The translations under genes were made by a program, and so were the position numbers. A DNA stretch of 35,052 nucleotides from an uncultured Acetobacteraceae bacterium (GTDB taxonomy: Bacteria; Pseudomonadota; Alphaproteobacteria; Acetobacterales; Acetobacteraceae). Location: positions 1-35,052 of the forward strand of contig CAIYDT010000081.1 of the NCBI GenBank assembly GCA_903924985.1, in the 5' to 3' direction. The first letter of the stretch is position 1. Each line of letters opens with the position of its first letter. The notes below the pieces were generated by a model. The model was not told the DNA's origin, did no database searches, and saw only the letters and a list, made by a program, of their open reading frames with translations. Of the stretch, positions 1 to 35,052 are shown piece by piece.

Positions 1-114
1 ACGGTCTGAAACGCGGTCCAGCCAGCACGGCGGAGGCGCGTCCATTATGTTGCGTATGGTTAAATATTATGGTGCCGTCTCATGACCCCGAAACGCGATG
101 AATAAGATGGGCTA

Positions 115-192
115 ACCGGTCCTGGGAACTATCTTGGGGTGGCGGGGGAGATGGTCGATCGGGCGGTTGCGTTGTCGCGGGGGGTGGGGTGA
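115..192 (+). pseudogene. Remnant of the 3' end of a fumarase/aspartase-superfamily lyase (copy 1)
   Basis: Read on the plus strand, this stretch gives PGNYLGVAGEMVDRAVA followed by a short tail and a TGA at 190-192. The NYLG-x-A-GEMVDR pattern resembles the extreme C-terminus of 3-carboxymuconate cycloisomerase/adenylosuccinate lyase type enzymes. There is no gene body upstream: the frame is closed by a TAA near 106. A second copy lies at 3807-3884. The family assignment rests on one short motif and is tentative. That it is a duplicated gene end is better supported, because both copies stay open in the same frame. Confidence 0.4.
120..170 (+). repeat. 51-bp direct repeat, copy 1
   Basis: This segment matches 3815-3865 at 49 of 51 positions and in the same orientation. 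The two copies bracket about 3.6 kb holding the serine recombinase, the low-GC membrane protein and the MITE-split gene. Both copies lie inside a short lyase-like reading frame, so the repeat is a duplicated gene end rather than an obvious IS terminus. Confidence 0.85.
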
Positions 193-323
193 GGGCGAGT
201 CGGCAACGGGGCGAACCCGGGTCATTTTGCGGGGGAGCTTTGCAGCAATCAATTCAAGCATTTTCAATAGCTTGGTATCGCTGCGAAAATCTTGACGGGG
301 TTTATCCCGACGCCCTTTCGTTC

Positions 324-417
324 ATCAAAGGATAGCTTTTGCAAGTGGTGACAGCGATTTTCCGCTAATGTCGATACGCCTGACGCGATGTTAGTGTCTA
401 TCAAAGGATAGGTTTTG
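324..417 (+). repeat. Pair of 18-bp direct repeats, 76 bp apart
   Basis: The motif ATCAAAGGATAGSTTTTG occurs at 324-341 and 400-417 and differs only at S (C, then G). In the second copy CTATC-AAAG-GATAG is a perfect dyad, and TCAAA/TTTTGA flank its core as in crossover sites of small serine recombinases. Such a recombinase starts at 1069. A resolution or inversion subsite is possible but unproven. I see no gene in the rest of 193-446. Confidence 0.45.
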
Positions 418-446
418 AAACAACAATGCACCGCCTAATCCCAGCT

Positions 447-899
447 TCAGGGGGGTGGGGGTGGGTGGATAACGGTCGGAGTGTTGCCAGGAACGATACG
501 TTGATATATCGGTTCGAAATAGAATTGAACGTAGCAGAATTTTGTCCCTTTTTTGGCTGTATCCTGACCAACTCCTGTAACTGTCAATTGGATCATCAAG
601 CTATCGGCTGGAAAGTCATATGACTGTGCCTTTGCCGCTATAAATAACACCCCTTGCGTTGAATCAATGATGTTATCTGGCGAGGCAGACACCTGATAGA
701 ATGAGCAAGTCTCCGCTGTCGTGTCGACAGATTTTATTCCAAGTCTTATCCTGGTCGTTGGGATTAGAAAAACGGCTCCTTCACCGACTAATAACTCCAA
801 GCGTTTATAGCCATCGGCATAAACGGAATGCGATGAGATAGCACTGATACCTAATCCGGTGATTACGACCTTCCGTAGGAACTTGGCCACGGGACTCAT
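447..899 (-). CDS. Hypothetical exported protein, 150 aa
   Basis: I do not recognise this family. The chosen ATG at 899 (MSPVAKFLRKVV) has an AGAAGG ribosome site 9 nt upstream. An in-frame ATG at 908 directly abuts that site, and one at 1046 lies far upstream. The N-terminus looks like a Sec signal peptide: a KFLRK basic stretch, a short hydrophobic core, and probable cleavage after SVYA. The mature part is about 120 residues, mixed polar/hydrophobic and probably beta-rich. It has a few cysteines and ends in five prolines encoded by a G-rich tract (450-465). A sigma70-like promoter precedes it. It diverges from the recombinase gene and belongs to the low-GC accessory block, so horizontal acquisition is likely. 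A pilus- or adhesin-type secreted protein is conceivable but not shown. Confidence 0.6.
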   Translation of the reverse strand: MSPVAKFLRKVVITGLGISAISSHSVYADGYKRLELLVGEGAVFLIPTTRIRLGIKSVDTTAETCSFYQVSASPDNIIDSTQGVLFIAAKAQSYDFPADSLMIQLTVTGVGQDTAKKGTKFCYVQFYFEPIYQRIVPGNTPTVIHPPPPP

Positions 900-938
900 C
901 TCTATCATCCTTCTCAATGAGGCTGTTGGGAAGGTAAC

Positions 939-967
939 AGCATAAGCACATTTTTTTGCGTAAGCAA
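939..967 (-). promoter_or_regulatory. Sigma70-like promoter for the exported protein gene
   Basis: On the minus strand, TTGCTT (967-962) and TATGCT (944-939) are separated by exactly 17 nt. They sit about 40 nt upstream of the chosen ATG at 899. The AT-rich spacer contrasts with the chromosome. The call rests on sequence pattern alone. Confidence 0.45.
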
Positions 968-1068
968 GTCGTGTGAGATGTCCTGCAAAGGGTAAGAAGT
1001 GACAGGGAAAATCGTCCCTATGAAAACAATGGGTTGCGCTTCGCACGAGTTAGTCGCATGATGACCCC

Positions 1069-1623
1069 ATGAAATACGGCTACGCTCGAGTCTCGACCGA
1101 AGACCAGAATCCGGCCATGCAGCTTGCCGCCCTGAAGAAGGCGGGCTGCAAGATCGTGTTGAAGGACCAGGTAACCGGCGCAGACGTCAACCGCCCTGTC
1201 CTCACCCGTTGCTTGAAGAAGCTGGAGACCGGCGACACGCCCATTGTGTGGAACCTCGACCGGCTTGGCCGTAGTCTTCGCGACTTCATCACCATGCCGG
1301 ACGACTTCGGGAGCAAGGACATCCGGTTCAAGTCCCTCACCGAGGCAATCGATACCGAGACCCCGGCAGGCCGCGCGATGTGGCAGATGATTGGCGTGCT
1401 GGCCGAACTGGAACGGTCATTGATTACCGAGCGCACCCGTGCCGGAGTGAAGGCCACGCAGAAGCGTGGAGTGAAATTCGGACGCAAGGTGAATTGGACG
1501 CCCGGCCGGCTTGTCCATGCGCGGAATCTGATTGACCAAGGTTCCGCACCTACACAAGTCACGAAAATGATCGGCGTGAGCCGCGCGACCGTTTACCCTA
1601 CGTTGCAGCGCGAGAGGGACTGA
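1069..1623 (+). CDS. Serine recombinase, resolvase/invertase family (small type)
   Basis: This 184-aa site-specific recombinase has the standard two-part layout. The N-terminal catalytic domain (about 1-135) carries YARVST, with the nucleophilic Ser9. It also has the DRLGRSLRD arginine motif and an ELERSLITERTRAG segment that leads into the long E helix. A C-terminal helix-turn-helix (about 145-184) ends in GVSRATVYPTLQ, as in Tn3 resolvases and Gin/Hin/Pin invertases. Length and active-site residues look complete, so it should be functional. The next gene starts 5 nt after its stop, which suggests cotranscription. Recombinases of this class act in cis on short dyad sites; the repeats at 324-417 are the nearest candidates. 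It is the only recombinase within the 51-bp direct repeats. Confidence 0.93.
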   Translation: MKYGYARVSTEDQNPAMQLAALKKAGCKIVLKDQVTGADVNRPVLTRCLKKLETGDTPIVWNLDRLGRSLRDFITMPDDFGSKDIRFKSLTEAIDTETPAGRAMWQMIGVLAELERSLITERTRAGVKATQKRGVKFGRKVNWTPGRLVHARNLIDQGSAPTQVTKMIGVSRATVYPTLQRERD

Positions 1624-1628
1624 GCATA

Positions 1629-2933
1629 ATGCGTGCAATTACAAAAAGCTCCTACCTGAGTAAGAGGGCGATGTCGGGTCTGACTAGCTGCTGGGATTGG
1701 GTATGCCATTTCGCGACTTACGTGATGCATCGGGCGTGGCTTCTGGAAATTGCGTTTCTTTTGTGTGCCGCAAGCTTCTTTGCCTTGCTTTGGTGGACTT
1801 CCAGGATCGCAGACACACCAGTTAGTCAATATATCCAAACCACCTGGGCGATTCTCCCGGTTTTAGCTGTAACAAACGCGTTACCGATGTTGGGGGTAAG
1901 CGTGTTCCTCGGGCGTTACACCATCTCTGATAAACCTTCTGAGGCGTTAGCGGGACTCTCTGCCCTTGTTCGAGGTGACTTCAATCGGATTTATGGCCAC
2001 CCTCGCGCGAACCCTTTTCGTAGGCGGGCAGTTTATCGTGCCACCTTGAGGCGAGCTAAAACTGGGGCGTTCCTGTTTGAAGAAAATGGCGAGCCGCTCT
2101 ATACTATACGCCCATATTGGGACGGAATTTGGTTTTTTGGATCCAGTGCTTATGTCAAGAACCAAAGGGCTGAAAGGAGCATTCTATACCCCACACACGA
2201 GCTTTTGTTCTGCGCAATTGTCATGCTCCGTATAGTTGCAGTTCTCCGAGCCAGCGGGTCTTACTCACTAGGTAGGAGAGGGAGACGTGAACAAGGTTCT
2301 CAAGGATCATATTGGTTTCTAGAAGATTTTGTAAAAACTCAAAAATTGCTGACTCCTCCCATAAGGAGAATCAATATTCATGACGCTCAACGCATCATAT
2401 ATCATGCCATCGATTCTACTCACTACATGACTGAGGAGCTTCAAGCCCATGAAGGGGCGATGGTTCGCGATGAGCGACGCGACACGATGTTTATCCATTA
2501 CATGTGTGATTATATAATATGGATGGACTTCTTTCACAACAAATTGATGGAATGCAGAGTAGCGTTCGTTAGGCGACGGATCGCAATAGAAAAGCTACAA
2601 CCGTATTTCGAAAAGACAATGGGAGGCTATCAGGCAGCCCACGAAGGCGTGATCAATCTTCGAACTGCAAACTTGGTGCGAATGGTAACAGCTGAACGCA
2701 TTCATCAGGTCAAGCTCGGCACGATTATTCCAATTCTTACTACGGCTGGTGCACTTCTAACCTACATTTGTCTACAACCATTGGCATACGGTCTATTTGA
2801 TCATTGGTATGCACGAACTGTCGCAGGTGTTGCTTATGTGATAGCGGCGACATCAATAGGTATGAATCTTGCCTTCGGAGTTTGGCTGCTCATTTCGGCT
2901 CCTCAGTCTAGAAGAGCTGATCTGATGTATTGA
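1629..2933 (+). CDS. Hypothetical membrane protein, 434 aa, low GC
   Basis: I do not recognise this family. Two hydrophobic segments near the N-terminus (about 38-58 and 68-94) and two near the C-terminus (about 362-385 and 395-418) frame a soluble domain of about 260 residues. That domain is rich in Arg, His and aromatic residues (for example the HYMCDYIIWMDFFHN area) and has a basic stretch FRRRAVYRATLRRAK. I see no nuclease, kinase or transporter motif. The base composition is clearly more AT-rich than the rest of the window and codon choice is relaxed, which points to recent transfer. It lies 5 nt downstream of the recombinase, so the two probably form a transcription unit. Membrane anchors around a cytosolic domain would fit a sensor or effector, including an abortive-infection type role, but nothing here proves that. 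Confidence 0.65.
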   Translation: MRAITKSSYLSKRAMSGLTSCWDWVCHFATYVMHRAWLLEIAFLLCAASFFALLWWTSRIADTPVSQYIQTTWAILPVLAVTNALPMLGVSVFLGRYTISDKPSEALAGLSALVRGDFNRIYGHPRANPFRRRAVYRATLRRAKTGAFLFEENGEPLYTIRPYWDGIWFFGSSAYVKNQRAERSILYPTHELLFCAIVMLRIVAVLRASGSYSLGRRGRREQGSQGSYWFLEDFVKTQKLLTPPIRRINIHDAQRIIYHAIDSTHYMTEELQAHEGAMVRDERRDTMFIHYMCDYIIWMDFFHNKLMECRVAFVRRRIAIEKLQPYFEKTMGGYQAAHEGVINLRTANLVRMVTAERIHQVKLGTIIPILTTAGALLTYICLQPLAYGLFDHWYARTVAGVAYVIAATSIGMNLAFGVWLLISAPQSRRADLMY

Positions 2934-3028
2934 CGAGTCAATCCGCCTATGGCCACAGGAGCCGGAGGCGCTGAGCAGTTCCCCCCAAGCGTGGCACACC
3001 CAACGCCGCCCTCGCTACCGTTTCAAAG

Positions 3029-3178
3029 TCACTCCGCCGCCCGATTACGCGGCGCATGGCCTTTACCCCGCTCGACTGCTCGGCGATCCTGCCGGAGCAT
3101 CAGCCAGTTAATCAAGGAGATCCCGGCTGCCAGGGTGATCGGCACGATGACGAAGGCAAGCCACTGTTCCGGTGTCAC
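3029..3178 (-). CDS. Small single-span membrane protein, 49 aa (GTG start)
   Basis: This short ORF starts at a GTG that overlaps the TGA of the preceding small gene as GTGA, the usual sign of translational coupling. A GAGGAGA ribosome site lies about 8 nt upstream. The product begins MTPEQWLAFVIVPITLAAG, giving one membrane span (about residues 6-27). A basic tail RQDRRAVERGKGHAPRNR follows, so the N-terminus is probably outside and the C-terminus cytosolic. The family is not recognised. With the gene upstream it forms a two-gene unit of tiny membrane proteins; the upstream partner is now split by a MITE, so expression of this gene is probably altered too. Confidence 0.6.
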   Translation of the reverse strand: MTPEQWLAFVIVPITLAAGISLINWLMLRQDRRAVERGKGHAPRNRAAE

Positions 3179-3329
3179 GGCTTCAGTCTCCTCAGGTGGA
3201 CACGTGCGTTATATTGGATAATCGACGCCACACCGAGCCAAATCGCGATGCCAAGCCCGAGGGTCGGCACCGATACCCGGCTCTGCCCGAAGCTGTAGAG
3301 CGCCGCCGCCAGCGGCGCCAGCACGCCCA

Positions 3330-3339
3330 CGGTCACGCA
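3330..3339 (+). repeat. 10-bp target site duplication, left copy
   Basis: CGGTCACGCA lies immediately outside the left end of the MITE and is repeated exactly at 3539-3548, immediately outside its right end. A 10-bp duplication is within the range made by some IS4-group transposases. Confidence 0.85.
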
Positions 3340-3538
3340 CAGGGCAATCGCATTTGGCGCCGAGCCACCCTTTTTCGTCATGGTCGGGCTTGACCCGACC
3401 ACCTGAGCCCAAGGAGGCCATGACGAAATATCGTGGGATATCAATACAATACAAAGACGCAGTAGGTGGTAGGGTCAAGCCCGACCAAGACGTTACGACA
3501 TGATGTGCCGCGGGATGCGGCCAAATGCGATCACCCTG
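3340..3538. mobile_element. MITE, 199 bp, with 19-bp terminal inverted repeats
   Basis: The left end reads CAGGGCAATCGCATTTGGC. The right end, read on the other strand, gives CAGGGTGATCGCATTTGGC, so 17 of 19 positions match. Perfect 10-bp direct duplications flank the element, and excision restores an open frame in the host gene. These three facts together define a transposed non-autonomous element. It is too short to encode a transposase. Its interior is built from nested palindromes (see 3376-3492). The parent IS family cannot be named without a database; IS4-like is a guess from the duplication length. Confidence 0.88.
3376..3492. repeat. REP-like inverted repeats inside the MITE
   Basis: Segment 3376-3404 is repeated inverted at 3464-3492 with 2 mismatches in 29. 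Each arm contains GGTCGGGCTTGACCCKACC, itself a near-perfect palindrome. A second short inversion pairs 3373-3383 with 3418-3428. Palindromes with a CGGGCTTGACCCG core are common dispersed repeats in alphaproteobacteria (family knowledge). Confidence 0.75.
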
Positions 3539-3548
3539 CGGTCACGCA
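3539..3548 (+). repeat. 10-bp target site duplication, right copy
   Basis: This is an exact copy of 3330-3339, abutting the right terminal inverted repeat of the MITE. Confidence 0.85.
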
Positions 3549-3649
3549 CGACGTGGCCACGGTGTTGAACGCCGCCGCGGTCACCTTGGTCTGCTCATTC
3601 TCGATCATGCTCATGCACCCGAGGATACAAACCCCACGTTAACAAACCG

Positions 3650-3803
3650 TTAACGCGACGCGGAAATCCTCAAGGCCCCCTCCACCGCCGCCGCGATCGA
3701 GAACAACCGCGCATCCCCCATCGTCTCCCCCGTCAGCATCAGCCCGACGGGAGCCTCCCCAGTGCGGTGGCAGGGGATGCTAATGGAACAACGATCCAGG
3801 AAG
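3650..3803 (-). pseudogene. Displaced 3'-end copy of the amidase gene
   Basis: Minus-strand translation gives RFLDRCSISIPCHRTGEAP, then VGLMLTGETMGDARLFSIAA, and ends ALRISASR with a TAA at 3650-3652. This matches the C-terminal 45-50 residues of the intact amidase at 4652-6001, with roughly 85% DNA identity over about 125 bp. Homology breaks sharply at about 3803, where it meets the second lyase remnant. Its final residues differ from the intact gene, which has SPALG. It may be the old end of the amidase, displaced when the 3804-4650 segment arrived, or the relic of a tandem paralogue. Confidence 0.8.
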
Positions 3804-3806
3804 CGG

Positions 3807-3884
3807 CGGACCGATCCCGGGAACTATCTTGGGTTGGCGGGGGAGATGGTCGATCGGGCGGTTGCCGGCCGGCGGACAAAATGA
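3807..3884 (+). pseudogene. Remnant of the 3' end of the lyase-like gene (copy 2)
   Basis: The frame reads RTDPGNYLGLAGEMVDRAVA then GRRTK and a TGA at 3882-3884. It contains the second copy of the 51-bp repeat (3815-3865) and diverges from copy 1 right after it. The text DPGNYLG-x-AGEMVDR resembles the C-terminal end of fumarase/aspartase-superfamily lyases. It begins where the amidase remnant ends, so both are truncated at one junction. Confidence 0.4.
3815..3865 (+). repeat. 51-bp direct repeat, copy 2
   Basis: This is the partner of 120-170 (49/51 identical, same orientation). The stretch 3885-3983 that follows holds no gene I can support. Confidence 0.85.
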
Positions 3885-3983
3885 TGCAAAGAGCTGTCGG
3901 GGGTAGGTGCCTATGAGCGCCCCCTCTTGCAATTACTCCGGAGATTCCGTATTTTGTGGAAATATCGGAAACGGAAACCCCGG

Positions 3984-4259
3984 ATGACCATCCAAACCAT
4001 TGCTGATTTTACGGCCAGCGACCTCAAGCAGTCGGGACCCATTCTCGACACCGCCTCGCGCGGCCTCGTCCGCATTCGACGGCGCGGTGACGCGTTCCTG
4101 CTGATGCGGGAGGCGCAGTTCGAACGGCTGGTCGCCGAAGCGGCGGACCCTCGGCCGAAGACGCTCGCCGATCTCCTGATCGGTTACGATCCAAAAGACG
4201 TGAAGGACCGCCTGTCGGGCTGGCTGGCGGACGCGCCAGAGGGGCACGAGGGTATTTGA
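3984..4259 (+). CDS. Antitoxin of a MazEF/PemIK-type pair, 91 aa
   Basis: This small protein starts MTIQTIADFTASDLKQSGP. Its central part, LVRIRRRGDAFLLMREAQFERL (about residues 27-48), has the Phd/YefM-like pattern of a basic strand, a short turn and an amphipathic helix, which in antitoxins forms the operator-binding domain. The C-terminal part (PKTLADLLIGYDPKDVKDRLSG) would wrap around the toxin. The ATG at 3984 was chosen over an upstream TTG because the upstream residues (LLRRFRILWKYRKRK) do not fit a folded start. The toxin GTG follows the stop codon directly, so the genes are coupled. Antitoxins of this type usually repress their own promoter, and the 100 bp upstream would be the operator. 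Family placement is by gene order and pattern. Confidence 0.72.
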   Translation: MTIQTIADFTASDLKQSGPILDTASRGLVRIRRRGDAFLLMREAQFERLVAEAADPRPKTLADLLIGYDPKDVKDRLSGWLADAPEGHEGI

Positions 4260-4622
4260 GTGCCGTCGCGCGGCCATAACTTCCGGCGAAACGGCTATGT
4301 CCCCTCAATGGGCGACATCGTGCATCTCAACTGGTCCCCGACTGTTGGCCATGAGATGGACGGTCCCCACTATGGGCTGGTCGTATCGGCGGACTTGTTC
4401 AATCAGGGCACCGGCCTTGTCGTGATCGTGCCAATCACGTCGAAAAGCGGAAAACTGAGTGGGTTCGAGTTGCCGGTCCGCGCGGGCCGTGTGAACGGTG
4501 TCGCTGTTCTTTCGGGCCTGCGTTCGCTCGATTATCAGAACCGAGACATTCAGTTCGAGGCGACGGGCGCCGCCGCCGACGTTACGGAGGCAAACCGGCG
4601 GCTGCGAATGATTTTTCCCTGA
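4260..4622 (+). CDS. MazF/PemK-family toxin endoribonuclease
   Basis: This 120-aa protein has the family core. YVPSMGDIVHLNWSPTVGHE leads into a GPHYGLVVSADLFNQGTG segment, then VVIVPITSK and a C-terminal RNRDIQF-like strand (YQNRDIQFEA). In MazF/PemK proteins this SH3-like fold cuts single-stranded mRNA and stops translation. The TS of PITS, with an arginine further on, corresponds to the catalytic region. The GTG at 4260 adjoins the antitoxin stop. An ATG at 4308 (MGDIV) is possible, but the YVP-x-x-GD run typical of family N-termini favours the GTG. The pair sits between the displaced and the intact amidase 3' ends, so it is probable cargo of that insertion. Confidence 0.87.
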   Translation: MPSRGHNFRRNGYVPSMGDIVHLNWSPTVGHEMDGPHYGLVVSADLFNQGTGLVVIVPITSKSGKLSGFELPVRAGRVNGVAVLSGLRSLDYQNRDIQFEATGAAADVTEANRRLRMIFP

Positions 4623-4651
4623 GCGCCTTGAGGCTGACCGTTACGGAGACT

Positions 4652-6001
4652 CTAACCAAGGGCCGGACTGACCACCAACTCCACCGCCCCCGCGATCGAG
4701 AATAACCGCGCATCCCCCATCGTCTCCCCCGTCAGCATCAGCCCCACCGGCGCCTCCCCGTCGCGGTGGCACGGCACGCTGATCGAACAACGATCCAGGA
4801 AATTCCCCAGGGCCGTATTGCGCAAGATGTGCATGTTGATCCGGTTGTAGGACTGCTGATCGTTCAACTCTTCAACACGAGGCGCCACAATCGCCACCGT
4901 CGGCATCAGCACGCAATCGTAATCGCGGGTGCTCAAGTCGAAGCTGGCGATCAACCGCCCTCGCGCCGCCAAAAGATCCAGATAATCGGCCGCGCTCATC
5001 CCCTCCCCCCGCGCAATACGAACGCGGATATTCGGGTCGTAGCCGGCGCCCTTGGACGCCAGCAGGGACCGGTGCCACGCATAAGCCTCCGACGCCGCGA
5101 ATCCGCCCTTGGCGTTGACCGCCGGAATTTCGTCGAATTCGGCAAACCGCACCCGCGTCACCACCGCACCGGCCGCCGACAGCGCCGACAACGTCCGATC
5201 GAACGCGGCGGCGACGACGTCGTCCATCCCATCCAGCACCACATTCTCCGGCACCGCGAACCGCAGCCCCTTCAACCCGACCGGCGAGGCAACGGAAGCC
5301 CCCTCCCCCGCCAAAATCCCGTCAATCGCCGCGCAGCACGCCACGCTCGGCGCCAGCGGCCCGACCGAGTCCAACGACGGCGCCAGCGGCAGCACACCCG
5401 TGATGGGCACCCGCCGAGCGGTCGGTTTGTAGCCGACGATGCCGCAGAAAGCGGCGGGGATCCGGCACGATCCGCCCGTGTCGGTACCCAGCCCCGCCGC
5501 CGCCATCCCGTCCGCCACCGCCACCGCGGTGCCCGACGACGAGCCGCCCGGAATGCGCCCCGACGCCCGATCCCAAGGCGACAAAGGTGTCCCGTAATGC
5601 GGGTTGATGCCCAGGCCGGAGAACGCAAACTCCGTCATGTTCGCCCGCCCCATCGGAATGAACCCCGCCGCGAGCATGCGCGTCACCACCGGGGCATTGG
5701 CAACGGCGGGCGACGCATCGGCCAGCACCGCCGACCCCGCCGGCGTCGGCTCCCCCGCGATGTCGAACAAATCTTTCAGCGCGATCGGAATACCCGCGTA
5801 CCGCCCCGGGGAGCGCCCCACCTTCCGCAGCGCATCCGCCGCATTCGCCATCGCCCGCGCCTGTTCGGCATGCACCTTGATGAAGGCCCGCGCGCCCTCC
5901 CCCGTCGGGTCGGCAATGCGCGCCAAAGCTTCCTCCACCAGCGTTCGGCTGCTGGTCCGACCCGCATCCAGGGCCTGGGCGAGTTGGTCGATTGTGCGCA
6001 T
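4652..6001 (-). CDS. Amidase signature family protein, 449 aa
   Basis: This amidase hydrolyses carboxamides or related C-N bonds; the substrate is unknown. The Ser-cisSer-Lys triad is visible as K76 in PIALKD, S154 in GGSSSG and S178 in GTDTGGS. The glycine-rich signature GGSSSGTAVAVADGMAAAGL is intact, and about 450 residues is normal for the family. The ATG at 6001 has a strong AGGAGG site 6 nt upstream, while longer in-frame starts run into the neighbouring gene. It diverges from the uronate dehydrogenase gene with only 34 bp between starts, so the two promoters must overlap or lie in coding DNA. A copy of its last 45-50 codons is displaced to 3650-3803. That could mean the present 3' end arrived with the inserted segment. 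Confidence 0.92.
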   Translation of the reverse strand: MRTIDQLAQALDAGRTSSRTLVEEALARIADPTGEGARAFIKVHAEQARAMANAADALRKVGRSPGRYAGIPIALKDLFDIAGEPTPAGSAVLADASPAVANAPVVTRMLAAGFIPMGRANMTEFAFSGLGINPHYGTPLSPWDRASGRIPGGSSSGTAVAVADGMAAAGLGTDTGGSCRIPAAFCGIVGYKPTARRVPITGVLPLAPSLDSVGPLAPSVACCAAIDGILAGEGASVASPVGLKGLRFAVPENVVLDGMDDVVAAAFDRTLSALSAAGAVVTRVRFAEFDEIPAVNAKGGFAASEAYAWHRSLLASKGAGYDPNIRVRIARGEGMSAADYLDLLAARGRLIASFDLSTRDYDCVLMPTVAIVAPRVEELNDQQSYNRINMHILRNTALGNFLDRCSISVPCHRDGEAPVGLMLTGETMGDARLFSIAGAVELVVSPALG

Positions 6002-6035
6002 GATGGACCTCCTGTCGTTCGCCCTGGAGCATGCC

Positions 6036-6878
6036 ATGACCAGCGTTCCCGCCAAACCCGTCTTCCTCACCGGTGCTTCCGGCGCGCTCGGCCGCGTGCT
6101 GGCGAAGTGGTTCGGCAATGCGGGATGGACGCTGGTCATGACCGACATCGCCCCCTTCCCGGACCCGCTGCCGCCGCGCGCCACCTTCACCAAAGCCGAC
6201 CTGAACGACGGCCCCACCATCCTGCGCCTGGCCGAGGGCTGTTGCGCCATCGTCCACCTCGGCGGCGTCTCCGTCGAACGCCCGTTCGAGGAAGTGCTCG
6301 GCCCCAACATTCGCGGCCTGTTCCACATCTACGAGGCCGCCCGTCGCGAAAAAGCGCGGGTGATCTTCGCGTCGTCGAACCATTCCGTGGGATTCCACGA
6401 GCGCACCGAAAGCCTGCCCGCCGACACGCAATTCCTGCCCGACGGGTTCTACGGTCTATCGAAAGCCTACGGCGAACTGATGGGGCGCCTGTACTGGTTC
6501 AAGCACGGCGTGGAAAACGTGAATGTGCGCATCGGCTCCGCCTGCCCCGAGCCCGTCAACGCCCGCATGCTGGCGAGCTATTTGTCGTACGACGATTTTT
6601 CCCGTCTGGTCGTTGCGTGCGTGACGGCGGGCAAGACCGGAAGTTGCGTGGTGTGGGGCGCGTCCAACAACAGCCGCATGACCTGGTGGCGCGACGATGC
6701 CCGCGCCGATCTCGGCTGGACGCCCACCGACAGCGCCGATCCCTACGCGGGGCAGCTCGCCGGGAAGATCAGCGGCGATCCGGTCGAGGAACGATATATG
6801 GGCGGCGCGTTCTGCTCCATCGGCTATTCCCGGACCGCCTTCGCGCCGGCCGGCTTGTTCGATAACGCGGGAGACTGA
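6036..6878 (+). CDS. udh: Uronate dehydrogenase (NAD-dependent SDR, extended type)
   Basis: The protein (280 aa) closely resembles bacterial uronate dehydrogenase, which oxidises galacturonate or glucuronate to the aldarolactone with NAD+. A Rossmann motif TGASGALG (12-19) is followed by HLGGVSVERPFEEVL, FASSNHSVG (112-119) and the catalytic pair Y139/K143 in YGLSK. Further on are RIGSACPEP and VVWGASNN, all hallmark segments of that family. The ATG at 6036 lies 8 nt after a GGAG; the long upstream extension is the antisense of the amidase gene. It heads an operon with the GST and VOC genes and diverges from the amidase. A related NAD(P)-dependent epimerase is the main alternative. Confidence 0.85.
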   Translation: MTSVPAKPVFLTGASGALGRVLAKWFGNAGWTLVMTDIAPFPDPLPPRATFTKADLNDGPTILRLAEGCCAIVHLGGVSVERPFEEVLGPNIRGLFHIYEAARREKARVIFASSNHSVGFHERTESLPADTQFLPDGFYGLSKAYGELMGRLYWFKHGVENVNVRIGSACPEPVNARMLASYLSYDDFSRLVVACVTAGKTGSCVVWGASNNSRMTWWRDDARADLGWTPTDSADPYAGQLAGKISGDPVEERYMGGAFCSIGYSRTAFAPAGLFDNAGD

Positions 6879-6882
6879 ACCG

Positions 6883-7545
6883 ATGTCGGATGGAACCTTG
6901 TGTATCGGCAACAAGCGCTACTCGTCCTGGTCGATGCGCGGTTGGCTCGCGGTGCGGCTGGCGAAGCTGGATGTGGAGGAAATCCTGATCCCCTTCGCCC
7001 GCCCCGGCCCCACCCCGTCGATCGCCGCCCTGTCGCCCAACGGTTTGGTGCCATATCTGGAGCACAACGGCGCGAAAGTCTGGGAGTCGCTGTCGGTCTG
7101 CGATTATTGCGCCGAATGCGAACCATCGCTGTGGCCCACGGACCGAATCGCCCGAGCCCATGCCCGCTCCATCTCCGCGGAGATGCACGCGGGATTTCGC
7201 GACCTGCGCATGGCGATGTGGATGAACCTCGGCCGCGATTTCTCCCCACACGGCCGCACGCCCGGTGCGCTGGAAAACATCGCGCGGATCGAGGCGATTT
7301 GGGCCGGCACACGCACCCGTTTCGGTGCCGGGGGACCATTCCTGTTCGGCGCGACCTTCGGCGCGGCGGACGCGATGTATGCGCCGGTGGTCGGGCGGTT
7401 CCTCGGCTGGAAGCCCGAACTCACGGCGGCATCGTTGGATTATTGCAACGCCGTGCGGGCGCATCCCCTGGTCTCGGAATGGTACGAAGGTGCCTTGGCC
7501 GAACCGGATTCCATGCTGGTGGAGGACTACGAAACCCTCAAATGA
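6883..7545 (+). CDS. Glutathione S-transferase family protein, 220 aa
   Basis: The N-terminal thioredoxin-like domain begins LCIGNKRYSSWSMRGWLAVR, the usual start of a bacterial GST group in which the SSWSMR serine activates glutathione. LSPNGLVPYLEH supplies the cis-Pro and glutathione-binding turn, and VWESLSVCDY the following E-S pair. The C-terminal helical domain (about 90-215) contains GPFLFGATFGAADAMYAPVV, the conserved N-capping region. The length is standard. The start is 4 nt after the udh stop, and the stop overlaps the next ATG as ATGA, so the three genes are one operon. The electrophile it handles is unknown. Confidence 0.9.
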   Translation: MSDGTLCIGNKRYSSWSMRGWLAVRLAKLDVEEILIPFARPGPTPSIAALSPNGLVPYLEHNGAKVWESLSVCDYCAECEPSLWPTDRIARAHARSISAEMHAGFRDLRMAMWMNLGRDFSPHGRTPGALENIARIEAIWAGTRTRFGAGGPFLFGATFGAADAMYAPVVGRFLGWKPELTAASLDYCNAVRAHPLVSEWYEGALAEPDSMLVEDYETLK

Positions 7546-8333
7546 ACCAGGCAACCGGACTGGATCACGTCGGCATCGTCGGCCGCGACCTCGACTCCCT
7601 GGCTGCCGCCTTCGAGGCCGTGGGATTCCACCTCACCCCCCTCGCCCGCCACGCCGGCGGGCGCACCGGCAACCGTTGCGTCATGCTGCGCGACGGCGGG
7701 TATCTGGAGCTGATGTCGACCATCGACAACGGCACCAGTGCGACATTAGATCGTTTCCTGGCCCGCCACGCCGGGGCGCATATCCTGGCGCTTCGGATCG
7801 CCAATGAAGACGCGGTCCTGTCCCGGCTACGGTTGGCATGGGACCCAGTGCCCCAGCCCTCCCGCACCAACCGAGCGGTGGACGACGCCGATTCGCATAG
7901 CCCGCGCGCCCGGTTTTCGCTGATCACCCCGCCCGATCCGCCGGAGGGACGCGTGCATCTGATCCGTCACGAGACGCCGGAAGCGCTATGGCAGGAGCGA
8001 TTTCTGAATCACGCAAATAATGCCGTGGCGTTGGAGGAAGTCGTTTTGGTAGTGCCTGAACCGGCCGAAACGGCAGCGTGGTATTCCGTGCTGGCGGGGC
8101 GTCCACTGGTGCCGGAACCCGCCGGCGGCTACGCGCTGCCGCTGCCGCGCGGACGGGTGCGGATCCTGCCGCGGGAAGCGTCCGACGCGCCCCACATCGC
8201 CGCGGTAACATTGCGCACCACCGATGGCGCGGCCGCCGCGCGGCGGTTATTGGACAAGCTCGGCACCGCCTATGCCGTTACAGACGATAGCATTCAGCTA
8301 GAGGTAGCTGGCGTAACCCTGCGGTTCCACTGA
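7542..8333 (+). CDS. VOC-fold glyoxalase-like protein, 263 aa
   Basis: The N-terminus GLDHVGIVGRDLDSLAAAFE is the classic first beta-alpha-beta of a vicinal oxygen chelate module, with the first metal-ligand His in LDHVGI. CVMLRDGGYLELMS supplies the next strand and a Glu ligand. A second module starts at LEEVVLVVPEPAETAAWYSV (about 165), so the protein has two VOC-like halves as in the glyoxalase_3 group. The substrate is unknown. The start overlaps the GST stop (ATGA). Two hairpins downstream (8351-8381 and 8489-8517) probably end this operon. Confidence 0.82.
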   Translation: MNQATGLDHVGIVGRDLDSLAAAFEAVGFHLTPLARHAGGRTGNRCVMLRDGGYLELMSTIDNGTSATLDRFLARHAGAHILALRIANEDAVLSRLRLAWDPVPQPSRTNRAVDDADSHSPRARFSLITPPDPPEGRVHLIRHETPEALWQERFLNHANNAVALEEVVLVVPEPAETAAWYSVLAGRPLVPEPAGGYALPLPRGRVRILPREASDAPHIAAVTLRTTDGAAAARRLLDKLGTAYAVTDDSIQLEVAGVTLRFH

Positions 8334-8350
8334 GCCCTATCTGGAGAGGA

Positions 8351-8381
8351 CCAGCCCCCCGGGGTTACCCCGGAAGGCTGG
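8351..8381 (+). terminator. Hairpin after the udh-GST-VOC operon
   Basis: CCAGCC (8351-8356) pairs with GGCTGG (8376-8381), and inside it CCGGG pairs with CCCGG, starting 17 nt after the VOC stop. There is no T-run, so it may act as a weak terminator or an mRNA-stabilising end. Confidence 0.45.
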
Positions 8382-8389
8382 CCTCACTC

Positions 8390-8470
8390 CTAGCGACGCT
8401 TGAGAATGATCTTGACCTTGACGGCCCAAATCACCACAATGATCACCAGAAGCCGACGATGTTGCTGCAT
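8390..8470 (-). CDS. Possible 26-aa single-span membrane peptide
   Basis: A minus-strand ATG opens a 27-codon frame that encodes MQQHRRLLVIIVVIWAVKVK and ends ILKRR with a TAG at 8390-8392. A GGAG lies about 10 nt upstream. The composition is a clean hydrophobic span (about residues 7-18) between basic ends, as in known small membrane proteins. It lies downstream of folC on the same strand, behind a bidirectional hairpin, so it would need its own promoter. It could also be chance coding inside the intergenic region. Confidence 0.35.
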   Translation of the reverse strand: MQQHRRLLVIIVVIWAVKVKIILKRR

Positions 8471-8488
8471 CGTTCAAGCTCCAGACGG

Positions 8489-8517
8489 AAACCGGTCGGG
8501 CCAGTCCCGGCCGGTTT
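8489..8517. terminator. Bidirectional intrinsic terminator
   Basis: AAACCGGTCGGG pairs with CCCGGCCGGTTT around a CCAGT loop: 12 bp with one G-T wobble. On the plus strand TTTT follows the GC stem, and on the minus strand GGTTT does. It lies between the convergent VOC and folC operons. Confidence 0.7.
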
Positions 8518-8566
8518 TGTCATTATGGGGTTGGTTGGTTAACGAAAGGTTAACGGCGGCGCGAAT

Positions 8567-9820
8567 TTATCCGTCCGCTTTCAATACTTCACCGGCCAGA
8601 TACAGGCTGCCGCAAATCAGCACCCGAGCCGGTTTTCCGCGTGGCAACGCTGTCAGGGCATCAGCCAGATGAGGTCCGGGGCGTGCGACGCCGCCCGACG
8701 CGGCAATCACCCCCTCCACCGGCATCGCCGCATGCTGCTCGGGTTCCGCGATGGCCCAAAGCGTGGTTGCATGCGGGATCAACGGCCGCAGGAATCCGGC
8801 TCCGTCCTTTGCCTGGTTCAGTCCGACGATCACATGCACCGGCCGGTCGTTCCAGCCGCGCAGGTGCTCGGCCAGGGCCTCCCCCGCGCCGGGGTTATGC
8901 CCGCCGTCGAGCCATAGCTCCCAGTCCGGCGGCAGCATCGCGGCCAACCGCCCGCTAAGGCGTTGCAGGCGGGCAGGCCATTCTGCCTGCGCGACGCCGG
9001 GCGAGAACGCGCTATCGGGGATGCTCAGACCGGAGGCCCGCAGCGCGCCGATGGCGATGCCGGCGTTATCCCACTGATGGGCGCCCGGCAGGCCTGGGGG
9101 CGGCAGCGGCAGGCTGCCGCGCGGATCCGAGTAAACGGATCGTTCGATTGACCAGTTGCGCCCTCGCAGGAACACCGGGGCTCCGACCCGCTTTGCGTGA
9201 CCCAGCAACACGTCCGTCACCTCCGGCGGCTGGGCGCCGGTAACCACGGGCACGCCGGGCTTCATGATCCCGGCCTTCTCCCCCGCGATGATCGCCAGCG
9301 TGTCGCCGAGCAGTTCCTTGTGGTCCATCGAGATGGAGGTAATCGCCGTCGCGGCCGGCGGAGGGATGACGTTGGTGGCGTCGCCGCGCCCGCCCAACCC
9401 GACCTCCAGCACGCACAGATCGGCCGGCGTGTTAGCGAACATGTGGAAGGCGGCGGCGGTGATGACCTCGAACAGGGTGATAGGGGTGTTGGCGTTCACC
9501 GCCTCGATATGCGCCATGGTCGCGTTCAGCACGTCGTCGGACACGATCGATCCGGCGACGCGGAAACGTTCGTTGAACCGCACCAGATGCGGGGAGGTGA
9601 AGACGTGCACCCGCCAGCCGGCGGCTTCTCCGATCGCGCGCAGGAAGGCGCAGGTGCTGCCCTTGCCGTTGGTGCCGGCGACATGGATCACCGGGGGCAG
9701 GCGCCGTTCGGGGTTGCCAAGCTTGGCCAGCAAGCCGTGCAGCCGGTCGAGGCTGAGGTCCATCAGCCTCGGGTGCAGCGAGGTCAGACGGGCAAGAACC
9801 GGGTCCGTATTGTCGCTCAC
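8567..9820 (-). CDS. folC: Folylpolyglutamate synthase / dihydrofolate synthase
   Basis: FolC adds glutamate to dihydropteroate and to folates (ATP-dependent, cytosolic). The P-loop GTNGKGST spans 49-56. It is followed by VFTSPHLVRFNERFRV, the FEVITAAAFHMF helix, EVGLGGRGDATNVI with the metal-binding region, and SISMDHKELLGDTLAIIAGE with KAGI. The C-terminal ligase domain carries LDGGHNPGAGEAL. The 417-aa length is typical. The GTG start overlaps the accD stop as GTGA, the last junction of a four-gene coupled run. The accD-folC pairing is widespread in Proteobacteria. Confidence 0.95.
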   Translation of the reverse strand: MSDNTDPVLARLTSLHPRLMDLSLDRLHGLLAKLGNPERRLPPVIHVAGTNGKGSTCAFLRAIGEAAGWRVHVFTSPHLVRFNERFRVAGSIVSDDVLNATMAHIEAVNANTPITLFEVITAAAFHMFANTPADLCVLEVGLGGRGDATNVIPPPAATAITSISMDHKELLGDTLAIIAGEKAGIMKPGVPVVTGAQPPEVTDVLLGHAKRVGAPVFLRGRNWSIERSVYSDPRGSLPLPPPGLPGAHQWDNAGIAIGALRASGLSIPDSAFSPGVAQAEWPARLQRLSGRLAAMLPPDWELWLDGGHNPGAGEALAEHLRGWNDRPVHVIVGLNQAKDGAGFLRPLIPHATTLWAIAEPEQHAAMPVEGVIAASGGVARPGPHLADALTALPRGKPARVLICGSLYLAGEVLKADG

Positions 9821-10683
9821 GCGGCCGCCGGGAGGTCCCGGACGCGCAGCAGGCCGATGATCCGTGCCAGGGTGGCCTTCAGGTCCGTGCGCTTGACGAC
9901 CATGTCGATGATGCCATGCTCCAGCAAGTATTCGGCGCGCTGGAAGCCTTCGGGCAGCTTTTCGCGGACGGTCTGCTCAATGACGCGGGCGCCGGCGAAA
10001 CCGATCAGGGCGCCGGGTTCGGCGATCTGGATGTCGCCCAACATGGCGAAGCTGGCGGTGACCCCGCCCGTGGTGGGATCGGTCAGCACCACGATGTAGG
10101 GCAGCCCGGCGTCCTTCACCAACCGCGTGGCGATGATGGAGCGGGGCATCTGCATCAGGCTGATCGCACCCTCCTGCATGCGGGCGCCACCGGACGCGGT
10201 GAACACGACCAGCGGCGCGTCCTGCAGCACCGCGAGCTGAGCGGCGGCGACCAGACCGTTGCCGACGGCAGCGCCCATGGAGCCGCCGATGAAATTGAAC
10301 TCCATCGCCGCGACGACGGCCTTACGCCCGCCGATCAGGCCGTGCGCCACCACGATCGCATCGTCGAGGTGGGTCTTGTCGCGGGCTTCCTTCAGCCGGT
10401 CGGTGTAGCGCTTGGTGTCGCGGAAGCGCAGCGGGTCGGCGTTCGCCTTGGGCAGCTCGATGCGGGTGAAGCTACCCTCATCGAAGGTCCACGCCAGGCG
10501 TTCGGTGGCGCTGCCGCGCATGTGGTGGCCGCAATGGCCGCACACTTTCAGCCCGGACACGAGGTCGCGGTGGAAGATCATTTGCTGGCATGCGGGGCAT
10601 TGATGCCAGAGGTTGTCCGGCACCTCCCGCTTCGCGAACAGGGTGCGGATTTTCGGGCGGACGAATTCGGTAAGCCAGCTCAT
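9817..10683 (-). CDS. accD: Acetyl-CoA carboxylase carboxyltransferase subunit beta
   Basis: AccD carries the zinc-binding half of the carboxyltransferase that makes malonyl-CoA for fatty-acid synthesis, working with AccA, which is not in this window. The four zinc ligands are C29, C32, C48 and C51 (CPAC, then CGHC). The crotonase-like core shows FIGGSMGAAVGNGL, FTASGGARMQEGA, TDPTTGGVTASFAMLGD and the GFAGARVIEQT loop. The length of 288 aa is slightly short but complete. The ATG overlaps the trpA stop (ATGA), and the stop overlaps folC. Confidence 0.96.
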   Translation of the reverse strand: MSWLTEFVRPKIRTLFAKREVPDNLWHQCPACQQMIFHRDLVSGLKVCGHCGHHMRGSATERLAWTFDEGSFTRIELPKANADPLRFRDTKRYTDRLKEARDKTHLDDAIVVAHGLIGGRKAVVAAMEFNFIGGSMGAAVGNGLVAAAQLAVLQDAPLVVFTASGGARMQEGAISLMQMPRSIIATRLVKDAGLPYIVVLTDPTTGGVTASFAMLGDIQIAEPGALIGFAGARVIEQTVREKLPEGFQRAEYLLEHGIIDMVVKRTDLKATLARIIGLLRVRDLPAAA

Positions 10684-11510
10684 GCCGTCGCTCCTTTGCC
10701 CCGAACCCCATCCGCCAGCGCCTTCACCTGCGCCAAAATCATCTCCACCGTGCCCGGATTCGCCTTCCCGTCGGCATCCAAATTCCCCGCCATCGTGTCG
10801 ATCAGCGCCGAGGCCACCACCGCCGCGTCCGCGACGCGGGATGCCTCCGCCGCCTGCGCCGGGGTCCGCACCCCGAAGCCGATAGCGATCGGCAAATTGG
10901 TGACCTTCCGCACCCGGGGGATTGCCGCCGCCAGATCGGACGACGACGCACTGCGCGTGCCGGTAATGCCGGTGATGCTGACGTAGTAGACGAACCCCGA
11001 GCTGCCATTCAGTACATGCGGCAGCCGCTGGTCGTCGGTGGTGGGGGCGATCAAACGAATGAAGTCGATCCCGTTGGCGTTGGTGTGCGGCAGCATCAGG
11101 TCAGCTTCCTCGGTCGGGAGGTCGACGATGATAAAGCCGTCCACGCCGGCCTTGGCTGCGTCCTCGCAGAACTTCTGGGGGCCATAGGACAGGATCGGGT
11201 TGAGGTAACCCATCAGGATGATCGGGGTATCCGCGTCCTCGGCCCTGAACTCCCGCACCATATCCAGCACGAAGCGCAGCTTCACCCCGGCCAGTAGCGC
11301 ACGCCGGGCGGCGGCCTGGATGATGGGGCCATCGGCCATGGGGTCGGTGAAGGGGATGCCGATCTCAATCAGGTCGGCGCCGGCGGCGGGCATGCCGCGC
11401 AGCAGCGCCATCGATGTGGGGCCGTCCGGGTCCCAGGCTTCCACAAAGGGGATCAGCGCCCCCCTGCCCTGCTTCTTCAGCGCGGCGAAGCGCGCGGCGA
11501 TCCGGCTCAC
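10680..11510 (-). CDS. trpA: Tryptophan synthase alpha chain
   Basis: TrpA cleaves indole-3-glycerol phosphate to indole and glyceraldehyde 3-phosphate and channels indole to TrpB. With the GTG at 11510 as start, the catalytic acids fall at the textbook positions E49 (DLIEIGIPF) and D60 (DPMADGP). GYLNPI, DLPTEEA, the GIT turn of [10 protein letters not shown] and GFGVRTP near the phosphate site are all present. The upstream in-frame extension overlaps trpB and is not real. The GTG overlaps the trpB stop as GTGA. Oddity: the usual T-A-G-D-P after strand 1 reads E-A-W-D-P here (residues 24-28). Confidence 0.95.
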
Positions 11511-12736
11511 AGCTTCACCCCCAGATGCGCGGCGACGGTGAAGATGTCTTTGTCCCCGCGTCCGCACAAATTCATAAGGATGATTTTATCCGCATCCATC
11601 GTCGGCGCCAGTTTCGTGACATAGGCCAGCGCATGCGCCGGCTCCAGCGCCGGAATAATGCCCTCGGTCTGGGTGCAAAGCTGGAATGCAGCCAACGCCT
11701 CATTGTCAGTCGCCGAAACGTATTCAACGCGGCCGATATCGTGCAGCCAGGAATGTTCCGGCCCAATGCCGGGGTAGTCCAATCCAGCGCTGATGCTGTG
11801 CGCCTCGATAATCTGCCCGTCGTCATCCTGAAGCAGATAGGTTCGGTTGCCGTGCAGGACGCCCGGCCGTCCGCCGGTTAGAGACGCGGCGTGCTGGCCT
11901 GTCTCGATGCCATGGCCCCCCGCTTCAACGCCGATGAGACGAACGGATGAATCATCCAGGAACGGATGAAACAGCCCCATGGCATTGGACCCGCCACCGA
12001 TACACGCCACACAAGCGTCGGGCAGGCGGCCCTCGGCCTCGCGCATCTGCACCTTGGCTTCCTCACCGATCACCGACTGGAAGTCGCGCACCATCATGGG
12101 GTACGGGTGCGGGCCGGCGACGGTGCCGATGATGTAGAAGGTGTCCTCGACATTCGCGACCCAGTCGCGCATCGCCTCATTCATCGCGTCCTTCAGCGTG
12201 CCGGCGCCGGAGGTCACCGCTTTCACCTCGGCCCCCAGCAGCTTCATGCGGAACACGTTGGGCGCCTGCCGTTCCACGTCGGTCGCGCCCATGTAGACGG
12301 TGCACGGCAGCCCGAACAAAGCGCACATCGTGGCGGTGGCGACCCCGTGCTGCCCGGCCCCGGTCTCGGCGATGATGCGAGTCTTGCCCATCCGCCGCGC
12401 CAGCAGAATCTGCCCCATGCAGTTGTTGGCCTTGTGGGAGCCGGTGTGGTTCAGCTCATCCCGCTTGAAATAGACCTTCGCCCCGCCCAGCCGCTCGGTC
12501 AGCCGTTTCGCGAACCACAGCGGGCTGGGGCGACCGACGTAGTGGGTCAAATGGCTTTTCAGATCGGCCTGGAACGCCGGGTCCACCTTGGCTTCCGCGT
12601 AGGCCTGCTCGACCGCGAGGACCAGCGGCATCAGCGTCTCCGCCACGAAGCGGCCGCCATACTCCCCAAAGCGCCCGCGATCGGTCGGACCGGAGCGCAG
12701 GCTGTTCAGGGCGGCGGGGGGAAGCGGTTGGTTCAC
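11507..12736 (-). CDS. trpB: Tryptophan synthase beta chain
   Basis: TrpB condenses indole with serine using PLP. The Schiff-base lysine is K102 in [22 protein letters not shown], the [12 protein letters not shown] phosphate loop and [17 protein letters not shown] are intact. The 409-aa length is normal. The GTG at 12736 has a GGGAGA about 8 nt upstream; the longer open frame runs into the glycosyltransferase relic and lacks family sequence. It is the first gene of the coupled trpB-trpA-accD-folC run. trpF, which often precedes it in relatives, is absent here. No leader peptide or attenuator was seen. Confidence 0.96.
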
Positions 12737-12814
12737 GCGGTGCGTCTCCCAAAGGGGAATAGGGTTGGCGATGGTCGCGCGCTTGTAACGCAGGCTCGGG
12801 CTCGGGTCACGCCC

Positions 12815-13075
12815 GGATCGGGCTCGAGCGGCGCAGTGCTGGACAGTTTCGCCGCCGGTCTGCCCTGCGTCATGACGCCGGTCGCGGCCGAGGGACTGAC
12901 GCTGGACCGCGTCCTCCGCTCGGCCGGCGCGATCGAGGCGGTCGCAGGCGTTGGGCGCGTTCGTCCGGGGATCCAGGGCGCGGCACAGGAGGGGCCTTAT
13001 CGCCGCGCCGCCACGATGATGCCACGAATCCGGGCGATACTGGCCGAACTCGGCAGGATGTTGCCGACCCTGTAG
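12815..13075 (+). pseudogene. C-terminal relic of a family-4 type glycosyltransferase
   Basis: An open plus-strand stretch includes [20 protein letters not shown] followed by [11 protein letters not shown]. This closely matches the nucleotide-sugar-binding end of GT4 glycosyltransferases, where a conserved Glu lies in the A-A-E-G motif. There is no N-terminal GT-B domain, start codon or ribosome site. After about 12910 the text loses family character and stops at 13073-13075. It overlaps the 5' region of trpB on the opposite strand, so it is probably decayed DNA. Confidence 0.45.
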
Positions 13076-13198
13076 CGGGTCGGTGCCATGCTGCACCGCA
13101 CACCTACCATCTTGCGGACAAAGCGAAAATCAGGCTCCTACTCTCAAGTAGCAGCCGGTGATGGCTGGTCTGCCCTTTTCCCGCCAGGAGCCTACCCC

Positions 13199-14827
13199 GT
13201 GACCGCTGCCGCCATTAGTTTTCATGCCAATCATAAACCGACCAAATCGGAAGCCCTCGCGGGAACGGGGGTGCGCGCGTCGCGCGCGGTGCATGCCAAT
13301 TTGCTCCCCCCTGCTTTGGTCGCCGAGTCGCTGCGCCGCCACGAAGGCCAGCTGTCGGCCGAGGGCTCGCTGATGGTGAAGACCGGCGAACACACGGGAC
13401 GGTCCATGAAGGACAAGTTCGTCGTCGATGAACCCAGCGTGAGCCCCGAGATCTGGTGGGGCGAGGTCAACCAACGCATGTCGCCGGACAAGTTCGCCGG
13501 CCTGAAGTCCCGCGTGCAGGCGTACCTGCAGGGGCAGGAACTGTTCACCCAGGACCTATATGCCGGCGCCGACCCCGCCCACCGCGTGCGCGTCCGCCTG
13601 GTGACCACCCAGGCGTGGAACGCGCTGTTCGCCCGCAACATGTTCATCCGCCCGCCGGCCGAGGACCTGCCGGGGTTCGAGCCGGACTACGTTATCCTGC
13701 ATGCCCCGATGTTCCACACCGATCCGAAGGTCGACGGCGTCCGCTCCACCACCACCCTCGCGCTGTCGTTCGAGCAGAAGTTCATCGTCATCGCCGGCAC
13801 CGAGTACGCCGGCGAGATGAAGAAATCCATCTTCACCGTGATGAACTGGCTGCTGCCCGCCAAGGGCGTGCTGCCGATGCATTGCAGCGCCAATATCGGC
13901 GAGAAAGGTGACGTGGCGCTGTTCTTCGGCCTGTCCGGCACCGGCAAGACCACCCTATCGTCAGATCCAAACCGCCAACTGATCGGCGACGATGAGCATG
14001 GCTGGGGCGAAAACGGCGTCTTCAATGTGGAAGGCGGCTGCTACGCCAAAGTGATCAACCTCTCCCGTGAGGCCGAACCCGACATCTACGCCGCGTCCAA
14101 CCGCTTCGGCACGGTGCTGGAAAACGTGGTCGCCGACGCGCACGGCAGGATCGACCTCGACGACGGCTCGCTCACCGAAAACACCCGTTCCTGCTACCCG
14201 GTCGACTTTATCCCCCGCGTGGAAATGTCCGGCCGCGGCGGGCAACCGAAGAACGTCTTCATGCTGACCTGCGACGCCTTCGGGGTGCTGCCGCCGATCT
14301 CCAAGCTGTCGTCGGCGCAGGCGATGTATCACTTCATGTCCGGCTACACCGCGATCGTCGCCGGCACCGTCAAGGGCCACACCGGCGATCCCACGGCGAC
14401 CTTCAGCACCTGCTTCGGCCACCCGTTCATTCCCCGCCCGCCGGAAGTCTACGGCAAGCTGTTCGCCGACCTGATCGAGCAACACGGCGCCGATTGCTGG
14501 CTGGTCAACACCGGCTGGAGCGGCGGCAAGTATGGCGTCGGCAAGCGCATGAGCATCCGCCACACCCGCGCGCTGCTCAGCGCCGCGCTGGATGGCAGCC
14601 TCGCCAAGGTGGAGTTCCGCAAGGAGCCGTTCTTTGGACTGTCGATCCCGATGCACGTCCCCGGCATCCCGGACGAGGTGCTGGATCCCCGCCTGTCCTG
14701 GGCCGACAAAACCGCCTACGACGCCACCGCCCGCGACCTGCTCGCTCGGTTCGAGAAGAATTTCTCGAAGTTCGAGGGCGGAGTCGGTGCGGACGTGAAG
14801 GCAGCGGCCTTGCGCGCGGCTGCCTGA
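13199..14827 (+). CDS. pckA: Phosphoenolpyruvate carboxykinase (ATP)
   Basis: PckA turns oxaloacetate and ATP into PEP, the entry step of gluconeogenesis. The ATP-dependent form is shown by the kinase-1 loop GLSGTGKTT (244-252, K250), the metal-binding segment IGDDEHGWGENGVFN, NVEGGCYAKVI, and the C-terminal NTGWSGGKYGVGKRM. The KTGEHTGRSMKDKF arginine region near the N-terminus binds oxaloacetate. The GTG at 13199 has an AGGAG 8 nt upstream and gives 542 aa, the usual size. The 37-codon upstream extension is not family-like. It stands alone on its strand with about 120 bp of upstream DNA available for a promoter. Confidence 0.96.
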   Translation: MTAAAISFHANHKPTKSEALAGTGVRASRAVHANLLPPALVAESLRRHEGQLSAEGSLMVKTGEHTGRSMKDKFVVDEPSVSPEIWWGEVNQRMSPDKFAGLKSRVQAYLQGQELFTQDLYAGADPAHRVRVRLVTTQAWNALFARNMFIRPPAEDLPGFEPDYVILHAPMFHTDPKVDGVRSTTTLALSFEQKFIVIAGTEYAGEMKKSIFTVMNWLLPAKGVLPMHCSANIGEKGDVALFFGLSGTGKTTLSSDPNRQLIGDDEHGWGENGVFNVEGGCYAKVINLSREAEPDIYAASNRFGTVLENVVADAHGRIDLDDGSLTENTRSCYPVDFIPRVEMSGRGGQPKNVFMLTCDAFGVLPPISKLSSAQAMYHFMSGYTAIVAGTVKGHTGDPTATFSTCFGHPFIPRPPEVYGKLFADLIEQHGADCWLVNTGWSGGKYGVGKRMSIRHTRALLSAALDGSLAKVEFRKEPFFGLSIPMHVPGIPDEVLDPRLSWADKTAYDATARDLLARFEKNFSKFEGGVGADVKAAALRAAA

Positions 14828-14913
14828 TTGGTCCGGTGGGGCGGGGCAAATAAGGCTCTGTCCCGCCAGTCCGCTTTGCGGCAGCTTGGCGGCAACAGCT
14901 CCCGAGGTTCGCC

Positions 14914-15549
14914 GTGTACATCCCGCCGCATTTCAACGAAGACCGGATCGACGTCCTGCATGACGCGATCGGCAACGCCGGCCTCGCCACGCTGGTGACG
15001 ATGACGGCCGATGGCATGATCGCCAGCCACCTGCCCCTGCTGCTCGATCCCGCACCGGCGCCTTACGGCACGCTGGTCGGGCATCTGGCGCGCGCCAATC
15101 CGCAGACCAAGACCACCGACGCCGCCGTGCAGGCGATGGTCGTGTTCCACGGGCCTGACGGCTACATCAGCCCATCCCTGTACGCGACCAAGCGGGAGAC
15201 CGAGAAGGTCGTCCCCACCTGGAACTACGTCGCCATCCACGCTTACGGCACGATCGAGTTCTTCGACGATCCGGACCGGCTGCTTGGCGTCGTCACCCGC
15301 CTGACCGAAAAGCACGAAGCGCCCCGAGCGCAACCATGGGCGGTAACCGACGCACCGGCCGATTTCGTGCAAGGTATGCTGCGCGCCATCGTCGGGGTCT
15401 CGATTCCCATCGCTCGGCTGGAGGCCAAGTACAAAATGAGCCAAAATCGCCCCCCGGCCGATCACGCTGGAATCGTCGCCGGTCTGGAAGCCGACGGAAA
15501 GGCCGCTTTGGCGGCCCAGGTTGCGCGGTCCCTCGCCGAACGGGCATAA
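14914..15549 (+). CDS. paiB: PaiB-like FMN-binding protein, 211 aa
   Basis: The start MYIPPHFNEDR is diagnostic of the PaiB/FMN-binding negative regulator family (split-barrel flavin fold). Further family text includes GPDGYISPSLYATK, VVPTWNYVAIHAYG, and near the end KYKMSQNRP. In Bacillus PaiB affects sporulation and protease genes; in Proteobacteria the role is uncertain and it may be an FMN-dependent oxidoreductase. The GTG at 14914 is followed immediately by conserved sequence. It is a single gene 86 bp after pckA, and the gap contains a loose GGCGGG/CCCGCC pairing. Confidence 0.88.
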   Translation: MYIPPHFNEDRIDVLHDAIGNAGLATLVTMTADGMIASHLPLLLDPAPAPYGTLVGHLARANPQTKTTDAAVQAMVVFHGPDGYISPSLYATKRETEKVVPTWNYVAIHAYGTIEFFDDPDRLLGVVTRLTEKHEAPRAQPWAVTDAPADFVQGMLRAIVGVSIPIARLEAKYKMSQNRPPADHAGIVAGLEADGKAALAAQVARSLAERA

Positions 15550-15585
15550 GCGGGTCTCCCCTTATCCGGTTACCCTCGCCCCATC

Positions 15586-16260
15586 ATGAACTCCATCTTT
15601 AGAGGCGATGTCGCCACCGCGCGCGGGCGGGCTTTGGCATGGGTGGATTCGCTGTTCATCGACCACGCGCTGTTCCGGCTGGTCTGGAGTAACTGGGCCG
15701 CCGTGGTGCCCGGGCGGCTGTATCGTTCCAACCACCCCACACCCTGGGGTTTGGCACGGGCGGTCAGGCGGTATGGCATCAGCACGCTGATCAACCTGCG
15801 CGGCGCCACGCAGACCGGGTCGTACGCGCTGTCCAAGGATGCGGCCCAGCGCCTCGGGCTGGATTTCCACGACATGTCGCTGGAAAGCCGGGGTGCGCCG
15901 CAGAAGGACCGCATCTACCGGCTGTTCGACATTTTTGCCGGTATGCGCGGACCAGGGCTGATCCACTGCAAGTCGGGCGCCGACCGAGAGGGACTGGCGG
16001 CAGGATTGTTCGTGCTGTTCGAGGGCGGCACGGCGGCGGCGGCGCTGCGGCAACTTTCTCTCCGGTTCGGGCACATCAAACAGGCCAAGACCGGCATTCT
16101 GGATGCGTTCTTCCTCCGCTATCAGCGGGAGGGCGAGGCAGTGGGAAAAAAATTCCTCGATTGGGTGCGCGACGATTACGATGAGGTGGCGCTAAAGCGC
16201 GACTTCCACGCCAATGGCCTGGCCAGCTTCATCGACGACTGGGTGCTGGCACACGAATAG
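15586..16260 (+). CDS. Cysteine-dependent protein phosphatase (DSP/PTP-like), 224 aa
   Basis: The signature HCKSGADREG gives the Cx5R loop, with nucleophile C128 and R134. VVPGRLYRSNHPTPW near residue 40-54 and TLINLRG at about 67-73 are typical of bacterial dual-specificity or phosphoinositide-like phosphatases. The general acid is probably an Asp in the LDFHDMSLESR region. The substrate could be phosphotyrosine, a lipid phosphate or a glycan phosphate. The C-terminal third (about 165-224) is helical and basic. There is no signal peptide, so it is cytosolic. It is transcribed alone, 36 bp after paiB. Confidence 0.85.
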   Translation: MNSIFRGDVATARGRALAWVDSLFIDHALFRLVWSNWAAVVPGRLYRSNHPTPWGLARAVRRYGISTLINLRGATQTGSYALSKDAAQRLGLDFHDMSLESRGAPQKDRIYRLFDIFAGMRGPGLIHCKSGADREGLAAGLFVLFEGGTAAAALRQLSLRFGHIKQAKTGILDAFFLRYQREGEAVGKKFLDWVRDDYDEVALKRDFHANGLASFIDDWVLAHE

Positions 16261-16302
16261 CAATCGCGGCAAACTGCGGCCACCGAAAGGGAGAACCGTT
16301 CC

Positions 16303-17073
16303 ATGGACGACAACCGTCACACCGAGATCGAAGCCGGCGCCGTATGCGGGCCCGATGGCTGCGACACCGACAGCGTCGCCCCGGCGAACCTCAGTCGCGC
16401 CGCTGGCGTGGGCACGCGGATCGACATCGTGTCGGATGCCATCTGCCCCTGGTGCTACATCGGCAAGCGGCACCTCGAGAGCGCGCTGGCGACGCTGGCA
16501 TCGGAAGGTTTCCACTTCACCGTCCACTGGAATCCGTTCCAACTCAATCCCGACATGCCGCCCGAGGGCCGGGACCGCGCCGCCTATCGCGCCTGGAAGT
16601 TCGGCGGCGCCGAGAAGGCCAAGGCCATCGACGCCCGCATCCAGGGCGCGGCCGAGGCAGCGGGCCTCAGCTTCCGCCAGGACCTGATGACCCGCACCCC
16701 CAACACCATCGACGCGCATCGGCTCATCTGGTTCGCCGGCCAGAAGGGCGTGCAGGACGCGACGATGGAGGTCGTATTCAAGGCCTACTTCATGGAAGGC
16801 AAGGACATCGGCGACCACGCGGTCCTGGCCGATTGCGGTGCGGCCGCCGGCATGAACCGGGATGAGGTGCTGGCCTTCCTGTCCAGCGACCTCGCGGACA
16901 AGGAAATGCGCGCCGCCGACCAATCCGCTCGGGAAGCCGGCGTCAGCGGCGTGCCGTCCTTCTTCCTGGACGGTTACACGGTGTTCTCCGGCGCGATGCC
17001 GACCGAACACATGGTGCAAGCCTTCCGCCGCGGCCAGCAGGTGTTGCGCGAGCAGGCATCCAAAGCAGCATAA
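16303..17073 (+). CDS. DsbA-family thiol oxidoreductase, FrnE-like, 256 aa
   Basis: The thioredoxin-fold core starts TRIDIVSDAICPWCYIGKRH, with the redox pair C48/C51 in CPWC. The helical insertion carries NTIDAHRL, a FrnE marker, and GVSGVPSFFLDGY supplies the cis-Pro before the last strand. FrnE-type proteins are cytosolic 2-hydroxychromene-isomerase relatives with disulfide isomerase activity. There is an unusual N-terminal extension of about 38 residues with a second cysteine pair, CGPDGC (C15, C20). The start has a GGGAGA 8 nt upstream. The next gene begins 18 nt downstream, so these two are probably cotranscribed. Confidence 0.9.
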   Translation: MDDNRHTEIEAGAVCGPDGCDTDSVAPANLSRAAGVGTRIDIVSDAICPWCYIGKRHLESALATLASEGFHFTVHWNPFQLNPDMPPEGRDRAAYRAWKFGGAEKAKAIDARIQGAAEAAGLSFRQDLMTRTPNTIDAHRLIWFAGQKGVQDATMEVVFKAYFMEGKDIGDHAVLADCGAAAGMNRDEVLAFLSSDLADKEMRAADQSAREAGVSGVPSFFLDGYTVFSGAMPTEHMVQAFRRGQQVLREQASKAA

Positions 17074-17091
17074 ATCAGCAGGAGATCGTCC

Positions 17092-18384
17092 ATGACCTCG
17101 AAGAACCCCGAAACCCTCGCTTTGCACGCCGGCTGGCGGCGTGATTCCGCGACCAACGCCGTCGCGGTGCCGATCTACCAGACCACGTCCTTCCAGTTCG
17201 ACAGCACCGAACACGCGGCAAACCTGTTCGGGCTGCGGGAACTCGGCAATATCTACACCCGCATCATGAACCCGACGCAGGACGCATTCGAGCAACGGAT
17301 CGCGGCGCTCGAAGGCGGAGTCGCGGCTCTGGCTTTGGCCTCGGGTCAGGCGGCGTCGGCGTTCTCGGTGCAGAACCTCGCGCGCGCCGGGGATAACATT
17401 GTCAGCTCCACCGACCTGTACGGCGGCACCTGGAACCTGTTCGCGAATACGCTGAAGGACCAGGGGATCGAGACGCGCTTCGTCGACCCCACCGATCCGG
17501 AAGCGTTCCGGCGCGCCACCGACGACAAAACCCGCGCCTACTACGCGGAAACCCTGCCGAACCCGAAGCTGATCCCCTTCCCCATCGCCGAAGTCGCGGC
17601 GATCGGCCGTTCGTTCGGCATCCCGCTTATCATGGACAACACGGCGGCACCGCTGCTGGTGCGCCCCTTCGATCACGGCGCAGCGGTGGTGATGTATTCG
17701 GCGACGAAATACATCGGCGGGCATGGGACCTCGATCGGCGGCGTCGTCATCGACGGCGGCAATTTCGATTGGGAGGCGTATCCGGTACGCCAGCCGTTAC
17801 TGAACCAGCCCGATCCGTCCTACCACGGCGCGGTATGGTCGCAGGCAGTGAAGCCGCTCGGTCCCATCGCCTACATCCTGAAAATGCGTGTTACGCTGCT
17901 GCGCGATCTGGGCGCGGCAATTTCCCCGTTCAATTCGTTCCTGTTCCTGCAAGGGGTCGAAACGCTGGCGTTGCGCATGCGGGCGCATAGCGAGAACGCG
18001 CTCGCAGTGGCAAAATTCCTGGCGGGCCGAAAGGACGTCTCGCGGGTAATCCATCCCTCGCAGCACACCGGCGCGGCGGCGGCGCGGACAGCGAAGTATC
18101 TACCCAAGGGCATGGGCGGGTTGTGCGGGTTCGAACTCGCGGGAGGCTCCGACGCGGGCCGGAAATTCATCGATGCGCTCAAGATGTTCTACCATGTGGC
18201 GAATATCGGCGACGCTCGCAGCCTGGCCATTCACCCCGCCAGCACGACGCACTCGCAGCTTTCGGCTGAGGAGCAGGCGGCGACGGGCGTAACCCCCGGT
18301 TATGTGCGGTTGTCGGTGGGCATTGAGCATATCGACGACATCCTGGCCGATCTGTCGCAGGCGCTCGACGCCGCCGCGGCTTAG
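17092..18384 (+). CDS. metY: O-acetylhomoserine sulfhydrylase (PLP, Cys/Met metabolism)
   Basis: The enzyme belongs to the Cys/Met gamma-family of PLP enzymes and most likely forms homocysteine from O-acetylhomoserine and sulfide. The PLP lysine is K206 (YSATKYIGGHG), with D182 (MDNTAAP) binding the pyridine N. ETLALHAG at the start, YTRIMNPTQDAFEQR, SSTDLYGGTWN, and the final GVTPGYVRLSVGIEH are typical of OAH sulfhydrylase at 430 aa; cystathionine synthases are nearer 390. It lies 18 nt after the FrnE-like gene. No SAM or SAH riboswitch is possible in so short a gap. Confidence 0.92.
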   Translation: MTSKNPETLALHAGWRRDSATNAVAVPIYQTTSFQFDSTEHAANLFGLRELGNIYTRIMNPTQDAFEQRIAALEGGVAALALASGQAASAFSVQNLARAGDNIVSSTDLYGGTWNLFANTLKDQGIETRFVDPTDPEAFRRATDDKTRAYYAETLPNPKLIPFPIAEVAAIGRSFGIPLIMDNTAAPLLVRPFDHGAAVVMYSATKYIGGHGTSIGGVVIDGGNFDWEAYPVRQPLLNQPDPSYHGAVWSQAVKPLGPIAYILKMRVTLLRDLGAAISPFNSFLFLQGVETLALRMRAHSENALAVAKFLAGRKDVSRVIHPSQHTGAAAARTAKYLPKGMGGLCGFELAGGSDAGRKFIDALKMFYHVANIGDARSLAIHPASTTHSQLSAEEQAATGVTPGYVRLSVGIEHIDDILADLSQALDAAAA

Positions 18385-18388
18385 TCCC

Positions 18389-18442
18389 TTGTCAACGCGC
18401 GTCGCTTTGGTCACCGGCGGCGCGGGTGGCATCAGCGGTTGA
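18389..18442 (+). pseudogene. N-terminal relic of a short-chain dehydrogenase
   Basis: Starting at a TTG 5 nt after the metY stop, the frame reads MSTRVALVTGGAGGISG and then TGA. This is the start of an SDR Rossmann fold (TGGAGGIG motif). Nothing downstream continues it; the following 100 bp hold a GACCGG/CCGGTC pairing and a short tandem repeat. It is probably a decayed downstream gene cut after its first 17 codons. It is short enough that chance similarity is possible. Confidence 0.45.
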
Positions 18443-18501
18443 AATCGCGTCAATTATTCAAGACCGGTGCGGACGGCGGCCCTCCGGTCAAGCCAGAAGA
18501 G

Positions 18502-18528
18502 GACGGGCAAATAGATGACGGGCAAATA
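18502..18528 (+). repeat. 12-bp tandem repeat, period 15
   Basis: GACGGGCAAATA occurs at 18502-18513 and again at 18517-18528. It lies upstream of the DMT transporter gene and has no assigned role. Confidence 0.6.
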
Positions 18529-18567
18529 TATCGCTACGTAATTCGAAAGAAAACAAGATTGTCGCGT

Positions 18568-19425
18568 ATGGAACCGAGGCCGGCGCGCCGCGGCCTCGCC
18601 GCGCTGCTGACGTGTCTGGCGATGGCCGGGTTCGCCAGCATGGACGCGATGAGCAAGTTCCTCGTGCGCGACTATCCGATCGTGCAGACGTTGTGGGTTC
18701 GGTATGTCATTTTCACGTGTTTCGCGCTGCTGATCGCGGGGCGGAACGCTTCGTTGCGCAGCGTGCGGCCCTGCCTACAGGCCGGGCGCGGCGTTTTGGC
18801 GCTGGTGGAGAACGGCGTGTTCGTGCTGGCCTTCGCCTATTTGCCGCTGGCTGACACGCATGCGATCGCCGCGACCTCCCCGCTATTGGTCATTGCCTTG
18901 TCGATGGCGTTTCTGGGGGAAAAGGCTGGGCTGCACCATTGGCTGTCGGTGCTGGCTGGTTTCGCTGGCGTGCTGCTGATCATCCGGCCGGGCTTCCAGA
19001 CCATGAGCTGGCCGCTGGCGATCCCGCTGGCGGGTGCGCTTCTGTGGGCGATCTATCAGGTGCTGACCCGGCTGACGGCGCGCGGCGACCGGATGGAGAC
19101 CACGCTGCTGTGGACGGCGGTGTCGGGCCTAGCCTGCACCACGCTGCTGGTCCCCTGGTTCTGGGTACCCCCCTCCCCAGGCGCGTGGGTGCTGCTGGCC
19201 TGCGTCGGTGCCCTCGGTTCTCTGTCCCATTTCGCCCTGATCAAGGCGCTCGACCATGCCGAGGCCGGCTCGGTGCAGCCATACGCCTATACATTGCTCC
19301 TGTGGGCGACCATGTTGGGACTTCTGGTGTTCGGCGACGTACCGGATCGCTGGACGATGACCGGCGCCGGAATCGTCGTTCTGAGCGGACTTTACACCTG
19401 GCATCGCGGCCAGCGGGGGACTTAA
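18568..19425 (+). CDS. DMT-superfamily (EamA) transporter, 285 aa
   Basis: About ten hydrophobic spans in two EamA halves are visible. Each half opens with the family pattern: ALLTCLAMAGFASMDAMSKF at residue 10 onward, and ALLWAIYQVLTRL near 155. THAIAATSPLLVIALSMAFLGE is the conserved span-4/5 loop, with Glu at its end. Such proteins export amino acids, metabolites or drugs; no substrate can be inferred. The ATG at 18568 has no strong ribosome site, and the upstream TTG (18439) belongs to relic DNA. A GNAT gene begins 4 nt after its stop, so the two probably share an mRNA. Confidence 0.88.
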   Translation: MEPRPARRGLAALLTCLAMAGFASMDAMSKFLVRDYPIVQTLWVRYVIFTCFALLIAGRNASLRSVRPCLQAGRGVLALVENGVFVLAFAYLPLADTHAIAATSPLLVIALSMAFLGEKAGLHHWLSVLAGFAGVLLIIRPGFQTMSWPLAIPLAGALLWAIYQVLTRLTARGDRMETTLLWTAVSGLACTTLLVPWFWVPPSPGAWVLLACVGALGSLSHFALIKALDHAEAGSVQPYAYTLLLWATMLGLLVFGDVPDRWTMTGAGIVVLSGLYTWHRGQRGT

Positions 19426-19429
19426 ACCT

Positions 19430-19864
19430 ATGTCGGATGGCGCGATACGAATCGTCTTCGAACCGCTGCCGGACGCGGATCTGCAACGCTTTCTGGAAGA
19501 CAACGTCGTCAATCTAAGCTTCGCCAAAACCGGCCTGACGGAATGGTTCCCGGTCGGCTATTTCCTGCGCAGCGAACGCGGGGAGTGGCTGGGCGGCTGC
19601 ACCGGCCACATCTGGGGCGGCTGGCTTCACATCCGCTGGCTCTGGGTGTCGGAGATGCTGCGCCACCAGGGATACGGCAACAGCCTGATGGACGCCGCCG
19701 AGTCCTATGGGCGAGAACGCGGGGCGCACCACGCGACGCTGGAAACCCACAGCTACCAGGCGCCGGACTTCTACCGGAAGCGGGGGTATACGGTGTTCGG
19801 TACGCTGGAGGATTATCCAGTGGGGCATAGCAAGTTGTTCTTGCAGAAGAGGCTGGGTGGGTAG
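19430..19864 (+). CDS. GNAT N-acetyltransferase, 144 aa
   Basis: The acetyl-CoA binding motif A region is WVSEMLRHQGYGNSLMDAAE (R-x-x-G-x-G variant RHQGYG), preceded by the strand WLHIRWLWV. Motif B follows as HHATLETHSYQAPDFYRKRGY with VFGTLEDYP. These are typical of small GNAT enzymes that acetylate an amine; the substrate is unknown. The length is normal. It starts 4 nt after the DMT gene, which is consistent with modification and export of one metabolite, but that link is an inference. Confidence 0.9.
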   Translation: MSDGAIRIVFEPLPDADLQRFLEDNVVNLSFAKTGLTEWFPVGYFLRSERGEWLGGCTGHIWGGWLHIRWLWVSEMLRHQGYGNSLMDAAESYGRERGAHHATLETHSYQAPDFYRKRGYTVFGTLEDYPVGHSKLFLQKRLGG

Positions 19865-19879
19865 GTTACGGGGGAGACC

Positions 19880-19901
19880 GGTTGCCCCTCAATCGGCAAC
19901 C
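19880..19901 (+). terminator. Stem-loop after the GNAT gene
   Basis: GGTTGCC pairs with GGCAACC around an 8-nt loop, starting 15 nt after the GNAT stop. There is no T-run. It may be a terminator or an mRNA end that separates this gene from the response regulator. Confidence 0.4.
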
Positions 19902-19965
19902 CAATAGCGCTGCAGAAACAAACGTGCTTAGTTCGTGTCCAAGATGGAGGGGCATCGCGCCGGTA

Positions 19966-20673
19966 ATGTCGGATACGAAACACATCCTGGTCGTGGAGGA
20001 CGAGGCGATCCAGCGCACCATGCTGGTCGAGTACCTGACACGACAGGGCTTCCAGACTACCGGCCTGCCCGACGGCGCCGCTCTGCGCCGAGTACTGCAA
20101 CGCAACGAGCCGGATCTGGTGCTGCTGGACCTCGGCCTGCCGGGGGAGGATGGGCACAGCCTCGCCCGTTGGCTTAGGGAAAATCACGCCAAAGTCGCGG
20201 TGATCATGGTGACGGCCGCCGGCTCGACGGTCGACCGTATCATCGGGCTGGAAACCGGCGCCGATGACTACATCCCCAAACCCTTCGAACCGCGGGAGCT
20301 GCTGGCCCGCATCAAAAGCGTATTGCGGCGTGCCGTGCCGGCAGCGGCGCAAGTGACAGGCGCTCGCGTGCCGATGGGACGGCGGGTGCTGGACCTGGAG
20401 CACCGCGTGCTGCTGGACGTGGATGGGGTCGAGGAACGCCTGACCGCCAGCGAGTTCGAACTCCTGCGCCTGTTCGCCGAAAACCCGAACAAGCCACTCA
20501 ATCGCGAATGGCTGCTGGAAGCGACCAGCCACCGGGAAGCCGAGGCCTTCGACCGCGCCATCGACCTGCGGATCACCCGGCTGCGCAAGAAGATCGAGGC
20601 CGATCCGGCGCATCCGGACACGATCCGCACGGTGCGCGGCGTGGGGTATGTGTTCGTTCCCCCCGAGTGGTAA
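19966..20673 (+). CDS. OmpR/PhoB-type response regulator, 235 aa
   Basis: The receiver domain (about 5-118) shows the acidic pair E11-D12, phosphoacceptor D55 (LVLLDLGLP), T84 and K105 (YIPKPFEP). A winged-helix domain follows (about 140-235) with LTASEFELLRLFAENPNKPL and the recognition helix ending RAIDLRITRLRKKIE, then TIRTVRGVGYVF. No histidine kinase is adjacent; the hybrid kinase at 25147 is the only kinase in the window, and its own Hpt domain could serve such a regulator. The ATG at 19966 follows a GGAGG at a rather long distance (14 nt). Target genes are unknown. Confidence 0.93.
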   Translation: MSDTKHILVVEDEAIQRTMLVEYLTRQGFQTTGLPDGAALRRVLQRNEPDLVLLDLGLPGEDGHSLARWLRENHAKVAVIMVTAAGSTVDRIIGLETGADDYIPKPFEPRELLARIKSVLRRAVPAAAQVTGARVPMGRRVLDLEHRVLLDVDGVEERLTASEFELLRLFAENPNKPLNREWLLEATSHREAEAFDRAIDLRITRLRKKIEADPAHPDTIRTVRGVGYVFVPPEW

Positions 20674-20713
20674 AACAGCTATAGGGGCGTCCACAAACTG
20701 CGAGGATGTCCCC

Positions 20714-21697
20714 ATGTCAGGCACCAATTCGTTCAAGTTCGTTATGCTGCCGCCGCAGTCCGACACCACGCGCGCCTGGGGCAAACGCCTCGCGGAATCC
20801 GTGCCGGAAGCCCGCGTGGTGGTGGCGGAAGATGCCGAGACGGCGCGGCGGGAGATCGTGGATGCCGAGGGCGCGTTCGGCTGGTTGAACCCCGAGCTGC
20901 TGGGTGCCGCCAAGAAGCTGCGCTGGTTGCAGGCGCCGCAGGCCGCCCCCGCTGCCGGGTATTACTTCCCGGAGCTGATTGTTCATCCATTGGAGGTGAC
21001 CAACTTCCGCGAAATCTTCAACGACCACATCAGCGCCCATATCATGGCGTTCGTGCTGGCCTTTGCACGCGGCTTGCATGTGTTCATCCCGCAGCAGCTG
21101 CGGCGGGAGTGGAAGAAGTCCGGCCAGGAAGCGGGCGACGTCGTGCATCTGCCCGAAGCCACCGCGCTGATCGTCGGGGTCGGCGGCATCGGGGCTGAGA
21201 CCGCGCGCCTGCTCGCCGCGTTCGGGGTGACGGTGCTGGCCACCGACGCCCGTCGCACTTCGGCGCCGGAGGGCGTGGCCGAACTGCACAAGCCGGAGGC
21301 GCTGGACGAACTGCTGCCGCGCGCCGACTTCGTCATCCTGACCGTGCCGCATACCCCGGCGACCGAGGGGTTCTTCAACACCGCCCGCTTCGCCCGTATG
21401 AAGAAGACCGCTTTCTTCATCAACATCGGCCGCGGCATGACCACCAGGCTGGACGATCTCGTGGGCGCCCTGAACGCAGGCACCATCGCCGGGGCCGCGC
21501 TGGACGTGTACGAGATCGAACCCCTGCCGGCGGATCACCCGCTCTGGACCATGCCGAACGTGCTGCTGACCCCGCACATGGCGGGTCACGGTCCCTATCT
21601 GAACGACCGCCGCTACCAAATCATGGAGGATAACTGCCGGTCCTTCGCCGCCGGCCGTGAACTGCGGAATCTCGTCAACAAGGCGACGTGGTTCTGA
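20714..21697 (+). CDS. D-isomer-specific 2-hydroxyacid dehydrogenase (first of two)
   Basis: This NAD(P)-dependent reductase or dehydrogenase of 2-keto/2-hydroxy acids has a Rossmann motif VGVGGIGAETARLL in the middle. The catalytic Arg lies in NIGRGMTTRLDDL, the Glu in DVYEIEPLPADHPLW, and the His in LTPHMAGHG. At 327 aa it is in the family range. The N-terminal catalytic domain shows LRWLQAPQAAP in place of the usual LK-x-I-x-x-x-G-x-G. The ATG at 20714 lies just after GAGGA. Its TGA overlaps the ATG of the second dehydrogenase, so they are coupled. The substrate is unknown. Confidence 0.9.
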   Translation: MSGTNSFKFVMLPPQSDTTRAWGKRLAESVPEARVVVAEDAETARREIVDAEGAFGWLNPELLGAAKKLRWLQAPQAAPAAGYYFPELIVHPLEVTNFREIFNDHISAHIMAFVLAFARGLHVFIPQQLRREWKKSGQEAGDVVHLPEATALIVGVGGIGAETARLLAAFGVTVLATDARRTSAPEGVAELHKPEALDELLPRADFVILTVPHTPATEGFFNTARFARMKKTAFFINIGRGMTTRLDDLVGALNAGTIAGAALDVYEIEPLPADHPLWTMPNVLLTPHMAGHGPYLNDRRYQIMEDNCRSFAAGRELRNLVNKATWF

Positions 21698-22683
21698 TGA
21701 TAGACACGCTCGTCGTTACCTTCCCGCAGGACGCCAAGGGCCGCCCTTACATCGCGGACGCCCTGCAAGGCACGGCAGATGTCGTCTATCTGGCCGACCT
21801 TGACGACGATCAGGCGCGGGCGGCTGCGCTGCGAAACGCCACCGTGCTGCTGGCCCGCAACACGGCGAAGGAGCTGCGGCCGCACGAGCCGGCGCTGATC
21901 GAAAACGCCAGGCTGATCCAGTTCATTAACGCTGGCGTCGATTTCGTGCCCTTGAAGGTCTTCAACCCTGCAATCCCTATCGCCTCCAACGGCGGCGCCT
22001 ATGCCGAACCGATGGCAGAGCATGCGTTGGCGATGGTGCTGGCGGCGGCGAAACGGCTGTTGGTCGAGCACGAGGCCCTGAGGCGCGGCGAATTCAACCA
22101 AGGCAAGCGCAACCGGTCTTTGGCTGGCGGGGTTTGCGGCATCCTCGGATTCGGCGGCATCGGCCTCGCCACCGCGCGGCTGATGCAGGCGCTGGGGATG
22201 AAGATCCATGCCATCAACCGGCGCGGCGCCTCGGACGAACCCGTCGATTGGATCGGCGCGCCGGCGGACCTGGATACGATGCTGGCGGTCGCGGATGTTC
22301 TGGTGATCTGCACCCCGCTGACGCCCGCGACGCTGGGCTGGATCGGCGCGCGGGAGCTTGGCCTGATGAAGCCGGACGCCATCCTGGTGAACCTGGCGCG
22401 CGGGGAGATCGTGGAGGAGGCGGCGTTATTCGCCCACCTGCAAGCCCACCCAAAGTTCTATGGCTGCATCGATGCCTGGTGGATCGAGCCGGTACGGCAC
22501 GGGTCGTTCCGGATGGATTACCCGTTTCTGACGTTGCCGAACGTGATCGGTTCCCCGCATAATTCGGCATCCGTGCCCGGGACAGGGGAAACCGGACTGC
22601 GGCGGGCAGTGGCGAATATCCGCCGAGCACTGGCTGGGGAGACGCCGCTGTATCTGGTTGGGCCGGACGAGCGGATGATGTGA
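21697..22683 (+). CDS. D-isomer-specific 2-hydroxyacid dehydrogenase (second of two)
   Basis: The Rossmann motif is ILGFGGIGLATARLMQ. ICTPLTPATLGWIG leads to the catalytic Arg in VNLARGEIVEEAAL, an acid in CIDAWWIEP, and the His in GSPHNSASVPG. The ATG at 21697 overlaps the TGA of the first dehydrogenase; the upstream GTG would put the start inside that gene. At 328 aa it is complete and clearly diverged from its neighbour, so this is not a recent tandem copy. It lies 21 nt before the selenoprotein-like gene and is probably in the same operon. Two different 2-hydroxyacid dehydrogenases plus a GrdB/PrdB-family reductase suggest catabolism of one small organic acid or amine. Confidence 0.9.
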   Translation: MIDTLVVTFPQDAKGRPYIADALQGTADVVYLADLDDDQARAAALRNATVLLARNTAKELRPHEPALIENARLIQFINAGVDFVPLKVFNPAIPIASNGGAYAEPMAEHALAMVLAAAKRLLVEHEALRRGEFNQGKRNRSLAGGVCGILGFGGIGLATARLMQALGMKIHAINRRGASDEPVDWIGAPADLDTMLAVADVLVICTPLTPATLGWIGARELGLMKPDAILVNLARGEIVEEAALFAHLQAHPKFYGCIDAWWIEPVRHGSFRMDYPFLTLPNVIGSPHNSASVPGTGETGLRRAVANIRRALAGETPLYLVGPDERMM

Positions 22684-22704
22684 CGATAATGGGAGAAACA
22701 CTGA

Positions 22705-23910
22705 ATGGCACGCCTTGAGGATATACCCGAACCAACACGAACGGCGGTGGCAAGCATCCCTTGCCCCGCCTTCGAGACGACCCCTTTCGTGGCCGGCCCG
22801 CCGCTGTCCAAACGCCGGGTCGCGATCGTCAGCAGCGCGGCGCTGATCCAGCGCGGCGACAAGCCGTTCCCCTTCGGCTCCGGCGAATGCCGCCCGTTGC
22901 AGCGTAGCTGGGACCCCAACGATATCCTGATCAGCCACGTGTCGATCAACTTCGACCGCGCCGGCTACCAGCGCGACATCAACGTGGTCTACCCGATCGA
23001 TCGCCTGAAGCATCTGGCGATCGACGGCCTGATCGGCAGCGTCGCGAACACCCACTACACTGTCATGGGTTCCACCGACCCAGCCGAGATGGCCGCGTCC
23101 GCCGACTTCATCGCCGCCGCCTTCAAGGCCGACCACGTCGACGCCGTCGTCCTCGCCCCCGTTTGACCGCTGTGCACCCGCGCCGTGAGCGCGATGGCAC
23201 ATATGCTGGAAGAACGGGGCCTGCCGACAACGGTTTTGGCGCTGGTGCTGCCCCAGGTCGAGAAGACCCGCCCGCCCCGCGCCCTGATGACCCCCTTCAT
23301 GCTCGGACGCCCGCTGGGTGAGCCTGGGGATTCCGACTTCCAGCGCCGCGTGCTGCTGCAAGCGTTGCGGTTGCTGGAGCGAACGGACGGGCCGGTCATC
23401 CTGGAGCATTTCCCGGACGATAACCCGAGTCATTTCGACCGGCCGGATTGGGTGCCATCGGTGACGGTGCCGCCGCCGGGCGTGTATGACGACGCGGACG
23501 CCTGGGAATCCGCCTTCCGCGACGAACTCGAACTGATCTTACCGGCCTGGGAACGATTCGAGGCTCGGTTTGGCCGCTCCACGGTCGGGCTGTCCGGTCA
23601 GTCCTTGCAGGATTGGCCGGATTTCGCAACGTCCTTCCTGAACGGCGCTTTGCCGACAGTGCCGCTGCATGACACCCCGGCTTTGGCATTGCGCTTCCTG
23701 TGCGATGACATCAAGGCAATGTACGGGGAGGCCGCGCAGGCCGACGGACCCGCATCCTCCGCCGGGCAGATCGACCGGTGGTTCTGGCGGGAGACGGTCG
23801 CAGGGCAACTGCTGATCGCGCTTCGGAGCAAGGCAATGGAGAGCGAGAACAACGCTCTGAAAACGGTGGGCGGGCGGTTCTTCGTGCCGGTGCCGTATTT
23901 GCCGGGGTGA
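22705..23910 (+). CDS. GrdB/PrdB-family selenoprotein, in-frame UGA at codon 154
   Basis: The gene starts MARLEDIPEP with GGGAGA 8 nt upstream and runs for 402 codons if the TGA at 23164-23166 is read through. The N-terminal half has family text: RRVAIVSSAALIQRGDKPF, ISHVSINFDRAGYQRDINVV, YPIDRLKHLA, GLIGSVANTHYTVMG, and VDAVVLAPV just before the TGA. The next codons give PLCTRAVSAMAHMLEERGLP, aligning with the U-x-x-C-T-R segment where glycine/betaine/D-proline reductases carry selenocysteine. The result is U154-x-x-C157. A hairpin at 23171-23201 fits a bacterial SECIS. The downstream half (to SLQDWPDFATSF and VGGRFFVPVPYLPG) stays in frame for 248 codons and has no ribosome site of its own. 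An ordinary nonsense mutation or sequencing error of a Cys codon (TGC) is the alternative. Confidence 0.8.
23171..23201 (+). promoter_or_regulatory. Candidate bacterial SECIS hairpin
   Basis: TGTGC (23171-23175) pairs with GCACA (23197-23201). After a symmetric 3/3 internal loop, CGCGC (23179-23183) pairs with GCGCG (23189-23193), leaving the pentaloop CGTGA. The apical loop begins 17 nt after the UGA and has a G in its first two positions. These match published constraints for bacterial SECIS elements, which bind SelB. Confidence 0.65.
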
Positions 23911-23919
23911 CACTGAACT

Positions 23920-23950
23920 GCGGGGGGCGGAATGAATTTCCGCCCCCCGC
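23920..23950. terminator. Strong bidirectional hairpin between convergent genes
   Basis: A 13-bp perfect stem, GCGGGGGGCGGAA with TTCCGCCCCCCGC, surrounds a TGAAT loop. It starts 9 nt after the selenoprotein stop and ends 3 nt before the hydrolase stop, so it serves both genes. It has no long T-run. Confidence 0.75.
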
Positions 23951-23953
23951 CTG

Positions 23954-24847
23954 TCAAGCACATGCCGGCAAATGCTCCCTATACCAGGCCAGCGTCGGCG
24001 CCATCACCTGACGGAACGCGTCCCCTGCATAAACCTCGTAGTGTCCCCAGTTTTTCAGCACCACCAACTTCTTCGGCTCCCCCGCTCGGGCGAACAGCGC
24101 CTCGCTCTCATCGCGCGGCACGAGGCGGTCGTTATCGGTGGTGATGAACAGGATGGGGCGGGGCGAGATCTTGTCCACCACCCATTCCGGGTGGAATTCC
24201 AGGGTTTCGTTGATGTATTCCAGCGGGATCTCGCTGACCGCACCTGGATTGCCAGCCCGAGCAGCCGCCGCCAGCGCGGCTGATTGCCGGTCGGGGATGA
24301 GGATGGAACTGCGATCCACGAACTGCGATTGACCGGTCATGACCTGCTTCACCCGGTCGGCATTGGCCAGATCCAGCAGATCGGCGAAGTCGTCCGGGCG
24401 CCGCACGCTACGCATCCAGCGCCGCCCGTTGCCGATGCCGACGACCGAGACCCCGCATTTCACCCGCGGATCGATCGCCGCCGTCCAGGTCACGGTCGCC
24501 CCACCGTAGCTGGTGCCGTACAAACCCAACCGCTGCTCGTCCACCATCGGTTCCGCGCCAAGGAACGTCAGCGCCGCCTGGCTGTCGGTCACCCGCCCAT
24601 GCGGCGCCAGCCGCGATTTGGAGCCATCGCTGTCCCCCCAACCCTTATAGTCGAAGGTCAGCACGACATAGCCGGCCGCGTTCAGTTCCCGCGCATTATC
24701 GGGCAGATAGAGGTCCCGTACCCCGGTATAGCCATGGCACAGCACGATGCCGGCGCGCTTTTCCCCCGGTTTCAGGTCCGGGGGCAGGAACAGATCCCCG
24801 GACAGGCGGGTGCCCTCGCTGTAGAAACTGACCTTTTGGCTGGACAT
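23954..24847 (-). CDS. Alpha/beta hydrolase (S15/dienelactone-hydrolase-like), 297 aa
   Basis: VLCHGYTGVRDLYLPDNARE carries the oxyanion strand (HGY), FDYKGWGDSDG follows, and the nucleophile elbow is GTSYGG with S113. The acid is probably the Asp in FITTDNDRLVP and the His lies in NWGHYEVY. The protein starts with a beta-strand module (KVSFYSEGTRLSGDLFLP), as in X-Pro peptidase-like and acetyl-xylan-esterase-like hydrolases. There is no signal peptide. The ATG at 24847 has GGAGGAA just upstream. It is convergent with the selenoprotein gene and divergent from the hybrid kinase. Ester, amide or thioester substrates are all possible. Confidence 0.88.
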   Translation of the reverse strand: MSSQKVSFYSEGTRLSGDLFLPPDLKPGEKRAGIVLCHGYTGVRDLYLPDNARELNAAGYVVLTFDYKGWGDSDGSKSRLAPHGRVTDSQAALTFLGAEPMVDEQRLGLYGTSYGGATVTWTAAIDPRVKCGVSVVGIGNGRRWMRSVRRPDDFADLLDLANADRVKQVMTGQSQFVDRSSILIPDRQSAALAAAARAGNPGAVSEIPLEYINETLEFHPEWVVDKISPRPILFITTDNDRLVPRDESEALFARAGEPKKLVVLKNWGHYEVYAGDAFRQVMAPTLAWYREHLPACA

Positions 24848-24968
24848 GGCTTCCTCCGTTGGTGTCGGGTAGAAGTCTCCGATCCGTTTGCGGGGCCGTC
24901 AAACCCCGTAAGGCACTCGCGGTCACTCCACGTGGCTCCTCCGGCATATCGGCTTCATTCCGACCCCA

Positions 24969-25002
24969 TACCGTATCGGCACGTTTTATTTCCGATATGG
25001 TA
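24969..25002. promoter_or_regulatory. 11-bp inverted repeat upstream of the hybrid kinase
   Basis: TACCGTATCGG (24969-24979) faces CCGATATGGTA (24992-25002), matching at 10 of 11 positions across a 12-nt T-rich spacer. It lies in the 299-bp divergent intergenic region between the hydrolase and kinase genes, 145 nt before the kinase ATG. An operator is plausible; a hairpin is the alternative. I see nothing else definite in this gap. Confidence 0.45.
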
Positions 25003-25146
25003 GATTGGTGCTGTATGTACGGCATGGCGCCAACCGGCGGATTGCCGCCGCCAGCCCTGTCTCGGACGATACAGACGATACAATTGCCCCCTGGCCCGCT
25101 TGCGCCATTGTGCCATTCTGCGCACCTTGACCAGGACCGCCATACC

Positions 25147-28100
25147 ATGCCCACCGTTCGCTCCTTCGCCAGTGCCGACGTCTCCGCCGGCCGCGTCCCC
25201 CCGCCCACTCCGGAGCAGGAAGCCGCTATCCTGCGCGAAATCGTGCTGGGGCTGCCCGACGCCGTCGCTTATGTCGACCCCGACGACACCATGCGCCTCG
25301 CCAATGACGCATATATGGCGGTCATGGGTTGCGAGCGCGCCGACATCGCCAATTTGCCCACGACCGAAGCCCGTCTGCACTGGCAGTTCGAAACCGGCCG
25401 CCAATCGCTGACCCACCCCACAACCGAAGCAAGCGTCGCCAGCGCCCTGAAGCGCCAGGTGGCCGGCGACGGGACACCCACGATCCGAGAGTTCCTGGGC
25501 CGTATCTACGAGCACCGCTTCATCGACCTGCCGGAGGGGCGGACGATGACGGTGTATCACGACATCACCGCTCTGAAGCAGCAGGAGAACGAGCTGCGGG
25601 AGACGTTGGCCTACGCCGCGGCGATGAACGACGTGCTGAAGGTCATCAGCCGCTCCGCTTTCGACCTGACGACGGTTCTTCGGACCGTCGTCAGCAAGGC
25701 AGCCGAATTGTGCGGCGCCGAACGGGGTATTCTGTATCGCTACCAGGACGGCGCATGCCGCTTCGAAACCGGGTATAATATTCCACCCGGCTACGAGGAG
25801 ATAGAACGCGGCCGCCCCATCCACGCGACCAACCTCACGATCGTGGGGCGGGCGTTGCTGGAACGCCGGACCGTGCAAATCGTCGATACGCTGACCGATC
25901 CGGATTACGTCGGGAAGGACCAGGCGCGCGCTGGCAACGTCCGCTCCCTGCTGGGCGTTCCTCTGTTACGCGATGGGGAGCCGGTCTGCGTGGTGGCGCT
26001 GGCGCGGTCCGTCGTGGAGGCGTTCACCGACCGGCAGATCGAGATGGTGACCAGCTTCGCCGATCAGGCTGTTATCGCCATCGAGAATGCCCGCCTGCTG
26101 GAGGAATTACAAAACGCGCGGCAGGAGGCCGAACGCGAACGCGCGCTGATGCGCACCATCCTGGACAACGTGACCGACGGCATGGCGTTGTACGAGGCCA
26201 ATGGCGATATCGCGCTGTGGAACAACGCGATGTACGAAATCAACAGCTTTCCCAGAGACGTGTTCGCGCAGTTCCGCAACGTTCGGGAAAGCCTACGATG
26301 GCAGCTGGAAAACGGCTCGATCCCCCGCCAGCACTCCACGCTGGACGAGGATGTCGAGACATGCGTGCGACCGTTCTGCGCACCTAACCCGATCGCGCTG
26401 ACCCGCCACCGGCCGAATGGGCGATGGGTCGACATCCGCTGGTCCACTCTGCCGGACGGGCGCCGGCTGGTGACGCACCATGACGTGACCGACCTGAAGC
26501 AGCGGGAACTTGAACTGCGCCAGGCACACGATGCCACAGAACAATCGCGCGCCACGATGCAGATCGTGCTGGAAACCATGACTGACGGCGTCACCCTGTG
26601 CGAGCCAGATGGCACCATCATCCAGTCCAACGACGCAGCCTACGCCGTCAACGGCATTCCGCGCACACTGGTGGAAATAGGCAACATCGCCGATCGCATA
26701 GGCTGGCTGGTGCAACAGGCCGATCCCGGGCGGACGCCAGAGGCCGACGACGCGGATCTGGCCAGACACATTGCGCTTTTCCGCGCCGGCGATCCCTTCC
26801 ACCCCGCCGCACTGCGCCCGAACGGCCGCTGGGTCGAGCGGCGCATCCAAATATTGCGGGATGGCCGCAAGCTGGTCGTCCACCGCGATGTTACTGATCT
26901 AAAACAACAAGAAATTCAGTTACAACAGGCTCGCGACGCGACCGAACGGGCACGCACGCTGATGGAGACCGTGCTCGACAATATGACCGACGGTGTGATC
27001 CTGTGGGACGGCGACGGCGACTGGCTTTATGCGAACAAGGCATTCTACGACATTCAACAAACGTCCCAGGACCGTCTTGCGAAGCTGCGCCGTTTCGGCG
27101 CGATGATGGATGCCCTGGTGGAGCGCAATCCGATCGATGCGGCGTTCCGCGACGCCGCGAACGAACGGTTCCAGCGGGCGGACGGCGAAGCGAAATTGCG
27201 GGCGACCCATGACGGGCGGTGGGTGGAAGGGGCGTTTCACCGCACCGCCGACGGTGGCACGCTGGGCGTTTTCCGCGACGTCACCGCCATGAAAGTACAG
27301 GAGGACCGCCTCGCGCACGAGCGAGGCGTCATGCAAGCCATTCTCGATAACATGACGGACGGTGTGGCACTGTGCGAGGCGGATGGTACGATGGTTTTAC
27401 GGAACAACGCGATATACGATATGAATGCGTTTCCGCGCGAAGAATTCGCGGCATACACCAATATCAGCCAGGCGCTCGTCTGGCAGCTGGAGCGCGGCCT
27501 TATACCTTGTAGTCATGGGGCGATTGAGGCTGAGGTCGACGCGCTGATGGAGGCATTTGGCGCTGGCCCCACCCACCGTCCGGCAAGGCTCAGATTGAAT
27601 GGTCTTTGGGTCGAAGCCAATTCTATCGTCCTTCCCGATGGAAGGCGACTGCTGACACACCGTGATGTAACCGAATTGAAAAAGCGAGAGGAGCGTATCG
27701 CCGAAGAACGCGACGCCGCCGAACAGGCCCGCTCGGAAGCGGAAGCTGCCAACCAGGCAAAATCGACTTTTTTGGCGACCATGAGCCACGAAATCCGTAC
27801 CCCGATGAATGGCGTGCTGGGCATGATGGACGTGCTCGAGCACCAAAGCATGAGCCAGGACCAAAAAAATACCGTCGCTGTCATGCGGGATTCCGCGACC
27901 TCGTTGCTGCGCATTATCGACGACTTACTGGATTTCTCGAAAATCGAAGCCGGACGGATGGAGCTGGAGGAAGCCCCGTTCTCGCTGTCCGATATAGTTA
28001 CAGGTTCCGTCCGGTCCTTGCGGGCGCAGACGATGGCAAAAGGTATCAGGCTGGCCGCGGCGATCGACCCAGGTTCCGCGGACGCACTGATCGGCGATTC

Positions 28101-29229
28101 CACCCGGGTGCGGCAGATCCTGTTCAACCTGCTGGGCAACGCGGTGAAGTTCACCGAGCAGGGGAGCATCCATGTGCGCGCCGGCACCGAACCGCTGGGC
28201 GGCGGGCGTCAGCTTGTCACCCTGACGGTGGCCGATACGGGGATCGGCATGGACGCCGAACAGCAGTCCCGGCTGTTCCAGCCCTTCGCGCAGGCCGACA
28301 GCTCCACCACCCGCCGGTTCGGCGGCACCGGACTCGGCTTGTCGATCGTGCGCCGGCTGGCGCAGCTGATGGGCGGCGACGTCGCGGCAGAAAGCGCCCC
28401 GAACCAGGGTTCGGTCTTTAGTGTCACCTTGCCGCTCCGCGCGGCGCCGGCCCTTGTCCAATCGGACGATACGGTTCGGCCCCTGGAGCAGCTCACGGCG
28501 ATCAGCGGCAAATTGCTGGTGGTCGACGATCATCCCATCAACCGAGAGGTTATGGTCCGCCAACTTGAGCTGCTCGGCCTGAGCGCCGACACGGCGGAGG
28601 ACGGCCTGGCGGCCCTGGAACTATGGCGTCCAGGACGTTACGCTGCCGTGCTGGCCGATATACACATGCCCCGCATGGACGGCTACGGCCTGACCGACGC
28701 AATCCGCCAGCGGGAACGGACGGGCGGCACCGCCCGCACCCCAATCATGGCCGTTACCGCCAATGCCATGCGCGGCGAGGAGGAACGCTGCCTCGCGGCC
28801 GGCATGGATGCCTATATCGCCAAACCCGTCAGCCTGCCGCGCCTGCGGGAAACCCTGCTGCGCTGGGTAGAGGTGGGTCAGCGGGAACTCGCGATATCCA
28901 CTCCGATCAAGACCGGTATCGACCGGGAGCGGTTGAAGGACTGGATGGGCGACGACCCGGACGCGATCGACTCCCTGCTGCGGCGTTTCGTCGACAGCGC
29001 CCAGGAGTCGGCACACAGCATCGATATGTCCTTGCAGCAAAAAGACCTGCCGGCGGCGGCGACGGCGGCGCACAAGCTGAAGGGTGCATCCCTTGCCGTG
29101 GGCGCCATCGCGCTGGCGGAAATCTCCGCCTGCATCGAAACCTGCGCCAAGGAGGGGAAACACGCTGTTTGCGCCGTGGCGATGGACGCGTTGGGTATAG
29201 AGATGCGGGCGCTGCGGGCGTCGGTTTAA
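25147..29229 (+). CDS. Hybrid sensor histidine kinase with 5 PAS-type modules, GAF, REC and Hpt
   Basis: This 1360-aa tripartite kinase has no obvious membrane span, so it is probably cytosolic. Domains in order are: a PAS_7-like module (about 28-145); GAF (about 165-320, ELCGAERGILYRYQDG to FADQAVIAIENARLLEEL); and four further PAS_7-like modules starting at residues 335, 471, 606 and 729. Each of those opens I/VLDN-x-TDGV/M and most close with a DVTDLK-type linker. HisKA follows, with H881 in MSHEIRTPMNGVLGMM, then HATPase_c with FNLLGNAVKFTEQG, DTGIGMD and GGTGLGLSIVRRL. REC has D1171 (VLADIHMPRMDG) and Hpt has H1309 (AAHKLKGAS). The full phosphorelay set needs a separate response regulator, and the orphan at 19966 is one candidate. 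The ATG at 25147 was chosen because the upstream residues lack family character. The signal sensed is unknown. Confidence 0.93.
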   Translation: MPTVRSFASADVSAGRVPPPTPEQEAAILREIVLGLPDAVAYVDPDDTMRLANDAYMAVMGCERADIANLPTTEARLHWQFETGRQSLTHPTTEASVASALKRQVAGDGTPTIREFLGRIYEHRFIDLPEGRTMTVYHDITALKQQENELRETLAYAAAMNDVLKVISRSAFDLTTVLRTVVSKAAELCGAERGILYRYQDGACRFETGYNIPPGYEEIERGRPIHATNLTIVGRALLERRTVQIVDTLTDPDYVGKDQARAGNVRSLLGVPLLRDGEPVCVVALARSVVEAFTDRQIEMVTSFADQAVIAIENARLLEELQNARQEAERERALMRTILDNVTDGMALYEANGDIALWNNAMYEINSFPRDVFAQFRNVRESLRWQLENGSIPRQHSTLDEDVETCVRPFCAPNPIALTRHRPNGRWVDIRWSTLPDGRRLVTHHDVTDLKQRELELRQAHDATEQSRATMQIVLETMTDGVTLCEPDGTIIQSNDAAYAVNGIPRTLVEIGNIADRIGWLVQQADPGRTPEADDADLARHIALFRAGDPFHPAALRPNGRWVERRIQILRDGRKLVVHRDVTDLKQQEIQLQQARDATERARTLMETVLDNMTDGVILWDGDGDWLYANKAFYDIQQTSQDRLAKLRRFGAMMDALVERNPIDAAFRDAANERFQRADGEAKLRATHDGRWVEGAFHRTADGGTLGVFRDVTAMKVQEDRLAHERGVMQAILDNMTDGVALCEADGTMVLRNNAIYDMNAFPREEFAAYTNISQALVWQLERGLIPCSHGAIEAEVDALMEAFGAGPTHRPARLRLNGLWVEANSIVLPDGRRLLTHRDVTELKKREERIAEERDAAEQARSEAEAANQAKSTFLATMSHEIRTPMNGVLGMMDVLEHQSMSQDQKNTVAVMRDSATSLLRIIDDLLDFSKIEAGRMELEEAPFSLSDIVTGSVRSLRAQTMAKGIRLAAAIDPGSADALIGDSTRVRQILFNLLGNAVKFTEQGSIHVRAGTEPLGGGRQLVTLTVADTGIGMDAEQQSRLFQPFAQADSSTTRRFGGTGLGLSIVRRLAQLMGGDVAAESAPNQGSVFSVTLPLRAAPALVQSDDTVRPLEQLTAISGKLLVVDDHPINREVMVRQLELLGLSADTAEDGLAALELWRPGRYAAVLADIHMPRMDGYGLTDAIRQRERTGGTARTPIMAVTANAMRGEEERCLAAGMDAYIAKPVSLPRLRETLLRWVEVGQRELAISTPIKTGIDRERLKDWMGDDPDAIDSLLRRFVDSAQESAHSIDMSLQQKDLPAAATAAHKLKGASLAVGAIALAEISACIETCAKEGKHAVCAVAMDALGIEMRALRASV

Positions 29230-29317
29230 CCGCCGTCAGGCCACCGGTTTTGCTCCACTTACGAACGAACCATTGGGGTGGCCAAACGGTGATGCAGCCA
29301 TTACTCTATCCGGCAGA

Positions 29318-29680
29318 ATGATAATGCGCCGCCCGCCATCGCTGGGAATGCTGCTCGCTTTGCTCGCGTTGATCGCGCAGCTGGGCTTTGGCACGGCGTT
29401 GCCGCGGTCGGACGCGGACGCCGTCCTGGCCGCCACGACGCTCTGTCACAGCGACGACGGCGGGCCGGCACCATCGGCGCCGCATACGCCAGACTGCGTA
29501 CTCTGCTCGCTTTGCGCCACCGTCGCCAGCACGGTGTTTATGCTGCCGGCGGACGGGCCGGCGATCCCGCCGCCGCTCACCATTGCGATCGTTCGCGCGT
29601 CGGAACTGCCGCAAGCGACGGCTCCCCCCGCGACATCGCGCTTCGTCGCCCAGCCACGAGCGCCCCCCTTCCAGGCCTGA
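29318..29680 (+). CDS. DUF2946-like exported cysteine protein, 120 aa
   Basis: This small protein has an N-terminal signal or anchor (MRRPPSLGMLLALLALIAQL). CHSDDGG and then DCVLCSLC follow, the paired His/Cys pattern of the DUF2946 group often found beside copper genes. The tail is Pro/Ala-rich. The CHSDD and CVLCSLC cysteines could bind Cu(I), but this is an inference. Start choice is uncertain: ATG at 29318 or 29324, each with a weak ribosome site. It opens the copper operon and lies 66 bp before the next gene; that gap contains a CGGCCGG/CCGGCCG hairpin. Confidence 0.68.
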   Translation: MIMRRPPSLGMLLALLALIAQLGFGTALPRSDADAVLAATTLCHSDDGGPAPSAPHTPDCVLCSLCATVASTVFMLPADGPAIPPPLTIAIVRASELPQATAPPATSRFVAQPRAPPFQA

Positions 29681-29746
29681 GTTCCCTGTCGCCGGCCGGT
29701 TGCACCCCTCCGGCCGAACCGTCGCACTCATGGTTTGGAATATGAC

Positions 29747-30691
29747 ATGTCCCGCCCTTCCCCCGTCGCAGCCGCCACCGCCGGCGCCATGCTGTTTGCC
29801 GCGCCCGTGCACGCCCATGGCGTCGCCGGCGCGCACCTGTTCGTCAGCACGCTGCTGATCGACGATCCCAACGTCGCCGATGAGGCGAGCCTGCCCACCT
29901 TCATGTGGCTGCCGCAGCCCAGCGACAGCAACCCGGCACCGATCGCCTCCAGCATCGGCATCGAGATCGACAAGCGCCTGACCGAGAACTTCGGGATCGC
30001 CGTCAACACCGGCTACTCGTGGCTGCGAACGCCCGGCCAGAAAACCGCCAACGGCTGGCAGAATCTGGCGGTGACGACGAAGTATAAGCTTTACGTCAGC
30101 GCCGAGCATGAGTTCATGCTGTCGGTCGGGGTGACGCGGAACATCGCCCGCACAGGCGCCAACGGCGACAATGGAGCGACACTTGGCAACGCCGACAGCA
30201 GTTCCACCACGCCGAAGATCTACTTCGGCAAGGGGTTCGGGGACCTGCCGATCGGCCCGCTCCGAGCGCTCGCGCTGACCGGTACGCTGGGCCTTCAGGT
30301 CGCTGACAAGGCGTTGAAATACGACGTCAACGGCAATGCCAATAACGGGCTGGCCAATCAGTGGCAGGGCGGCCTGTCGTTGCAATACAGCATCCGCTAC
30401 CTGGAATCTCAGGTGAAGGATTATGGGCTGCCGGAGCTCGTCAAACGCCTGACCCCGTTAGTGGAGATGTCTTGGTCGTCCCCGGCCAGCAAGCCGAACA
30501 ACAGCAGCATCCAATACCTGATCGGCGCCGGCGTGGCGTATACCGCGACCGACTATGCCGTAACCATCGAAGCGCTGATTCCCGGCAACAAGCAGACCGG
30601 CTCGCATATGGGTTTCGTCGCTCAGTTCCACCTCTATTTCGACGACATGTTCCCCAACAGCCTCGGCAAGCCGGTGTCGCGATGGTGGTAA
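29747..30691 (+). CDS. Exported beta-rich protein in the copper operon, 314 aa
   Basis: I do not recognise a named family. A signal peptide is clear (MSRPSPVAAATAGAMLFAAP with cleavage near VHAHG). The rest alternates hydrophobic and polar residues, with many amphipathic strands such as FGIAVNTGYSWL, EFMLSVGVTRNIA, ALALTGTLGLQV and GFVAQFHLYFDD. That suggests an outer-membrane beta-barrel or transporter-like porin. The mature N-terminus HAHGVAGAHLF is His-rich. It overlaps the copC start by 10 nt, so it is cotranscribed. A role in copper passage or sensing at the outer membrane follows from context only. Confidence 0.72.
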   Translation: MSRPSPVAAATAGAMLFAAPVHAHGVAGAHLFVSTLLIDDPNVADEASLPTFMWLPQPSDSNPAPIASSIGIEIDKRLTENFGIAVNTGYSWLRTPGQKTANGWQNLAVTTKYKLYVSAEHEFMLSVGVTRNIARTGANGDNGATLGNADSSSTTPKIYFGKGFGDLPIGPLRALALTGTLGLQVADKALKYDVNGNANNGLANQWQGGLSLQYSIRYLESQVKDYGLPELVKRLTPLVEMSWSSPASKPNNSSIQYLIGAGVAYTATDYAVTIEALIPGNKQTGSHMGFVAQFHLYFDDMFPNSLGKPVSRWW

Positions 30692-31038
30692 GCCGCACGA
30701 TCTTTGTAGTAGGGGCGCTGCTGGCGGCGCCCCCGGCCTTCGCCCATGCGTTTCTGGCACACGCCAGTCCATCCGCCGGCGCCGAACTACGGGCTGCCCC
30801 CCCCGCGGTCACGATCACCTTTACCGAGGGGGTGGAGCCGCATTTCTCCACCATCGAGGTGCGGGACTCCGTCGGCGCGCGGCTGGATACGGGAACGCCC
30901 CACACGGAGGGCAAGATCGAAATCCTGGCGGTAAGCCTGCCGAAACTGCCACCCGGACGCTACACGGTGATCTGGCATGCCACCTCGGTCGACACCCATA
31001 AGACTGAAGGAAGATTCACCTTCTCGGTCCTGCCCTAG
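30682..31038 (+). CDS. copC: CopC-domain periplasmic copper-binding protein
   Basis: CopC binds copper in the periplasm and works with CopD. After a signal peptide (VVSRTIFVVGALLAAPPAFA) the mature protein begins HAFLAHASPSAGAEL, with the N-terminal His and conserved HA-x-L-x-x-x-x-P start. VTITFTEGVEPHFSTIEVRD and the closing WHATSVDTHKTEGRFTFSV carry the Asp/His positions of the Cu(II) site. At 118 aa the length is typical. The start lies inside the end of the upstream gene, and the stop abuts the copD ATG directly, so translation is coupled. Confidence 0.92.
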   Translation: MVVSRTIFVVGALLAAPPAFAHAFLAHASPSAGAELRAAPPAVTITFTEGVEPHFSTIEVRDSVGARLDTGTPHTEGKIEILAVSLPKLPPGRYTVIWHATSVDTHKTEGRFTFSVLP

Positions 31039-32889
31039 ATGGATGCCGCCAACCTGCCGCTGGCACTGCCGCGGGGGATTCACCTCGGCGCGCTGTTGTC
31101 GGTGTTCGGGACGCTGCTGTTCGCCGAAGTCGTGGCGCCGGAGGCGATGCGTCTCCGGTTACTGCGCCACGCTCGCATCGGCGCCTTGGTCGCGCTGGCG
31201 GCGGGGGCGGCATGGTTCGCGGCGCAGGCGGCCGTTTTCGCCGATTCATGGGACCTGCCGGCCGCCATCCCCGCGACGGCGCTCTACTCCCGGTTCGGTC
31301 ATACCCTGGCGCTGCGCCTGCTGCTGATGACCATCGTGCCGTTTTTAATCGCAGTCCCAAGGGTCGGCAGTTGGCTCGCACTCATTTCCACCGGCATGGC
31401 ACTTTCGATGCAAGGCGTAATGGGCCACGCCGGCGCGGCCGAGGGCAACGAGGTGTTCGGCCTGATCGCCTCCGAAGCGCTGCATCTGCTGGCAGCCGGC
31501 GCCTGGCTGGGGGCGCTGCTGCCGCTGCTTCTCTGCCTGTCCGCCGTCTCACCCCATGAGGCTCGGCTGGCAGCGGAGCGGTTTTCACCGATCGGGCTGG
31601 CGGCGGTGCTGGTCATCGCCGGCACCGCGGTCGTGCAGGCCGTCGCGCTGATTGGCGGATTCCCAAATCTGATCGGCACCGCCTACGGGCGGACGGCGTT
31701 GGTCAAGTTGGGGTTGTTCCTGCTGATGCTGGGCTTCGCGGTGTGGAACAGGCTGTCGCTCACCGACCGGCTCGACGCCGAGAACCCCGCCCCTGCCCGC
31801 CGGTTGTTGTTCATCTCCGTCGCAATCGAGACGGGTTGCGGCCTGCTGGTGGTGCTGACCGCCGGCCTGCTGGCTTCCCTGGTGCCAGGGGTTCACGAGC
31901 AACCGGTCTGGCCCTTTACCTGGCGCCCCAGCCTGGAAGCATTGGCCGATCCGGATTTGCGGCAGGAGGTCGCGGTGGCATTGCTGGCGGTTGGCGCCGG
32001 CTTGGCCGCGGTCGCACTCGGCTGCATCGCCCGGCGGTTCCGGGTCGCGGCGCTGCTGCTCGCGGTGCCGCTTATCGTCTGGCAGGCGCCATCCCTGGGG
32101 TTGTTGCTGGTGGAGGCCTACCCGACCAGTTACCTGACATCCCCCTCCGGCTTCAGCGCCGCATCGATCGTGCGCGGGCAAACGGTGTTCGCCGCCAATT
32201 GCGCCGCCTGCCATGGCGCGGGCGGCGAGGGGAACGGGCCGGTTTCGGCGGGCCTGCGTATCAAGCCCGCCGACCTGACAGCGGGACATTTGTGGGACCA
32301 TAAGGACGGCGAACTGTTCTGGTGGATCGGCCATGGCATCGAGAACCCGGAAGGCGGCGTGGCAATGCCCGGCTTTGCCGCGACCCTGACCGAGGACGAC
32401 CGCTGGGCGGCGATCGACTTCGTCCGAACGCTGAACGCCGGCGCGTCGTTACAACTCAGCGGGTCCTGGTCCCACCCGGTGCCAGCGCCCGACCTCCCCA
32501 TCGTCTGCAACAATGGATCGGCCGATCGTCTGAGCGAACTGCGTGGACAGTTCGTGCGGATCGTAACAACCTCCGGCGCGGCGACTGCCCCGGCCGGCAC
32601 TGCGATCCTCCGGCTGGACCGCATCACCAACGGCGCGCCCCCGCCAGACGCCTGCGCCTCGGCAAGCGCCGAGGCCTGGGGGGCCTATGCAGCGGTGGCG
32701 GGCGTCAACCCGGACGCGTTGGCGGGAACAGAATTCCTGATCGACCCGGCGGGCTGGCTGCGCGCGGCACATGGCCCCAAACAAGGGCCAGACTGGAATG
32801 ACCCGCCCGTGCTAAGCGCCGCGTTTCGCGACCTGCGGGAGCAACCCATCTCCGGAGCCCTGGGAGGCATCCATGTCCATGGACACTGA
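31039..32889 (+). CDS. copD: CopD copper-transport protein fused to cytochrome c and a thioredoxin-like tail
   Basis: The N-terminal part (about 1-360) has eight or more membrane spans and CopD landmarks: GIHLGALLSVFGTLLFAEVV, SEALHLLAAGAWLGALLPLL and GRTALVKLGLFLLMLGF. A c-type cytochrome domain follows, with heme motif CAACH at 388-392 and axial M443 in VAMPGF. The last 140 residues (LSELRGQFVRIVTT... then EFLIDPAGWLRA) look like a thioredoxin or SCO fold that has lost its cysteines, and the protein ends HVHGH. CopD moves copper across the inner membrane; an attached heme and SCO-like tail on the periplasmic side suggests copper redox or delivery, which is an inference. It overlaps the SCO gene by 17 nt. 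Confidence 0.88.
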   Translation: MDAANLPLALPRGIHLGALLSVFGTLLFAEVVAPEAMRLRLLRHARIGALVALAAGAAWFAAQAAVFADSWDLPAAIPATALYSRFGHTLALRLLLMTIVPFLIAVPRVGSWLALISTGMALSMQGVMGHAGAAEGNEVFGLIASEALHLLAAGAWLGALLPLLLCLSAVSPHEARLAAERFSPIGLAAVLVIAGTAVVQAVALIGGFPNLIGTAYGRTALVKLGLFLLMLGFAVWNRLSLTDRLDAENPAPARRLLFISVAIETGCGLLVVLTAGLLASLVPGVHEQPVWPFTWRPSLEALADPDLRQEVAVALLAVGAGLAAVALGCIARRFRVAALLLAVPLIVWQAPSLGLLLVEAYPTSYLTSPSGFSAASIVRGQTVFAANCAACHGAGGEGNGPVSAGLRIKPADLTAGHLWDHKDGELFWWIGHGIENPEGGVAMPGFAATLTEDDRWAAIDFVRTLNAGASLQLSGSWSHPVPAPDLPIVCNNGSADRLSELRGQFVRIVTTSGAATAPAGTAILRLDRITNGAPPPDACASASAEAWGAYAAVAGVNPDALAGTEFLIDPAGWLRAAHGPKQGPDWNDPPVLSAAFRDLREQPISGALGGIHVHGH

Positions 32890-33493
32890 CGAAACCCCGA
32901 AAGCCGGCGGCCCCGGCAGGTTGTATGCGGCCATCGGCCTTGCGATGGCGCTGCTGCTGATCGGCACCGGGGCTTATATGTGGTTCTCCGGCGGGACACC
33001 CGCCGGGATCACAGTCGGCGGGCCTTTCGCCCTGCAAAACGGCGACGGCAAGCCGGTCAGCGACAAGGATTTCCGTGGCAAGTACATGCTGGTGTACTTC
33101 GGCTACACCTACTGTCCGGACGTCTGCCCCACCACCCTGAACGCCGTCGCGGATGCCATGGACAAACTGGGGCCCAAGGCCGACCGGATCCGGCCGCTGT
33201 TCATCACGGTGGACCCGAAGCGGGACTCGCCCGCCGTGGTGAAGCAGTTCGCGGCAGCCTTCGGACCACGCATGGAAGGGCTGACCGGGTCCGTGGAGCA
33301 AATCGCCACCGTCGCGAAGGAATACCGCGTATACTACGCGGAACATCGCACCGGCCCGGGACCGGACGACTACACGATGGACCACAGCTCCGTGCTGTAT
33401 TTGATGGGGCCGGACGGCCGCTTTATCGCGCCGATCCGAGCCGACATGGCAGCCGACCAGATGGCGGCTTCGCTGGCGAAGCTGGTGTCTTAA
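32873..33493 (+). CDS. SCO1/SenC-family copper chaperone
   Basis: A single N-terminal span (about 18-37) anchors a periplasmic thioredoxin fold. The copper ligands are C81 and C85 in YCPDVCP and H171 in MDHSS. ITVDPKRDSP and VLYLMGPDGRF are standard. SCO proteins deliver copper to the CuA site of cytochrome oxidase or reduce its cysteines. It begins inside the end of the CopD fusion and is the last gene of the copper operon. A 114-bp gap without features follows. Confidence 0.94.
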   Translation: MSMDTDETPKAGGPGRLYAAIGLAMALLLIGTGAYMWFSGGTPAGITVGGPFALQNGDGKPVSDKDFRGKYMLVYFGYTYCPDVCPTTLNAVADAMDKLGPKADRIRPLFITVDPKRDSPAVVKQFAAAFGPRMEGLTGSVEQIATVAKEYRVYYAEHRTGPGPDDYTMDHSSVLYLMGPDGRFIAPIRADMAADQMAASLAKLVS

Positions 33494-33607
33494 GGCACCA
33501 CCGGCTCAACCGCGCGCGGCAGGCGGTCCACCTGCGTGCGCCAGTTCATGCCCGCCATGAACCGGGGGCATGCCGACCCATAGCGGTCCCCGCCGTCCGG
33601 GTCGCTG

Positions 33608-34174
33608 TTACCAGTGGCGGTATGGCCGCCCGTAATACCCGCCGCCGATCACGATGCCCGGCGCGTAGCCGTAGCCATAGTACGGGGCGGGGTATGGGTA
33701 TGGATATGGCGCCGCATAGGACGCCGGGGCGCTCTGCACCGAATTGCCGTAAGCGTACATACACTGGGTGTAGGCCGTGTCGTACTGCAGCTGCGACGCG
33801 TAACCGCCGCGCGCCGCGTTGTTGGCCCCCGCGGCGCTGCCCACCAGCAGGCCGGCCCCGGCGCCCACCGCCGCCCCGGCGCCCGCGTTGCCGCTGGCTG
33901 ACCCAATCAAAGCCCCCGCCGCCGCGCCCACCGCGGTGCCGACAACCGCACTGCCCACCGCATTGTTTTGTGCCTGCATCGCGGATTCACCCGCGCCGCT
34001 GGTTTGTGCCGCGGACTGGCGGCAATAGATGTCCTCCCGCTGGAACGCCTCGAATGACTTGCCCTGCGGCGGCAGTGCCATCACGTTCGGCCCGCTGGGC
34101 GGCGGCACAACGCAGCCGGTCAGGAGAACCGCGGAGGTCAGGGCAACAGGCAGTCCGAAGCGGCGCATCGTCAT
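33608..34174 (-). CDS. Glycine-zipper lipoprotein, 188 aa
   Basis: The signal peptide ends in a lipobox, LLTGC (Cys21), so the protein is lipid-anchored in the envelope. Residues about 73-118 form alternating Gly/Ala zippers (GSAVVGTAVGAAAGALIGSA and further copies), as in 17-kDa antigen/SlyB-like outer-membrane proteins. Cysteines in DIYCRQSA and TQCMYAYG flank that region. The C-terminus is a Tyr/Pro/Gly run (PYPYPYPAPYYGYGYAPG). AAGGAA precedes the ATG at 34174. It probably helps envelope integrity; the exact role is unknown. It converges with the copper operon. Confidence 0.87.
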   Translation of the reverse strand: MTMRRFGLPVALTSAVLLTGCVVPPPSGPNVMALPPQGKSFEAFQREDIYCRQSAAQTSGAGESAMQAQNNAVGSAVVGTAVGAAAGALIGSASGNAGAGAAVGAGAGLLVGSAAGANNAARGGYASQLQYDTAYTQCMYAYGNSVQSAPASYAAPYPYPYPAPYYGYGYAPGIVIGGGYYGRPYRHW

Positions 34175-34463
34175 GGTTCCTTCGTCAGGGTCGTGGCCCG
34201 AGCAGATTACCCGAGGCCCGGTTTACCGGGGGTAACATAGTGTGTCCCTGAGCCGATACGAGGTGTGTCACCGATCGAATGCGGCTGTCATTGACTTGGG
34301 TCGGCCGAACGCCGTTCAATCCGATCCTGTCCCTAATCAAAAAAGGGACCCGGAAAACGGGCGCCTAGGGACGACAGGGAAGGACATAGCCATGTCGACG
34401 ACGACAATGGACGCACCGACCGTACGCAAGCCACTGCGCCACACCACATGGCGAGGCGGACTG

Positions 34464-35052
34464 ATGGGTTCGGACTATCTGTGGGCGCTCGCTTTCCTTA
34501 CGCCGTATATCGCCGTCTTCCTGGCCTTCGTGATTTACCCCGTGGGCTACGGGCTTTGGCTGGGCAGCAACATCGCCAGCTACAAGGCGCTGTTCGCCGA
34601 TCCGATCTACCCCGAGACCGTGCTGAACACCCTGATCTATCTGGGCGTAGCGGTGAACACCAAGATGCTGCTGGCGCTGCTGTTGTCGGGTTTCTTCATG
34701 CGCCCGGGCTGGTGGCCGAAGCTGCTGCTGCTGGTGTTTATCCTACCCTGGGCGGTGCCTGGCATCCCCAGCATGATCTCCATCCACTGGATGCTGAACG
34801 GCCAATGGGGGCTGGTGAACAACACCATCTGGGACCTGTTCCAGATGGACGGACCGCCTTGGCTGGACCAGTCCACCCTGGCGCTGGCGTCCGTCATCTA
34901 CGCCCATATCTGGAAGTGGCTACCCTTCTGGACCATCATCCTGCTGGCCGGCCGCATGGCCATACCCAAGGAGCTGTATGAGGCAGCCGACGTCGACGGC
35001 GCCTCGGCGTTGGACCGCTTCACCAACGTGACCTGGCCGCTGATGGCGAGCC
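34464..35052 (+). CDS. Sugar-type ABC transporter permease (MalF/UgpA-like), partial
   Basis: The frame starting at the ATG at 34464 (MGSDYLWALAFLTPYIAVFL) stays open to the window end. It has several spans (AVFLAFVIYPVGYGLWLG, LLLLVFILPWAVPGIPSMIS) and the permease loop EAADVDGAS that docks on the ATPase. Upstream, an ATG at 34393 with a good GGGAAGG site opens MSTTTMDAPTVRKPLR, which runs out of frame at about 34440. Adding one base there would join both into PLRHTTWRGGLMGSD, as expected for a MalF-type N-terminus. So either 34464 is the real start or a 1-nt deletion is present. Substrate-binding, ATPase and second permease genes should lie downstream. Confidence 0.82.
   Translation, partial: MGSDYLWALAFLTPYIAVFLAFVIYPVGYGLWLGSNIASYKALFADPIYPETVLNTLIYLGVAVNTKMLLALLLSGFFMRPGWWPKLLLLVFILPWAVPGIPSMISIHWMLNGQWGLVNNTIWDLFQMDGPPWLDQSTLALASVIYAHIWKWLPFWTIILLAGRMAIPKELYEAADVDGASALDRFTNVTWPLMAS

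Follow-up and report, generated by a model that had tools for sequence, protein, structure and literature searches.

The locus considered here poses a two-part question: whether a long PrdB-like gene, which standard ORF finding cuts into two ORFs, is read as one gene through a selenocysteine (Sec) codon and, if so, what kind of protein it would encode. In the window, by which we mean the whole stretch of 35,052 nucleotides that was analysed, the ORF listing gives 22705-23166 (153 aa) and 23185-23910 (241 aa); the two lie in one frame, and between the ATG at 22705 and the final TGA at 23908-23910 the sole stop is the TGA at 23164-23166, codon 154 of 401, in the context VDAVVLAPV-U-PLCTR. The initial annotation had described this single break and the want of a ribosome site for the second ORF, and the window sequence confirms both: no purine-rich stretch is visible on inspection ahead of the GTG at 23185, and a GGGAG precedes the ATG (Table 1). 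It had also placed the TGA at the U-x-x-C position of glycine, betaine and D-proline reductase B subunits, and the codon indeed coincides with the Sec/Cys column of six PrdB-type genes aligned to it.

Table 1. Positions in the window of the split gene, its parts and its upstream neighbours, with the basis of each assignment.
Feature	Coordinates	Strand	Basis
D-2-hydroxyacid dehydrogenase, neighbour, probably outside the system	20648..21697	+	family matches; synteny local
Second D-2-hydroxyacid dehydrogenase, neighbour, probably outside the system	21688..22683	+	family matches; synteny local
GGGAG, likely ribosome-binding site; its end lies 9 bases ahead of ATG 22705	22691..22695	+	sequence; inference
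Putative Sec-containing PrdB-like gene, 401 aa plus stop, one UGA read through	22705..23910	+	frame, family matches, TGA long form in 46 distinct genes
PrdB-like domain, residues 33-227	22801..23385	+	NCBIfam TIGR04483, E 3.3e-26, below cut-off
UGA codon 154, taken as selenocysteine	23164..23166	+	homologue comparison; Cys codon in 4 genomes, 0 with selA
SECIS-like element; loop CGUGA 23184-23188, with the conserved GU, closed by core stem 23179-23183/23189-23193	23167..23213	+	synonymous conservation, folds
TGC, Cys157, partner residue of the U-x-x-C motif	23173..23175	+	invariant in alignments A1, A3 and A6
C-terminal all-helical domain (predicted), residues 241-401	23425..23907	+	model mean pLDDT 92; no relative found in PDB or Pfam

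One reading of this arrangement is that the TGA is a real stop, produced by a nonsense mutation, a sequencing error or the decay of a pseudogene, or that the halves are two proteins, and the two ORFs listed by mechanical ORF finding speak for it. Against it, the TGA is kept in the long form of 46 distinct genes whose identity falls to about 39%, and the half downstream of the TGA is conserved across all relatives compared. The TGA stands at the identical codon in 13/13 relatives from genome contigs (those found among 29 genome-contig stretches matching a pattern; one lacks its first 76 codons), and among the genomes of the window's family that hold a long form spanning codon 154 it was found in 23/24 (the window plus 22), with TGC in the remaining one. 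A Haematobacter relative has TGC at the Sec/Cys column. Plasmid records supplied six PrdB-type genes, four of them annotated as prdB and two lying in unannotated stretches; at the same column five hold TGA and the sixth TGT. Every homologue inspected carries TGA, TGC or TGT at this column, which is the alternation between U and C that the initial annotation had singled out for comparison. Codon 154 was inspected in all 23 family genomes with TGA, in the three class genomes without a stop and in 19 of the 30 class genomes with TGA (the window, 17 fetched loci, and L034, which was equated with G509), the rest being a count of stops. Two family genomes whose C-terminal pieces do not include codon 154 (G051 and G144, both with selA) are excluded from the counts, as is G318, whose short copy contains a TAG; in G167 the long gene is spread across two contigs, in G281 there is an extra TAG inside the gene, and in G620 a frame break splits it. 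Copies 75-76% identical to that of the window also occur on two contigs titled Kuenenia (L034) and Nitrosovibrio (L035), the latter copy grouping with Acetobacteraceae copies in the tree; the bins or titles of these contigs may be wrong.

As decoding machinery, the initial annotation had pointed to selA, selB, selC and selD as the genes to be sought; all are present in the window's genome (5.59 Mb in 285 contigs, completeness 98.7, contamination 7.5), on contigs other than that of the PrdB-like gene. A tRNA-Sec scores 73 bits, and ARAGORN, run on this match, calls it as well; two further matches, at 48.7 and 47.2 bits, barely reach the gathering score. The single selA match (560 bits) is the ORF upstream of the 73-bit tRNA-Sec on the same strand. 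Besides the one selA there are two selB matches (G000 C222 and C110) and two selD matches (C213 and C91) above cut-offs, a doubling that may reflect paralogues or the 7.5% contamination.

The association extends well beyond one genome. Among 249 family genomes searched with alignment A1, 51 of which gave any match, selA occurs in 75 (74 above cut-off, that of G229 being a fragment under it), that is, in 23/23 genomes with the TGA form versus 52/226 others (p 7e-14); among 385 genomes of the class, 50 with any match, the long form carries TGA in 30 genomes and no stop in three (TGC, TGT, TGT), and selA is found in 29/30 of the former versus 27/355 others (p 6e-27), both p values being optimistic because related genomes are not independent and the window's genome sits in both samples. 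None of the four genomes with a Cys long form, one from the family and three from the class, has selA. Copies may have been missed, since the candidates scored per genome were few: seven in the family search, four in the class searches and two in the FdhN search. The sole class genome with a TGA long form and no selA match is G509, whose stated completeness is 100%; the coordinates of its gene coincide with those of the gene on L034 (a contig 5,967 bases long), so the gene may be misbinned, or selA may be absent from the assembly.

A further line of evidence lies in the bases that follow the UGA. Across codons 155-170, codon identity at same-residue pairs among 12 close relatives is 839/913 (0.919) versus 9776/18441 (0.530) elsewhere, which ranks first of 369 windows along the gene, and among the 46 TGA genes it is 0.695 versus 0.480 (rank 2 of 369), while in four Cys genes the figures are 25/56 and 463/1037, both 0.446 (rank 162). 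When the 50 bases from the UGA are folded, 34/36 sequences place an invariant GU in an apical loop of 3-5 bases, with a UGA-to-loop spacing of 17-18 bases; the GTG that would start the second ORF falls inside this very loop. RNAalifold finds almost no covariation, keeping five pairs, two of which show one compensatory change apiece and one of these (columns 15-31) is unformed in the window, and the window hairpin alone has a z of -1.9; the structure therefore rests mainly on sequence conservation. A bacterial SECIS, as the available text of PMC1088965 describes it, is a hairpin straight after the UGA with a G in a small apical loop, and that is what is found here, with covariation too weak to serve as sole proof.

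The conserved TGA and downstream half, the strong link with selA, and a GTG start that sits in a hairpin loop with no visible ribosome site led us to reject the premature-stop and two-protein readings, which we regard as highly improbable. Of the findings that the initial annotation named as fatal to its reading, neither a genome devoid of sel genes nor an unrelated residue at the column was encountered. The claim that this is a selenoprotein is upheld by the sel genes, the codons found at the column and the SECIS-like hairpin; UGA 154 is almost certainly decoded as selenocysteine, by SelB and Sec-tRNA under the downstream hairpin, as far as sequence comparison can tell.

If one protein is made, to which family does it belong? 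The best named match is PrdB (TIGR04483, E 3.3e-26), and this is what favours the view that the gene codes for a genuine PrdB subunit of D-proline reductase, or for GrdB, and was acquired from fermenters. The match, however, reaches 92.2 bits against an equivalog cut-off of 300; the glycine reductase protein B models are likewise not reached (TIGR01917, 41.8 of 602.2 bits; TIGR01918, 49.7 of 65.45); and identity to the six PrdB-type proteins is 29-32% for five and 26% for the sixth. PF07355 (GRDB) is passed, at 33.2 versus 22 bits, with a match that ends just ahead of the Sec codon and involves the last fifth of the model alone, and the same family matches 34/34 members of alignment A6 at E <= 1. 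The part of the initial annotation that asserted homology to GrdB/PrdB therefore stands, whereas assignment as a PrdB or GrdB equivalog does not. In a tree of 73 sequences, 50 long forms lie on one side of a branch supported at 100/99, apart from PrdB and the short paralogues, a separation to be read with the midpoint root, one long Cys branch and the program's warning about long branches that converge between the groups. Four Cys long forms are nested within the long group (87/84), which fits a change from Sec to Cys. No protein of PF09338, the GrdE/PrdA relatives, was found in the window's genome, a search in which 2/2 control records match; TIGR04480 (PrdA) gave no match either, with a control that was also silent and a draft genome that may miss PrdA.

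The long form also carries something that PrdB does not. Its C-terminal 161 residues, modelled alone, are predicted to be all-helical, and this model retrieved no PDB chain at E <= 0.001, nor did the domain match a Pfam family; the full-length AlphaFold model, for which 13 sequences were used, was of low quality (mean pLDDT 57) and likewise retrieved nothing from the PDB at E <= 0.001. A profile search against solved structures returned five weak rows, the best of which (E 1e-6), a designed protein, has no stretch that passes alone. The 45 viral-contig stretches that matched a pattern held no relative, and no PHROGs family was found for the protein. The low score, the separate group, the absence of a PF09338 protein and the added domain led us to reject the true-PrdB reading, which has very little to recommend it. 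On sequence evidence, the long PrdB-like gene does not encode a D-proline reductase or glycine reductase of known kind, because it belongs to a group of its own and scores well short of the PrdB cut-off, and because no relative of PrdA/GrdE turned up in the genome.

Shorter relatives of about 300 aa share the same core and Sec/Cys column under the motif U-P-V-C-H-Q; they are devoid of the C-terminal domain and fall on other branches of the tree. The window's genome has two of them. One is its second UGA PrdB-like gene (C75; L151 5119-6369, minus strand), followed by an ORF that, as read from the sequence, resembles a CaiB-like CoA-transferase; the other is a third PrdB-like paralogue (C114; L152 9160-9795, plus strand) whose Sec column holds TGC. 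In the class, selA accompanies short TGA copies in 20/22 genomes (the exceptions being G559 and G259) and occurs in 0/8 genomes with stop-free copies only; sixteen short copies were inspected, seven of them within those 22 genomes. A further subfamily, seen in L163 and L166, reads U-P-L-D-H-Q or C-P-L-D-H-Q, the second motif Cys being absent.

Genomic context says little about a substrate. The initial annotation had drawn a reaction from the two 2-hydroxyacid dehydrogenases beside the gene, and this argument proves weak, as such a cluster lies near the gene in 7/34 loci (two of these, L025 and L068, are apparently a single contig) and in 8/51 of a wider set; no protein-coding neighbour is constant across the 34 and 51 loci, and clustering in search of a substrate gave no steady partner. 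Genes of selenium metabolism do recur: SelA, SelB or an NDH-SelD fusion lies <= 9 kb away in 10/51 loci (names confirmed on L150), nine of these ten lying beyond the window's family, with some flanks cut short at contig ends. Similarly, selA is within 10 kb of the gene in 10/30 class genomes with TGA, and a tRNA-SeC was found in 10/17 class TGA loci fetched, in 0/3 Cys loci, and in L073, which was scanned for its sel genes. In L135 the tRNA-Sec (267-362, plus strand) lies 74 bases past the 3' end of the PrdB-like gene (437-1615, minus strand), on the opposite strand. Proximity of this kind would be explained if the protein handled selenium, delivering or recycling it to SelD, and the adjoining tRNA-Sec of L135 and the ten sel-adjacent loci are compatible with such a role; yet the TGA long form is absent from 27/56 class genomes that bear selA, and Cys forms occur in genomes without it, making selenium handling an unlikely function.

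The want of a constant substrate-specific neighbour also agrees with a different function, that of an antioxidant Sec thiol-disulfide or peroxide reductase whose U-x-x-C would cycle with thiols and cleave no C-X bond; U-x-x-C is found in thioredoxin-like selenoproteins too, according to the available text of PMC2398784 and PMC13188914. The Pfam matches of the present protein, however, include no thioredoxin family, and the PrdB/GrdB core around the motif is retained. In known members this core serves substrate reduction. We consider a thiol or peroxide reductase doubtful on balance, albeit a possibility of some weight.

The best explanation, which we hold with good confidence, is a single 401-residue Sec protein that constitutes a PrdB/GrdB-type reductase of its own group. 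Its redox pair would be Sec154-Pro-Leu-Cys157, set in the PrdB/GrdB-type core and accompanied by the added helical C-terminal domain. The selenolate would attack either a small electrophile or a substrate linked to a thiol; upon departure of the product, Cys157 would resolve the selenium intermediate to give an Se-S bond, which a thioredoxin or glutathione system could then reduce. Selenolate attack followed by resolution through Cys157, a scheme drawn from what is known of the family, is the likeliest mechanism and seems to us slightly more probable than not. As no PrdA/GrdE pyruvoyl relative was found in the genome, the substrate would have to be activated otherwise or carry its own leaving group, and a Schiff-base route to the reduction of glycine, betaine or D-proline is improbable; since the C-terminal domain has no PDB or Pfam match and PF09338 is missing, the reaction is deduced solely from the U-x-x-C pair and the family.

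These observations also bear on why Alphaproteobacteria retain selenocysteine. Three kinds of UGA gene were counted in the 56 class genomes with selA, namely long PrdB-like, short PrdB-like and formate dehydrogenase-N (FdhN): a TGA long PrdB-like gene occurs in 29, a long or short one in 35 and a Sec FdhN in 14, and 30/56 have a UGA PrdB-like gene but no Sec FdhN. The window's genome itself has no FdhN above cut-off, with an in-frame TGA in 0/10 weak matches. None of the three kinds was found in 12/56 (G255, G304, G312, G351, G360, G431, G456, G473, G524, G545, G601 and G622), which may hold other selenoproteins. The UGA PrdB-like gene is thus commoner than Sec FdhN among the selA genomes sampled, and often near sel genes. 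Tentatively, and with slightly less than even confidence, we suggest that the long PrdB-like protein rather than formate dehydrogenase is the main reason that many Alphaproteobacteria keep selenocysteine, and that it represents a new class in which the C-terminal domain replaces the pyruvoyl partner. In any event, the long gene offers a clear and testable target for the role of selenium in these bacteria.

How much of this is new? The initial annotation had presented such proteins as novel outside Stickland fermenters, and this does not survive comparison with the literature: the Sec "PrdB" family is not new, because reports of 2005 and 2008 had already counted it in marine metagenomes, with 42 Sec "PrdB" genes reported from the Sargasso Sea (PMC1088965) and 235, plus 110 Cys homologues, from GOS (PMC2398784), and a Sec "proline reductase" is recorded in Anaeromyxobacter and a Geobacter (PMC1794560), each according to the portions of these sources available. 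For Alphaproteobacteria, the available part of the 2006 survey gives FdhA as the sole selenoprotein of those that decode Sec (PMC1794560), and deep-Sep, in the part of the 2025 report available, lists three known selenoprotein genes in Afipia (PMC12013277); the accessible text of PMC8124441 describes ORF1 and ORF2 adjoining selB-selC in Alphaproteobacteria, of which one might be the PrdB-like gene. The literature searched, outside which most subscription journals lie and parts of which were available only in extract, yielded no recognised description of an alphaproteobacterial long PrdB/GrdB-like group. Apparently undescribed, then, are the long group, its link with sel clusters and its excess over Sec FdhN in our sample.

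Set beside known systems, the long group is closest to PrdB (TIGR04483), with which it shares a core of about 195 residues and U-x-x-C at the same column, TGA being present there in 5/6 genes checked; PrdB, however, has about 240 aa and U-GTCHR, whereas the long group has 401 aa, U-PLCTR and no PrdA/PF09338 relative found. The GrdB-type B subunits of glycine, sarcosine and betaine reductases resemble it through PF07355, above cut-off and ending before the Sec codon, and differ in that only the last fifth of that model is matched, TIGR01918 stays at 49.7/65.45 bits and no GrdE relative was found. The Sargasso and GOS Sec "PrdB" proteins, mostly marine and compared by description alone, share Sec, U-x-x-C and, per the tables available, PF07355 (PMC1088965, PMC2398784). 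Finally, the fluoroacetate reductase FarB of Synergistota, likewise set beside the long group by description from the available text of PMC10838667, belongs to an anaerobe and has a GrdE-like partner and a radical SAM protein, but it too is a GrdB-like Sec protein for which the reduction of something other than an amino acid has been proposed.
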